64,000 nucleotides of DNA from Bacteroides sp. GTDB lineage: Bacteria; Bacteroidota; Bacteroidia; Bacteroidales; Muribaculaceae. This document shows, piece by piece, positions 1-64,000 of this stretch (positions are counted from its first letter, which is position 1; each line of letters begins with the position of its first letter). The stretch is from assembly GCA_014802325.1 (NCBI GenBank), contig JAAVCK010000019.1:1-64000 (forward strand). The letters run 5' to 3'. The notes under the pieces are model-generated. The model saw only the letters and a program-made list of their open reading frames with translations. It was not told the origin of the DNA and made no database searches. Made by a program: the position numbers and the translations under genes.

Positions 1-118
1 ACGAACCCTCATTTAAGCTTTTACCCAAAGTATATCTCGGAAGTGGCAAATGCAGCCTGAATCTTCCGAATTTATGTATAAAATAGAGACTGCCTAACTT
101 TGGTTGTTAGACAGCCTC
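1..118. mobile_element. Probable end of an insertion sequence (right terminal region; possible transposase C-terminus reading in from the left)
   Basis: Frame 1 is open from base 1 to a TGA at 58-60 (TNPHLSFYPKYISEVANAA*). It is followed by GAGACTGCCTAAC (86-98) ... GTTAGACAGCCTC (106-118), an imperfect inverted repeat whose outer end resembles IS-type GAGGCTGTCTAA termini. It abuts the point where CapA homology starts. Confidence 0.5.
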
Positions 119-1054
119 TATGACTATTCGGGTTATTTCTCGACTGTAAAGCCTTTCATATCTCAGGCTGACTACGCGGTGGTCAATCTTGAGACTCCGC
201 TTGGTGGTCAGCCCTACTCGGGTTATCCGATGTTTTGCGCTCCTGATGAATATCTCGACGCTCTGACCGATGCCGGTTTTGACCTCATACTTGCGGCCAA
301 CAATCACACTCTCGACCGCCGCGACAATGGTATACAGCGCACGATCGACCAGTTTGAAAAGCGGAATGTTCCCTATGTCGGTATTTATCGCGATCAGGCC
401 GCACGCGACTCCATTCTGCCTCTTATACGCGACATCAACGGCTTCCGAGTGGCCTTCCTTAATTATACTTACGGCACCAACGGCATGAAGCGCTCTACCC
501 CCGTCGGTCTTGATTACATCGACCGCACCCTTATGGCCAAAGATATCTCCGAAGCCCGCAGAAAAGGGGCTGAAATCGTGGCTGTGTGCGTTCACTGGGG
601 CGATGAATACCATCTGCTGCCTAACTCATCGCAACGTGATCTGGCCGATTTCCTCAAAAAGCAGGGCGCAGACCTGATTATAGGCGGTCATCCTCACGTC
701 ATACAACCCATGGAAATCTTCGACGCCGACACCATCGGCCGCAAAGGATTGCTCGTGTACTCGCTGGGCAATTTCATATCAGGTATGAAAAAACCTGACA
801 CACGCGGCGGCGCAGTTGTTACCGTCACACTTGCGCGTGACTCCTTAGGCCGGCCCACAGTCAAGGGTGCCGAATATTCGCTCGTGTTTGTCAACTCACC
901 CGTAAAATATGGTGATAATTTCCGTCTCTTCCCGGCCGAAAGCGACTCAATAGCGCCGGTATGGCGTCAGCAGCGCGACATATTTGTGCGTAATGCTGTC
1001 GGCACATTTGACAAGCACAATAAAGGCGTAGACCGCAAAATCCTGAACAAGTAG
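104..1054 (+). pseudogene. CapA-family (PGA_cap) metallophosphoesterase-like protein, 5'-truncated
   Basis: Contains ADYAVVNLETPLGG, AANNHTLDR, CVHWGDEYHLLPNSSQRDLADFL, GADLIIGGHPHVIQPMEI and YSLGNFISG motifs. It lacks the N-terminal GDxM segment and signal peptide, and the only start is a TTG inside the IS-like end. Confidence 0.75.
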
Positions 1055-1106
1055 ACCTTGCGACGTGTTATCAGTATATAATTTTTTAATATCATAGCTG
1101 ATAACA

Positions 1107-2423
1107 ATGACATCCACCACATCTCCAACGTCGCGTCAGCGAGTAGTAGTGATAGGAGGAGGCTTTGCCGGACTCAACTTCATAAAGCATCTCGACGACC
1201 GAAAATTTGATATAATTCTTGTTGACCGCAATAACTTCCACGGTTTTCCGCCTCTGTTTTATCAGGTGGCGTCGTCAGGTCTCGACCCTACAAGTATAGC
1301 GTTTCCTTTTCGCCGCGAATTGCGCTCCGGCAAGCACCACAAAGCGGAGTTTCATCTTGGCGAAGTAAGGAGCATCGATGTAGGCAGACGAACCGTGACC
1401 ACCGATCTTGAGACTATATCTTACGACCGGCTTGTGATTGCGGCCGGAAGTACCAACAATTTCTTCGGCAACGATGATCTGCTTGCTAAAGTCTATACCC
1501 TCAAATCCACCGACGAAGCCATCCGTATTCGCAATGAGATGCTTGATCGTTTCGAGCGTGCTGCCATCGAACCCGATCCGGAAAAACGGCGACGTCTGCT
1601 GAGCTTCATTGTCATAGGCGGCGGTCCGGCCGGCGTGGAGATAGCCGGTGCGCTCGGTGAGATGAAGCGCTATGTGATTCGGCGCGATTACCCCACTCTG
1701 TCGCCCGACGACGTCTCTATAATTCTCATGGAAGGCTCTGACCGGTTGCTGCGCACCATGAGCGAGAAATCGTCGGCCGACGCACAGAAAGGCCTCGATG
1801 CTCTTATGGTCGACATTCGCCTCAATACTATTATGAAATCTTATAGTGACGACAATATCGTCACCACCACCGACGGATCTACGTTTTACTCCGAGATGGT
1901 GATCTGGACTGCCGGAGTGCAAGGCGTACAGTTTGAATGGACCGGTGCTGAAAAGCCCGTGGGTGGAGGCGGTCGTATCGTTACCGACGGCTTTTGCCGG
2001 GTGGAGGGGATAGATAACGTGTATGCTATCGGCGATATCGGCATTCATACTTCCGACGACATGCCCCGCGGTCTGCCGCAACTTGCTCAAGTAGCCATTC
2101 AGCAAGGCAAATTCCTTGCCAAGCTGCTCAATACAGGTCGCGCCGACAAACCATTCCACTACAAGGATAAAGGCTCTATGGCTACTATAGGCCGCAATCG
2201 AGCCGTGGCCGACCTGCCCCACTATCATTTCAGCGGATGGATGGCGTGGATGGCGTGGATGTTTGTGCATCTGCTCTCATTGCTCGGTATGCGGAGCAAG
2301 ATCAATGTGCTGCTCAACTGGATGTGGGCCTACTTCACCTACAACACCTCCCTTCGCCTCCTCCTCCGCGGCTCCCGCTACCCCGAGCGCGGCGAAATGT
2401 GGGACGGCACGAGACCAAAATAA
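1107..2423 (+). CDS. ndh: Type II NADH dehydrogenase (NAD(P)/FAD-dependent oxidoreductase)
   Basis: VVVIGGGFAGLNFIKHL FAD-binding motif, second Rossmann motif VIGGGPAGVEIAGALGE, and NVYAIGDIG; NDH-2 architecture with a C-terminal amphipathic region. Confidence 0.88.
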   Translation: MTSTTSPTSRQRVVVIGGGFAGLNFIKHLDDRKFDIILVDRNNFHGFPPLFYQVASSGLDPTSIAFPFRRELRSGKHHKAEFHLGEVRSIDVGRRTVTTDLETISYDRLVIAAGSTNNFFGNDDLLAKVYTLKSTDEAIRIRNEMLDRFERAAIEPDPEKRRRLLSFIVIGGGPAGVEIAGALGEMKRYVIRRDYPTLSPDDVSIILMEGSDRLLRTMSEKSSADAQKGLDALMVDIRLNTIMKSYSDDNIVTTTDGSTFYSEMVIWTAGVQGVQFEWTGAEKPVGGGGRIVTDGFCRVEGIDNVYAIGDIGIHTSDDMPRGLPQLAQVAIQQGKFLAKLLNTGRADKPFHYKDKGSMATIGRNRAVADLPHYHFSGWMAWMAWMFVHLLSLLGMRSKINVLLNWMWAYFTYNTSLRLLLRGSRYPERGEMWDGTRPK

Positions 2424-2490
2424 CAAATCACCCGTAAAAAAACAGTATGGAACGCCCACCGGGGAGCAAATCATTACCCTCAGAAGTTAC

Positions 2491-2743
2491 TTCACCTGCA
2501 GAGCAGGTGAAAGCACAATAGCGTAGGGTTGAGGTATATAACGAGACCCTACGACAAATCATAGCTCCCGAATAATGCAGGCGCGGGAGCGTGTGCAAGC
2601 AATGATGATCAGTAAGCCCCTATTGTCGTTGCAATGCCCGCACACGCTCCCGCGCGTGCGGAATATGTAAATGATTGGCTTCGTGGGGTTTCGGCACGGC
2701 CTCAACCACCACGCCATTATGTATACACCTGCGCTGCAGGTGT
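2491..2743. repeat. Cluster of perfect palindromes, REP/REPIN- or MITE-like
   Basis: TTCACCTGC-AGA-GCAGGTGAA (2491-2511); CGTAGGGT-N16-ACCCTACG (2522-2553); GCGCGGGAGCGTGTGC (2581-2596) inverted at 2640-2655; ACACCTGC-GCT-GCAGGTGT (2725-2743). Confidence 0.6.
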
Positions 2744-2822
2744 TAGAGTAAAGAACAGCCATCGGCACGTAGAGGGTGTGTCAAAATAGACTTAAAAAAA
2801 AGGAACAAGCGTCCCCAGGACG

Positions 2823-3174
2823 CTACGAATAACTCAATGCGCGGTGGGTAACGAGGGCGAGGACTTGTGTTTCTTTGGTAACATCGCCCTTAGTAAGAGC
2901 GCGGATCTGCGCGTTCATGGCGGCTTCGACCGACAAGGAGTGAGAGCCAAGCAAGAGCCGGGAGCAATTCAGCGATAGTGAGAGGTGTAACATCGAACAA
3001 TGTTTTACCCTTACGGAGCAGATATGCACTGGATGGTTGCGTGCCGATAACCTTTGTGTCGCTCCATTGTAGCAAGCAAAGGGTCTTAACCTCGTCTGCC
3101 GAGAAGTCGTAAGTGAGAAGCTGATAAACGTAACGTAGTTGTTTATCGCCTAAATCGTGCCATCCCTCAGGCAC
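2823..3174 (-). pseudogene. Frameshifted remnant of a Bacteroidales hypothetical protein (LPxxWxxLxxKQLRYVYxLL...DEVKTxCLxxWS type)
   Basis: MPEGWHDLGDKQLRYVYQLLTYDFSADEVKTLCLLQWS in one frame (2890-3174); the C-terminal part NAQIRALTKGDVTKETQVLAL continues in another frame (ORF 2823-3029). Confidence 0.55.
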
Positions 3175-3325
3175 GATATAATGGAGGCTGTCTGCATAAG
3201 TCTGAGAGTTAATATAGTGCGAAAGTACGGTAACTCGCAGACCGGGTAAAAGACAGCAAAGGCGACTTCCGGAGAGGGAACCGCCTTGGAAAGAAAACGT
3301 CTTTTAATAGACGTTGTATTTGGTT

Positions 3326-3664
3326 TTATCTTTTGCGGTAGACATTTCCATTATACGAAACGTTTTGAACGGAACCTCCGCTAATTGTAGCCTTACAAGA
3401 TACCTCATTGCCGTCGAAGTTGAAAATAATCCAACCGTCATGTAGGCGATATGTACCTTCGATTCGTACATTATCTCCTTTTGTAAGGACACATTTTCCA
3501 TTGGAATATAGTGTTATACACTCGTCACTCCAATACAATTTAGATGTTCCTCGCGAAACTGTATTTTGGGCATACAGAACTTCGGTGCTTTCGTATGGGG
3601 TCGCCATACTTTGAACACTGCTTAAGCATAATGCCGCAAACGCGAGAATGAGTAGTTTCTTCAT
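3326..3664 (-). CDS. Small secreted hypothetical protein
   Basis: Signal peptide MKKLLILAFAALCLSSVQSMA; beta-rich remainder (GKCVLTKGDNVRIEGTYRLHDGWIIFNFDGNEV). Confidence 0.7.
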   Translation of the reverse strand: MKKLLILAFAALCLSSVQSMATPYESTEVLYAQNTVSRGTSKLYWSDECITLYSNGKCVLTKGDNVRIEGTYRLHDGWIIFNFDGNEVSCKATISGGSVQNVSYNGNVYRKR

Positions 3665-3710
3665 ACGCTTTGTGATATTTTGATTGGTCTTACAGCCCCA
3701 TCGACCTGAT

Positions 3711-3926
3711 AAAAAAAGAGGCGTGGGCTGCTATGCCACGCCTTAACTGGAAGGTGGTCGGATTACCTTTGTATGCAGATGTGGAATAAACAGCTCCACG
3801 CTATAAAGCATGGAGACCGCTAAGCCAATTCTTGCATACGTGAGTAAGTTTCCGACGCTTCTCCAGTACAAGAAAATGGGCATAACGCCTCTTGTTAACA
3901 ATGTCTCGAATTAATGGCCATTAATT
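3711..3926 (-). ncRNA. ssrS: 6S-like RNA (Bacteroidales-type structured ncRNA)
   Basis: Minus strand: TATATTTG -7 box (3932-3939), then a long rod-like fold: ACTGGA..TCCAGT, GTCGGA..TCCGAC, GTATGCA..TGCATAC, apical CTCCATGC-TTTATA-GCGTGGAG. Ends in GGCGTGG-N-CCACGCC followed by a CTTTTTTT tract. Confidence 0.65.
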
Positions 3927-4031
3927 CGTTGCAAATATATCAATTTCTTTCGATACTCCAAAATAAGTCTGAATATTTTTTTAGAATTAGATACACACCT
4001 TGGAGAAAAAGCATTATCTTTGCAGTTAAGA

Positions 4032-4428
4032 AACGGTAGCCCGATGGTTGTGTCGCTCACCGACGTATGAGCGGTGTGAGGAAAGTCCGGGCAACGTAGA
4101 GCGCCATATTTTCTAACGGGAAGCTGTCGGCGACGGCAGAGTAGCGTGACAGAAAACAACCGCCCGCCACCCTATCGGGGGCAGGCAAGGGTGAAAAGGT
4201 GAGGTAAGAGCTCACCGGGCTTTGCAGCGATGCAGAGTGCCGCACGCCTTATGGGTTGCAAGGCCAAGTATACCGGCATTTAAGGATTGCTCGTCCGCTG
4301 CCGGGGGGTAGGCTGCTTAAGTGCACACTGTGCACTCAGATAAATGACACGACCGCCGGTTCAACCCTCCTCCTGCGGGATGGAAGTGAACCGACGACAA
4401 AACCCGGCTTATAGTCGGACTACCGTTT
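4032..4428 (+). ncRNA. rnpB: RNase P RNA component (bacterial type A-like)
   Basis: Conserved GAGGAAAGTCCGGGC (CR-I region), ACAGAAAACAACCGCC, GGTAAGAGCTCACC and AGATAAATGAC. Terminal P1 pairing AACGGTAG..CTACCGTT. TATCTTTG -7 box at 4015-4022. Confidence 0.93.
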
Positions 4429-4555
4429 TTCTCATTTCCTCACACAATCATTCCCTTCTATTTTTCGACGCATTTTTTCACCTAATAAATTTTAACAGCC
4501 GATAGCTGGATAACCTGCTATCGGCTGTAGACTTATGCAATCTTAACTCAATTCT

Positions 4556-5113
4556 CTACTCCTCTTCGTGCGGGAAAAGCTTATCCGCCTCATCAAGGTG
4601 GAAGTCTTTAGCCAAAAGAGCGATAAATTTAGAAATCTGAGCTACGGCATTCTGCGTGTCAGGAGTGATCTCCTTGCTCTGCAAGCGAAGCATGAGCATA
4701 CCATAAAGAGCCGTAAAGCATGTCTCGATTTCATTCACAGCCTTATCGCCGGCTTTAGCACGAAGCTCAACTATATAGGGCAACGTCTTATAAAACTCTG
4801 CCGTATAGTCTGGAAATCGCGGATCTTTAAGCAGTGCCAGATGAAGATCGGTCAGTTGTATTATCACATTTTTGGTAAGCTGAAGATGACCTGATTTTTC
4901 CACACCTTCGCGGTGCATCATATCGATGAGCGATTCATACCATTCGCGCATCTGGCGGCGCTGCTCATCGGTCAGTCCGTCAAAACGATCTATTACATTT
5001 TTCTCAATCCGGTCAATATCCAGACCATTGGCACGAATTATGTCTTCCACCTGCCACATATATAGCAGATATTCAGCAATATTTTCCTTACGTTTTTGCG
5101 AAGCTATTATCAT
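4556..5113 (-). CDS. DUF4924 family protein
   Basis: MIIASQKRKENIAEYLLYMWQVEDIIRANGLDIDRI, a Bacteroidetes-conserved family; internal Met chosen as start. Confidence 0.75.
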   Translation of the reverse strand: MIIASQKRKENIAEYLLYMWQVEDIIRANGLDIDRIEKNVIDRFDGLTDEQRRQMREWYESLIDMMHREGVEKSGHLQLTKNVIIQLTDLHLALLKDPRFPDYTAEFYKTLPYIVELRAKAGDKAVNEIETCFTALYGMLMLRLQSKEITPDTQNAVAQISKFIALLAKDFHLDEADKLFPHEEE

Positions 5114-5161
5114 AATGATTTTCTTTGTTATATCTTTACAACGCCTCCGCACCCAAAAATG

Positions 5162-6739
5162 TTAAAACTCGCTCGTAAAGTGGAATTTGATTTTCGGGAA
5201 ATCTGTCTGGGCCATCTGGAGGACGTAGTTGGAATCGGCCAGAAATACATCGCGGCCGTCGCGGTCAACAGCCATGAACTGATGCTTGCGCTTCTTAAAT
5301 GCGGCAAGAGCTTCGGCATCGTCGCTCTCGATCCAGCACGCCTTGTAGAGCGAAATCGGTTCCCAGCGACACTGAGCTCCATATTCATGCAGGAGACGGT
5401 ATTGAATCACTTCAAACTGGAGCTGACCCACTGTGCCGATAATCTTGCGTCCGTTAAACTGATTTACGAAGAGCTGAGCCACGCCTTCGTCCATAAGCTG
5501 CTGTATACCTTTCTCCAACTGCTTTGACTTCATAGGATCGGTATTCTCGATATACTTGAACATCTCGGGCGAGAAACTGGGCAATCCCTTGAAATGTATG
5601 GTTTCACCCGAAGTGATAGTGTCGCCAATCTTGAAGTTGCCATTATCAGGTATACCCACTATATCACCGGGATATGCTTCATCGACTATGCTCTTTTTCT
5701 GAGCCATGAATGCTGTGGGAGCGGCAAATTTCATCACTTTGCCTGTGCGCACATGCTTGTATCCGGCATTGCGCTCAAATTTGCCCGAGCATACTTTCAC
5801 GAATGCAATACAGCTTCGATGGTTAGGATCCATGTTGGCGTGAATCTTGAACACAAATCCGGAGAAGTTTTCTTCATCGGGATTTATGGTGCGCTCTTCG
5901 GCATTGACGGGACGAGGAGCGGGTGCTATCTCCACGAAGCAGTCAAGCAGCTCCTTGACACCGAATGTATTGAGCGCTGATCCGAAAAATACCGGAGCTA
6001 CATCGCCCGACAGATAATCGTCAACATTAAATTCTGGATACACGCCTTCGATCAGTTCAAGATCCTCGCGCAGCTTGGCAGCGTCGGTCTCTCCTACGCT
6101 TTCGTCGATACGCGGATCGTCGAGGCTGTCGATTTCGACGCGCTCCGACACACGTTGCTTGTTGGGTGTGAAAAGATCAAGCGAGTGCTCGTAGATATTA
6201 TATACGCCCTTGAACTTCGCTCCTATATTTATAGGCCATGACAGGGGACGCACCTTGATCTTGAGTTCTTGTTCGAGCTCATCGAGAATCTCAAACGGAT
6301 CACGACCCTCACGGTCAAGTTTGTTGACGAATATTATCACCGGAGTGCGCCGCATGCGACACACCTCCATGAGCTTGCGTGTCTGCTGCTCAACACCTTT
6401 GGCCACGTCGACCACAATAATTACACTGTCCACTGCTGTAAGCGTGCGGTAAGTATCTTCAGCAAAATCCTGGTGACCGGGCGTGTCGAGAATATTGATT
6501 TTATAGTCTCCGTAATTGAAACCCATCACCGATGTAGCCACCGAAATACCGCGCTGCTTCTCAATCTCCATCCAGTCGGATGTAGCAGTCTTCTTAATTT
6601 TGTTTGACTTCACGGCTCCGGCTATGTGGATAGCGCCGCCGAAAAGAAGAAGTTTTTCGGTCAGTGTGGTTTTACCTGCGTCAGGGTGAGATATGATGGC
6701 AAATGTGCGTCGGCGATTGATTTCTTCGTTGAGACTCAT
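5162..6739 (-). CDS. prfC: Peptide chain release factor 3
   Basis: INRRRTFAIISHPDAGKTTLTEKLLLFGGAI, NILDTPGHQDFAEDTYRTL, VNKLDREGRDPFE; RF3 GTPase. Confidence 0.95.
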   Translation of the reverse strand: MSLNEEINRRRTFAIISHPDAGKTTLTEKLLLFGGAIHIAGAVKSNKIKKTATSDWMEIEKQRGISVATSVMGFNYGDYKINILDTPGHQDFAEDTYRTLTAVDSVIIVVDVAKGVEQQTRKLMEVCRMRRTPVIIFVNKLDREGRDPFEILDELEQELKIKVRPLSWPINIGAKFKGVYNIYEHSLDLFTPNKQRVSERVEIDSLDDPRIDESVGETDAAKLREDLELIEGVYPEFNVDDYLSGDVAPVFFGSALNTFGVKELLDCFVEIAPAPRPVNAEERTINPDEENFSGFVFKIHANMDPNHRSCIAFVKVCSGKFERNAGYKHVRTGKVMKFAAPTAFMAQKKSIVDEAYPGDIVGIPDNGNFKIGDTITSGETIHFKGLPSFSPEMFKYIENTDPMKSKQLEKGIQQLMDEGVAQLFVNQFNGRKIIGTVGQLQFEVIQYRLLHEYGAQCRWEPISLYKACWIESDDAEALAAFKKRKHQFMAVDRDGRDVFLADSNYVLQMAQTDFPKIKFHFTSEF

Positions 6740-6796
6740 AAAAAATATATATTTCTGATTTTTCGGGTGCAAAGTTACAAAAAGCCGCGCAAACTA

Positions 6797-7723
6797 TCAA
6801 AAAATCACACGGCAAAGCAACCACGTAAAGCGGCGGAAGCAGCGATGATAGCGGTAAACGAGCATCAGCCGTCGGCGGTTAGGATTCCGTGCAAGCACTT
6901 TTGCGCGCAGACGCAATGCCTCACTCTCAGCCCTTTCGATGCTATATTCGGCTGCTAAAATCATGCTGCGGCAGTCGATCCAGTTGACCAGAACCGGCTG
7001 ACGAGCTTCAAGCGCCGTGCGACGCATCTCGTCAAGTGTTCGCTCCCATTTTTCGGGATTAGTGCTGAACATGGATTCCGTTATCGAATCGGGCATTACC
7101 TCCACCTCTACCGTAGGCTTGCCGGGCACTATGGTGATAATCGGATCAAGCAAGAGCATGCGCTGGCCTAACTCTATATCATCCCATCCACCTATAGCCG
7201 GATTCCAAAGCCCAGCTTTTTCTAATAGCGAGCGGCGCGCCACATATCTCAGCGTGGCAAACTGACCGGAAAATATATTGAAAAATTTGTGGGAATGCTT
7301 ATGAAAATATCCTGTCTTCCGCTTTCCGCCCGGAAGAGTCATCATAAAACTTTTACCCGCCACATCAGCCTCAGGGTGAGATGCGAGCCTGTCGGCGAAA
7401 CTTTCCACATGGTCGGGCAACATCAGATCGTCGCTGTCGAAAAACATCACATATTCAGCCGTCGACTCATCAAGGCCGCGATTACGGGCGGAAGCGGCCC
7501 CCGGCTTAGATTCGGTCAGCACTTTTACCGTCAATCCTCGTCGCTCCATCTTGTCAGCCCATTCGCGGAGCACATGCAATGTATGATCCGACGAATTATT
7601 ATCGACAAGTATTACCCGTGCAGGCATAACCGTCTGCATCTCAATGCTGCGCAGTGTTTTACCTACGACCGTCGCACGATTATATACCGGAATAATTATG
7701 TCGATTAAAGATGTGGATTTCAT
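6797..7723 (-). CDS. Glycosyltransferase family 2 protein
   Basis: IDIIIPVYNRATVVGKTLRSI, VDNNSSDHT, ARNRGLDES, FFDSDDLMLPDHV. Confidence 0.85.
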   Translation of the reverse strand: MKSTSLIDIIIPVYNRATVVGKTLRSIEMQTVMPARVILVDNNSSDHTLHVLREWADKMERRGLTVKVLTESKPGAASARNRGLDESTAEYVMFFDSDDLMLPDHVESFADRLASHPEADVAGKSFMMTLPGGKRKTGYFHKHSHKFFNIFSGQFATLRYVARRSLLEKAGLWNPAIGGWDDIELGQRMLLLDPIITIVPGKPTVEVEVMPDSITESMFSTNPEKWERTLDEMRRTALEARQPVLVNWIDCRSMILAAEYSIERAESEALRLRAKVLARNPNRRRLMLVYRYHRCFRRFTWLLCRVIF

Positions 7724-7875
7724 CTGGCAGAAAATTTTTGATACAAAGTTAACTAAAAATCCGAACTATAATTCGTATCTTTGCACCAAAATTCAGGCCA
7801 TAAGTCAGGCCTTGAGTGCGTTTAGGTAAGAATCATCTGAAATTCAATATAATAGGTTCTAATAATACAATTTCT

Positions 7876-9525
7876 ATGGAATGGCTTCTTAAGCTGCTTG
7901 GCCCCGGCAACATGGAACTGGCGAGTACTCTGGTGCTCTACTCTTTCGTGATTGCAGCCGGAGTGTTTCTGGGCAAAATCAAGGTGGGAGGCGTTTCGCT
8001 GGGTGTCACGTTTGTGCTCTTTGTGGGCATCATCATGGGTCACCTCGGCTATGTCGTCAATCCCGAAGTGCTTAAATTCGTCAGGGAGTTCGGTCTTATC
8101 CTGTTCATCTTTTCTATCGGTCTGCAAGTTGGCCCGGGTTTCTTCTCGTCGTTTAAGCATGGCGGTATTCTGCTCAACATGCTTGCCGTGCTGATAATCC
8201 TTCTCAACGTAGCTATAGTGCTGATAATCTTCTACATCGACGGCAATACCTCGATCACTGCCCTTGTAGGCGTAATGTCGGGAGCTGTCACCAATACACC
8301 CGGTCTGGCAGCCGCTCAGCAGACAGCAGGCTCGCCAGAGGCCATAAATCTCATGGCCATGGGATATGCCGCCGCTTATCCTCTCGGTGTGATAGGTATA
8401 ATCCTGTCGATGTTCGTTGTCAGGATTCTGTTCAAGATCAAGCCCGAGGATGAAGTGGCCGCTATCAATCAGGAAGCGGAAAATTCCACGAGCAAGCCTC
8501 TCATACTGTCGTTTGAGGTAACCAACGCGCTCATTGACGGCAAGACTCTTCACGAGCTGCATCAGATACTCGACTGCGACTTTGTGGTGAGCCGACGTAT
8601 GGGTAGCGACGGAAAGGTGGAAATACCTACTTCCAAGACCGAGGTACACGTGGGCGACAAACTCTACGTGGTGCTTTCTGCTTCAGCAGAGGTGCGTTTT
8701 CAAGGCGTGGTAGGCCACGAGATAAAAATGGACTGGGAGGAGGTGCAGAGCGAAGTATTCTCGCGCCGCATCGTCATCACGCAGAACAAATACAATGGTG
8801 TTCGCCTGGGTGCTCTCCGACTCCATACAGCCTACAGCCTCAACTGCACCCGCGTCAACCGTTCGGGTGTGGATCTTCTGGCCTCGCCCAATCTCCGCCT
8901 GCAAGTTGGCGACCGCCTCACAGTGGTGGGTGACCTCAACGATATAGAGCGACTTGGCGTGCGCCTGGGCAACTCGATGAAGCGCCTTGACCACCCCAAC
9001 CTCATCACTATATTTGTCGGCATACTTTTCGGTATCATCCTCGGCTCGATAAATGTGGGCTTCGGCATGAAACTCGGTCTGGCCGGCGGCCCGCTGGTAG
9101 CCGCCATTCTCATGAGCCGTTTCGGATATAAGTTTAAGCTCGTGACCTACACATCATCCTCAGCGTCGCTCATGCTCCGCGAGCTGGGTATTTGCCTCTT
9201 TCTTGCATCGGTAGGCATATCGTCGGGCAAGGATTTTGCCGCCACGGTGTTCAACTACACCGGTATGTGGTGGGTAATATGGGGCTTCATCATCACTTTC
9301 ATACCCCTGCTCATAGTGAGCTGCATAGCGCGCGGTGTTTATAAGATCAACTATCTCACCATCATGGGTCTCGTATCGGGCGGATGCACCGACCCCCCTG
9401 CGCTGGCCTACGCCAACGGCGCCACCGGCAGCGACGCCCCGGCCGTAGCTTATTCTACAGTCTACCCGCTCACGATGTTTCTGCGCGTGGTTGCGGCTCA
9501 GGCTCTGATATTATGTTTCTTCTGA
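7876..9525 (+). CDS. AspT/YidE/YbjL-type transporter with two RCK_C (TrkA-C) domains
   Basis: Duplicated membrane domains (TPGLAAAQ; SGGCTDPPALAYA) flanking two TrkA-C-like segments. Confidence 0.87.
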   Translation: MEWLLKLLGPGNMELASTLVLYSFVIAAGVFLGKIKVGGVSLGVTFVLFVGIIMGHLGYVVNPEVLKFVREFGLILFIFSIGLQVGPGFFSSFKHGGILLNMLAVLIILLNVAIVLIIFYIDGNTSITALVGVMSGAVTNTPGLAAAQQTAGSPEAINLMAMGYAAAYPLGVIGIILSMFVVRILFKIKPEDEVAAINQEAENSTSKPLILSFEVTNALIDGKTLHELHQILDCDFVVSRRMGSDGKVEIPTSKTEVHVGDKLYVVLSASAEVRFQGVVGHEIKMDWEEVQSEVFSRRIVITQNKYNGVRLGALRLHTAYSLNCTRVNRSGVDLLASPNLRLQVGDRLTVVGDLNDIERLGVRLGNSMKRLDHPNLITIFVGILFGIILGSINVGFGMKLGLAGGPLVAAILMSRFGYKFKLVTYTSSSASLMLRELGICLFLASVGISSGKDFAATVFNYTGMWWVIWGFIITFIPLLIVSCIARGVYKINYLTIMGLVSGGCTDPPALAYANGATGSDAPAVAYSTVYPLTMFLRVVAAQALILCFF

Positions 9526-9598
9526 TATAGTCAACTTTCCATTTCATTTAGCTGCCGGCGGATTGAATCACTTGATCCGTCGGCAATATTTTTTCAGC

Positions 9599-10516
9599 AT
9601 GAAAACTTCGCAGTTTCTTCAGCGACTCAAGCCGTGGATGCTACCCATTGCCATGGCTGGCGGCATAGTGTTTCATTCTTTTATGGAAAAGGTGGAATTC
9701 GTAGCGCCCTATCTGATATTTCTGATGCTTTATATCACATTCTGCAAGGCCGATTTCCACCGCTTGCGTCTCACCCGCATGTCGCTCCTGCTGCTTTGTG
9801 TGCAGATCCCCGGCTCACTCGTAGCCTACTACGCTTTCATGCCCCTCGGAGCCGATGTGGCACAAGGTGCATTCATATGCGTGTTTTGTCCCACGGCCAC
9901 GGCAGCCCCCGTCATCACAGCCATGCTCGGGGGTAGCATATCGGCATTGATAGCATATTCCATCGTGTCAAATATTTCTGTAGCATTGCTCGCGCCAGTC
10001 ATATTCACATTTCTTGGCAACGGCGCCGAGGTGAATTTTACCGACTCGGTGCTCACCATATCTGCCAAAGTGATTCCGCTGATTCTGCTTCCGCTTGCAG
10101 CAGCTATAGTGACCGGCCGCATCAGCCCCCGCACTCGGCGCGCCATTGCCGAGCACCAGCAACTGTCGTTTTATATCTGGGCCTTATCGCTGTTTATCGT
10201 CGTTGGACGTGCGGTCACTTTTGTAATGGCTGAACCGGTGGAAATGGCTCCACGGATGATACTGATAGCTCTTGTGGCCGGAGTGATGTGTGTGGCCCAG
10301 TTCTATATCGGCCGACGCATCGGCCGAGCCTGCGGCGACAAGATAGCCGGCGCGCAGGGACTCGGACAAAAAAACACCGTTCTAGCCATATGGATGGCTC
10401 TGTCATATCTAAATCCCATTTCATCTGTAGGCCCGGCGGCCTACATAGCTTGGCAGAATACTATCAACTCTCTTCAGCTATATTTCAAGAGCCGTAAGGA
10501 AACAAATCGCGATTAA
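9599..10516 (+). CDS. Bile acid:sodium symporter-like (BASS/ACR3 superfamily) membrane transporter
   Basis: About 9-10 TM segments, FCPTATAAPVITAMLGGSISALIAYSIVSNISVALLAP. Confidence 0.65.
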   Translation: MKTSQFLQRLKPWMLPIAMAGGIVFHSFMEKVEFVAPYLIFLMLYITFCKADFHRLRLTRMSLLLLCVQIPGSLVAYYAFMPLGADVAQGAFICVFCPTATAAPVITAMLGGSISALIAYSIVSNISVALLAPVIFTFLGNGAEVNFTDSVLTISAKVIPLILLPLAAAIVTGRISPRTRRAIAEHQQLSFYIWALSLFIVVGRAVTFVMAEPVEMAPRMILIALVAGVMCVAQFYIGRRIGRACGDKIAGAQGLGQKNTVLAIWMALSYLNPISSVGPAAYIAWQNTINSLQLYFKSRKETNRD

Positions 10517-10549
10517 CGATTGTTATACTTATAAAATCACTTTTTGACT

Positions 10550-11239
10550 ATGGAACAGACAATGTTTGAGACTCTGATGAATCTCCCGCTTTTTAAAGGC
10601 GTGAGCTATAAGCGACTGTCGGAAATCGTTGGCAACACGAAGCTGGCATTCATGAAGTACCTTCAGGGTGAGACATTGATTTTTCCCGACGACACGTGCG
10701 ACTCGCTTAAGTTTATCCTCTCAGGCAAGGTGAGGCTGGCTATTTCCACTCACGACGAGCGCTTCACCGTGTCGTCAGTGCTCGAAGGGCCGTCGGTCAT
10801 AATGCCTGAATATCTTTTCGGCCGCTCCACGGTCTATCCCTGCCGTGTGACGGCTGTAGATTCGGTGTCGGTGATGCAGATCAGCAAATCGGATCTGACG
10901 CGACTGCTGTCGACCGACGAGATTTTTCTTTTCAACTACATCAATCTCATTTCGAGTTCGGCTCAGAAGAGTGTGGAAGGAGTGCTGGCTCTGACGTCGG
11001 GGTCGCTTGAAGAGCGAATTGCATTTTGGGTGCTTGCCCTAAGCCAGCACGACAGCAAAGACATAATCCTTTCGTGCCGACAGCGCGACCTGTGCGCTGT
11101 ATTCGGAGTGCAACGGTCAAGTTTTACAGCTGCTCTCGACCATCTGAAGTCGCTCGGATATATCGACTATACCTCTGATTCCATAAAAGTGAAATCACGC
11201 CGCGACATGGCTTCGCTACTTATCCACGCCCGCGACTGA
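10550..11239 (+). CDS. Crp/Fnr family transcriptional regulator
   Basis: cNMP-binding-like N-terminus (LFKGVSYKRLSEI..GETLIFPDDTCDSLKFILSGKVRL) plus a C-terminal HTH (CRQRDLCAVFGVQRSSFTAALDHLKSLGYI). Confidence 0.82.
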   Translation: MEQTMFETLMNLPLFKGVSYKRLSEIVGNTKLAFMKYLQGETLIFPDDTCDSLKFILSGKVRLAISTHDERFTVSSVLEGPSVIMPEYLFGRSTVYPCRVTAVDSVSVMQISKSDLTRLLSTDEIFLFNYINLISSSAQKSVEGVLALTSGSLEERIAFWVLALSQHDSKDIILSCRQRDLCAVFGVQRSSFTAALDHLKSLGYIDYTSDSIKVKSRRDMASLLIHARD

Positions 11240-11621
11240 CCTCGACCTCTCTCCTATTCAAAAATATTTGAGGATATTATTTAGCTGCATTTTTTTATTT
11301 GGAAAATTGGAAGTTTGTTATTAAATTTGCAATGTTTTAGGGAAAAGCACTGCTTTTCAATTCTCACGTTTAATAGCTCCATTTCTCTCCAATTTCCATT
11401 TTTTTGAAAAGAAACCGGCAGGCTTATGTCATGATTGTTGGCGCGAGTTCTGACAGGTCTTATTGTGACGGGATCAACTGCCCCTCCATCCCCTTGAAAA
11501 TTTTCTGGAATTACAGTCGGAGAAGTTACGATTTACAGTCTGCAATGCGTCGGTACAGCTCTGATATTCCACCGGATTAAAAAAAAAATTATTTATTTGC
11601 TATCATATACATAATTATTGT

Positions 11622-13616
11622 ATGTTATCAATAGATGAACTGAATACCATGACTCCTGAAAAGCTGCGCGAAGTGGCGGAGTCGATGGGTCTGAAAAAAA
11701 TCGATACTTCCGATACGGAAGCTCTCGTCTACCGCATCCTCGACCGTCAGGCCGACGAAAAAGCAGCCAATGCAACGGCCGATAAGCGCAAACGCGCACC
11801 TAAAGAAAAAACCGGCGAGCAGAATCAGCCCGACGCTCAGGCACAGCCCAAGCGCCGTGGTCGCAAACCCAAAAATGCCACAGATGCAGCTCCCGCTCTG
11901 CCCGTAGAAGCTCCCGAAGCCGAAACTGATGCCACTGATGCCCCGGCCGACGCCGCTGAGGGCGACAACAAGCCTAAACGACGCCGCGGACGTCCGCGCA
12001 ACGACGAGCGCCCCGCTGCTTATACACCCGCTGATCCTCAATCTGCTACTGACGACGCACCCGCTGATGATAAGCCTTCGGCTCAGGATGCGCCCACGGA
12101 AGCTCTTACTGTCATAGAGCCTCAGGTAGTGACATCGGAAGCCCCCTCAGCCGAAGGTGCTCAGGTTCAGGAGACAGCACCCGCCGAGCAGCCCGCAGGT
12201 CAGCAGCAGCAACCTCAGCAGCAACGTAAACGAGATTTCCGTCCAGGCAAAAATTCTGACTTCGGCCAGTTCTTCCCCCGCTCGGGCGGACGCACATTTG
12301 CCCCCCGCTCTCAGCAGGAACGCGAGCAGGCCATGGCCGCAGCTGCCGCAGCGCCCATTCTACTCGCCGAGCCTGCGGCTGAAAAGCCTCAGCAGCAACA
12401 GCAGGGCAAAAAGAATAAGAAAAACCGTAACAACAACGGAAATAACGGTAATAATAACTTCGTACAACAGCAGCGCCAGCCCCTGCTCAACTATAATTTT
12501 GACGATATTATCGACGCCTCGGGTGTGCTCGAAATCGTGCCCGAAGGTCACGGCTTCCTCCGTTCGAGCGACTATAACTATCTCGCATCGCCCGATGATG
12601 TTCTTGTCACCCAGCAGCAGATCCGCCAGTGGGGACTCCGCACCGGCGATGTGGTTGAGGCAAGCGTGCGCCCTCCCCGCGAAAACGAGAAGTATTTCCC
12701 GCTCACCAACGTGAGGAGCATCAACGGCCGCTCGCCTGAATTTGTGCGCGACCGCATAGCTTTCGAGCATCTCACGCCTCTCTTCCCTGACGAAAAGTTT
12801 GACCTTACATCAGGACAGTCGAGCAACATATCCACCCGTGTGGTCGACATGTTCTCTCCCATCGGCAAAGGCCAGCGCGGACTTATCGTGGCTCCTCCGA
12901 AGACCGGTAAGACTATCCTGCTTAAAGACATTGCCAACGCTATAGCCGAGAATCACCCCGAGACCTACATCATGATTCTGCTCATCGACGAGCGTCCCGA
13001 GGAAGTGACCGACATGTCGCGCAGCGTGAATGCAGAGGTTATCGCATCGACTTTCGACGAGCCTGCCGACCGCCACGTTAAGATTGCCTCCATTGTTCTT
13101 GAAAAGGCTAAACGAATGGTAGAGTGCGGCCACGATGTAGTGATACTCCTTGACTCCATAACCCGTCTGGCTCGCGCCTACAACACTTGCGCCCCTGCTT
13201 CGGGTAAGATACTTTCGGGTGGTGTTGACGCCAACGCTCTTCAGAAGCCCAAGCGCTTCTTCGGTGCGGCACGCAACATCGAAAACGGCGGTTCGCTCAC
13301 CATCATCGCCACCGCTCTTACCGAAACTTCGTCGAAGATGGACGAGGTGATCTTCGAGGAATTCAAAGGCACGGGCAACATGGAGCTCCAGCTTGACCGC
13401 AAGCTCTCCAACAAGCGCATTTTCCCCGCCGTCGACATTATGGCATCGTCTACCCGCCGCGACGACCTGCTCTTGCGCCAGGAGACCCTCAACCGCATGT
13501 GGATTCTCCGCCGATTCCTCTCCGACCGCACCTCTATCGAGGCCATGGAATTTATCAAAGACCGCATGGAGCGCACTGCCGACAACGACGAACTTCTCCG
13601 CACTATGGGCGACTAA
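11622..13616 (+). CDS. rho: Transcription termination factor Rho with a long disordered N-terminal insertion
   Basis: [23 protein letters not shown] Walker [66 protein letters not shown]-terminal ~280 aa are A/P/E/Q/N-rich. Confidence 0.96.
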
Positions 13617-13641
13617 CTTCTAAAAATATCCTGTAAAGAAA

Positions 13642-14490
13642 ATGAAATCATACGACCAGCAGATCGACGATCTTCTCAACCTCGCTTTTGCCGAAGACGT
13701 GGGCGACGGCGACCACACCACCCTTTCCACCATTCCTGCCGACGAGCAGGGCTGCCAGCAGCTCATCGTGAAGGAGGAAGGTATACTAGCAGGTGTGGAA
13801 GTAGCTAAGAAAGTATTCGAGAAATTTGACCCTGAGCTGAAAATGACCGTCTATATCAACGACGGTGCTCACGTGCACCCCGGCGACGTAGCCTTCAAGG
13901 TCGAAGGCAGTGTGCGTTCATTGCTCCAGACCGAGCGCACCATGCTCAATATCATGCAGCGCATGAGCGGCATAGCCACCACCACCGCACGCTATCAGAG
14001 CCGCCTCGACGGCCTCAACTGCAAGGTGCTCGATACGCGTAAGACCACTCCCGGAATGCGCCTGCTCGAAAAGAAAGCCGTAAAGATAGGCGGAGGTATG
14101 AATCATCGCATCGGCCTCTTCGACATGATACTCATCAAAGATAATCATGTGGACTTCGCCGGTGGAATCGACAAAGCCGTAGCGGCCGCACGCAAGTATC
14201 TTGCCGAGAAAGGCAAAGACCTCAAAATTGAGGTGGAAGTGCGCAACACCGACGAAATTCTTCAGGCTCTTGATGCTAAGGTTGACCGCATCATGCTTGA
14301 CAATTTCACCCCTGAGCGCACAGCCGAGGCCGTGAAGTTGATAAATCACCGGGCCGAAGTTGAATCATCGGGAGGAATCACGCTCGACACCCTCCGCGCA
14401 TATGGCGAAGCCGGCGTTGACTTCATCTCCATCGGCGCCCTCACCCACTCCGTCAAAGGCCTCGACATGAGCTTCAAAGCAGTGAAGTAA
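13642..14490 (+). CDS. nadC: Carboxylating nicotinate-nucleotide diphosphorylase
   Basis: EDVGDGDHTTLSTIP, ERTMLNIMQRMSGIAT, DTRKTTPGMRLLEKKAVKIGGGMNHRIGLFDMILIKDNH. Confidence 0.95.
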   Translation: MKSYDQQIDDLLNLAFAEDVGDGDHTTLSTIPADEQGCQQLIVKEEGILAGVEVAKKVFEKFDPELKMTVYINDGAHVHPGDVAFKVEGSVRSLLQTERTMLNIMQRMSGIATTTARYQSRLDGLNCKVLDTRKTTPGMRLLEKKAVKIGGGMNHRIGLFDMILIKDNHVDFAGGIDKAVAAARKYLAEKGKDLKIEVEVRNTDEILQALDAKVDRIMLDNFTPERTAEAVKLINHRAEVESSGGITLDTLRAYGEAGVDFISIGALTHSVKGLDMSFKAVK

Positions 14491-14511
14491 ATCCTATTTT
14501 TTGAAAACCAT

Positions 14512-14556
14512 AAAAAGCGAGGTAACATCAGGATAATGATGCAATCTCGCTTTTTT
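14512..14556 (+). terminator. Rho-independent terminator after nadC
   Basis: AAAGCGAG...CTCGCTTTTTTA hairpin with U-tract. Confidence 0.7.
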
Positions 14557-14606
14557 ATTCTTTATTAGCTGAAATATCTCATATTAGAGATCAGCAGATA
14601 TTAATC

Positions 14607-14993
14607 TCAAAATAATTGGAGATCTGATGGATTTATATTATCAAACCATTCATTAAGCTTAGCTTTCGCCTGTCGATGGGTATTTGCCGATATATTTGAC
14701 CAAATATTTTTGACTGCCAAAACAAGAGCACCGGCATCATCTACAAATCCGCCCGGCAAAAAATCAGGAATAAAGTCTAATGGAAGTATAAAATAACCAA
14801 GAGCGCCTACTACTATTGCTTTATCTGACATCGGAACTTCTTTATCAAACATAGCATAGTACAATAACAATGCTGCATAAATTACTTTCACTCCTGCCTT
14901 TTTTGCAACGTCGCTAATTTTGCTAAACAATTTTTCAGGAGAGAAATAAGACATGAATGATTCTGCTGTTGAAGCACTAAATTTTATTGCCAT
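14607..14993 (-). CDS. YkvA/DUF1232 family membrane protein
   Basis: DKAIVVGALGYFILPLDFIPDFLPGGFVDDAGALVLAVKNI is the DUF1232 signature. Confidence 0.88.
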   Translation of the reverse strand: MAIKFSASTAESFMSYFSPEKLFSKISDVAKKAGVKVIYAALLLYYAMFDKEVPMSDKAIVVGALGYFILPLDFIPDFLPGGFVDDAGALVLAVKNIWSNISANTHRQAKAKLNEWFDNINPSDLQLF

Positions 14994-15018
14994 AGTCGTA
15001 TAATTGATTTTTTAATAA

Positions 15019-15384
15019 TTATTTGAGCTGTTTAAGTGATTCTACAAACATTTTTCCCGAGAGATAAAATTGAGCATATACAATAAATGGCTCAATAAAG
15101 AAAAATGCCGATAACATAAAATCAAGAATAAAAGCAACAGCGATGTTTACAACAAAACCTAAACCTATCAATTTGCCTTTATTCTCGCTAAATGAAATAC
15201 CTACTTTCTCGGAGATCTTGCTATACATATTCCATAAAACGGCTATGAAAATAAAACCTCCGAATCCGAAATCAGGAAGCGCCATAAGTAATGCACCTAT
15301 TAACGCACGTTTTTTAATAATTTTGAAAATATCTTTTTCAAAATACTTGTTGGCTAATTTCGCCGCTATTGCACCTTCAAACAT
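15019..15384 (-). CDS. Hypothetical integral membrane protein
   Basis: Several hydrophobic segments, co-oriented with the DUF1232 gene. Confidence 0.6.
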   Translation of the reverse strand: MFEGAIAAKLANKYFEKDIFKIIKKRALIGALLMALPDFGFGGFIFIAVLWNMYSKISEKVGISFSENKGKLIGLGFVVNIAVAFILDFMLSAFFFIEPFIVYAQFYLSGKMFVESLKQLK

Positions 15385-15465
15385 GATAATAAATGTCTTT
15401 TGAAAATTATTTTTACTAAGTGCCTCCTTACTCCCTAATTCGGCGGTAAAGGTTTGGATATAAGA

Positions 15466-15735
15466 AAAGAGGGGAATTTATCGCGCCTCTATCATAGTTA
15501 CAACTGGCTCGCCAAAGCCAACACGCTGAATGATATATGAGGGTAGAATAAACTGCCCCTCTGATTTTGTCTATACTGAAATACAGCGATAACGCCGCAC
15601 GGACAGGTGTGACAAAAACAGAAAGAGCGTCTAATCTTACTTCATCTCAGCGTGGTATTGAATTGGCGATTCGTTGTAACTGAGAAAGAAAGCTTGACAC
15701 TTTTCTTATCCGACGGTATTTCTCTTCCATCAGAC
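15466..15735 (-). ncRNA. Candidate structured RNA (stand-alone sRNA or leader/attenuator)
   Basis: TAACTTTG box on minus strand (15740-15747). Long-range inverted arms at 15642-15681 and 15497-15533 (GTTACAAC/GTTGTAAC, TCGCCAA/TTGGCGA, CACGCTGA/TCAGCGTG). AGAGGGG (15556-15562) is complementary to CCCCTCT (15468-15474), which precedes a T-rich run. Confidence 0.45.
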
Positions 15736-15881
15736 ACGGCAAAGTTAATCAATTTTTTTGATTAGTCGCTCTTTGTAAAGCAATTTATTCTACACGCCTA
15801 AGAATTTGAAGGGATTTCAGACGGCAAATTATCAATCAAATATGATTTTACCTTTAGTATATCCGTAATTTGAGTCGACGA

Positions 15882-16196
15882 TTAGGATGACTTCCTAGAA
15901 TAAGATGCCCACTCGTGACAATAGCGTGTCTCAATACAAATGTCGCGGTCGATAATCTTGTACAAATTATCACCTATTTTCTTAACCTTGACTATGTATT
16001 TTCCCGTGTCGAGTTTGGCTGGCGAAAGCAAATACTCCACTTCGATGGTACGATCCATTTTACCGACGGCTTTAGTTCCCGACTCCGGCTTATATACCGT
16101 ATAAAAGGCAGCTATATCATAACTACTCTCGGCATTAGCGGCTATAGCCGATAGGAGCAGCGTCATTATTAAAAATATCTTGCGGATGTGTATCAT
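15882..16196 (-). CDS. Small secreted hypothetical protein
   Basis: Signal peptide MIHIRKIFLIMTLLLSAIAANA; no recognised domain. Confidence 0.6.
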   Translation of the reverse strand: MIHIRKIFLIMTLLLSAIAANAESSYDIAAFYTVYKPESGTKAVGKMDRTIEVEYLLSPAKLDTGKYIVKVKKIGDNLYKIIDRDICIETRYCHEWASYSRKSS

Positions 16197-16264
16197 AAGT
16201 CTTAGAATTAAAGAGTTCGGAGCCGTCAGTGCATGACTGCCCCGAACTATAAGATGCGTTATTT

Positions 16265-17116
16265 TTATTTATTAAGATTGTAAACCTCCTTGCGGATGTA
16301 GGGCTTGAGGGCGGGAACTTTCTCGGCGAGCTCGTTCACAGCGAGGCGCGACACGAGTATACCACCAAGCACATTAAGGTGAGTATTGTCAACCTTTCCC
16401 TTGGGGCAGAATTCGTAGGTATCGGCGGGAATCCACATAAACATCTGCTGCGAGAGATCGCGTCCGAGACCCTGCACGAGTGAATGAGTCAGAGCATTCA
16501 TGTCAACGAAAACCACATCCATTTCTTCGGCCACGCGGCGCGGTGCAATGATGTATTCACCGTGGGTGTCGACGAGCACTTCGCCCTCGGTCTGATAGGT
16601 CTTTTTGTCAGGATTCCAGTCGGCCTGCTTATCGTCAGTATCCTCCTGCGTCTCACCGGTGGGAGCGGGGAAGTTACGTCGTACTATCGAGTTCATAATA
16701 ATAGGTGTGGCTCCTTTCTCGCGAGCCTCGGTCACGAAGCGGCGTAGATTGTCGTCAAATGACGCGCCGGGCACGGTGTAACGTTTTTCATCCTTGATTT
16801 TCTCGTCGTTATGGCCAAACTGTATGATCACATAGTCGCCCGGACGGATTTTCTCTTTTACCACATCCCAGCGGCCCTCGTCGATAAAACTTTTCGAGCT
16901 ACGGCCATTGACGGCGTGATTGTCAACCTTTACGGCTCCTTCGAGATAGATGGGAAGCATCTGCCCCCAGCCTCGCTCCTGATTTTCCTTTTCGAGTTTC
17001 TTATTAGCCATCGTAGAGTCACCTATCATGAAAATAGTCACGGTGTCGGCCGGCTCTGCTGCCTGCATCGCAAACGGCATTGCGAGTGAAAGAATTAATG
17101 AATGTATCAGTTTCAT
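16265..17116 (-). CDS. Rhamnogalacturonan acetylesterase-like SGNH hydrolase (CE12-type)
   Basis: Signal peptide, FMIGDSTMANK, NHAVNGRSSKSFIDEGRW, IQFGHNDEK, DNTHLNVLGG. Confidence 0.87.
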   Translation of the reverse strand: MKLIHSLILSLAMPFAMQAAEPADTVTIFMIGDSTMANKKLEKENQERGWGQMLPIYLEGAVKVDNHAVNGRSSKSFIDEGRWDVVKEKIRPGDYVIIQFGHNDEKIKDEKRYTVPGASFDDNLRRFVTEAREKGATPIIMNSIVRRNFPAPTGETQEDTDDKQADWNPDKKTYQTEGEVLVDTHGEYIIAPRRVAEEMDVVFVDMNALTHSLVQGLGRDLSQQMFMWIPADTYEFCPKGKVDNTHLNVLGGILVSRLAVNELAEKVPALKPYIRKEVYNLNK

Positions 17117-17273
17117 GGTGAAATGGGTTAAGTAGTTTTTGCAAAATTACGCAATTTATTTCTACACCACAAAAGAAAAAAATCATTTTGCCGATAAGCG
17201 GATTTTTCGTAAATTTGCGGTAATAATGACAATAAGTGACTTTACAATCGCTTAAAACATCAACCTTAAGACC

Positions 17274-19382
17274 ATGACTATCAAACATCTGTCAATCTGC
17301 TTAGCAGCTCTCGGAGGAGCAATGACCTTTACAGGATGCGACAAAGAGACCAAAATTGACCGCGAAGCTCTCGTAGCGCGCAACAATCCTCACGTCACCG
17401 CAATCGACACCCTTTCGTCGCTCACCGTAGGCAATGGCGAATTTGCATTTACGGTAGATGTCACCGGATTACAGACATTCCCCGAAATGTATCGCAATGG
17501 TGTGCCTCTGGGTACTCAAGCGCAGTGGGGATGGCACAGTTTCCCAAATCCCGAACATCTCACCCACGATGAAACCCTCAAAGACTACGACTTCGGCCGT
17601 GGCCGTCAGGAGCCTTACTCGGTGCAGTTCAACGAGCCGGGTCGTCAGCACGATGCCGCCAACTGGTTTCGCGTAAATCCTCACCGTCTACACCTCGGCG
17701 CCATCGGATTTGCCGATCTCAAGCCCGATCAGATTTCTGATGTAGACCAGACACTCGACATGTGGAACGGCGAGATCGTGTCGCACTTTGCCGTTGACGG
17801 TACTCCCGTAGAAGTGCAGACCTACTGCCATCCGTCGAAAGACATGGTGGCCGCTACCATCACTTCAGAGAAACGTCTCCCCGTAGCCATCCGCCTGCCT
17901 TATCCCACCGGCGGTCATGCCGACGATGCCTGCGACTGGACTAAAGACGATCTTCACATTACTGAAATAATAAAGAATGAAGCCGGAAGCGCTGTGATCC
18001 GTCACACACTCGACTCCACCGTATATTATATAAATCTCACTTGGGAAAATGCCTCTGCCCCCGAAATGACCGGCCGCAATTCGCTCATTCTCACTCCTGA
18101 GAGCGACAAGTGGAGCTTTACCGCACAGTTCCTTCCTAACGAATCGGATGAGGCCAACCCCACTGCCAAAGCCACCGCTGAGGCCGCCTCTGACTACTGG
18201 CAGGCATTTTGGAAAAACGGCGGTGTAGTCGATTTCAGCCACTGCACCGATCCGCGTGCCAAAGAGCTTGAGCGCCGCGTAGTCCTCTCGCAGTATCTCC
18301 TCGCAACCCAATGTGCCGGCTCGACCCCTCCGCAGGAGACCGGTCTGACATACAACTCATGGTTTGGCAAGTTTCACCTCGAAATGATATGGTGGCATCA
18401 GGCTCAGTTTGCCCTCTATGGCCACGAAGATCTGCTTGCCCGCACCCTGCCCTGGTATGGTCAGGTTCAGGATGTGGCTAAGGAAATAGCTTCACGTCAG
18501 GGATTTCAGGGACTCCGCTGGATGAAGATGACTGATCCATCAGGCACCGAAGCACCCTCTAAAGTAGGCTCATTCCTCATATGGCAACAGCCTCACCTGA
18601 TATATCTCGCCGAACTCCTCTACCGTGCCAATCCTTCGGATGAAGTGCTTGACCTGTATTACGATCTCGTGCAGCAGACAGCTGAATTCATGGCCTCGTT
18701 TGCCGAATATGACGGCATGGAGACTCGCTACATACTTCGCGGCGCAATCCCCGCACAGGAAACTCTCCGCGCTTCGGAAACCGTCAATCCTCCTTTCGAG
18801 CTGTCATACTGGCACTTCGCGCTCTCTACCGCCCAGAAGTGGCGCGAGCGTAAAGGCGAGGGTCGCAATCTTGACTGGGACGAAATCATCGACAAACTTT
18901 CGCCTCTCGCTGCCAAGGACGGACTCTATCTGGCTGCCGAAACCGCTCCCGAGACCTATGAAGACATCCGCTTTACGTCTGACCACATGGCAGTGCTCGC
19001 TGCTTTAGGTGTGCTTCCCAAGTCGCCGCTCGTACGTACTGATCTTATGGAAAATACTTTTGACTGGATCTACGAAAACTGGAACTGGGGCAAGACCTGG
19101 GGATGGGACTATCCTACCACAGCTATGAATGCCGTGCGCCTCGGCCAGCCCGAAAAGGCTATCGACGCTCTGCTCATGGAAAAGCGCACCAACACCTATC
19201 TGCCCAACGGCCACAACTATCAGGACAAACGTCTGCGTTGCTATCTCCCCGGTAACGGTGGTCTGCTCACAGCCGTGGCACTTATGACTGCCGGTTGGGA
19301 TGGATGTGAAGTTGAGAATCCGGGCTTCCCCAAGGACGGCACGTGGGATGTAAGATGGGAAGGTATCAAGCCACTGCCTTGA
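17274..19382 (+). CDS. Secreted lipoprotein, six-hairpin glycosidase-like protein
   Basis: Lipobox (GAMTFTGC); LTVGNGEFAFTVDVTGLQTFPEMY; (alpha/alpha)6-type features (SWFGKFHLEMIWWHQAQFALYGH, NWNWGKTWGWDYPTTAMNAVRLG). Confidence 0.7.
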   Translation: MTIKHLSICLAALGGAMTFTGCDKETKIDREALVARNNPHVTAIDTLSSLTVGNGEFAFTVDVTGLQTFPEMYRNGVPLGTQAQWGWHSFPNPEHLTHDETLKDYDFGRGRQEPYSVQFNEPGRQHDAANWFRVNPHRLHLGAIGFADLKPDQISDVDQTLDMWNGEIVSHFAVDGTPVEVQTYCHPSKDMVAATITSEKRLPVAIRLPYPTGGHADDACDWTKDDLHITEIIKNEAGSAVIRHTLDSTVYYINLTWENASAPEMTGRNSLILTPESDKWSFTAQFLPNESDEANPTAKATAEAASDYWQAFWKNGGVVDFSHCTDPRAKELERRVVLSQYLLATQCAGSTPPQETGLTYNSWFGKFHLEMIWWHQAQFALYGHEDLLARTLPWYGQVQDVAKEIASRQGFQGLRWMKMTDPSGTEAPSKVGSFLIWQQPHLIYLAELLYRANPSDEVLDLYYDLVQQTAEFMASFAEYDGMETRYILRGAIPAQETLRASETVNPPFELSYWHFALSTAQKWRERKGEGRNLDWDEIIDKLSPLAAKDGLYLAAETAPETYEDIRFTSDHMAVLAALGVLPKSPLVRTDLMENTFDWIYENWNWGKTWGWDYPTTAMNAVRLGQPEKAIDALLMEKRTNTYLPNGHNYQDKRLRCYLPGNGGLLTAVALMTAGWDGCEVENPGFPKDGTWDVRWEGIKPLP

Positions 19383-19443
19383 TGCTATCTCTCTGTATCA
19401 CCCGCCCATAATCTTCAACTCTATGATAATCATCTGATTATAT

Positions 19444-22400
19444 ATGAAATACTTAATAACTATGATTCTCGGCGCGGCAATCTCAATGGGTTGCGGCGCC
19501 GAGTCGCGTGTTTCCACGACTCTTCACTACGTGCCCGATGGTAATTCTGCCGTCAGCACCGACGGAGTCACGAAGTTCAACCGCGGTCTTTATGGCGCCC
19601 ACTCCGGATTTCGCGTTGACTGCAGCGACATGCCGGAGTTTGGTATCTACATGCCACGTATGGGTGGCAATCTCCGCTTCACACTTCCGAAAGGAACTTG
19701 CACTGCCACCTACACTCCCGGTAAGATGGATTACGAGCAGGGTGGTGTGACGATCGAAGTGCAGGTGCTTCGCAGCTCTGACTGCGCTATGTGGAAACTC
19801 ACCAACCACACCCGCTCCACTGTCACCATCCCCGTAAGATTCGGTGGTGTGGCCGACAAGAAATTTTCGCGCGAAGGTGATCTCGGTGTCGACGCTGCCG
19901 ACTGCTTCGAACTTAAGCCCCAATACTGCACAGGCAATATCTATAAAGTCAATGGTCAGATCGTGAGCGTGGAATATGGCAAGAACGACAGAAAGGAGAT
20001 ACACCTTGTCGTCCCGGCCAAAAATTATACCATCACATCGATGCCTTCCTATGAAGGCGACATAGTGTTGAAATCAGGTAAATCGTGTATTGTGGCTTAT
20101 TTCCCCGCAGGGGCGGAAGTAGTCGCCGAAAAGAAACTCGACCAAATGTTCAGCCGTGCCGAGCAGGAGCGTGTGGCCCTCGCTTCCTCTATCACTATTA
20201 CCACCCCCGATGAGTGGATCAATCCAATTGGCGGCGCACTCGGAGTAGCGGCCGACGGTATATGGAGCGGCGAGGCATGGCTTCACGGCTCGATAGGCTG
20301 GCGCACACCTCATTTGGGTTGGCGCGGAGCTTATGCCGGCGATGCCCTCGGCTGGTCTGACCGTGCTCTCACCCACTTCAAGACCTACGCAAAAAATCAG
20401 ATTACCGATATTCCTCCCGTCATACCTCACCCGACGCAGGATTCTACTCTTAATCTCGCTCGCGCTGAAAAGAAATGGGGTACGCAGTTCTACAGTAACG
20501 GATATATATGCCGTCGACCCGGAAAAAAAGACGAGATGTCGCACTACGACATGAACATGGTGTATATCGACGCCATGCTTCGCCACTTCCGCCACACCGG
20601 CGACACCGCTGCCATGCGCGAACTATTCCCCGTTATCAAGCTTCATCTCGACTGGGAGAAACGAAATTTTGATCCTGACGGCGACCATCTTTATGATGCA
20701 TACTGCTGCATCTGGGCAAGCGACGCTCTATATTACAGCGCCGGGGCCGTAACTCATTCGTCGGCCTATAATAAATTCGCCAACACTCTTGCTGCGCAAG
20801 TGGCCGAAGCAATAGGCGAAAATCCTGAGCCATACCGTCGGGAGGCTGAAGCCATCGGTAAAGCTATCGATAGTGTGCTGTGGGTTGACAGTGAGGGGCA
20901 TTGGGCTGAATACCGCGACGCTATGGGACTAAAGCGTCTGCATCCGTCGGCAGGTCTGTGGACCATCTATCATGCCATCGACTCCGAGGTGGCTGACAAA
21001 CTGAAAAACTATGCCGCAACCGTCTACGTCGACAGCGAGATACCCCACATTCCCGTAAATGTGGAAGGTGCTCCCGCAGGGCTTGCCGTACCGTCCACCA
21101 CAAACTGGAAACCATACTCATGGAGTATCAACAATGTAGCTATAGCCGAGATTATGCACACGGCTCTCGCCTACTGGCAGGCCGGACGTAACGACGAGGC
21201 TTTTAACCTCATGAAGAGTGTGGTGATCGACAATATGTATTCCGGAGCTTCACCGCTTAATTTCGGACAGATAAGCCAGCGCGATGCCGCACGCGGCGAA
21301 TGTTACCGCGACTTCGCCGACCCGATAGGTGTGTGGGGACGCGCCCTCACCGAAGGCCTCTACGGTATCCGCCCCGATCTCCTTGCCAAGGATCGCCACG
21401 TAGATATTGTGCCCGGATTCCCGAGCGACTGGGATAGCGCTTCAATATCGCTCCCCGCTCTGTCATATTCGTTCCGACGCGATGGCCTGAAAGATGTTTA
21501 CACGATAGAAAACCGTTATCCGCAGGGCGTAAATCTGTATCTCACCGTCAACGCTCGTAATTTGAGCAATGTCACTGTCAACGGAGACTCCGACGTGGCA
21601 TGGCAAGCAGACTCTTTATCGGTCAACGCCCCACTCATCCGTATACCTATCGGCGACGCAAGCGAGATATCGGTGACCGTAGATCACTCGGGACGTATGG
21701 CCACACTCTTTACAGGAATCGAGCGCAAGGAAGGCGACATCATTTTCCGTCAGGCTCGCTCGGGCCGACTCGTTTGGTGGGTGCCGGTTACCGCCACTCC
21801 CCTCGCCTCACACGTGGTCAACACATTTGACGCCATAAATCCCGCAAATTGTGTCACGGTGGATATCAGCTCAGTCTATAATGACTCCGTTGCCAACATT
21901 TTCAAGCACGAATATCTCTCACCCCGTCCGGCATATACCTCACTCCAGCTTCCCAAGCAGGGCATGGGCGAATGGTGTCATCCTCTGATGATTTCGGAAA
22001 TTGACGACAGCGGTCTGCGCGAAATACTTCGCGCCAATTCCGATACGATAGTCACTTCGATAGGTATCCCGTTCTTACTTAAATCTGACGGCAACAACGT
22101 AGTCTACACATCGCTGTGGGATAATTTCCCCGCAGAGGTGTCAATACCGCTCAGCGGCTCTGCCTCCAACGCCTATCTGCTCATGGCCGGCACGACGAAT
22201 CACATGCAGTCGCATATCGAAAACGGTATGATCGAAGTACGTTATACCGACGGATCTGTGACGCGCACTCCTCTCGTCAACCCCGATAATTGGGCTTCCA
22301 TCGAGCAGGATTTCTACAATGATAACTTTGCGTTTGCAGTACCTGCCGGTACTCAGCCACCCTACCGCATGCATCTTCAGAGCGGTAAAGTGTCGCGCAA

Positions 22401-22578
22401 TCTCGGCGATGAGATCGGAATACCCGCCGATGAAGTTTACGGTCGTGCTATCCCAGGAGGCGCAGCTACGCTTGTCGACGTCAAACTCGATCCCGAAAAG
22501 ACGCTTGAGTCGCTTACCCTCACCACATTATCCAACGACGTTATTATCGGCCTCATGGGCCTTACTTTACAGAAATGA
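19444..22578 (+). CDS. DUF4450 domain-containing secreted protein (putative carbohydrate-active enzyme)
   Basis: STTLHYVPDGNSAVSTDGVTKFNRGLYGAHSGFRVDCSDMPEFGIYMPRMGGNLRF N-terminal signature; large (alpha/alpha)-type catalytic-like region. Confidence 0.75.
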   Translation: MKYLITMILGAAISMGCGAESRVSTTLHYVPDGNSAVSTDGVTKFNRGLYGAHSGFRVDCSDMPEFGIYMPRMGGNLRFTLPKGTCTATYTPGKMDYEQGGVTIEVQVLRSSDCAMWKLTNHTRSTVTIPVRFGGVADKKFSREGDLGVDAADCFELKPQYCTGNIYKVNGQIVSVEYGKNDRKEIHLVVPAKNYTITSMPSYEGDIVLKSGKSCIVAYFPAGAEVVAEKKLDQMFSRAEQERVALASSITITTPDEWINPIGGALGVAADGIWSGEAWLHGSIGWRTPHLGWRGAYAGDALGWSDRALTHFKTYAKNQITDIPPVIPHPTQDSTLNLARAEKKWGTQFYSNGYICRRPGKKDEMSHYDMNMVYIDAMLRHFRHTGDTAAMRELFPVIKLHLDWEKRNFDPDGDHLYDAYCCIWASDALYYSAGAVTHSSAYNKFANTLAAQVAEAIGENPEPYRREAEAIGKAIDSVLWVDSEGHWAEYRDAMGLKRLHPSAGLWTIYHAIDSEVADKLKNYAATVYVDSEIPHIPVNVEGAPAGLAVPSTTNWKPYSWSINNVAIAEIMHTALAYWQAGRNDEAFNLMKSVVIDNMYSGASPLNFGQISQRDAARGECYRDFADPIGVWGRALTEGLYGIRPDLLAKDRHVDIVPGFPSDWDSASISLPALSYSFRRDGLKDVYTIENRYPQGVNLYLTVNARNLSNVTVNGDSDVAWQADSLSVNAPLIRIPIGDASEISVTVDHSGRMATLFTGIERKEGDIIFRQARSGRLVWWVPVTATPLASHVVNTFDAINPANCVTVDISSVYNDSVANIFKHEYLSPRPAYTSLQLPKQGMGEWCHPLMISEIDDSGLREILRANSDTIVTSIGIPFLLKSDGNNVVYTSLWDNFPAEVSIPLSGSASNAYLLMAGTTNHMQSHIENGMIEVRYTDGSVTRTPLVNPDNWASIEQDFYNDNFAFAVPAGTQPPYRMHLQSGKVSRNLGDEIGIPADEVYGRAIPGGAATLVDVKLDPEKTLESLTLTTLSNDVIIGLMGLTLQK

Positions 22579-25379
22579 AATTGAATTACATAGCAGCAGT
22601 ACTATTGACAGCCACTGCTGCCACATCCTACGGACAACTCGCCGCCCCCTCTACCGGATGGTATGAAGAAGTCACAGAAAACCGGCCGTTTGTGCGCTGG
22701 TGGTGGCTCGGAAGCGCCGTTGATCAGGACGGTCTTACTTTCAATCTTGAGGAGTTTGCCCGCAAGGGGCTCGGCGGCGTTGAGATCACGCCCATCTACG
22801 GCGTGAAGGGCAACGAAGCCAACGACATAGAATATCTCTCACCCAAATGGATGGAGATGCTTGACTATACCACCTCCGAGGCCGACCGTCTCGGGCTTCA
22901 GGTGGATATGAACAATGGCACCGGATGGCCTTTCGGAGGACCTGAAGTTACATCCGAATGGAGTGCCAGAAAACTCGTCACCGAGCGGTGGAATCTTGCC
23001 AAAGGCCAGAAGGTAACCTCGCCGATCGTACCGACCGATCCCAAGCAGGCTCCGGTAGCTACTCTCCAGAAAGTAATAGCAGTAAATGGCGACCGACGAC
23101 TTGACATCACCGCAAAGGTCAATAAGAAAGGTATGCTTGACTGGAAAGCGCCATCCGACGGATGGACGGTATATGCCATATTCTCGGGACGTACTTTCCA
23201 GAAAGTAAAGCGTGCAGCTCCGGGTGGTGAAGGCTATGTGCTCAATCACTACGACAGCATTGCCGTAAAGAAGTATCTCGACAAATTCGACGCCGCATTC
23301 GCAGGGCATGAAAAGTCCATGCCCCACTCCTTTTTCAACGACTCCTACGAAGTCTACGGCAGTGACTGGGCCGACAATATCCTCGACGTATTTGAGCGCG
23401 ACCACGGCTACCGTCTTGAAATGTACATCCCCGAATTTATCAGTGAAGAGCATACTGACCTGCGAGCACGTGTGGTACGCGATTATCGCGCCACACTCGC
23501 CGGCATGCTGAGCGACAACTTCACTGCCGTTTGGACTCGCTGGGCGCACAATCACGGAGCGAAGATCCGCAACCAGTCGCACGGCTCTCCCGCCAATATT
23601 CTTGACATATATGCAGCCGTCGACATCCCTGAATGTGAGTCGTTCGGTCAGAGCGATTTTGACATACCCGGCCTTGTGAAAAACGGCGACTCTCGTCCGA
23701 GCGACGCCGATCCGGCAGTGCTCAAATTTGCCTCCTCAGCCGCCCATCTCGCAGGCCGACCCCTCACGTCGGCCGAGACGCTGACGTGGCTCACCGAGCA
23801 TTTCCACACCTCTCTTTCGCGTTGCAAGCCCGAGATTGATCAGATGCTTGCCTCGGGTGTGAACCACGTCTACTTCCACGGAGCGCCCTACTCTCCGGCC
23901 GGAGTGGAATTTCCAGGCTGGCTTTTCTATGCGTCCATCAACATGTCGCCCACCAACTCGATTTGGGATGATGCAGCAGGACTGATGAAATACATCGCCC
24001 GCAATCAGGCTTTTCTCTCAGCAGGCAATCCTGACAATGATTTCCTTTTATATTTCCCTATCGAAGATGTATGGTACAGACAAGGAGGAAAGCCGTATCT
24101 GATGTTTGACATACACAAGATGCAGCAGCGAATGCCCGACATAAAGGATGGTATTAACCGTGTTATAAATGCCGGCTTCGACGTGGATTACGTATCCGAC
24201 GCGCTCCTCGATTCAATCACCCCCACCGAGCGAGGAACACTTCTGAGTCGCGGACTGAACGATTACAAGGCCATAATAGTGCCACCGGTCAACATCATGT
24301 CGGCGGCTACACTTCGCCGACTGCTCGATTTGGCTCATGACGGTGCCACGGTAATTTTCACAGGCAAACTCCCTGAAGACGTAGCCGGGCTCAATAATCT
24401 TGAATCGCGGAGAAAAGAGCTGGCGAGTGTCTTAGCCGAAATCCCTGCCTTTACACCCGATAGCACCCACAAATACGGTAAAGGTCATATTATCTATGCC
24501 TCTGACTACGAAGCCGGATTAAGACTCTCGGGAGCACAGCCGGAATCATTACGTCTGACTGATGGCATACACATGATCCGTCGTACCAACGAAGCCGGAG
24601 GCCACAACTATTTCATAGCCCTGCTCGGCAATGATACCATTTCAGGTCCTGTGACCCTCGCTACTCCCGGCATGTCGGCCATGATATTTGATCCGCTGAC
24701 CGGTGCAAGCGGACTTGCCGAAACAGTCTCAACCACTGACTCATCCATGACCATCAATATGCAGATGCTTCCCGGACAATCACTCCTTGTGAAGACTTTC
24801 CCCACTGCAGTGGAAGCTCCGGCATGGCAATACACGGTAGCACACGGCACACCAGTGGCTCTCGACCACGGCTGGACCCTTTCTTTCCCTGAAAGTCAGC
24901 CGGCTATCCCCGACACATTCGCCATAGACTCGGTAATCGACTGGACGCGTCTGCCCATACCTGAAGCCCGTCAGAACTTCGGCACGGGCCGCTACACCGT
25001 TTGCTTCACACTTGATAATCCTTCGGTTGCCGATGACTGGATACTTGATGCCGGCGACGTACGCGAATCGGCCCGTGTGACTGTCAACGGCCACGATGCA
25101 GGAACGATATGGTCAGTGCCCTTCACTCTCAGTATAGGCAAGTGGCTCCATGAAGGTGAAAACGAAATTATCATCGACGTGACCTCACTTCAGGCCAACA
25201 GAATTGCTCAATTTGAGCGCGACGGCGTGGAATGGCGCAAATTCAAGGACGCCAATATAGCCAGTGTGACAAATGCCCGCACATTCAGCTTTGGCGACTG
25301 GCCTGTAGTGCCCTGCGGTCTCAACGGCAATGTGACTATTATTCCCGTAAAGAAATCTGAAAAACTAACCATACAATGA
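22575..25379 (+). CDS. GH106-type alpha-L-rhamnosidase
   Basis: NRPFVRWWWLGSAVDQDGLTFNLEEFARKGLGGVEITPIYG, NNGTGWPFGGPEV, WEKxx-like C-terminal beta-sandwich; start overlaps the upstream stop (ATGA). Confidence 0.83.
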   Translation: MKLNYIAAVLLTATAATSYGQLAAPSTGWYEEVTENRPFVRWWWLGSAVDQDGLTFNLEEFARKGLGGVEITPIYGVKGNEANDIEYLSPKWMEMLDYTTSEADRLGLQVDMNNGTGWPFGGPEVTSEWSARKLVTERWNLAKGQKVTSPIVPTDPKQAPVATLQKVIAVNGDRRLDITAKVNKKGMLDWKAPSDGWTVYAIFSGRTFQKVKRAAPGGEGYVLNHYDSIAVKKYLDKFDAAFAGHEKSMPHSFFNDSYEVYGSDWADNILDVFERDHGYRLEMYIPEFISEEHTDLRARVVRDYRATLAGMLSDNFTAVWTRWAHNHGAKIRNQSHGSPANILDIYAAVDIPECESFGQSDFDIPGLVKNGDSRPSDADPAVLKFASSAAHLAGRPLTSAETLTWLTEHFHTSLSRCKPEIDQMLASGVNHVYFHGAPYSPAGVEFPGWLFYASINMSPTNSIWDDAAGLMKYIARNQAFLSAGNPDNDFLLYFPIEDVWYRQGGKPYLMFDIHKMQQRMPDIKDGINRVINAGFDVDYVSDALLDSITPTERGTLLSRGLNDYKAIIVPPVNIMSAATLRRLLDLAHDGATVIFTGKLPEDVAGLNNLESRRKELASVLAEIPAFTPDSTHKYGKGHIIYASDYEAGLRLSGAQPESLRLTDGIHMIRRTNEAGGHNYFIALLGNDTISGPVTLATPGMSAMIFDPLTGASGLAETVSTTDSSMTINMQMLPGQSLLVKTFPTAVEAPAWQYTVAHGTPVALDHGWTLSFPESQPAIPDTFAIDSVIDWTRLPIPEARQNFGTGRYTVCFTLDNPSVADDWILDAGDVRESARVTVNGHDAGTIWSVPFTLSIGKWLHEGENEIIIDVTSLQANRIAQFERDGVEWRKFKDANIASVTNARTFSFGDWPVVPCGLNGNVTIIPVKKSEKLTIQ

Positions 25380-26512
25380 AAAAATTCGCTATTATCGCCT
25401 CGGCCATTCTCATGGCTTCAACGGCAACCATCTCGTCGGCTGAAGAACTTCAGCCCCGCAAAGAGATCCTCAACACCCTCGTAAAAGTCAACGATCTCTA
25501 TCTGAAAAATCATCCCGATCCAGGTCTGGGTATCCCCTACTATTCGCGCAAGAAAGTATATGAAGGCAACATCTGGACCCGTGCGGTATATTTCGAGGGT
25601 CTTATGGCACTTCACTCCATTTACCCCGACAACCGCTATTATGACTACGCCTACGACTGGGGTGAAAAGTTCAACTGGGGTATGCGCCGCGATGATACGA
25701 CTACCCGCAACGCCGACAATTACGCCTGCGGTCAGACCTACATTGACCTCTACCGCCTTACCCCCGAGCCCAAAATGCTCACCAAGACCAAAGCAAACGC
25801 CAACATGCTCATCAACACACCCCAAGTCGACGACTGGACATGGATCGACGCCATACAGATGGGTATGCCGGTGCTTGCCAAACTGGGTAAAGAGACAGGC
25901 GACCAGCGCTATTTCGACAAAGCATGGGACATGTATGAATGGTCACGCAACACACTTGCAGGAGGTCTTTACAATCCTAAAGACGGACTGTGGTGGCGCG
26001 ATGCCGATTTTGTGCCCCCTTACAAAGAACCCAATGGCAAAAATTGCTACTGGTCACGCGGCAACGGCTGGGTTGTGGCTGCTCTGGTGAAAGTGCTCGA
26101 AGAACTCCCTGCCGACGATCCTCACCGCAAGGATTATATCAATGATCTCAAAGCTATGTGTGAAGCACTTGTGAAGTGTCAGCGCGAAGACGGCTTCTGG
26201 AATGTAAGTCTGCATGACGAATCAAATTTCGGTGGCAAGGAACTTACCGGTACAGCCCTATTTGTCTACGGTATGGCATGGGGCGTTAACAATGGTATTC
26301 TTGACCGCGCCAAATATATGCCCGTTATCACCAAAGCATGGAATGCGATGGTCAACGATGCCGTTCACCCCAACGGTTACCTCGGATATGTTCAGGGTAC
26401 AGGAAAAGAACCTAAGGACGGACAGCCCGTAGCTTACGATTCCAAGCCCGACTTTGACGACTACGGCACAGGCTGCTTCCTTCTCGCCGGATCGGAAGTA
26501 TACAAACTTTAA
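25376..26512 (+). CDS. GH105-type unsaturated rhamnogalacturonyl hydrolase
   Basis: Signal peptide; NADNYACGQTYIDLYRL, WTWIDAIQMGMPVLAKLG, YWSRGNGWVVAALVKVLEELP, GTALFVYGMAWGVNNGIL. Confidence 0.88.
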   Translation: MKKFAIIASAILMASTATISSAEELQPRKEILNTLVKVNDLYLKNHPDPGLGIPYYSRKKVYEGNIWTRAVYFEGLMALHSIYPDNRYYDYAYDWGEKFNWGMRRDDTTTRNADNYACGQTYIDLYRLTPEPKMLTKTKANANMLINTPQVDDWTWIDAIQMGMPVLAKLGKETGDQRYFDKAWDMYEWSRNTLAGGLYNPKDGLWWRDADFVPPYKEPNGKNCYWSRGNGWVVAALVKVLEELPADDPHRKDYINDLKAMCEALVKCQREDGFWNVSLHDESNFGGKELTGTALFVYGMAWGVNNGILDRAKYMPVITKAWNAMVNDAVHPNGYLGYVQGTGKEPKDGQPVAYDSKPDFDDYGTGCFLLAGSEVYKL

Positions 26513-26535
26513 TGCACATAAAGTTGTTGATATTG

Positions 26536-26570
26536 ACGGCCTCCCCACTCCACGGGGATGCCGTTTTCTT
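26536..26570 (+). terminator. Rho-independent terminator after the CAZyme operon
   Basis: ACGGCctCCCCactccacGGGGatGCCGTtttctt. Confidence 0.7.
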
Positions 26571-26608
26571 ATTATGTCACTATCGAAAATAATCATTAAT
26601 TTTGCATC

Positions 26609-27400
26609 ATGAATAAGATAGATCTGCGCAGGCAGGAAGTGAGCCGCTATATCACCCCTCTTCGCGAAGGGGGCTCTCTGCCTGCGCTGGCCGAAGCCGA
26701 CGACGGCTTTAAATATGTATTGAAATTCCGTGGTGGCGGCCACGGTGCAAAATCGCTCATCGCCGAATTTATCGGCGGTGAACTTGCACGCGCCGCCGGA
26801 CTTCGTGTGCCCGAACTCGTATTTCTTGATGTAGACGAGGATTTCGGGCGTACGGAAGGCGATGAGGAAATACAGGAACTTCTTCAGGCAAGCCGTGGAC
26901 TCAATCTCGGACTCCACTATCTATCGGGAGCACTTACCTGGGATGTAGCTGTCAATACTATTGACCCGGTTACTGCATCACAGATAGTATGGCTCGACAG
27001 CCTGATGACCAACGTGGATCGCACGGCCCGTAATACCAACATGCTGTTATGGAACGGCGATCTGTGGCTCATTGACCACGGAGCCACACTATATTTCCAT
27101 CATTCCTGGGACGGTTGGGAAAAAGCTGCGCTGAGCCCGTTTCCATATATCAAGGATCACGCGCTGCTCCCGCGGGCATCGCGTCTTAACGAGGCTGACG
27201 CCGTGATGCGCTCCCGAATCACGCCCGAAGTGATTGATGCGATAGTTGATTCAGTGCCCGAAGAGTGGCTGATACAAGCCTCGGCTGAAATCTCGCCCGA
27301 CGAACAGCGCCGTGTCTACCGCACTTTTCTGAAAACACGATTATCTAACTCTAAAATCTTCACTGACCATGCTATCGAAGCCAGAAAAGCACTTGTATGA
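26609..27400 (+). CDS. HipA-like kinase domain protein (HipA_2 type)
   Basis: YVLKFRGGGHGAKSLIAEFIGGELARAAGLRVPE, WLDSLMTNVDRTARNTNMLLWNGDLWLIDHGATLYFHH (kinase catalytic-like NxDRxxxNxN and DHG motifs). Confidence 0.8.
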   Translation: MNKIDLRRQEVSRYITPLREGGSLPALAEADDGFKYVLKFRGGGHGAKSLIAEFIGGELARAAGLRVPELVFLDVDEDFGRTEGDEEIQELLQASRGLNLGLHYLSGALTWDVAVNTIDPVTASQIVWLDSLMTNVDRTARNTNMLLWNGDLWLIDHGATLYFHHSWDGWEKAALSPFPYIKDHALLPRASRLNEADAVMRSRITPEVIDAIVDSVPEEWLIQASAEISPDEQRRVYRTFLKTRLSNSKIFTDHAIEARKALV

Positions 27401-27758
27401 ATATGCCGTGGTGAGGTATGTACCGCGAGTCGAACGTGAAGAGTTTATCAACGTAGGTCTGATAATGATGTGTAAACGCAAGCGGTGGATAAAAGTACGC
27501 GTGATTGACGACATGAGCCGCGTACGGGCCTTTTCGCCCGGCACGGATGAGGAAGTGCTGACTCATCAGTTATCTTCGTTCTCCACCGTAGCCTCGGGTG
27601 GTAACGATACCATAGGAGCACTCGAAGCCCACGAGCGTTTCCGTTGGCTCACAGCCGTAAGGAGCGCGTCGATACAGACGTCGCGCCCTCATCCGGGAAA
27701 ATGCGAAAGTCTTGACGATACGTTTGACCGTCTTTACCGCGAGCTTATCGAAGCATAG
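27369..27758 (+). CDS. DUF3037 family protein
   Basis: YEYAVVRYVPRVEREEFINVGLIMMCKRKRWI signature; overlaps the HipA-like gene by 32 nt. Confidence 0.82.
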   Translation: MLSKPEKHLYEYAVVRYVPRVEREEFINVGLIMMCKRKRWIKVRVIDDMSRVRAFSPGTDEEVLTHQLSSFSTVASGGNDTIGALEAHERFRWLTAVRSASIQTSRPHPGKCESLDDTFDRLYRELIEA

Positions 27759-28648
27759 ATCGCATCCAGTGCCCGTCGGGCTATATCCTCACCGGGCGAC
27801 AGACGGATCACCGACGGATCTTTCGACAGCCATAGCAACTGCTTCTTAGCGTAGACGCGCGTATTTTTTGCGATACGCGCTATTGCCGTATCGCGCTCCA
27901 TGATGCCGTCCATCATGGCAAACATCTCCTTATAACCTACCGTATTAAGCGAGTTGAGATGTCGCAGATGGTACACCGCGCGCGCCTCATCTTCAAGTCC
28001 GGCAGCAATCATGGCGTCGGTTCGGCGATTGATGCGGTCAAAGAGTTGCTCGCGCTCGTAGTCTATGGCTATCTTCACTATATTGAAATCTCTCTTACGG
28101 GCTTTGCCGGTAAGGAGCGAAGAGCATGGTTGTCCAGCCTCCATAGTGATTTCGATAGCGTGAATAAGTCGGCGGCTGTTGTGCAGATCGGCCCGTTCAA
28201 GATAAGCCGGGTCTATACGGCGAAGTGTATTGATGAGGAGTTCGTTGCCTCCGCGCTCAAACATTGACTTGACTTCATCGCGTATACGGGTGGATATGGT
28301 GGGAAGTTCGTCTATACCGCGCGTCACCGCGTCGATATACATCATAGAGCCGCCACACATCACCGCTATGTCGCTTTTCTTCCAAAGTTCGGGCAGAAGT
28401 CGCATCACATCAGCCTCATATTCAGCAGCGCTGTAGTAGGCGTCGAGCGGAAGTGTGCCTATAAAATGATGCTTCACTGACGCCAATTGTTCTGCCGTTG
28501 GAGCGGCAGTGCCTATAGGCAACCCCATATAGATTTGCCGCGAGTCGGCCGACACTATGTCGCTTCCGATCTCGCGGGCAATATTTATAGCAAGGTCAGT
28601 CTTACCGCTTGCGGTAGGACCTGTTACGATGACGAGTGTATTATCCAC
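27734..28648 (-). CDS. miaA: tRNA dimethylallyltransferase
   Basis: [64 protein letters not shown]. Confidence 0.95.
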
Positions 28649-29864
28649 GCTCGGCTACGAGTCGGGCTATTTCCACTATCACTTTCACAGCCTTTTCCAT
28701 CGAAGGAATGGGCACAAATTCATAGCGGCCATGGAAGTTCAGACCGCCGGCAAAGATATTGGGACACGGCAGCCCCTTGAATGAAAGTTGGGCGCCGTCA
28801 GTACCTCCGCGGATAGGCTGCACTTTCGGGGTTACGTCGGCATTTTCCATTGCCTTGATTGCAGTGTCGACTATATGCATGACGGGCTCGATCTTCTCGC
28901 GCATGTTGAAATACTGATCCTTGATCTCGATAGTGGCGCAGTCAGGAAACTCATTGTTGATCTTGCGTGCGAGATGTTCGAGTTCTTTCTTGCGACGTTC
29001 GAAGCGGTCGCGGTCATGATCGCGGATTATGTAGGTGAGCACGGTTTTCTCCACATCACCCTCCATCGATACGAGATGATAGAATCCTTCATAACCTTCG
29101 GTGTGTTCGGGAGTCTCCCAGCGAGGAAGCATGATTACAAACTGATTGGCTATGCGCATGGAGTTGATCATCTTGTGCTTGGCATATCCGGGATGCACAT
29201 TGCGGCCCCGGAAAGTGACGCGGGCCACGGCGGCATTGAAATTCTCATATTCGAGTTCGCCGATTTCGCCGCCGTCCATAGTGTATGCCCAATCGGCATC
29301 GAAGAGCTTAACGTCAAATTTGTGTGCACCCTGGCCTATTTCCTCATCGGGATTAAAGGCTATGCGTATGCGGCCATGCTTGATTTCGGGATGATGCTGG
29401 AGATAATCCACTGCCGTGATTATCTCGGCCACACCGGCTTTATCGTCAGCGCCGAGCAGAGTGGTACCGTCGGTCACTATCAGATTCTGTCCCTTGTAGT
29501 GGAGGAGTTCGGGAAACTGCGAAGGAGAGAGCACAATATTGTCTTTTTCATTGAGTACTATATCGCCTCCATCGTAATTATCCACTATACGCGGTTTGAC
29601 GTTGTGACCGCTCATATCGGGCGAGGTATCGAGGTGAGCTATGAACCCTACTGTAGGCACTTCGTAATCCACATTTGCGGGAAGCGTAGCCATCAGATAG
29701 CCGTTCTCATCAAGAGTGATGTCGCTCAGCCCCATCTCGCGCAGTTTCTTCTCAAGATACTGCGCAAATATCATCTGACCGGGAGTCGACGGCGTAAGGT
29801 TGGTGAGCTCGTCACTCTGAGTGTCAAACTTCACATATTCTAAAAATCGTGATGTAACATCCAT
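28641..29864 (-). CDS. pepT: Peptidase T
   Basis: [107 protein letters not shown]. Confidence 0.96.
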
Positions 29865-29960
29865 GGTAATATTTCTGTATGATAGAAGGTGAATGTAAAA
29901 TTACGGCGCAAATTTACGAATTTTTTCATAAATGCGCCGTAATTTTCACCAATTCATTTA

Positions 29961-30350
29961 TCAGATTTTTACTTTTTTAGAGTCATCGTCGTGCGACGCC
30001 ATGTATCGCGCCACAATATCGTCGATGGAAATATCGAGTAGTTCCATTTCCTTAAACAGCTCCATGAGCGTGGTGTCGTAGAAATCTGCACGTCGCGCTT
30101 CATTGACTCTCTCGGCAGCATCGGCCGCAAGGAAGAACCCCATTCCGCGCTTGGGAAAAATTATCTGCTCGTCTTGCAGAAATTCGTAGGCTTTCAGTAC
30201 CGTGTGGGAGTTTACAGCCAGCGTGGCGGCAAGTTCTCTCACCGACGGCACCCTCAGTTCAGGCTTCCACTCGCCCGATAATATAAGCGTGAAGCAGTAG
30301 TCGACAATCTGACGGTATATAGGTTTTCTGTTGTTAAAATCCATAGGCAA
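29961..30350 (-). CDS. GntR family transcriptional regulator (YtrA-like)
   Basis: KPIYRQIVDYCFTLILSGEWKPELRVPSVRELAATLAVNSHTVLKAYEFLQDEQII. Confidence 0.9.
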   Translation of the reverse strand: MPMDFNNRKPIYRQIVDYCFTLILSGEWKPELRVPSVRELAATLAVNSHTVLKAYEFLQDEQIIFPKRGMGFFLAADAAERVNEARRADFYDTTLMELFKEMELLDISIDDIVARYMASHDDDSKKVKI

Positions 30351-30356
30351 ATCTTT

Positions 30357-31172
30357 TTATACCTGACGACGACAAATCTTGCGCCAGGTCAACACAAGGC
30401 ATATCACGCCTATTATCACCATTATGCCCTGATAACTCAAAATCCAATCACCCAGTCGGCTGATAATCTCAAATTTAAAGCTGTCGGGATCAGCATCATC
30501 TATTTCATTAAGATTATTTACCAATGTACTGAATGTATCGTTATAGAGCATCGCTACAATACCTGCTATGCCTAAAAGGATACCGGAAATCAACGGCACG
30601 ACTATCGTGGCCAAAATGGCTTTCATCACTTTATTGCTACGGCTCACCGTCACCACATAAAGAGTGATTGACGTCATCCAGAAATATCCTACAATCGTAT
30701 ACAACGTGAGCGACCAGCCGTGGAAAATTGAGTCAATGATTTCTTTTTCAACCTCCGAGCTAAAAAGACGTGAATACATATCCGGATCCACACCCGGTAT
30801 AAGACTAAGGATAAAAGAGAATATGCCCGACACCACAAATATGAAAAGCGGAACGAATATCAGTGAATAGCCCATTACAAATAGAGCTTTCTCTTCGCCA
30901 CGCGCAGGCAGAAGCGTCGATATGGTATTGTCGTCGTATCGGGAGAAGACTATCGGAGCAAGATAAAACAGATATGAGAATCCGAATTGCACTATACCCC
31001 ACAGCATCAGAAACATTCCATGAAACCAGTAAGGAAGTTCGGCCATGACTCCGGCGATAAAATATACTGCGATTATTATGAGGTATATCAACAGTTGCTT
31101 TTTTATAGCGGGCATGTAGTATCGGGCAAGAAGCGACATGCGCTCCCACGAGAAACCGTTATTTATCATCAT
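30357..31172 (-). CDS. ABC-type permease subunit, multi-pass membrane protein
   Basis: About 6 TM segments; sits between the GntR and ABC ATPase genes, overlapping the latter. Confidence 0.7.
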   Translation of the reverse strand: MMINNGFSWERMSLLARYYMPAIKKQLLIYLIIIAVYFIAGVMAELPYWFHGMFLMLWGIVQFGFSYLFYLAPIVFSRYDDNTISTLLPARGEEKALFVMGYSLIFVPLFIFVVSGIFSFILSLIPGVDPDMYSRLFSSEVEKEIIDSIFHGWSLTLYTIVGYFWMTSITLYVVTVSRSNKVMKAILATIVVPLISGILLGIAGIVAMLYNDTFSTLVNNLNEIDDADPDSFKFEIISRLGDWILSYQGIMVIIGVICLVLTWRKICRRQV

Positions 31173-32008
31173 AGCTGCTGAGAATTAAGAGTTGAAATAA
31201 TAAAAGGAGCTGCTGCAGAAAACAGCGAAGAGTAAAGCAGGCGGAAGTCCACTTCCGAATACTCGTCATCGCGATTGATGGCGATGGCATGATACAGCCC
31301 CATTTCATGCTCTACATAAAGCACATCGTCGGGACGCTCGATAGTGGTGATAAATTTTAAGCAGCGTGCTATGTTCTCGGTCTTGTCGCACAGCACTACG
31401 CGCCCGTGGTGCATGATTATCACTCCGTCAAAGAGTTGTTCGAGATCGCTCACCGTATGGGTCGATACTATTACGGTGGAGTCTTCGGTCATTGTGCGGG
31501 CCATCATGGCGCGCAGGCGGTGACGCGACTGAATGTCAAGTCCATTAGCCGGTTCATCGAGAAAGAGATGATTCACTCCGAGCGCAAGCACATATGCGAG
31601 CACCGACTTGTGGCGCGTGCCGAACGAGAGAGCACGCATATTCTCATTGCCTGTCAGGCCGAAATCGGTAAGATTATCGCCAAATGATTCTGTGGAGAAA
31701 TCGTTGTAGAAAGGCGAATGAAGCCCGGCGAACTGTCTTACCGTGTCGGTAGGAATCTCCATTGCTTCAGGAAGAAAAAATAAATTGCTCAGTGTGGAAG
31801 GAAGACGCTTTTTCACGTCTTCCCCGTCGATGGTCACGGTGCCCGACGTGGGATAGAGCAATCCCGAAAGCAGATGAAGGAGTGTGGTCTTGCCGGCGCC
31901 GTTTTCGCCAAGCATCAGATACAGTCCCGGCCCGATGGTGAAGGAGGTATCCACCACTGCCTCGGCTCCGTTGTCGTAAACGTACGAAAGATTTTTTGCT
32001 GTTATCAT
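31169..32008 (-). CDS. ABC transporter ATP-binding protein
   Basis: GPGLYLMLGENGAGKTTLLHLLSGLLYPTSG Walker A; LSFGTRHKSVLAYVLALGVNHLFLDEPANGLD. Confidence 0.92.
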   Translation of the reverse strand: MITAKNLSYVYDNGAEAVVDTSFTIGPGLYLMLGENGAGKTTLLHLLSGLLYPTSGTVTIDGEDVKKRLPSTLSNLFFLPEAMEIPTDTVRQFAGLHSPFYNDFSTESFGDNLTDFGLTGNENMRALSFGTRHKSVLAYVLALGVNHLFLDEPANGLDIQSRHRLRAMMARTMTEDSTVIVSTHTVSDLEQLFDGVIIMHHGRVVLCDKTENIARCLKFITTIERPDDVLYVEHEMGLYHAIAINRDDEYSEVDFRLLYSSLFSAAAPFIISTLNSQQL

Positions 32009-32020
32009 AGTTATTAATAT

Positions 32021-32887
32021 TTAATCATTTGGTGTCACTTCAAATCCGAGTTTCTGCAATCCTTTTATAAGTCCTTTCTCACCCGGAAGATGTCCTGCAC
32101 CTACCACTATCAGCAGCGACGCGGCCGGAAGCATACCGGCCAACACGCGCAGCCAGTCGGCATTGCGCAGGTGAATAAGTCGCTCGGTCTGAGCCTGATC
32201 CATCGACTTATCCTCTTCGATTATGGAGAGTATTTCATTAAGATCGCCGTGGATATAGGCGTCAAATATGCGGCGCGATGTCGATCGCATTTCCTGATCA
32301 TGATTCATCCCCCATACCAGCGACTCCGCCTGCGCCACAATATCGCCCCCGAAGAGAGCCTGACATTGGTCCTCGATCGTCTCAAGTCCGGTCACGGTCT
32401 TATCTCGCTCAAGTGCCATGGTCTGTATGGTCATATCCACGGGGCTGGAAAAACCGTCAGTGAACTCGGCTGCGCGACCTACTTCTATCATCATGGCCGC
32501 GAAAGCCGGACGCATGGCATCAAGCTGCCCTACTTTAATTCCTCCGGCATATTTATCAAGAGTCATCTGTAAAGAGTCGAGTTGGATCTGACTGAGAACA
32601 ACTGACAGAGTGCTGTCGGGAGGCGCCAATGCTGCCGCAGCCATAGTCTGTTGTCCCTCCGCCGATGTGGCTTTCATAAAATCAATTTCCCCTATCACAC
32701 CTGACACACGCTCCATTACTGCCGAAACTCCGGTCAGGGAGTCGACAGCAGCATAGTCGGCAAGGTGATACGTGCCAAGAAGATAGGATTCAGGCATGTC
32801 TTTTCCGGAAATCTTCCATAGAAGCTGAGCCGACGACGGTAAGGCCACCGCCATAGCTGCCAACACAACGGTAATCAGTTTTTTCAT
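32021..32887 (-). CDS. TraB/GumN family protein
   Basis: LLWKISGKDMPESYLLGTYHLAD, MRPAFAAMMI, LLIVVGAGHLPGEKGLIKGLQKLGFEV. Confidence 0.88.
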   Translation of the reverse strand: MKKLITVVLAAMAVALPSSAQLLWKISGKDMPESYLLGTYHLADYAAVDSLTGVSAVMERVSGVIGEIDFMKATSAEGQQTMAAAALAPPDSTLSVVLSQIQLDSLQMTLDKYAGGIKVGQLDAMRPAFAAMMIEVGRAAEFTDGFSSPVDMTIQTMALERDKTVTGLETIEDQCQALFGGDIVAQAESLVWGMNHDQEMRSTSRRIFDAYIHGDLNEILSIIEEDKSMDQAQTERLIHLRNADWLRVLAGMLPAASLLIVVGAGHLPGEKGLIKGLQKLGFEVTPND

Positions 32888-33103
32888 CGTTTTTATATTA
32901 TAGTGTAGTCTAATTGTGAGCCGGTGTTTAGGTGTTGTACATATCTAACACACCGCAAAGGTATAATCAAATTTTGAATTGACAAACTTTTCCGAAAAAA
33001 ATTTCAAAAAAATCGCAGCGCATTTTAAGAAGGTTTAAAATCTACTATACCATAAGTACGAAAAAAATTTCATAAATTTGCAAGATAAATGTGCTAACAA
33101 ATC

Positions 33104-35524
33104 ATGACCGACAATACATCCAACAATAATCAGCAGCCGAAGCAGAAACCCGCGGCTCCAAAGTCGAAAAAGTGGACCAAGATCATCACGGTCCTCTGGA
33201 TAGCTCTTGGACTCGGAGTGGTGTCGCTGCTTAGTTTCCTGTTTTTGGTATATAATGGCGTAATAGGCTACATGCCTCCCGTAGAAGAGTTGCAGAATCC
33301 TACTGACCGTTTTGCCTCGGTGCTATATTCGGCCGACGGTGAGGAAATCGGTCGATATTTCAAGGGTACGGGCAACCGTGTGTATGCTGACTACGATGAA
33401 ATATCGCCTTATGTGGTAGACGCGCTGATTTCCACCGAAGACGTGCGTTTTGAAGATCACTCCGGTATCGACCTCCGAGGACTGGGACGTGTACTCTTCA
33501 AGACTATACTGATGGGCAACAAAAATGCCGGCGGTGGCTCTACCATCACCCAGCAGCTGGCCAAACAACTTTACTCGCCCGGTACCTCCGGACTGATTTC
33601 ACGCGCCATGCAGAAGCCCATCGAATGGATGATAGCCGTTAAACTCGAGCGCTATTATTCCAAAGACGAGATATTGAAAATGTATCTCAACCAGTTTGAC
33701 TTCCTCTACAATGCCGTAGGTATCAAGAGCGCGGCATACGTATATTTCGGCAAAGAAGCTAAAGATCTTAATATCGAGGAAGCAGCCACACTCGTGGGTA
33801 TGGTGAAAAACCCGGCGTTTTACAACCCCGTTCGCCAGCCGGAGCGAACTCTCAACCGACGCAACACCGTAATCAGGCAGATGGAAAAGGCCGGCCGAAT
33901 CACTACAGCTGAGGCCGACAGCCTGTGTGCATTGCCTATGAAACTTAATTTTCACCGCGTTGATACTAAAGACGGTATTGCTCCCTATTTCCGCGAGCAG
34001 ATCCGCCAGATGCTTCAGGCCAAGAAGCCGGTTGCGTCTAATTACCGCGAGTGGGAGCGCCAGAAATATGTAGACGATTCAATAGCCTGGGAGACCAACC
34101 GTCTTTATGGCTGGATAGAAAAAAATCCCAAACCCGACGGCTCGAAATATGACATATATAATGACGGGCTGAAGATATACACTACCATCGACTCGCGCAT
34201 GCAGAAATATGCCGAGGAGGCTGTGGCCGAACATATCGGCGGATATCTGCAAAACGCATTTTTCCGCGAGAAGCGCAACACAAAGGGCGCTCCTTACACC
34301 ACCAACCGCACAGAGCTATCTGAAATCAGACTGAACCATCTGATACGCAATGCCATGAAAAATACCGACCGCTACCGCACGATGGTGAAAGGCGGGGCTA
34401 CGCGTGAGGAGATCGACAGGGCGTTCAACACTCCCCGTGAGATGAAAGTATTTTCCTACTCCGGATCTATCGACACGGTGATGACACCGCTCGACTCGGT
34501 GCTGTATCACAAGCATTTCCTCCGCACGGGCTTCATGGCCATGAACCCGCTCAACGGACACGTGCAGGCCTATGTGGGTGGCCCGAATTTTTCGTATTTC
34601 CAATATGATATGGTTTCGACCGGACGCCGCCAGATTGGTTCTACAGGCAAACCGTTTCTTTACACATATGCTATGGAGGAAGGATTCACGCCATGCGACG
34701 AATTTCTCAACGAGCAACCGGTGCTGACCGACGAGGCCGGCAACGTATGGGCGCCCCGCAACTCAGGTACGTCCCGTGTGGGTGAGATGGTCGATCTTCG
34801 TTGGGCTCTCACGAATTCAAACAACTGGATTTCGGCCCGACTCATCAGCCAGCTCTCGCCGGCTTCACTCGTGCGCACGATGCACAACTTCGGCATCACG
34901 GCCGATCTTCCGGCAGTAATGTCGCTCTGTCTCGGCCCGGCAGACGTATCGGTCAAGGAGATGGTGACCGCCTACTCGGCTTTTGCTAACAACGGTATGC
35001 GTGTCGACCCCATTTTCGTAACAGCCATAGCCGACAACAACGGTAATATCATCGACGATAATTTCACTCCCGTCCACACCGAAGTAATCAGCGAAAAAGC
35101 TTATTACCGCATCCTCTCCATGCTTCTCAATGTAGTGAATGAAGGTACGGCTCACCGCGTGCGTTCACGCTACGGACTCACAGCTGAAATGGGCGGCAAG
35201 ACCGGAACCACCAACTTCAATGCCGACGGATGGTTTATGGGCTTTACTCCCCAGATTGTCACCGGCACTTGGGTGGGCGGCGACGAGCGATTCATTCACT
35301 TCAACTCGATGGCCAACGGACAGGGTGCAGCTATGGCGCTTCCTATCTACGGCCTGTTTATGAAAAAAGTGTATGCCGACAAGTCGCTCCCGTTCTCCGA
35401 AAGCGCGCGCTTTAATTTCCCGGCCTCTATCAACCTGTGTGAGAAAGACTACTACGGCGCTGTGGGCGATGAAGCTCCAGAGCCTACAGTTGAGGAAGAA
35501 TCTATCGAAGGCGTATTCGACTAA
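33104..35524 (+). CDS. Class A penicillin-binding protein (PBP1A-type transglycosylase/transpeptidase)
   Basis: [71 protein letters not shown]. Confidence 0.93.
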
Positions 35525-35553
35525 TTTTCAATATATCTAAAAATATAAATAGT

Positions 35554-37200
35554 ATGGCAACCAAACCCTTCAAGTATCAGCCGATGTTTCCCCTAGGGCC
35601 CGATACCACGGAGTATTATCTTCTGACCAAAGACTACGTAAAGGTAGAAAACTGGGGCGGACATGAGTTTCTCGTAGTTGACCCCGAAGCTCTGCGTGTA
35701 CTTGCCCGTCAGGCCACTCACGACAATGCGTTCATGCTCCGCCGCGAGCACAACGAGATGGTGGCTAAAATACTGAGCGATCCCGAAGCCAGCGAAAACG
35801 ACAAGTTTGTAGCTCTCACCATGCTCCGCAATGCAGAGATAGCTGCCAAGGGGGCTCTCCCCTTCTGCCAGGATACCGGCACAGCTATATGCCACGGCGA
35901 GAAAGGACAGCGCGTATATACAGGATGCGACGATGAAGAGATGATCAGTCACGGCGTGTATGATACATATACCACCGACAATCTGCGCTATAGCCAGAAT
36001 GCGCCTCTGAATATGTACGATGAGGTCAACACCGGCTGCAATCTTCCTGCACAGATTGACCTTCATGCCACTGAGGGCGACGAATATCACTTCCTTTTCG
36101 TAGCCAAAGGTGGTGGCTCGGCCAACAAGACCTATCTCTATCAGGAGACCAAAGCCATTATCAATCCCAAGACCCTCGTGCCTTTCCTCGTAGAGAAGAT
36201 GAAATCGCTCGGCACGGCTGCTTGTCCTCCCTACCACATCGCTATCGTAGTAGGCGGCACTTCGGCCGAGATGAACCTTGCCACCGTAAAGAAAGCCTCT
36301 GTAAAATATTACGATTCACTCCCCGACAAGGGCAATGAACTCGGCCACGCTTTCCGCGATCACGAACTCGAACGTCAGCTCAAGGAAGAGACCGAAAAGA
36401 TAGGCTACGGCGCACAGTTTGGCGGCAAATATTTCGCCCATGATATTCGTGTGATCCGCCTGCCCCGCCACGGTGCTTCATGCCCCATCGGTATAGGTGT
36501 ATCGTGCTCGGCCGACCGCAATGTCAAGGCTAAAATCAATCGCGAAGGTCTGTGGATAGAAAAACTTGATTCTAATCCCGGCGAACTCATTCCTGATGAA
36601 TATCGCAAGGCCGGCGAAGGTGAGGTGGTGAAGATCGACCTCAACCGCCCCATGAAGGAAATTCAGGAAGAGCTCACAAAATATCCTGTCTCAACCCGCC
36701 TGTCGCTCAACGGCACCATCATCGTGGCTCGCGATATAGCTCATGCAAAAATCAAAGAGCGTATTGACCGCGGCGAACCCATGCCCCAGTATCTGAAAGA
36801 TCATCCGGTATATTACGCCGGTCCGGCCAAGACTCCCGAGGGAATGCCTTCAGGTTCGTTCGGACCTACCACTGCCGGACGCATGGATCCCTATGTAGAG
36901 CCCTTCCAGGCGTTGGGTGGTTCGCTCGTGATGATAGCCAAAGGCAACCGCAGCAAGCAGGTGACCGACGCTTGCAAGGCTCACGGCGGTTTCTACCTCG
37001 GCTCGATAGGTGGTCCCGCTGCCATTCTTGCCAAGGACTCTATCAAGAAAGTGGAACTTCTCGAATATCCCGAGCTCGGCATGGAAGCCGTGTGGAAAAT
37101 CGAAGTGGAAAATTTCCCCGCTTTTATCCTCGTTGATGATAAGGGCAATGATTTCTTCACCATGATTTCTGAAAAATGCAACGCTTGCGGTTTGAAATAA
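35554..37200 (+). CDS. Class I fumarate hydratase
   Basis: [97 protein letters not shown]. Confidence 0.94.
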
Positions 37201-37233
37201 TACCGTAAGTAGGAAATTAATACTATACATTAT

Positions 37234-37263
37234 GGCCGTCGGTGGAAATTTCTGCCGACGGCC
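37234..37263 (+). terminator. Terminator hairpin after fumarase
   Basis: GGCCGTCGG-N12-CCGACGGCC followed by TAACTTTTT. Confidence 0.7.
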
Positions 37264-37325
37264 TAACTTTTTCTGTCAGACGGTTGTTTAGTTAGATAGA
37301 TAACATCCTAACACCGTTTCAACTT

Positions 37326-38567
37326 ATGAAGAATATCTCACTATCATTTTTAGTGCTTGCAGCGGCTGCTATCACATGGTCGTGCAGCGACGATAAGCAG
37401 CCTTGGCAAGAGATACCGTCGTCGCCCATCACGGGCAATGACGCCACCGTGACATTCAACGGCGTTCGATCCTACGGCGTAGTCAACATCGACACCAGGA
37501 GCGAATCGCGTGCTGTGGTTACGCTGAGCAATATCGTACCCGGCTATACTGAAATCACCATTCCTGCCGATATGAAGCAGACCGGCGATGCTACGTTTGC
37601 CCTCTCGGGTACAACCGATCTATCATCGCCCCCCGAGATTTTCCCTATGTCGAAATCCACAGCTCTGCCTCCTATATATAATATGTCGCTTTCAGGGACC
37701 GTGACCACTTCCGGCAAAGCTGAGATAGCCGTCACCTCTACCCTTACCTCCGAGGCTCAGGCCAACTTTACCGGCAAATGGACGCCCGAAAAGATGCTTC
37801 CGGTCAGCGCCGCATTGATAGAGCATGCTCCGGTAGTGATAGATCTCGCTATCAAAAATCAGCCCGCAAAGTCAGAGCAACTTTCCGCTACATTGAGCCT
37901 GCTCGGCGGTCTGGCGCTTTACAATGCCATCGGCGCGATCGATCTTCAGTCAAACGGAAGTATGGTGATAGATTATTCCACCACGGTCGACATTGCCAGG
38001 GCTGTCAGCGAGGGTCTGGATCAGACCAACGGAATATATAAGGCTATTTCGGACTTTGACGCATCTACCGGCCCGAATCTTGTGTTCTGGTACAGTCGGT
38101 CGCCCTATCTCCTCATCACTCCCTATATCCCGAATATCAGCTACAAGATCGACGTGGATGCAGGTAAGAATCCTAATCTTAATGACGGAGCTGTCACCGA
38201 GAAGGTTGAGAAACTGATAACTGATTTGGCTGAAATGGGGGTAGACACTAAGTCTCTCATGGACACTTTCAGCTCTCTTAACTCCACAGGTATCCCCGTG
38301 GCAGCCACCGCTTCCGGATCGGCACTGAAGATAGTGATAGATAAGAAAATGCTTGACCCGTTCGTAAGTCTTCTCTCTCCCGCGCTGCCTACGCTCGATG
38401 CCAAGCTTACAGAATATCTTGCTCAACCTGCCAACGATGCCATAGCTGAGATTATTACGACTCAACTGTTTCCTGCGCTCGGTATCAATTCGTTGCAGGA
38501 ACTCGGTCAACTATGGGAACAGGATATCGAAAGTCTTACCATAACCATTAATCTGGTCAAAGCCTAA
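37326..38567 (+). CDS. DUF4925-like lipoprotein
   Basis: Lipobox AAITWSC; Bacteroidetes outer-surface lipoprotein-like sequence. Confidence 0.65.
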   Translation: MKNISLSFLVLAAAAITWSCSDDKQPWQEIPSSPITGNDATVTFNGVRSYGVVNIDTRSESRAVVTLSNIVPGYTEITIPADMKQTGDATFALSGTTDLSSPPEIFPMSKSTALPPIYNMSLSGTVTTSGKAEIAVTSTLTSEAQANFTGKWTPEKMLPVSAALIEHAPVVIDLAIKNQPAKSEQLSATLSLLGGLALYNAIGAIDLQSNGSMVIDYSTTVDIARAVSEGLDQTNGIYKAISDFDASTGPNLVFWYSRSPYLLITPYIPNISYKIDVDAGKNPNLNDGAVTEKVEKLITDLAEMGVDTKSLMDTFSSLNSTGIPVAATASGSALKIVIDKKMLDPFVSLLSPALPTLDAKLTEYLAQPANDAIAEIITTQLFPALGINSLQELGQLWEQDIESLTITINLVKA

Positions 38568-38658
38568 CTCCTTATATATATCACGTCAAGCGGGTGAGAC
38601 TGCCATATGCAGCTCTCACCCGCCGAATTTTGTTTAAGTCCGTTGACTCAGGCCGTCA

Positions 38659-41196
38659 TCAACCGCACTTTGAAGTGCCGCACGACGTACATAACAGACA
38701 TCCCTCCTGATAGATAAGTGTTTCCTGACCGCAGTTGGGACAACGCTGTCCGTTGGCTGCCGTTCCTGAAGGGATATACTTTTTAAGCGCACGCTCCACA
38801 CCCATTTTCCAGGTGTTGATAGACTGCGAATTGAGTTCCAGGCCGTTCACGAGTTTGATTACCTGGTCAATAGGCATACCGTAGCGGAGCACTCCCGATA
38901 TCAGTTTGGCATAGTTCCAGTATTCGGGATTAAACTTGTCGGAGAGTCCTTCAATCGTAGTTTTATATCCGCGCTTGTTGATAAACTGGAAGTCATACCT
39001 TTTGTTGCCCTTCTCGTCTATAGCCTTGATAATACGGCCTTTCGACACCGATTTGGGGCAGAAGATACCTACTTCATCATCAGCCAGACCGGTAAAAATT
39101 TCGTAAGGCTTGCCGTCGACCAGACCGATGAATGCAATCCACTTTTCCTTATTGTTCTGGAATCTCACCACATCAGCCTCCAGCTCGATAGGACGTTTGC
39201 TGACGTGCGGACGGTAATCGGCCATCGGAGCTGCTGCCGGTTCGGGCTTTTTCTTCTCGATAGCCACAAGCACTCCTGAGCGACTGCCATCGCGATATAT
39301 GGTGCAACCCTTGCAGCCGGATCGCCATGCTTCGACATAGAGCTTGTTGACGAGATCAACCGTAGTATCGGCAGGAAGGTTGACTGTGACGGATATCGAG
39401 TGATCTACCCACTTCTGTATGCGGCCCTGCATTCTCACCTTTTCAAGCCAGTCCACATCGTTGGCCGTGGCCTTGTGATACGGCGAGCGCGCCACAAGGT
39501 TGTCAAGCTGTTCCTGCGTATAATCGTCTTTCACCTCTATGCCCTGCGTCTTCATCCAGTCGACAAACTTCGGGTGATATACCACATATTCCTCAAAAGC
39601 GTCGCCTGAATCGTCCACGTAATCCACGCGCGACTCCACATCGTTGGCGTTCACCTTGCGGCGGCGCTTATATACCGGCATAAACACCGGCTCTATACCC
39701 GACGAAGTGCGGGTCATAAGCGATGTAGTGCCTGTAGGGGCTATGGTGAGGCATGCTATGTTGCGGCGTCCGTTTTTCAGCATCAGCTCGTAGAGCGAAG
39801 GATCAGCCTGGGCAAGGCGCTGTATGTAGGGATTGTTTTTCTCGCGCTCGGAATCATATACATCAAAGGCGCCGCGCTCTCCTGCCATCACCGCCGATGA
39901 GCGGTATGCTGCCAGAGCAAGGGCTTTGTGGACCTCCACTGAGAAATCCGTAGCTTCGGGAGTGCCATAGCGCAGACCGAGTGCGGCTATCATATCACCC
40001 TCGGCTGTAGTGCCGAGACCGGTGCGACGGCCTTGGAGTGTCTTCGCGCGAATCTTCTCCCAAAGGTGAAGCTCGGCGCTCTTCACCTCCTCGGTCTCTG
40101 GATCCGACTTTATTTTCTCGATAATAGTATCGATCTTCTCCATCTCAAGGTCGATGATGTCGTCCATGATGCGCTGTGCCTTCGCCACATGATCGCGAAA
40201 CTTGTCGAAATCGAATTCGGCCTTGTCTGTAAACGGATTCTTTACATATGAATAAAGATTCATAGCCACGAGTCGACAACTGTCGTAAGGACATAAGGGA
40301 ATTTCTCCGCAGGGATTTGTGGAAATGGTGCGAAATCCGAGATCAGAGTAGCAGTCGGGTACACTTTCGCGTATTATCGTGTCCCAGAACAGCACTCCGG
40401 GTTCGGCCGATTTCCATGCGTTGAATACTATTTTATTCCATAGAGCGCGTGCATCGGTGTCGACCGTGACGTCGGGATTATCAGAGTCGACGGGGAACTG
40501 GCGGGTATAGTTGGTGCCATTGATGGCGGCGTTCATGAAATCATCGTCGATCCTCACCGACACGTTTGCACCGGTGATCTTGCCTTGTTCGAGCTTGGCA
40601 TCGATAAACTTCTCCGAGTCAGGATGCTTGATCGATACTGATAGCATAAGCGCTCCGCGGCGTCCGTCCTGAGCCACCTCGCGGGTGGAGTTGGAGTAGC
40701 GTTCCATAAAGGGCACAAGTCCTGTCGATGTCAGAGCAGAATTTTTCACCGGTGTACCCTTGGGGCGGATATGCGAAAGGTCGTGCCCCACACCTCCGCG
40801 GCGTTTCATGAGCTGCACCTGCTCCTCGTCTATGCGGATGATACCGCCGTAGGAGTCGGGCGTGCCGTCAAGACCTATCACGAAGCAGTTGGAGAGCGAG
40901 CCTACTTGGAAATTATTGCCTATTCCGGCCATCGGGCTGCCCTGAGGCACCACATAGCGGAAATGATCGAGAAGCTCCATCACCTCGGCTTCGGTCATGG
41001 GATTGGGATACTTGTTCTCTATGCGCACTATTTCCGAAGCTATGCGGCGGTGCATATCCTCGGGAGTCTTTTCATAGATATTGCCGAAAGAATCCTTCAA
41101 CGCATACTTGCTCACCCACACACGTGCTGCAAGCTCGTCATTGTCAAAGTATTCTTTAGAGGCGTCGAAAGCCTCGTCGTAGGTATAAGTTTTCAT
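38659..41196 (-). CDS. nrdJ: Adenosylcobalamin-dependent (class II) ribonucleoside-diphosphate reductase
   Basis: STNPCGEIPLCPYDSCRL, TIAPTGTTSLMTRTSSGIEPVF, GCKGCTIYRDGSRSGVL, C-terminal CPNCGQETLIYQEGCLLCTSCGTSKCG. Confidence 0.93.
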   Translation of the reverse strand: MKTYTYDEAFDASKEYFDNDELAARVWVSKYALKDSFGNIYEKTPEDMHRRIASEIVRIENKYPNPMTEAEVMELLDHFRYVVPQGSPMAGIGNNFQVGSLSNCFVIGLDGTPDSYGGIIRIDEEQVQLMKRRGGVGHDLSHIRPKGTPVKNSALTSTGLVPFMERYSNSTREVAQDGRRGALMLSVSIKHPDSEKFIDAKLEQGKITGANVSVRIDDDFMNAAINGTNYTRQFPVDSDNPDVTVDTDARALWNKIVFNAWKSAEPGVLFWDTIIRESVPDCYSDLGFRTISTNPCGEIPLCPYDSCRLVAMNLYSYVKNPFTDKAEFDFDKFRDHVAKAQRIMDDIIDLEMEKIDTIIEKIKSDPETEEVKSAELHLWEKIRAKTLQGRRTGLGTTAEGDMIAALGLRYGTPEATDFSVEVHKALALAAYRSSAVMAGERGAFDVYDSEREKNNPYIQRLAQADPSLYELMLKNGRRNIACLTIAPTGTTSLMTRTSSGIEPVFMPVYKRRRKVNANDVESRVDYVDDSGDAFEEYVVYHPKFVDWMKTQGIEVKDDYTQEQLDNLVARSPYHKATANDVDWLEKVRMQGRIQKWVDHSISVTVNLPADTTVDLVNKLYVEAWRSGCKGCTIYRDGSRSGVLVAIEKKKPEPAAAPMADYRPHVSKRPIELEADVVRFQNNKEKWIAFIGLVDGKPYEIFTGLADDEVGIFCPKSVSKGRIIKAIDEKGNKRYDFQFINKRGYKTTIEGLSDKFNPEYWNYAKLISGVLRYGMPIDQVIKLVNGLELNSQSINTWKMGVERALKKYIPSGTAANGQRCPNCGQETLIYQEGCLLCTSCGTSKCG

Positions 41197-41424
41197 TTAG
41201 GATTAGAGGGGTTAAAAGCGACTGCAAATTTCCAAAATTCCCGCGGCTTTTGCAAATATTCAGCCTGCATTTTAACCCGATTGTCAATAAATATTATTGA
41301 CCTTTATATTGTGTCAGCATATATTACAGCAAACCGGTAACCGGAATTTTTCCGTCGGGTAAAATTTCTTAATTGCACAATATTACATATCTTTGTATAA
41401 ATATTAAGTACAAATCATCAGATT

Positions 41425-42171
41425 ATGACTATAAATCCCTTTTTCGCCGAGCGACGGACTGTAAGAAACTATGATCCCGAGCGCAAACTTTCACTTGAGG
41501 AAATCACAGCCATGCTTGAGGCTGCCTCGCAAGCACCAAACACGGGCAACATGCAGATATACAGCGTCGTAGTGACACGAGATGAGGCAACACGACGCGC
41601 TCTGTCACCGGCTCATTTCGGGCAGTCGTCGGTCATGTCGGCCCAGGCAGTATTGACATTCTGCGTTGATTTCAACCGCTTCGAGAAATGGTGCCGGCAG
41701 CGCAATGCCGAGCCGGGCTATGACAACTTCCAGGCATTCATGTGGGGAGTGATCGACGCCACCATCTTCGCCCAGCAATTTGTGACGATAGCCGAGATGA
41801 ACGGCCTCGGCACATGCTATCTTGGTACGGTGACCTACAATGCGCCTCAGATAGCCGAGGTGCTCGACCTGCCGGCTCGTGTAGTTCCGGTCGCCACTGT
41901 CACGGTAGGCTATCCGGCTGCTGACGCCCCCAAGAGCGACCGCCTGCCCATTAAGGGAATAGTCCACGATGAAAAATATCACGACTACTCCCCTGCCGAT
42001 ATCGATGAGATATATGCAGAAAAGGAAGCGCTGCCTGACAGCGCCAAATTCATAGCCGAAAACGGCAAGGAAACACTCGCACAGGTGTTTACCGACGTTC
42101 GCTACAAGCGTGAAGACAATGAATATTTCTCAAAAGTATTCTCTGACTTCATCAAAAAGCAGGGATTCTGA
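41425..42171 (+). CDS. Nitroreductase family protein (NfsA-like)
   Basis: FAERRTVRNYDPERKLSLEEITAMLEAASQAPNTGNMQIYSVVVTRD, LGTCYLGTV, TVGYPA. Confidence 0.88.
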   Translation: MTINPFFAERRTVRNYDPERKLSLEEITAMLEAASQAPNTGNMQIYSVVVTRDEATRRALSPAHFGQSSVMSAQAVLTFCVDFNRFEKWCRQRNAEPGYDNFQAFMWGVIDATIFAQQFVTIAEMNGLGTCYLGTVTYNAPQIAEVLDLPARVVPVATVTVGYPAADAPKSDRLPIKGIVHDEKYHDYSPADIDEIYAEKEALPDSAKFIAENGKETLAQVFTDVRYKREDNEYFSKVFSDFIKKQGF

Positions 42172-42181
42172 TACTTTCTGT

Positions 42182-42225
42182 AAATTACGCTCCCGCCGCC
42201 GGAATCGGCAGCGGGAGCGTAATTT
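42182..42225. terminator. Bidirectional terminator between convergent nitroreductase and adk genes
   Basis: AAATTACGCTCCCGC (42182-42196) and GCGGGAGCGTAATTT (42211-42225), perfect 15-bp stem. Confidence 0.8.
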
Positions 42226-42245
42226 ATTCTGTATTGATAAGGAAA

Positions 42246-42836
42246 TTATTTCTTTTTCATCGCTTCGTCGCGACGGTTGATAGCCTCCACGATACGGTCG
42301 GCTATATGATCTATCTCACCTGTTCCCTCGATTGATTCATAGCGTCCGTTGCCGAGATAGAAGTCTTTGAGCGGCGAAGTGGACGAGTGATATATTTGCA
42401 GACGCTTGTTGATGGTCTCAAGATTATCGTCGGAGCGTCCTGACTCCTTGCCACGGGCAAGCAGACGCTCGATGAGCTGATCGTCGGGGACTTCAAGACC
42501 TATAACAGAATGGACGCTTTCGCCACGCTCTTCAAGGATACGGTCAAGAGCCTCGGCCTGAGGAATGGTGCGGGGAAAACCGTCAAATATAAAACCCTTT
42601 GTGCCGGGATGGGCGTCAATCTCGTCGGCAAGCATCTCAGTGACAAGATCGTCGGGTATGAGATGTCCTTTCGAGATATATTTATCGGCTATCTTGCCGA
42701 GTTCTGTTCCTTTTGCAATATTTTCGCGGAGGATCTCGCCGGTAGATATATGGGTAAGTCCATAGCGCGATATTAGTTTGTCGCTCTGGGTACCTTTTCC
42801 GCTGCCGGGCGCTCCGAAAATTACGAGATTAAACAT
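42246..42836 (-). CDS. adk: Adenylate kinase
   Basis: MFNLVIFGAPGSGKGTQSDKLISRYGLTHISTGEILREN, FIFDGFPRTIPQAEALD. Confidence 0.95.
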   Translation of the reverse strand: MFNLVIFGAPGSGKGTQSDKLISRYGLTHISTGEILRENIAKGTELGKIADKYISKGHLIPDDLVTEMLADEIDAHPGTKGFIFDGFPRTIPQAEALDRILEERGESVHSVIGLEVPDDQLIERLLARGKESGRSDDNLETINKRLQIYHSSTSPLKDFYLGNGRYESIEGTGEIDHIADRIVEAINRRDEAMKKK

Positions 42837-42861
42837 GCTTCGAGTAGTACAATACAAAAAT

Positions 42862-43428
42862 TTATTCTTTAACAACGTAAATATCAGGGAGGTTACGTGC
42901 GAGTCCGTCAATATCGAGGCCGTAGCCTATGATAAATTTCTTGGGAATGCTGAATCCTACATAGTCAGGTGTAAATTCATGCTGGAGTGCTTCGGGCTTG
43001 AAGAGAAGAGTAGCCACAGCTATCGACGCAGGCTCAAGAGCCTTGACTTTATCCACAAGATTCACTATCGTATGACCGGTGTCTACAATATCCTCCACCA
43101 GTATTATATCGCGACCTTTGATGTCAGCGCCAAGACCGAGCACTTCCCGCACCACTCCGGTCGACGACGTACCTTCATAGCTTTTGAGGCGGATAAATGT
43201 GATTTCAGCATCTATATCAAGACGGCGGAAAAGATCGGCGGCAAAAGGAAATGCACCGTTAAGCACACATACTATCAGCGGCTTACGATCTTTATAGCGC
43301 TCGGAGATCTTACCGGCTATTTCGTCGACGCGCTCCATGATGGCGGAGTTTTCGATATAGGGCACAAAGGTCATTCCCTGATATACCTTCTGTTTCATAT
43401 CTGCTTGAAATGTAAAATTTGGGGGCAA
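42862..43428 (-). CDS. hpt: Hypoxanthine phosphoribosyltransferase
   Basis: IVCVLNGAFPFAADLFRRLDI, IILVEDIVDTGHTIVNLVDKVKAL, PDYVGFSIPKKFIIGYGLDIDGLARNLPDIYVV. Confidence 0.94.
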   Translation of the reverse strand: MPPNFTFQADMKQKVYQGMTFVPYIENSAIMERVDEIAGKISERYKDRKPLIVCVLNGAFPFAADLFRRLDIDAEITFIRLKSYEGTSSTGVVREVLGLGADIKGRDIILVEDIVDTGHTIVNLVDKVKALEPASIAVATLLFKPEALQHEFTPDYVGFSIPKKFIIGYGLDIDGLARNLPDIYVVKE

Positions 43429-43501
43429 AATTACAAATTTTTTTTTATTCCGGCTCGATTTTTCAGTTTTTGTTGGTTATCTTTGCTCAAAATTGTTTGT
43501 G

Positions 43502-45103
43502 ATGTTACGCTTTGTATTACTCATACTGTTATTATGTGGTTCGGCTTCGATGAGAGCATCGGCTGACAACAACGCCTCAGATGCCGGACTCACCCGAGAG
43601 CTCGCACGACTTGACGATGAACTCAGACACCGCGACTTTTATCTTGCAGAGCGCCGACAGTCAATAGATTCGCTCGTCGCAGTGGCCTCCGATTCCACCC
43701 TAGCCGCCTTGCCTCGGGCAGAAGCCATGCTCAGACTCGGCGATGCACTAAACTCATTTGACTCCGAATGGGCCATAAGAGAGTATCGCGACGGACTGAA
43801 ACTCGCCACACGGCATCAGCTCCATCCGCTCGACGAAACTTTCTTGCTGCGCATGGCCACTTTTCTGCCTCTAAGCGGATATTTCGAGGAAGCCATATCG
43901 CTCTACAATTCCATCGATACAGTCGGTATGGCGGTCGACCGTAAAATAGAGTATTTTGATACAGGGCGGCAGATGTATAGCTACATAGCGTCGTTTCACG
44001 CGCCGCATCCCACTGACAGCCTGCGATACATGACCTTATCGCGGGAGGCTCAGGCTCAGATGTTGCCGCTCCTCCCCCCTTCGTCTGTGAAATACAAGCT
44101 CAATCTCGGCGAACATTATTATCTATCCAACAGTTATGCCAAAGCCGAGGCTGTATTGTCAGATCTGATATCGGATCTCGACGAAACCGACAATACTTAC
44201 GCACGCGCCACACATATATTATCGTCGATAGCCCGTGAGCGCGGTCGCCATATCGACTACCTCTACCTGCTCACACTCTCAGCCATTGCCGACACCAAGG
44301 CCGCCACACGAGAAGTAGCATCGCTTCAGGAGCTTGGTGGTGCTCTTTATGATTATGGCGATATCGAGCGGGCACACTTGTATCTGTCGATCGCGCTGCG
44401 TAATGCCGTGGAGTGCAACGCTCCGCTCCGAATGATTCAGTCGGCGCAGGCTATTCCATATATCGAACAGGCACACCAGTCGCAGCTCCGTCAATCACGC
44501 TATATCACCTACGGAGTCATAGCTCTACTGGCCGTAATTTTGGTGCTCCTTATCGTCACTCTGTGGATGCTGTATAAAAAGGTGAAGCAAAAAAACGGTC
44601 TGACCAAGAAGCTGGCCGACGCCAATAAGGTGAAAGATTTATACATAAATGAATTTCTCAACCTATGCTCCGTGTATATCGAAAAACTTCATAAGCTCAG
44701 CAATCTCGTACACAGAAAAATCACTACCGGAAAATCAGCCGACCTTCTCCAACTCACCAAATCAGGCAAACTCGTAGAAGAGCAGTCGGAGGAATTTTAC
44801 GAGGTATTTGACAAAGCATTTCTTAACTTATACCCGGAGTTTATCGAGGCGGTCAACAAACTTCTGCGACCCGAAGAGCAGATAATACCGGCAGCGGGCG
44901 AACGGCTCAACACTGACCTCCGTATCCTCGCGTTCATGCGCCTCGGCATTACAGAGAGCAGCCGCATTGCCCGGCTGCTCAACTACTCCATCCACACTAT
45001 CTATGCCTACAGAAACAAGCTTAAAAACCGAGCCATCTCACGCGACACTTTCGAGGCCGACATCATGTTCATACCATCCATCTCCGAAGCCCCCCAAAAC
45101 TAA
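43502..45103 (+). CDS. DUF6377-type membrane regulator (TPR-like periplasmic part, TM, cytoplasmic C-terminal LuxR-like HTH)
   Basis: Signal peptide, TPR-like helices, TM (YGVIALLAVILVLLIVTLWMLYK), C-terminal LRILAFMRLGITESSRIARLLNYSIHTIYAYRNKLKNRAI. Confidence 0.8.
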   Translation: MLRFVLLILLLCGSASMRASADNNASDAGLTRELARLDDELRHRDFYLAERRQSIDSLVAVASDSTLAALPRAEAMLRLGDALNSFDSEWAIREYRDGLKLATRHQLHPLDETFLLRMATFLPLSGYFEEAISLYNSIDTVGMAVDRKIEYFDTGRQMYSYIASFHAPHPTDSLRYMTLSREAQAQMLPLLPPSSVKYKLNLGEHYYLSNSYAKAEAVLSDLISDLDETDNTYARATHILSSIARERGRHIDYLYLLTLSAIADTKAATREVASLQELGGALYDYGDIERAHLYLSIALRNAVECNAPLRMIQSAQAIPYIEQAHQSQLRQSRYITYGVIALLAVILVLLIVTLWMLYKKVKQKNGLTKKLADANKVKDLYINEFLNLCSVYIEKLHKLSNLVHRKITTGKSADLLQLTKSGKLVEEQSEEFYEVFDKAFLNLYPEFIEAVNKLLRPEEQIIPAAGERLNTDLRILAFMRLGITESSRIARLLNYSIHTIYAYRNKLKNRAISRDTFEADIMFIPSISEAPQN

Positions 45104-45266
45104 CAAAAACGACTCGAAAGTCCTCTCAAATCACCTAAATCCTATCTATATTTAATCCGTATTTAAAAAACCACAACTATCTATTATTTAGATATATAGC
45201 AAAATATTCTACTTAATATTTTCTATATTGCATCCTAAAAGGCTTGTAGACCGCGTCTTTCGCTGC

Positions 45267-45490
45267 TAACTTTGCATCAGAGGATAAAAAAAAGAGCATC
45301 CGCACAGCCGCCAATCACACACTCCGGCACGGCTGATATTCGTCCTCTCGGATTACAAGAATCTACTGAAGAAATTCATGGAAAAATATTGCATAATAGT
45401 AAATGTGTTTTTATGTTAGGTTTGTAGAGTCTTATTGCTAAGACCGCGCAACGGCTGCCCCGAGAGGAGCGGTCGTTGCGTTGTTTCAGA
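45267..45490 (+). ncRNA. Candidate short transcript or leader remnant (promoter plus terminator-like hairpin, no long ORF)
   Basis: TTG (45244-45246)-N20-TAACTTTG (45267-45274); hairpin CGCAACG...CGTTGCG (45447-45480) followed by TTGTTTC. Confidence 0.35.
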
Positions 45491-45696
45491 CCCGTGCTTT
45501 TTCCATAATTATTCACCTCACTCGCCCCTTATTGTTCAACAAATGTTAACTCAATAGAAAAAATCAAAAACGATTTGGACGAACCGAAATTATTATATAA
45601 CTTTGTATGCTGAAAAATTTCACTTGATTAATAATTAAAAGAATAACACCGCCTATCGAAACATTTCTACTCTAAAACAATAAAACAGAATAGAAA

Positions 45697-46287
45697 ATGC
45701 AAGAAATGACTAAGCTGACTGACCGGGAGTTGGTCCAGGCTTATGCCAACAACGACAATAACGCTTTCGACACCCTGCTGCAGCGCCATCAGGGCAAGGT
45801 TTATGCCTATATTTTGCGTATAGTCAAAAACAAGGATGTGGCCGACGATATATTTCAAGATACTTTCGTAAAAGCCATCATGACTATCAAGCAGGGTCGC
45901 TACACCGAAAGCGGCAAGTTTTCGGCATGGCTGCTGCGCATAGCCCACAACCTCATCATCGACTATTTCCGTCAGGAAAAGTCGGAGGGGGTGACTTCCA
46001 CAGATGAAGAAGGCGTGGATCTCCTCAACCGCCGCGATCTCTGCGACGGCACTATCGAGGACTGGCTTGTTGCCGAGCAGCTCGACGTAGATATTCGTCA
46101 GCTCGTGATGGCTCTGCCCGATCCCCAGCGTGAAGTACTCATCATGCGCTTCTACCGCAACATGTCGTTCAAGGAGATAGCCGAAGCCACCGGCGTCAGC
46201 ATCAATACCGCGCTTGGACGTATGCGCTATGCTATCATGAACATACGCCGCATAGCCAAAGAGAAAGACATCGCGCTTGCCGTGTGA
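45697..46287 (+). CDS. RNA polymerase sigma-70 factor, ECF type
   Basis: LLQRHQGKVYAYILRIVKNKDVADDIFQDTFVKA, FSAWLLRIAHNLIIDYFR, LPDPQREVLIMRFYRNMSFKEIAEATGVSINTALGRMRYA. Confidence 0.93.
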   Translation: MQEMTKLTDRELVQAYANNDNNAFDTLLQRHQGKVYAYILRIVKNKDVADDIFQDTFVKAIMTIKQGRYTESGKFSAWLLRIAHNLIIDYFRQEKSEGVTSTDEEGVDLLNRRDLCDGTIEDWLVAEQLDVDIRQLVMALPDPQREVLIMRFYRNMSFKEIAEATGVSINTALGRMRYAIMNIRRIAKEKDIALAV

Positions 46288-46376
46288 CCCACTCAGCAAG
46301 ATAGCTTGTAAATAACTCATAACCCCGCAGGAAGATCACACCGCGATTTTCCTGCGGATTTTTTTGCTCAATTTTT

Positions 46377-47204
46377 TCACATTCCCGTCTGTCGGGCTAT
46401 CCACATCAATTCCAACTCAATATACCCCGAATCTTCAGCCATCACCGCTGCACGCTCCAGAAAACTTCGTGCCTGCACATACCACCCCGCCGACGAATAT
46501 GCCATACCTATATTGGCAAGAATCAAGGAATCGCAATAAGGAGTCCCTTCGCAGCGAGGATAAGCAAGAGCCTCGTACCACATCTGTGCAGCATCGACAA
46601 ACCGACGGGATCTGTAATATTGCAAACCTTTGGCAAAATACAGAGCCCGGCGTCCCGGCTGCATTCTATACCAATGATAGCGCATACCCTGACGTACATG
46701 ACGGTAATTCATATAAGCCAACCGCGATTCGGGTCGGGCAAAGCCGCATTTCCTCACCACATCAAGCGCGCCGGTATTAGCGTCGCATACATCGGCGACC
46801 ACCTTAGGCAGCGCGAATCGTCCCAGCAGGTAATCCGAAAGAGCACCTACGGCCTCAGTAGCGAAGCCACGTCGCTCAAACCGCTCCGCAACTGCAAATT
46901 CAAGCATCCATCTCGGCATTGCCGGACTTCGGTCGATGACAGGCAGGGCCGAAACAAATCCTGCCGGCTCACCCTCCGCAGTGATTATAGCCATATTCAC
47001 GGCCTCACCGGCGTCATTCTCCTCAGCCATCACATCGGCAAAAGATGAGTTTCTCAGCAGGTACTCCGCCACCTTCCCCTCGCCGATAAGGAGCTTCAGC
47101 CACCCGACATCGCCGTACATCACCGGTCGCAGACTGCACATCCGGCAGCCGATATGCGTCGGTATCAGTTCGTTGTTTGGCTCTCGACAATAAGTTTGCT
47201 CCAT
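46377..47204 (-). CDS. GNAT N-acetyltransferase fused to a C-terminal TPR-like region
   Basis: RPVMYGDVGWLKLL ... ERRGFATEAVGALSDYLL ... DANTGALDVVRKCGF (RimJ/L-type GNAT), then helical repeat YFAKGLQYYRSRRFVDAAQMWYEAL...ANIGMAYSSAGWYVQARSFLERA. Confidence 0.75.
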   Translation of the reverse strand: MEQTYCREPNNELIPTHIGCRMCSLRPVMYGDVGWLKLLIGEGKVAEYLLRNSSFADVMAEENDAGEAVNMAIITAEGEPAGFVSALPVIDRSPAMPRWMLEFAVAERFERRGFATEAVGALSDYLLGRFALPKVVADVCDANTGALDVVRKCGFARPESRLAYMNYRHVRQGMRYHWYRMQPGRRALYFAKGLQYYRSRRFVDAAQMWYEALAYPRCEGTPYCDSLILANIGMAYSSAGWYVQARSFLERAAVMAEDSGYIELELMWIARQTGM

Positions 47205-47310
47205 AAATCAGGTGGATATTGACGCAAAAATAATAAAAATATGGTAGCAATTCGGCTATTTTCACTAACTTTGCAGTAATAAAACACAATTATATAGTAA
47301 ATATATAGTA

Positions 47311-48792
47311 ATGGCAACCGAATTAAAGGATCTCACCAAGCGAGCCGACAATTACTCGCAGTGGTATAATGAACTCGTAGTAAAAGCTGATTTAGCCGAA
47401 CAGTCGCCCGTAAGAGGATGTATGGTAATCAAGCCCTACGGCTATGCTATCTGGGAAAAGATGCAGCATACACTCGACGAAATGTTTAAGGCTACCGGCG
47501 TGCAAAACGCTTATTTCCCCCTGCTTATCCCCAAATCATTCCTCTGCCGCGAAGCCGAACACGTGGAAGGCTTCGCCAAAGAATGTGCCGTAGTGACTCA
47601 CTACCGTCTGAAAAATGACCCCAATGGCAACGGTGTCATCGTCGACCCTGACGCCCGCCTCGAAGAGGAGCTCATAGTACGCCCCACATCCGAAACCATC
47701 ATATGGGGTACGTATAAAAACTGGATCCACAGCTACCGCGACCTGCCCGTGCTGTGCAACCAGTGGGCCAACGTAATGCGATGGGAGATGCGTACCCGTA
47801 TGTTCCTCCGCACAGCCGAGTTCTTATGGCAGGAAGGTCACTGCGCTCACGCGACAGCCGAGGAATCCGAAGCCCGTACGGTACAGATGATCAATCTGTA
47901 TGCCGATTTCGCCGAAAAATATATGGCAATGCCCGTAATCAAGGGCGTCAAGAGTGCCAACGAGCGCTTTGCCGGTGCGGTCAACACCTATACTATCGAA
48001 GCTATGATGCAGGACGGCAAGGCTCTCCAGTCAGGTACTTCCCACAACCTCGGCCAGAACTTCGCCAAGGCATTTGACGTAACATTCGTCAACAAGGAAA
48101 ACAAGCCCGAATACGTATGGGCCAACTCCTGGGGTGTGTCGACCCGCCTTATGGGCGCTCTCATCATGACTCACTCTGACGACAACGGCCTCGTGCTTCC
48201 TCCCCATCTCGCCCCCATCCAGGTAGTAATTATTCCCATCTTCAAGAATGCCGACCAGCTCAAGGCCATAACCGAGAAAGTCAATCCGATCATCGACGAG
48301 CTCCGCGCGGCAGGCATAAGCGTGAAATATGATGACGCCGACAACCGCCGTCCCGGATTCAAGTTTGCCGACTATGAGCTCAAAGGTGTGCCCGTGCGTC
48401 TGGCTATCGGAGCACGCGATATAGAAAACGGCACTGTGGAAGTAATGCGCCGCGATACTCTCGAAAAGCACGTGGCTCCCATCGACGGCATCGCTGCCTA
48501 TATCGAAAAACTGCTTGAAGAAATCCAGCAGAACATTTATCAGAAAGCTCTTGCCCACCGCGAATCAATGACCCGCACCGTAGACACCTACGAAGAATTT
48601 AAGAAAGAAATCGAAAAAGGCGGATTCATTCTCGCTCACTGGGACGGCACCACCGAGACCGAAGAAAAGATCAAGGAGGAGACCAAAGCCACGCTACGCT
48701 GCATTCCCCTCGACGGTGACGATACTCCCGGTGTGTGCATGGTGACAGGTCGTCCCTCTAAGCGCCGAGTAATTTTTGCACGAAATTATTAA
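47311..48792 (+). CDS. proS: Prolyl-tRNA synthetase (archaeal/eukaryotic-like ProS type 3)
   Basis: [73 protein letters not shown]-terminal FARNY. Confidence 0.95.
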
Positions 48793-48814
48793 ATAAAACC
48801 TCCCGAATAAAAAA

Positions 48815-49768
48815 ATGGAACGCCCGGTTATTGCCATCGTGCTGCCCTGCTACAACGAGCAGGAAGTACTGCCCATCACTCTGCCGGCTCTTCTGCGGCT
48901 GCTTGACTCTATGGTGGCCGAAGGAAAGATCAGCGAGGACAGCTACGTATTGTGCTCCAACGATGGCAGCCGCGATTCCACTTGGGATATAATTACCCGC
49001 TTTCATCTGGCCGATAAGCGCGTCAAAGGCATCTCCCTGGCTCACAACCGCGGCCATCAGAATGCCCTGCTTGCCGGCCTGATGACAGTAAAAGACCGCT
49101 GCGACGCCGCAGTGTCGATCGACGCCGACCTCCAGGATGACCCGGAGGCCATTCGTGAGATGGTGGACCGCTTCATCGACGGCAAAGAGATAGTCTACGG
49201 TGTGCGAAGCTCGCGCGAAACCGACACATGGTTCAAGCGTAATTCCGCACTGGCGTTCTACCGTTTTCAGAAGTCAATGGGGCTTGACACGGTGAGCAAT
49301 CATGCCGATTTCCGACTCATGAGCGCAAGGGCTCTTGAGATGTTGTCGCACTACGACGAGAAAAACCTCTTTTTACGCGGCATCATACCTATGATCGGTC
49401 TTGACACGGATATAGTGACCTATGCCCGCGCTTCGCGGGCTGCCGGCGAGTCGAAATATCCGTTGTCAAAAATGCTCAGCTTCTCTATCGACGGCATAAC
49501 TTCATTTTCGGCCAAACCGATGCGAATGATATTTCTCGTCGGTCTGCTCTTGCTATTAATTGATGTGGCTGTAGCGGCCTACGTGTTGATTTCATATTTC
49601 TTCAAACCCGCCCTCGAACCCGGCTGGACATCACTGATGCTCTCAGTGTGGTTTCTCGGCAGCCTGATACTGATGGGTATAGGCACGGTAGGTGAATATA
49701 TCGGAAAAATATTCATAGAGGTTAAGAACCGTCCGCGATACGAGATACGCGACATGCTAATAGACTAA
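48815..49768 (+). CDS. Glycosyltransferase family 2, DPM1/GtrB-like with two C-terminal TM helices
   Basis: IAIVLPCYNEQEVLPITLPALL, SNDGSRDST, LAHNRGHQNALLAGL, SIDADLQDDPEAI, GTVGEYIGKIFIEVKNRPRYEI. Confidence 0.93.
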   Translation: MERPVIAIVLPCYNEQEVLPITLPALLRLLDSMVAEGKISEDSYVLCSNDGSRDSTWDIITRFHLADKRVKGISLAHNRGHQNALLAGLMTVKDRCDAAVSIDADLQDDPEAIREMVDRFIDGKEIVYGVRSSRETDTWFKRNSALAFYRFQKSMGLDTVSNHADFRLMSARALEMLSHYDEKNLFLRGIIPMIGLDTDIVTYARASRAAGESKYPLSKMLSFSIDGITSFSAKPMRMIFLVGLLLLLIDVAVAAYVLISYFFKPALEPGWTSLMLSVWFLGSLILMGIGTVGEYIGKIFIEVKNRPRYEIRDMLID

Positions 49769-49785
49769 AGTATTTATATATTATA

Positions 49786-50052
49786 ATGGATCATAAGCAG
49801 ATTACCACTTCGCTTGCCGAACGCACCGGACTCAACGCCGCAACTGTCAATTCGCTACTCGGCTCGTTGACCGATATTATAGCAGACAACTGTGCAGAAC
49901 TCAATTCCATAGCCATACCCGGATTCGGCACATTTTCGGCTGAAAAGACCGACGAGTATGTGGTGAACAATGCCGATGGCTCACGCACTCTCATGCCGCC
50001 CGCTGTGACAGTAAAGTTCAACCCCAGCATCATCCTCCGCAAAAAGCTATGA
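49786..50052 (+). CDS. HU/IHF family DNA-binding protein
   Basis: ITTSLAERTGLNAATVNSLLGSLTDIIADNCAELNSIAIPGFGTFSAEKTDEYV...VKFNPSIILRKKL. Confidence 0.87.
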   Translation: MDHKQITTSLAERTGLNAATVNSLLGSLTDIIADNCAELNSIAIPGFGTFSAEKTDEYVVNNADGSRTLMPPAVTVKFNPSIILRKKL

Positions 50053-51302
50053 ATCAAAAACTTTCATTTCAGAATCTCGCTTCACTTCTTTCTGAAGCCA
50101 CGGCTCAGCCTCAGAATTTCTCCGAGGAATTCATCAAAGAGCTTTTTGCCGCAGTTACCGAAGTTCTTTCGCGTGGTGAATCTGTAAAAATCAAGGGACT
50201 GGGTGAATTTTCACCGGCGCCCGAAGCTGCCGACAAGCTGATATTTACCCCCGATGATACACTTGCAGGCAAGGTAAATGCTCCTTTCAGCCACTTCTCA
50301 CCCACTCTTCTCAATCCTGAAGTCACTGACTCGCAGCTCGATTCGGTTGAAATCAACCTACCTCCCGTTGAGGAGCATGATGATGAGGATTCTGCGGAGC
50401 AAGATGATGATACATCAGTGGAGAATACGGAGGAAGACACGATCTCGGTATCCGCACCTGTCACCGTCACAGAGACTCTCACTACCTCATCTGACGTAGA
50501 AGATGAGATACCGGTTTTCATACCCGCAGTCACCGCTGAGGAGGAAATCAAGAACTCCGCCGCCGAAGAGGACACTATAGAAGTAATCGAATCTCCGGTT
50601 GTGCCTCCACAGCCTTCCGTGCCTGAAATTATTCCCATTGAGGAGGATGAAGAAGAAATTTTCGACAGTAAAGAAGCAAAAACCCGCATCACACCTCCCA
50701 AATATGAACCCGCTGCCGAACCGACGGCCGTAGCCGATAATACAGCTGACGAATCGGATAGTAAATCCTCAGGTTTCGGTATGGGATTTTTCGTGGGACT
50801 GATAGTTGGTATAGCCATAGGCGCTGCGGCCATGTTCTTCTATGCTACTTCTCTCACTCCCTCTACCCGCACTGCCGAACCTATTGGGGAGGAAGAAGAT
50901 ACTGCCGCTCTCAACGATGTGATCGACGCCACTGAGATGCCTGACACTGCATGGGCTGATTTAGATACTACCCCCACCCCTGCTCCGGAGGTGGAACAGC
51001 AGCCTGAACCTCAGCCTGAGCCGGAAGCCAAACAGGTAGCCGCCGCTCCGTCAGCTCCTGTCACCGACAAGGTTAAGGCCGGTTATCTTATGCCCAAAAT
51101 GGCGCAGAAACATTATGGGAATCAGGTATTTTGGGTATATATCTACGAAGAAAACAAGACTAAGATATCCAATCCCAACAATCTTACAGCAGGTCTTGAA
51201 CTGGTGATACCCGCGCCTGAGAAGTACGGCATTGATGCCAACGACCCCAAAAGCATAGCTCGCGCACAAGCAAAAGAATCGGAAATTTGGAATAAAAAAT
51301 AG
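50049..51302 (+). CDS. HU-like domain / acidic linker / transmembrane helix / LysM-like domain fusion protein
   Basis: N-terminal HU-like fold (LASLLSEATAQPQNFSEEFIKELFAAVTEVLSRGESVKIKGLGEFSPAP); ~130-aa acidic linker; TM GMGFFVGLIVGIAIGAAAMFFYATSL; C-terminal MAQKHYGNQVFWVYIYEENKTKISNPNNLTAGLELVIP (LysM-like). Confidence 0.82.
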   Translation: MNQKLSFQNLASLLSEATAQPQNFSEEFIKELFAAVTEVLSRGESVKIKGLGEFSPAPEAADKLIFTPDDTLAGKVNAPFSHFSPTLLNPEVTDSQLDSVEINLPPVEEHDDEDSAEQDDDTSVENTEEDTISVSAPVTVTETLTTSSDVEDEIPVFIPAVTAEEEIKNSAAEEDTIEVIESPVVPPQPSVPEIIPIEEDEEEIFDSKEAKTRITPPKYEPAAEPTAVADNTADESDSKSSGFGMGFFVGLIVGIAIGAAAMFFYATSLTPSTRTAEPIGEEEDTAALNDVIDATEMPDTAWADLDTTPTPAPEVEQQPEPQPEPEAKQVAAAPSAPVTDKVKAGYLMPKMAQKHYGNQVFWVYIYEENKTKISNPNNLTAGLELVIPAPEKYGIDANDPKSIARAQAKESEIWNKK

Positions 51303-51466
51303 GCAGTTAGTTATCTTAACAATAGCTTATATAAAATTAACAATCTAAGATTCTATCTTATTTGTTTAATTTTTAAATTTGTACTCGTAAACCGCTTTTA
51401 CAGGCGATTTACGAGTTACCTTTAAATTAGAATAATATTAAACCACTTGAATAAAAGCCATTTATC

Positions 51467-52462
51467 ATGAGCGCAAACGTTAATATCCGTGAGCTTAACG
51501 AACTCGTAGCCTCGAAAAGCGACTTTGTGTCGCTCGTCACGCGAGGCATGGATCAGACTATCGTAGGTCAGAAACACCTTGTAGATTCACTTCTGATTGC
51601 CCTTCTCTCCAACGGCCACGTGCTCCTCGAAGGCGTACCGGGCCTGGCAAAGACTCTTGCCATCAAGACCCTGGCACAAATCATCGATGCAAAATACAGC
51701 CGCATACAGTTTACGCCCGACCTTCTGCCTGCCGACGTAATTGGTACTATGATCTACAGTGTACAGAAAGAGCAGTTCCAGATCAAGCGTGGCCCGATAT
51801 TCGCCAACTTCGTTCTCGCCGATGAAATCAACCGTGCGCCTGCCAAAGTGCAGAGTGCGCTTCTCGAAGCCATGCAGGAGCGTCAGGTTACGATTGGCGA
51901 CCACACATTCCGCCTTGACGAACCTTTCCTCGTAATGGCCACCCAAAACCCTATCGAACAGGAAGGTACATATCCTCTCCCCGAAGCGCAGGTTGACCGT
52001 TTCCTTCTTAAAGTCATCATCGGCTATCCCTCCAAGGAAGAAGAGATGGCCATCGTGCGCCAGAATATCAATGGAGGCCGTAAGGATATCCGCCCGCTTC
52101 TCCGCCCTGAAGAGATCGTGGAAGTGCAGAAAATCGTAGAGCAGATATACCTTGATGAAAAAATCGAGCGTTACATCGTCGACATTGTATTCGCTACCCG
52201 TAATCCGGCCGACTACGATCTGCGCGATCTTGAAAGCATGATTGACTTCGGCGCATCGCCCCGTGCATCCATCGGTCTGGCACGCGCTTCCCGCGCCTAC
52301 GCTTTCCTCCGCGGCCGCGGCTATGTGATACCTGAGGATGTACGTGCGGTATGCCACGACGTATTGCGCCACCGCATCGGTCTTACTTACGAGGCCGAGG
52401 CCAACAATATCACTACCGACGAGATTATCTCGCGCATACTTGACAAGGTTGAGGTGCCCTGA
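51467..52462 (+). CDS. MoxR family AAA+ ATPase
   Basis: LIALLSNGHVLLEGVPGLAKTLAIKTLA, GPIFANFVLADEINRAPAKVQSALLEAMQERQVTIG. Confidence 0.95.
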   Translation: MSANVNIRELNELVASKSDFVSLVTRGMDQTIVGQKHLVDSLLIALLSNGHVLLEGVPGLAKTLAIKTLAQIIDAKYSRIQFTPDLLPADVIGTMIYSVQKEQFQIKRGPIFANFVLADEINRAPAKVQSALLEAMQERQVTIGDHTFRLDEPFLVMATQNPIEQEGTYPLPEAQVDRFLLKVIIGYPSKEEEMAIVRQNINGGRKDIRPLLRPEEIVEVQKIVEQIYLDEKIERYIVDIVFATRNPADYDLRDLESMIDFGASPRASIGLARASRAYAFLRGRGYVIPEDVRAVCHDVLRHRIGLTYEAEANNITTDEIISRILDKVEVP

Positions 52463-52538
52463 TGATACCGCCTCTCTCCCTCACTCCTTATTCATTGCCA
52501 CGTCACTTTCACCCTTACATTAATTATATCACCATCAT

Positions 52539-53414
52539 ATGGAAGCAAATGAACTGATAAAAAAAGTTCGCAAAATAGATATAAAGACCCGAGGACTGTC
52601 ACAGAACATCTTTGCGGGAGAATATCACACGGCCTTCAAGGGTCGAGGCATGATGTTCTCGGAGGTGAGAGAATACCAGTATGGCGATGACATACGCGAT
52701 ATTGACTGGAACGTCACCGCACGCCACAATCATCCCTACGTAAAGGTGTTTGAAGAAGAGCGCGAAATGACGGTGATGCTGCTTGTCGACGTCTCGCGCA
52801 GCCGCCTGTTTGGCGCCGTAGGCGAGGAAAAGATGGAGATGATAGCCGAGATAGCCGCTACGCTGGCTTACTCGGCCATCACTAACAACGACAAGATCGG
52901 CGTGATATTTTTCTCTGACAAAATCGAGAAATTCATCCCTCCGAAAAAAGGTAAGAAACATATCCTCCTGATCATCCGCGAGCTACTCGATTTTCAGCCA
53001 GAAAGCCGAGGTACGGATATATCGGTGGCACTGCGATATTTTACCGACGCACTGAAAAAACGTACCACTACATTTCTTATCTCTGACTTTATCGACGACC
53101 ACGATTATAGCCGTGCACTCCAGATAGCATCAAACAAGCACGATGTAATTGCCATTCAGGTCTACGACAAGCGCGACACCAAGCTGCCCGATGTAGGACT
53201 GATGCGCATAGAGGATCTTGAGAGCGGCGAACTGCGATGGATCGACACATCTTCACGCAAAGTCAGAAATGCTTTCAGCAAATGGTGGTATAATCTCCAG
53301 CAACGTCTCACAGAGACCATGCGCAAAAGCCGCGTGGATCTGGCATCGGTGGCTACCGACGAGGATTTCGCCAAATCCCTGATGCAACTTTTCCGCAAGC
53401 GGGGACTCAGGTGA
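52539..53414 (+). CDS. DUF58 domain-containing protein (vWA-like)
   Basis: FAGEYHTAFKGRGMMFSEVREYQYGDDIRDIDWNVTARHNHPYVKVFEEEREMTVMLLVDVSRS. Confidence 0.94.
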   Translation: MEANELIKKVRKIDIKTRGLSQNIFAGEYHTAFKGRGMMFSEVREYQYGDDIRDIDWNVTARHNHPYVKVFEEEREMTVMLLVDVSRSRLFGAVGEEKMEMIAEIAATLAYSAITNNDKIGVIFFSDKIEKFIPPKKGKKHILLIIRELLDFQPESRGTDISVALRYFTDALKKRTTTFLISDFIDDHDYSRALQIASNKHDVIAIQVYDKRDTKLPDVGLMRIEDLESGELRWIDTSSRKVRNAFSKWWYNLQQRLTETMRKSRVDLASVATDEDFAKSLMQLFRKRGLR

Positions 53415-53444
53415 TTACCGAAACATGAACTACATCTCCCGATT

Positions 53445-54440
53445 ATGATGAAATCAAGATTTTTATTCCGCATAGCAGCCGTGATGGCTCTTCTGTCAGT
53501 GGCTTTACAAGGCCGGGCATTGTCGGACTCTCGTGTGACACTTCAGCTCGATTCCGCCCACCTGCTCATGGGTAAGGCTACCACTCTGCATCTCAACCTT
53601 GTAGGTCCGCGCGATGAAAACGCTCAGCTTATCATACCGCAGGATACGTTCAATGCCAAAGTCGAGGTGATGAAACTCCTTAAAGCCGACACCATCGACC
53701 ACGGCAACGGACGCTGGGAAATAAATCAGGACATACTGCTTCAGTCGTTTGATTCGGGTGATTACCGTCTTGCTCCGGTATATTACGTATCAGGAAACGA
53801 CACACTTACTTCAAACCGACTCGTGCTGAGAGTTTACCCGGTAGCAAAAGATTCGCTGACACTCAACGACTTCGCTGATATCAGCGACATTGACCGCAAG
53901 TGGTCAGACTACCTGCCTGATTTTATTGTAGATTACTGGGGCTTAATCCTCATAGTGCTTCTTCTTGCTGCCGGTGGTGTATATGGCTACATCCTTTACA
54001 AGCGTCGCCGCAAAACTCCCGAATCTGAGGAAGAAAAGAAGCCTCTGCTCTCGCCCTACGATCAGGCTATGGTCGATCTCTCGGCTTTGCGTGCACGTAA
54101 CCTCTGCGAGCGCGGTCAGGAAAAGGAATACTACTCAGTACTTACCGACATCCTGCGCAACTATCTTATGCGCCGATTCGGCATCAACGCTATGGAAATG
54201 ACTTCGTCGCAGATCCTGAAAGCGCTCCGCGATAATCCCGACACCCGTCTACCTAAAAAATATATGGATCAGGTGCTTGAGATAGCTGACTTCGTGAAGT
54301 TTGCCAAAGTTCGCCCCTTGCCTGACGATAATGTAAGGACCTACGACAATGCCGTTAACTTCGTGGAGGATACCAAGCCTGCACCTCAACCCGCAGAACC
54401 CGCACCCGAGGCTGCTGAGTCAGCCGAGAATAAACAATAA
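53445..54440 (+). CDS. Bat-operon membrane protein (BatD/DUF4381-like, single TM)
   Basis: Signal peptide, Ig-like ectodomain, TM, cytoplasmic helical region; position between DUF58 and batA. Confidence 0.7.
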   Translation: MMKSRFLFRIAAVMALLSVALQGRALSDSRVTLQLDSAHLLMGKATTLHLNLVGPRDENAQLIIPQDTFNAKVEVMKLLKADTIDHGNGRWEINQDILLQSFDSGDYRLAPVYYVSGNDTLTSNRLVLRVYPVAKDSLTLNDFADISDIDRKWSDYLPDFIVDYWGLILIVLLLAAGGVYGYILYKRRRKTPESEEEKKPLLSPYDQAMVDLSALRARNLCERGQEKEYYSVLTDILRNYLMRRFGINAMEMTSSQILKALRDNPDTRLPKKYMDQVLEIADFVKFAKVRPLPDDNVRTYDNAVNFVEDTKPAPQPAEPAPEAAESAENKQ

Positions 54441-54478
54441 ACTTATAGAACATATACACGAAAGGAGACTGATTATAT

Positions 54479-55465
54479 ATGTTATTTGCCAACCCTCATT
54501 TCCTATGGCTATTTCTTCTGTTCATCCCCCTGATAGGATGGTATGTATGGAAGCGGCGCAATCTGCATGCCTCTATCGGAGTTTCCACGGCCAAACCCTT
54601 TGCAGAAATAGGCAGGCCGTTCAAGGAATATCTCCTTCACTTCACGTATATTCTTGAACTGGCCGCACTCGGCTGTATCATCATAGTCATAGCCCGCCCT
54701 CAGACACGCGACTCATGGAACACATCTACCGTAGAGGGTACGGACATAGTGATGGCTATCGACATCTCCACCAGTATGCTTGCGCGTGATTTCAAGCCCG
54801 ACCGACTGGAAGCGGCTAAAGACGTTGCATCGAAATTCGTGGCCGGTCGCGACGGCGACAATATCGGTGTAGTGACTTTCGCTGCCGAAAGTTTCACCAA
54901 TCTTCCTATGACTACCGACCGGTCTGTGATAGTCAACTACATCAGCGACATCAAGATGGGTATGCTTCAGGACGGTACAGCTATAGGCGATGGTCTGGCC
55001 ACGGCTATCAACCGCATCAAGGAAGGCAAAGCCAAATCCAAAAGCATAATACTACTGACCGATGGCTCTAACAACACGGGAGTAGTAGCTCCGCTTACGG
55101 CTGCCGAAATTGCCCGCCAACTCGGCATCAAGGTTTATACTATAGGCGTGGGCACAAACGGCACTGCACCCTACCCGCAAGAAAACATGTTCGGCCGCAT
55201 CGAATATGTCAACCTCCCGGTAGTGATAGACGAGACTACTCTTAAAAATATCGCATCTACCACGGGCGGAAAATATTTCCGCGCCACCGGCAATAATGTA
55301 CTTTCCGATATATTCAGTGAAATAGATCAGCTCGAAAAGACCAAAATGGACTTGCGCAATTTCTCCTCCACCGAAGACGATTATCTGCCCTGGGCCATTG
55401 CGGCGCTGTCGCTGTTTGGAGTAGCGTTGCTGATTCGTTACACCGTGCTCCGCACTATCCCCTGA
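54479..55465 (+). CDS. batA: BatA, vWA domain membrane protein
   Basis: TDIVMAIDISTSMLARDFKPDRLEAAKDVASKFV (MIDAS), GTAIGDGLATAINRIKEGKAKSKSIILLTDGSNNTG. Confidence 0.9.
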   Translation: MLFANPHFLWLFLLFIPLIGWYVWKRRNLHASIGVSTAKPFAEIGRPFKEYLLHFTYILELAALGCIIIVIARPQTRDSWNTSTVEGTDIVMAIDISTSMLARDFKPDRLEAAKDVASKFVAGRDGDNIGVVTFAAESFTNLPMTTDRSVIVNYISDIKMGMLQDGTAIGDGLATAINRIKEGKAKSKSIILLTDGSNNTGVVAPLTAAEIARQLGIKVYTIGVGTNGTAPYPQENMFGRIEYVNLPVVIDETTLKNIASTTGGKYFRATGNNVLSDIFSEIDQLEKTKMDLRNFSSTEDDYLPWAIAALSLFGVALLIRYTVLRTIP

Positions 55466-55496
55466 ACGCAATACAACTATATAATAAGTTGATAAT

Positions 55497-56549
55497 ATGA
55501 TTAGCTTTGCATATCCACATCTTCTATATCTTCTGCTGCTTATTCCCGTCATGGCAGGACTGTTTGTACTTGCACGCATGGCGAGGAGAAAGCGACTGAA
55601 GCGATTCGGCGACCCTGCCACGCTCCGACATCTCATGCCGGAGGCCTCTCTTTATATGCCTTGGGTAAAGATGGTACTCGCTATGGTGATATTGGCTCTG
55701 ATGGTTGTGATGCTCGCACGTCCGCGTGCAGCAAGCACCATAGGCGACGATGCCGAGACCGAGACTGTCACCACCCGAGGTATCGAGGTTATGGTATGTC
55801 TCGACGTATCAAACTCCATGCTTGCCTCAGCTACGGATAAGGAAGAAGGCATAAGCCGTCTGCAGCGCGCCAAGCAGATACTCGAAAAACTCATCGGCAA
55901 AATGAGCGACGATAAGGTTGGCCTCATCGTGTTTGCCGGCGAGGCCTATTCGCAACTCCCTATTACCTCAGATTACATCTCGGCCCGAATGTTTCTCAAC
56001 AGCATCTCCACCGATATGGTTCCCACTCAGGGTACAGCTATAGGCGCCGCTATCGACATGGCCATGAATTCGTTTACCCCCGACGACAAATTCCAGAAAG
56101 CCATCATCATAATCACTGACGGTGAAAACTTTGAAGACGATGCAGTAAAAGCCGCCAAGCGAGCTGCCGACTCAGGCATTCAAGTCGACGTAGTTGGTAT
56201 GGGCACAGGCAAGAAAGTGAGAATTCCCGTTGGAGGTGGTAACTTTATGGTCAATCCCGCTACCGGCGAAAGCGTATTTACGGGACTTGACGAAGCCACC
56301 GCGCAGGAAATAGCACACGCGGGCGACGGTATTTTCGTAAATGGTGCTTCGTCGTCGGCCGTCAACGATATTGACTCTAAGCTCAATGAGTTGAGCAAGA
56401 CTGAATACGAACGTAAATCATTTTCAGCTCAGTCAGAGCAGTTCCCCGTGCTTGCATGGATCACACTGCTTCTCATGCTGGTATATCTCACCACGGTTAC
56501 CCGCAAGATTTCATGGCTCAAGCAGATAACGTTCTTCTCAAAAAAATAA
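55497..56549 (+). CDS. batB: BatB, vWA domain membrane protein
   Basis: IEVMVCLDVSNSMLAS, GTAIGAAIDMAMNSFTPDDKFQKAIIIITDGENFED. Confidence 0.9.
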   Translation: MISFAYPHLLYLLLLIPVMAGLFVLARMARRKRLKRFGDPATLRHLMPEASLYMPWVKMVLAMVILALMVVMLARPRAASTIGDDAETETVTTRGIEVMVCLDVSNSMLASATDKEEGISRLQRAKQILEKLIGKMSDDKVGLIVFAGEAYSQLPITSDYISARMFLNSISTDMVPTQGTAIGAAIDMAMNSFTPDDKFQKAIIIITDGENFEDDAVKAAKRAADSGIQVDVVGMGTGKKVRIPVGGGNFMVNPATGESVFTGLDEATAQEIAHAGDGIFVNGASSSAVNDIDSKLNELSKTEYERKSFSAQSEQFPVLAWITLLLMLVYLTTVTRKISWLKQITFFSKK

Positions 56550-56560
56550 GGAGGATATCT

Positions 56561-57418
56561 ATGAAGAAAGCTATTTACATATCGGTCATGGCTCTGATAG
56601 CCGGCTGCGGTTATGCAACGGCGCAGATCGCTCCGTCAGACTCGACTGCTGTCAATATCAAGACAGACGAGCGACGCTCACGCAACTATACCGTGGAAGG
56701 CAACAAGGCTTTCCGCGACGAAAACTATGCGGCGGCTGAAGTGGCCTACCGCAAGGCGATAGATCAGAACAACAATAACAACATAGCACGATTCAATCTC
56801 GCCGCAGCCCTTCTCCGTCAGCGATCAACGGCCGACACCGAAGCTGCCGAGGCCTATTCGCTGCTCAGCCAGATAGCCAATTCTGAATTGAGTGAGGCCT
56901 CGCTGGTGGAAAAGTCGTTTTATAATCTTGGCAATCTTGCTTTCAATAAGCAGCAGTATGCCGAGAGCATAGAGCATTATAAAAATGCTCTCCGCCGCAA
57001 CCCTGACAATGATAAAGCCCGAGAGAATCTTTATCTTGCTCAGAAGATGCTCGAACAGCAGCAGAACCAAAATCAGAATCAAGATCAGAACAAAGATCAG
57101 GATCAGCAGAATCAGGATCAGAATAAAGATCAAAATCAGGACCAGAACAAAGATCAGAATCAGGACCAAAACAAAGATCAGAATCAGGACCAAAACAAGG
57201 ATCAAAATCAGGATCAACAGCAGCAACAACAGCAGCCGCAGGATAAAAAAGAGCAGCCGCAGCAGCAGAAGCCGGGTCAGATCAGTCCTGAAAATGCTCA
57301 GCAGATACTCAAGGCTATGGAAAATGCCGAAAACGCTACACGTGCCCGTATCGAGAAGCAAAATGCCGAGAAGAGCAAGTCGAACTCATCCCGCCGTCCT
57401 GTCACTAATCCCTGGTAA
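56561..57418 (+). CDS. batC: BatC, TPR protein with Q/N/D/K-rich repeat tail
   Basis: TPR repeats (EGNKAFRDENYAAAEVAYRKAI; NLGNLAFNKQQYAESIEHYKNALRRNPDND) then an NQDQNKDQ tandem tract; between batB and batD. Confidence 0.87.
   Translation: MKKAIYISVMALIAGCGYATAQIAPSDSTAVNIKTDERRSRNYTVEGNKAFRDENYAAAEVAYRKAIDQNNNNNIARFNLAAALLRQRSTADTEAAEAYSLLSQIANSELSEASLVEKSFYNLGNLAFNKQQYAESIEHYKNALRRNPDNDKARENLYLAQKMLEQQQNQNQNQDQNKDQDQQNQDQNKDQNQDQNKDQNQDQNKDQNQDQNKDQNQDQQQQQQQPQDKKEQPQQQKPGQISPENAQQILKAMENAENATRARIEKQNAEKSKSNSSRRPVTNPW
57064..57235 (+). repeat. Degenerate 24-bp tandem repeat encoding NQDQNKDQ units
   Basis: Repeated AATCAGGACCAAAACAAAGATCAG-type units inside batC. Confidence 0.85.
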
Positions 57419-57440
57419 TCGATAAGAATATCATATTGTC

Positions 57441-59249
57441 ATGAAACGTCTATATTCATTACTGTTACTTATTCTCGCCGCAGTGCCCGCGCTGATGGCG
57501 CAGGTATCGTTTACAGTAAAGCCTCCGGTCAACACCGTGTACGAAGGCGACAAATTTGCCATAACATATCGCCTGTCAAATGCCGATGGGTCTGACTTAA
57601 AAGTCGCCCAGATAGCCGACTGTCAGTTGCTTTACGGCCCGTCCACTTCCACGTCGCAATCATATCAGGTGATCAATGGCCGCACGTCTTCGTCGCGCAC
57701 GGTCGAGTATACTTATTATTATCGAGCCACCAAGGCCGGAACTTTCACCATACCCGAAGCATCTGTGATAGCCGACGGCAAGCGACTCACCACCGCCGCA
57801 GCAAAATTTGTGGTGCATCCGCGTGCCGACCTCGATAAACCGGCGTCGCAGCGTCCGGTCGACATCAACGATGCCGACACTCAGGCAGCAGGGCGAAAAG
57901 TGAATGCCGACGACGTATTCGTGAGAATTATTCTGTCAAAGTCATCAGCCTATGAGCAGGAAGCAATCGGGTGTACTATAAAACTGTATACCAAATACTC
58001 CATATCATCATTCCTTCCCACAAGGCAGCCGAGTTTCGACGGATTTCTTGCGCAGGAGATTGATCTTCAGCCCTCGCTCAACGAGACCGAGACTTTCAAC
58101 GGCCAGACCTACATGACAGCCGTGCTTAAGAAATGTATACTCTTCCCGCAGACGGCCGGAAAGCTCACCATCAATTCCGGTAATTATGATATTACCGTGA
58201 TACAGTATGACAATGTCAACATGGGTATGTTTCAGGTGCGCCAGCCGCGCGAGCATAAAATCAAAGTCAGCTCCAACAGCGCGTCGATCAATATCAATGC
58301 CCTGCCCTCGCCACGTCCCGACGGATTTGAAGGAGCTGTAGGTCACTTCACTGCATCGTCGCGACTGGTAGGTTCAAACTTCCGCACCGGCGATCCCGCC
58401 ACACTTATCTATACTATTTCCGGAACAGGAAACATAAAGTATCTCAAGGAACCGGAAATAGACTTCCCTTCGGAATTTGAACTCTACACCCCGTCGTCAA
58501 ACGCCGAGACTTCAGTCAGCGGTAATGATGTGACGGGTACCATGACAATCGAATATCCCTTCGTACCTCAGACCGTAGGCAAATTCAATATCAAGCCTCA
58601 CACATTTGTGTATTTCAATCCGGCCGACCGACAGTATCACACCATAGTTACCGAGGGTTATGAAATCAATGTAGCCAAGGGCGACAACGTGACATCATCG
58701 GCCATTGACCGGAAAGATATTGAAGCCAAAAATTCGGATATACGCTTCATCAAGACCGGTGCGTCTACTGTAAGCCGCGACCATACACCTGTAATCTACC
58801 GCATGTGGTATTGGCTGATATTTGTTATCCCCGTAATAGCTCTTGTAGTGGTAGTGATAATATATCGCGAACAGTTGCGACGCAATGCCGACGTGGTGGG
58901 CCGACGCAATGCCAAGGCATCTAAAGTGGCACGCCGCCGTCTGAAAAAAGCCGAGGAGTATCTCAAGCACTCTGAGGCCGACAAATTTTATGAGGAAATG
59001 CTCCGCGCCGTATGGGGATACCTGTCCGACAAACTTTCCATTCCTCTGTCGCGTCTGTCGCGCGAGAATATCGCCGCCACGCTCACCGAACGCAAATATT
59101 CCCAAGAGGTGACCGATAAGTTTATCACCGTGCTCGACGACTGTGAGATGGCTCGTTATACGCCTCAGTCAGAGTCACGCACTGAAGAAGTTTATCGCCA
59201 GGGTGTCGAAGCTATCGACATGATGGAAAATTTCAAACCCTCAAAATGA
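57441..59249 (+). CDS. batD: BatD family protein
   Basis: Signal peptide; VSFTVKPPVNTVYEGDKFAITYRLSNADGSDL; C-terminal TM and cytoplasmic region. Confidence 0.9.
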   Translation: MKRLYSLLLLILAAVPALMAQVSFTVKPPVNTVYEGDKFAITYRLSNADGSDLKVAQIADCQLLYGPSTSTSQSYQVINGRTSSSRTVEYTYYYRATKAGTFTIPEASVIADGKRLTTAAAKFVVHPRADLDKPASQRPVDINDADTQAAGRKVNADDVFVRIILSKSSAYEQEAIGCTIKLYTKYSISSFLPTRQPSFDGFLAQEIDLQPSLNETETFNGQTYMTAVLKKCILFPQTAGKLTINSGNYDITVIQYDNVNMGMFQVRQPREHKIKVSSNSASININALPSPRPDGFEGAVGHFTASSRLVGSNFRTGDPATLIYTISGTGNIKYLKEPEIDFPSEFELYTPSSNAETSVSGNDVTGTMTIEYPFVPQTVGKFNIKPHTFVYFNPADRQYHTIVTEGYEINVAKGDNVTSSAIDRKDIEAKNSDIRFIKTGASTVSRDHTPVIYRMWYWLIFVIPVIALVVVVIIYREQLRRNADVVGRRNAKASKVARRRLKKAEEYLKHSEADKFYEEMLRAVWGYLSDKLSIPLSRLSRENIAATLTERKYSQEVTDKFITVLDDCEMARYTPQSESRTEEVYRQGVEAIDMMENFKPSK

Positions 59250-59259
59250 TTCTCCGCTC

Positions 59260-60033
59260 ATGAAAAAGATACTCTCATTACTGATGCTCATCGCGCCGCT
59301 CTTTGCCGGAGCACAATCGCTTTTCGAACAGGCTGACTCGGCTTATACATCCGACGACTACGCCACTGCCGCCCAACTCTATACTCAGATAGCCGAAACC
59401 GACGGCACCTCTGCCCCGCTTCTCTACAATCTCGGCAACTGCTTTTACCGCATGGGACGCAACGGTATGGCGATACTTATGTATGAACGTGCACTCCGCA
59501 TAGATCCCTCACTGACCGAGGCTCGCGAGAATCTTGCCTTTGTCAATTCACGCCTCACTGACCGCCCCGGCGAACGCGGCACATTTCTTGGCAATCTGCT
59601 CGACAGCACGGCCGGACATTATTCTTCCGATTTCTGGGCATGGACAGGGGTAGTATTTTTCATCCTTACTATAGCAGGTATCGTGATCTACATATTCACC
59701 TCAAGTATTCCGCTGCGTAAGACAGGCTTCTTCGGAGGACTTGCCTCAATCATCATCTGCGGAGTGGCGGTATTTTTCGCGTTCAGAAGTGCATCAGCCG
59801 CCACTGACACCGAACAGGCCGTGATACTCGTGCCCTCCACCATACTCAGCACAGCCCCGCGTATTCCGGCCGACCGTTCGCTTGAAGCCATGCTGCTTCA
59901 TGAAGGTACCCGAGTGGAAATCCTTGACTCGGTAAGAAATCCGGCCGATACGGTCGCTCCGTTATGGCTTGATGTCCAGGTGGACAACACTCACCGGGCT
60001 TGGATCAACGCCCGCGACGTAGAGCGTATCTGA
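59260..60033 (+). CDS. batE: BatE, TPR and SH3-like domain protein
   Basis: FEQADSAYTSDDYATAAQLYTQIAETDGTSAPLLYNLGNCFYRMGRNGMAILMYERALRIDPSLTEARENL; two TM; C-terminal SH3-like segment. Confidence 0.88.
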   Translation: MKKILSLLMLIAPLFAGAQSLFEQADSAYTSDDYATAAQLYTQIAETDGTSAPLLYNLGNCFYRMGRNGMAILMYERALRIDPSLTEARENLAFVNSRLTDRPGERGTFLGNLLDSTAGHYSSDFWAWTGVVFFILTIAGIVIYIFTSSIPLRKTGFFGGLASIIICGVAVFFAFRSASAATDTEQAVILVPSTILSTAPRIPADRSLEAMLLHEGTRVEILDSVRNPADTVAPLWLDVQVDNTHRAWINARDVERI

Positions 60034-60164
60034 GAAGGACGAATAAAAAAATTAATATTAAGAGCATTTTTTTCAAAAATTATTTGTCTAAATAAAAATA
60101 AAACTCTAACTTAGTCACATAAAATTTTAGACGAATAGTTACAAACCCTCTAAATATAAATATC

Positions 60165-60422
60165 ATGACAAAGACTATCACCTTCAACGAGCTTCGCCGT
60201 ATCAAAGACAGCCTGCCCGATGGCTCTATAACTCAGATCGCTGACAAACTCAACACTACAGTTCAGACCGTACGCAACTACTTCGGTGGCACCAACTACG
60301 AATTCGGTAAAAACTGTGGCGTTCATATCGAGCCGGGTCCCGACGGCGGTATTGTGGTTCTCGATGACACTACTATCTACGACATGGCTCTGGAGATTCT
60401 TCAGAATCAGAACAAAGGCTGA
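60165..60422 (+). CDS. Small HTH-type DNA-binding protein conserved in Bacteroidetes
   Basis: ITFNELRRIKDSLPDGSITQIADKLNTTVQTVRNYFGGTNYE. Confidence 0.75.
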   Translation: MTKTITFNELRRIKDSLPDGSITQIADKLNTTVQTVRNYFGGTNYEFGKNCGVHIEPGPDGGIVVLDDTTIYDMALEILQNQNKG

Positions 60423-60534
60423 TAAGTCGAAATAATCAAAAATACTTTTTCATAACCGATGCGCAGGCTCACTCATTCACACCACAATGAGGCCTGCGCA
60501 TCGCGATATATATCCACCTCTTCCCACACATCCT

Positions 60535-61662
60535 ATGACCGACGACCGCCTTATTACTCTTGCTATCCACACCTATGACCGTGCGCAGAATCTGAAAACC
60601 ATTCTTGAAAAAGAAGGAATACCTGTCACGCTGCAGAATGTCAATCTCGAAAGTCCGGTCGTTTCGTCGGGTGTACGCGTCAGGATTCACGAGGGTGATC
60701 TGCCGCTGGCTCTCCGCATCATAGAGAATCTCGATATATTCGCCTGCGATACATCTGTGGCAAGCGATAAAGTATCGCCCGTAGTGCTCGTGCCGGTCGA
60801 CTTCTCCCCTCACTCACTTATAGCATGTGACTATGCGTTTCATATTGCCGCATCGCACAATGCGTCGATACGCATACTGCACACATATCTTGACCCGATG
60901 ATGCTGAGCGCCAATATGCAGCTGTCAGATGCTCTAACTTTTGACACTACGGCGCAAGACGAAGCCATAGTCGACCACGAAATCAACGCCGAAACTAAGG
61001 TGCTGATGGATAGATTCGTGAAATCGCTGCGCGACAAAATCAAGCGTGGAGACATTCCGGCCGTTAAGTTCCGCACCGAAATCAGGGAAGGTGTGCCGGA
61101 AGACGTAATCGGCGAGATGGCACGCGAGTGTCACCCTATGCTTATAGTAATGGGCACACGCGGAGCAGGCAAAAAGGAGCGCGAACTTGTGGGAAGCGTC
61201 ACAGCCGAGGTGCTCGACACCTGCCGCTATCCTGTCTTCACCGTGCCGGAGGTGGTGACGCTCTATCATCTTAACGACATATCAGAAGTAATCCTTATAA
61301 GCAGTCTGGATCAGGAAGACATACTCGCCCTCGATGCGCTTTACCGACTATATCCGATGTGTCACTTTACTGTGACTCTGCTCAGTCTTCCGTCGAAAAA
61401 GCGACCGGTCGACAGTCACTCGGCTGAAGACTCGTTGCTGGCATACTGTCGCCGCCACTACGAAGGATATTCCTTCCGGACTGACTCGGTAAGTGGCGAC
61501 CGAATAGCCGAGGAATATCAGCGGCTTCACCACTCCATCCATCCCGATCTGGTGGTTGTACCCAATCGTAAGAAAAATATTTTTGCCCGGCTGTTCAATC
61601 CGGGTCTTGCACACAAGCTCTTGTTTCAGAGCGACGTCCCCATGATAGTAATACCCGTGTGA
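60535..61662 (+). CDS. DUF2007-like plus universal stress protein (UspA) fusion
   Basis: N-terminal LAIHTYDRAQNLKTILEKEGIPVTLQNVN (DUF2007-like) then VVLVPVDFSPHSLIACDYAFHIAASHNASIRILHTYLDP and MGTRGAGKKERELVGSVTAEVLDTCRYPVFTVPE (Usp). Confidence 0.85.
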   Translation: MTDDRLITLAIHTYDRAQNLKTILEKEGIPVTLQNVNLESPVVSSGVRVRIHEGDLPLALRIIENLDIFACDTSVASDKVSPVVLVPVDFSPHSLIACDYAFHIAASHNASIRILHTYLDPMMLSANMQLSDALTFDTTAQDEAIVDHEINAETKVLMDRFVKSLRDKIKRGDIPAVKFRTEIREGVPEDVIGEMARECHPMLIVMGTRGAGKKERELVGSVTAEVLDTCRYPVFTVPEVVTLYHLNDISEVILISSLDQEDILALDALYRLYPMCHFTVTLLSLPSKKRPVDSHSAEDSLLAYCRRHYEGYSFRTDSVSGDRIAEEYQRLHHSIHPDLVVVPNRKKNIFARLFNPGLAHKLLFQSDVPMIVIPV

Positions 61663-61719
61663 AATATGAATATACGCGATTGGAGATTTTTTTGTAACTT
61701 TGCATAAATATTTTCTATC

Positions 61720-62190
61720 ATGTCTATTCTCAAAAACGGAACACCGGTAGCTCTGTGCAGCGATCACGCCGGTTATGAAATGAAACTTGTCATCGAAGGC
61801 TATCTTGCATCACAGGATATCGAGACCCGCGATTTCGGCTGCTTTTCAGCCGACAGTTGCGACTATGCCGATTTCGCTCATCCGGCCGCTGACTCGGTGG
61901 AATCGGGTGAATGCTATCCATGCATAGCGCTTTGCGGATCAGGCAACGGCATCGGTATGACCCTCAACAAGCATCAGGGCATACGTGCCGCACTCTGCTG
62001 GAATGTAGAGCTGGCCCGTCTTGCCCGCCAGCACAATAATGCCAACGTACTCGTACTCCCTGCCCGCTTCATCGACACAGTGACAGCCATTAATATCGTT
62101 GACGCTTTTCTTGACACTCCTTTTGAAGGCGGACGCCATGAACGCCGCATCAACAAGATGCCGCTCGACGCCTGGAACGAGAATAAATAA
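61720..62190 (+). CDS. rpiB: RpiB/LacA/LacB family sugar-phosphate isomerase (ribose 5-phosphate isomerase B)
   Basis: VALCSDHAGYEMKLVIEGYL, DYADFAHPAADSVESGECYPCIALCGSGNGIGMTLNKHQGIRAALCW. Confidence 0.93.
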   Translation: MSILKNGTPVALCSDHAGYEMKLVIEGYLASQDIETRDFGCFSADSCDYADFAHPAADSVESGECYPCIALCGSGNGIGMTLNKHQGIRAALCWNVELARLARQHNNANVLVLPARFIDTVTAINIVDAFLDTPFEGGRHERRINKMPLDAWNENK

Positions 62191-63252
62191 ATGCCTCAGC
62201 AGGTATCATCGCCCACTTCACCGCTGCTCACACCGAGGCCGCTGCTCATAGCCGGACCTTGCAGTGCCGAGTCAGAGCGACAGGTTCTCACCACGGCTGA
62301 GAATCTGCGACGCAACACGCGTGTGCAGATATTCCGTGCCGGTGTGTGGAAACCACGCACCAAACCGGGTGGATTTGAAGGTATAGGTGCGCCGGCTCTG
62401 AAGTGGCTCGTAAAAGCTCGACAACTGACCGGCATGCCGATAGCCACCGAAGTAGCCGTACCCCGCCACGTCGAGGCCACGTCTGACTGTGGCATTGACC
62501 TGCTATGGATTGGTGCCCGCACGTCGGCCGATCCGTTTGCCATGCAGGAACTTGCCGAGACCATCGGACGCCTGTGTCCGGATACTCCCGTGCTTGTGAA
62601 GAATCCCGTGGTAGCCGACATAGAGCTGTGGATAGGTGCTATCGAACGTCTTCGCGACGCCGGAGTGAAAAACATCGGAGCTATTCACCGAGGCTTCCGT
62701 TCGCTGGGCCATGAGATCTACCGCAACCATCCTCGATGGAGCGTGCCGCTCGAACTGCACCGCCGCATGCCTCAGCTACCGCTCATCAGCGATCCCAGTC
62801 ATATAGGCGGCCGACGCGATCTCATAGCCCCGCTTGCACAGAAAGCCATGGATATGGGATTTGACGGTCTTATTATCGAAACTCACCCAGAGCCGGATGT
62901 GGCTCTGAGCGATAAAGATCAGCAGATCACACCGCATGAACTCTCACAGTTGCTTGACAGCCTGCAATTTCGCTCCATGCGCCATGACGCCGACGAACCG
63001 CTGCGCGAATTTCGGCTTCAGATAGATCAGCTCGACGCAGAGCTGCTTGAGATACTGTCGCGCCGCATGGTTGTATCACAAGAAATAGGATGCTATAAGC
63101 GTCGCCACGGTATACCCGTAGTGCAGACCGAACGATATGAAAACGTATTGCTGTCGCGTATAGCCTCAGGTGAAGGCATGGGGATGTCGAGTGAATTTAT
63201 AGGACGCCTGTTTGCATTAATCCACGAAGAATCAATCCAAAAACAACTGTAA
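62191..63252 (+). CDS. Bifunctional 3-deoxy-7-phosphoheptulonate synthase / chorismate mutase
   Basis: PLLIAGPCSAESERQVLTTAENL, FRAGVWKPRTKPGGFEGIG, LISDPSHIGGRRDLIAPLAQKAMDMGFDGLIIETHPEPD; C-terminal chorismate mutase (LRLQIDQLDAELLEILSRRMVVSQEIGCYKRRHG ...). Confidence 0.93.
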   Translation: MPQQVSSPTSPLLTPRPLLIAGPCSAESERQVLTTAENLRRNTRVQIFRAGVWKPRTKPGGFEGIGAPALKWLVKARQLTGMPIATEVAVPRHVEATSDCGIDLLWIGARTSADPFAMQELAETIGRLCPDTPVLVKNPVVADIELWIGAIERLRDAGVKNIGAIHRGFRSLGHEIYRNHPRWSVPLELHRRMPQLPLISDPSHIGGRRDLIAPLAQKAMDMGFDGLIIETHPEPDVALSDKDQQITPHELSQLLDSLQFRSMRHDADEPLREFRLQIDQLDAELLEILSRRMVVSQEIGCYKRRHGIPVVQTERYENVLLSRIASGEGMGMSSEFIGRLFALIHEESIQKQL

Positions 63253-63551
63253 TGATCAATCACATAGTAATGTTCAGTCTAAAAGGGACTGATGACGAAC
63301 GTAAAGAGTATGCCGGTCGCTTCCGTGACGCCATTCTTTCGCTGCCCGAAAAAATTCCGGGGCTGAAGGGTGTTGACGTGCATCTTAACGAAAATCCCTG
63401 TGAGAACTACGACCTTATGATTCATGCACGCTTCGATTCACACGAAGATCTCGTCACTTACTCGCTTCATCCTGATCATCTTGAAGCCGTAGGAGTGATA
63501 AAGACTGTAATCGACTCGCGCGCATGCATTGATTATAATACTGAAGATTGA
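63252..63551 (+). CDS. Dabb family (stress-responsive A/B barrel) protein
   Basis: MINHIVMFSLKGTDDERKEYAGRFRDAILSLPEKIPGLKGVDVHLNENP; start overlaps the upstream stop. Confidence 0.88.
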   Translation: MINHIVMFSLKGTDDERKEYAGRFRDAILSLPEKIPGLKGVDVHLNENPCENYDLMIHARFDSHEDLVTYSLHPDHLEAVGVIKTVIDSRACIDYNTED

Positions 63552-63553
63552 AC

Positions 63554-64000
63554 ATGAAACGCAACATCAAGCTCTCGCTGCCCCATCTCTCGGGAAGTGA
63601 ACAGAAATATATCGACGAAGCCATGCGCGATTGCTGGATCGTACCCCTCGGTCCTCATGTCGACGAATTTGAGCATCGGCTTGAAAATTATCTCAGATGC
63701 TCTCAGGTAGTAGCCCTTAGCGCCGGGACAGCCGCTATACATCTCGGCCTCGTGATGCTCGATGTAAAAGCCGGCGATGAAGTGATAGTACAGGATCTCA
63801 CTTTCTCGGCAAGCGCCAATCCGGTGCGTTATCAGGGTGCCACTCCGGTATTCGTTGACTCCGAGCCCGACACTTGGAACATGTCGCCCGATCTCCTCCG
63901 CCATGCTATAGACGATCGCATTAAAGTCACCGGTCGAAAGCCTAAAGCCATAATTCCGGTACATCTATACGGTATGCCGGCCAAGATGGATGAGATAAGA
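63554..64000 (+). CDS. DegT/DnrJ/EryC1/StrS aminotransferase family protein (truncated by window end)
   Basis: Own translation: MKRNIKLSLPHLSGSEQKYIDEAMRDCWIVPLGPHVDEFEHRLENYLRCSQVVALSAGTAAIHLGLVMLDVKAGDEVIVQDLTFSASANPVRYQGATPVFVDSEPDTWNMSPDLL...; open to the window edge. Confidence 0.9.
   Translation, partial: MKRNIKLSLPHLSGSEQKYIDEAMRDCWIVPLGPHVDEFEHRLENYLRCSQVVALSAGTAAIHLGLVMLDVKAGDEVIVQDLTFSASANPVRYQGATPVFVDSEPDTWNMSPDLLRHAIDDRIKVTGRKPKAIIPVHLYGMPAKMDEIR

What the first reader, a model, noticed from the sequence alone, without database searches (positions are those of the whole stretch)
15466..15747. Previously unannotated structured RNA candidate with long-range stem and potential pseudoknot
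In the minus-strand transcript, arm 15681-15642 (cagTTACAACgaaTCGCCAAttcaataCCACGCTGAgatga) pairs with arm 15533-15497 (TCAGCGTGttggctTTGGCGAgccaGTTGTAACta) in three blocks of 8, 7 and 8 bp. Inside the ~110-nt loop, AGAGGGG (15562-15556) can pair with CCCCTCT (15474-15468) lying outside the stem and followed by TTTCTTAT. This gives a pseudoknot or a switchable terminator. A TAACTTTG box sits at 15747-15740 and no ORF covers the element. It lies ~80 bp upstream of the membrane gene at 15384 and could be its attenuator or riboswitch, or an independent sRNA.
Basis: partly seen in the sequence, partly recalled or inferred. Interest (0 to 1): 0.68.

Follow-up and report, generated by a model that had tools for sequence, protein, structure and literature searches.

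The report
New leader RNA family of Bacteroidota
The stretch encodes a real, previously uncatalogued folded RNA that sits, with its own promoter, just in front of many unrelated accessory genes in gut and other Bacteroidota and in some of their phages, and probably decides whether the gene behind it is expressed.

Summary
The minus strand 15747-15422 encodes a folded RNA (folding z = -8.1) behind a TAnnTTTG promoter. It has close homologs in other genomes (46 more copies found), and a covariance-model chain reaches remote relatives in 146 of 393 Bacteroidales genomes, in other orders of the phylum, and in a few viral contigs. No Rfam 15 family matches.
In 62 remote elements the pseudoknot score is 11.65 for own partners against 9.16 (sd 0.21) for permuted partners. 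G·U cells far outnumber A·C cells (153 to 14), so the selected molecule is RNA of this strand.
In 43 of 47 close copies a co-directional gene starts shortly after the RNA, usually 51-68 nt past its U-rich end. Those genes fall into about 32 unrelated families. Copies at the same locus usually carry different cargo, and the same cargo occurs at different loci.
Best reading: a mobile, promoter-bearing leader that attenuates accessory genes through competing pairings of its U-tract strand. Structure and leader position are shown; attenuation, its signal and transcription are inferred.

The parts
15780..15793 (-). upstream box A, GTAGAATAAATTGC; complementary to RNA-internal A'
   Evidence: co-evolves with A' in the window subfamily
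15760..15771 (-). upstream box B, GAGCGACTAATC; complementary (one mismatch here) to RNA-internal B'
15740..15747 (-). promoter -7 box TAACTTTG (Bacteroidota TAnnTTTG)
   Evidence: present at a nearly fixed distance in all 47 close copies, with variation at the nn positions
15710..15733 (-). 5' hairpin, conserved loop around GAAGAGAAATA
   Evidence: covarying pairs 15731-15712 and 15730-15713
15700..15707 (-). 5' strand AAGAAAAG: can close the RNA with the U-rich 3' strand or pair locally
   Evidence: MFE; weak co-evolution of the equivalent strand in remote elements
15673..15680 (-). outer arm, left
   Evidence: pairs 15679-15498 and 15678-15499 covary; helix 1
15663..15669 (-). core left strand UCGCCAA
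   Evidence: pair 15669-15509 covaries; whole helix varies in remote elements
15647..15654 (-). inner arm, left
   Evidence: pairs 15653-15523, 15652-15524, 15651-15525 covary
15625..15636 (-). B' GAUUAGACGCUC, largely presented in a hairpin loop; near-invariant
15543..15556 (-). A' GCAGUUUAUUCUAC
15556..15562 (-). pseudoknot strand X' AGAGGGG
15522..15529 (-). inner arm, right
15509..15515 (-). core right strand UUGGCGA, in the loop of hairpin GGCU/AGCC (15516-15509 also covaries)
15497..15504 (-). outer arm, right
15460..15474 (-). pseudoknot strand X'' CCCCUCU followed by U-rich tract (terminator-like 3' strand)
15422..15444 (-). 3' hairpin GCC..GGC with conserved AGGGA; conserved element ends here
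   Evidence: stem changes such as CUCAC/GUGAG by eye
15019..15384 (-). cargo gene 1: 121-aa membrane protein, no Pfam family
14607..14993 (-). cargo gene 2: 128-aa DUF1232 (YkvA-like) protein

Best explanation
The element is a member of a large, previously uncatalogued family of structured leader RNAs of Bacteroidota. Each copy brings its own promoter, a folded domain (outer stem, a core helix between a left strand and a hairpin loop, an inner stem, an apical hairpin), a pseudoknot whose 3' strand runs into a U-rich tract, and a final hairpin. An accessory gene follows. Most likely the leader is an attenuator. The strand CCCCUCU-UUUCUU can pair with X' (AGAGGGG), which would stop transcription or block the start of the gene, or its U-rich part can close the RNA with 5' AAGAAAAG while X' pairs inside the apical hairpin, which would let the gene be expressed. 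Shown: the RNA helices, the pseudoknot, the promoter box and the position before genes. Inferred: that the pairings exclude each other in the cell, that the outcome is transcription attenuation, and that some signal, protein or stress controls it. The element with its cargo appears to be exchanged between loci and carried by phages.
For: Fold z = -8.1. Nine column pairs beat a phylogeny-aware null with no simulated pair as high in 30 runs, all at least 89% paired. 175 double-changed cells against 47 in shuffles, and slid structures pair at most half. G·U to A·C cells 153:14, 95:11 and 9:0, so RNA of this strand. Pseudoknot co-evolution in 62 remote elements, 11.65 against 9.16 sd 0.21. TAnnTTTG at a nearly fixed distance in 47 of 47 copies. 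Gene start 51-68 nt behind the U-tract in 37 of 47, against 6 of 38 divergent starts in a wider control window. Next ORF co-directional in 22 of 22 scorable remote loci. Model R2, built only from remote elements, recovers the window element (36.9 bits). 146 of 393 Bacteroidales genomes have members. No Rfam match.
Against: No expression data. The pseudoknot is long-range, so a standard local-hairpin scan does not call a terminator there. The closing helix P1 has only weak co-evolution (7.43 against 6.88 sd 0.16). In the close group the pseudoknot signal rests mainly on one subtype change (10.73 against 10.23). Cargo genes share no obvious function that would name a ligand.
Confidence: 0.55

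Rival explanations
1. Independent trans-acting small RNA. The promoter and U-tract make a ~270-nt sRNA, and the gene behind is only a neighbour or read-through product.
For: Own promoter box in every close copy; U-rich end; multi-copy paralogous sRNAs such as FopS exist in Bacteroides (PMC11697453); highly conserved unpaired segments B' and A'.
Against: Gene start at a nearly fixed distance and on the same strand; the conserved element continues past the U-tract into a 3' hairpin.
Confidence: 0.2
2. Structured nucleic acid as an exchange platform. The element is the fixed head of a cassette system, and its structure or conserved DNA ends help swap the cargo behind it.
For: 29 pairs of copies share the upstream locus, 14 share cargo, only 1 shares both; homology between the window and its G005 ortholog stops at the element's 3' end; the G018 ortholog keeps only the upstream boxes; copies in phages beside lysis genes with different cargo.
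Against: No recombinase travels with it; G·U-rich helices point to RNA function; ordinary homologous recombination in a conserved leader would give the same pattern.
Confidence: 0.12
3. Translational leader. The pseudoknot or 3' hairpin hides the start region of the gene, without transcription termination.
For: In some remote copies the start codon abuts the U-tract (L249, L258); a 3' hairpin lies just before the gene.
Against: In the window subfamily the start is usually 51-68 nt further on; the U-tract is conserved well upstream of it.
Confidence: 0.13

Closest known systems
Orphan riboswitch candidates and attenuator leaders (general kind)
   Same: 5' leader position, promoter-proximal, conserved helices and a pseudoknot, a U-tract strand with alternative partners
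   Different: No shared gene function; the same leader precedes about 32 unrelated gene families in 47 copies; it carries its promoter along
FopS/GibS paralogous sRNAs of Bacteroides (PMC11697453)
   Same: Multi-copy RNA family of Bacteroidota with canonical promoters of the phylum; also seen in a phage
   Different: FopS is a single-stranded 5' stretch plus one terminator hairpin; this is a much larger pseudoknotted fold in front of genes
Rfam Bacteroidota motifs (Bacteroid-trp, Bacteroidales-1, Bacteroides-1, 6S-Flavo, Flavo-1; listed in PMC2864571)
   Same: Structured RNAs of the same phylum
   Different: None matches by covariance model at gathering scores, nor at E<=0.1 for six remote loci
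Palindromic candidate RNAs of Fremin and Bhatt 2021 (HMP2_4078, HMP2_4205; PMC8040213)
   Same: Bacteroidetes, ~110-130 nt palindromic structures, one near phage domains; possibly part of this fold
   Different: Their sequences could not be compared here; no leader, promoter or pseudoknot is described in the passages read
IS110 bridge RNA / group II intron EBS-IBS pairing (from own knowledge)
   Same: Internal loop segments complementary to DNA beside the element (A/A', B/B')
   Different: No recombinase or reverse transcriptase; no Rfam match; the pairing is limited to the window subfamily

Membership tests
Any family of Rfam 15 | covariance-model match at the gathering score | tested here: not met
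   also nothing relevant with relaxed thresholds
New RNA family defined here (models R1, R2, R3) | model built without the window element recovers it | tested here: met
   R2, from remote elements only, scores 36.9 bits, E 5e-5
New RNA family defined here (models R1, R2, R3) | compensating changes in the shared helices | tested here: met
cis-acting attenuator / riboswitch | 5' leader of a co-directional gene | tested here: met
   (position only; transcription not shown)
cis-acting attenuator / riboswitch | mutually exclusive structures around the U-tract | tested here: inconclusive
   X'/X'' strongly supported, closing helix P1 weakly
cis-acting attenuator / riboswitch | ligand or effector changes expression | not testable with these tools
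   needs experiments
FopS sRNA family | single-stranded 5' seed region plus one terminator hairpin | tested here: not met
   structure against the description in PMC11697453
MITE / dispersed inverted-repeat scar | many near-identical copies in the genome | tested here: not met
   one DNA-level copy in the own genome; 1-3 close copies in genomes that have them
Invertible promoter (inverton) | matching inverted repeats with both orientations found | tested here: not met
   A/A' and B/B' are spaced differently on the two sides, B is degenerate in several copies, and no copy has a reversed promoter
Bridge-RNA or intron mobile element | recombinase or reverse transcriptase in the element | tested here: not met
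   first genes of 47 loci show none

The most novel reading that the evidence does not exclude
The RNA is the fixed head of a cassette-exchange system in Bacteroidota and their phages: a promoter-bearing RNA whose loops can pair with DNA beside it and behind which accessory and defence-like genes are swapped at a precise boundary, with RNA-dependent control of that exchange or of cargo expression.
Probability: 0.12. Interest if true: 0.92.

Novelty: new variant of a known kind. Interest (0 to 1): 0.73.

Why it matters
If right, this is a very widespread uncatalogued structured leader RNA of a dominant gut phylum: about a third of sampled Bacteroidales genomes carry members, often several. It precedes accessory genes, among them proteins resembling anti-phage components (JukA, LeoA), surface proteins and phage-borne genes, so it may be a shared expression switch for horizontally acquired genes. 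It gives a defined, testable RNA with covariation-supported helices and three covariance models to search with.

Tried and rejected
MITE or repeat scar: one DNA-level copy in the genome. Leader specific to the 15384 membrane gene: homologs have other genes. Phage or plasmid element in the narrow sense: DNA-level searches of phage and plasmid records and the close-family pattern in viral contigs found nothing; the remote core pattern found 12 viral contigs. Known RNA family: none. The paper library gave no matching description: core sequence strings hit only unrelated papers, and topic searches gave nothing. Invertible promoter and target-site ideas for boxes A/B: solitary A-B exists only once in 27 genomes, as a remnant, and no analogue is significant in remote elements. 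L116 (Hyphomicrobiales) was discarded as a chance pattern hit on inspection of its sequence; L195 and L196 as low-score model hits without the motif. Within-genome diversification of arm variants looked interesting but was not formally tested and the sample is small.

Full report
What is there. On the minus strand, 15747 down to 15422, lie a TAnnTTTG promoter box, a 5' hairpin, three nested stem blocks, an apical domain, a strand CCCCUCU followed by a U-rich tract, and a short 3' hairpin, then the 121-aa gene at 15384 and a DUF1232 gene. The RNA strand folds far better than shuffles (z = -8.1), and better than the other strand (z = -5.4). No Rfam 15 family matches.

Close relatives. A DNA search of 61 relatives found copies 80-95% identical in several genomes, up to three per genome, on contigs whose cargo genes differ. 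A pattern drawn from the invariant segments found 34 of 397 genomes of the family against a near-empty reversed control, and a scan of 84,980 species genomes gave 43 stretches, nearly all in Muribaculaceae-like metagenome assemblies. After removing one chance hit, 47 distinct copies including the window were analysed.

RNA structure. With substitutions redistributed on a tree as null, nine column pairs were more extreme than anything in 30 simulations and all are at least 89% paired. They fall in the 5' hairpin, the outer arm, the inner arm, the UCGCCAA/UUGGCGA helix and the GGCU/AGCC hairpin. The pair count gives 175 cells changed on both sides against 47 in shuffles, and sliding the partner by one to three columns drops pairing from 95.5% to 43-50%. 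G·U cells exceed A·C cells 153 to 14, which a DNA hairpin would not show.

Remote relatives. A covariance model of the close group found weaker relatives in 18 of 27 genus genomes and 12 of 247 Bacteroidales genomes. Their sequences show the same architecture with CCACGC-UUUUUU as the 3' strand and GCGUGG as its partner. A model built only from ten of these found members in 146 of 393 Bacteroidales genomes and 32 of 396 genomes of the phylum, including other orders and classes, and independently recovered the window element. Only six candidates per genome were scored, so copy numbers are lower bounds. A third model finds members in 25 of 27 genus genomes, and two more elements in the window's own genome (C27:66225-66453 and, weakly, C5:171891-172102). 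In 62 remote elements the pseudoknot partners match each other better than permuted partners, 11.65 against 9.16, sd 0.21. The core helix also changes as a unit, for example UCUGACA, ACUGGUA and AUCGUCA with matching right strands; that list was collected by requiring a match, so it illustrates rather than tests.

A leader of changing genes. In 43 of 47 close copies an ATG-started ORF follows, 37 of them 51-68 nt behind the U-tract; the same scan on the divergent side gives 6 of 38. In 22 of 22 scorable remote loci the next ORF is co-directional. The first genes of the close copies form about 32 unrelated groups: LRR and Ig-like surface proteins, lipoproteins, DUF5683, DUF6140, SPFH, dynamin-like, FHA, polysaccharide export. 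A few resemble defence proteins, clearest JukA (E = 5.7e-52) and weakly LeoA. Twenty-nine pairs of copies share the upstream locus and fourteen the cargo, but only one both. The window and its G005 ortholog share the upstream locus and a 95% identical RNA but different genes. The G018 ortholog lacks the RNA and keeps only the boxes upstream of the promoter. Twelve viral contigs carry an element, several beside genes that look like tape-measure or lysis genes and in front of accessory genes.

Boxes upstream. In the window subfamily two boxes upstream of the promoter, A and B, are complementary to the internal segments A' and B'. A/A' co-evolve (13.98 against 12.11, sd 0.26); B/B' only marginally, because B' barely varies. 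Ten copies have a second TAnnTTTG box just before A, so A and B may be transcribed in a longer isoform and pair within the RNA. The feature is not significant in the remote family and its role is unknown.

Interpretation. What is shown is a conserved RNA fold with its own promoter box in front of genes. The attenuation model is inference from the strand that bears the U-tract: it has a strongly supported partner X' and a weakly supported alternative partner at the 5' end. I cannot exclude an sRNA, a translational leader, or a role in cargo exchange. The signal is unknown. Novelty rests on Rfam 15 and the held paper library; bioRxiv and supplements were not searchable, and palindromic Bacteroidetes candidates in PMC8040213 may overlap part of the fold.

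Noticed in passing
window 4036-4427 (+): Bacterial class A RNase P RNA, 219 bits.
   Followed up: no
L173 3458-4438 (G018): Ortholog of the window locus: RNA and cargo missing, boxes A/B kept up to ...GACTAATCAAA, and a different gene (275 aa, EcsC-like by eye) upstream of them.
   Followed up: partly
close copies, about 52 bp upstream of the -7 box: A second TAnnTTTG box in 10 of 46 copies, directly before box A; the window copy has only a degenerate version.
   Followed up: partly
outer and inner arms of the 47 copies: Arms occur as a limited set of recurring variants in different combinations, e.g. L094 and L098 have nearly identical ends but different arms on both sides. Unexplained.
   Followed up: no
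L290 9021-10085 (-): Viral contig with an RNA element after the lysis genes also encodes a reverse transcriptase that looks like one of a diversity-generating retroelement (by eye).
   Followed up: no
L292 2752-2957 (+): RNA element (54.4 bits) in front of a prepilin-like gene of a type common in PVC bacteria; the family may reach beyond Bacteroidota.
   Followed up: no
L088 downstream genes: Another close copy carries a sequence 69% identical to part of the window cargo (377 nt) behind a DUF6140-type gene, so the same cargo recurs with this RNA at another locus.
   Followed up: partly
L014, L072, L077, L081, L087, L101: Copies in different genomes share similar upstream chromosomal sequence but carry different cargo: a likely insertion or exchange hotspot.
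   Followed up: partly
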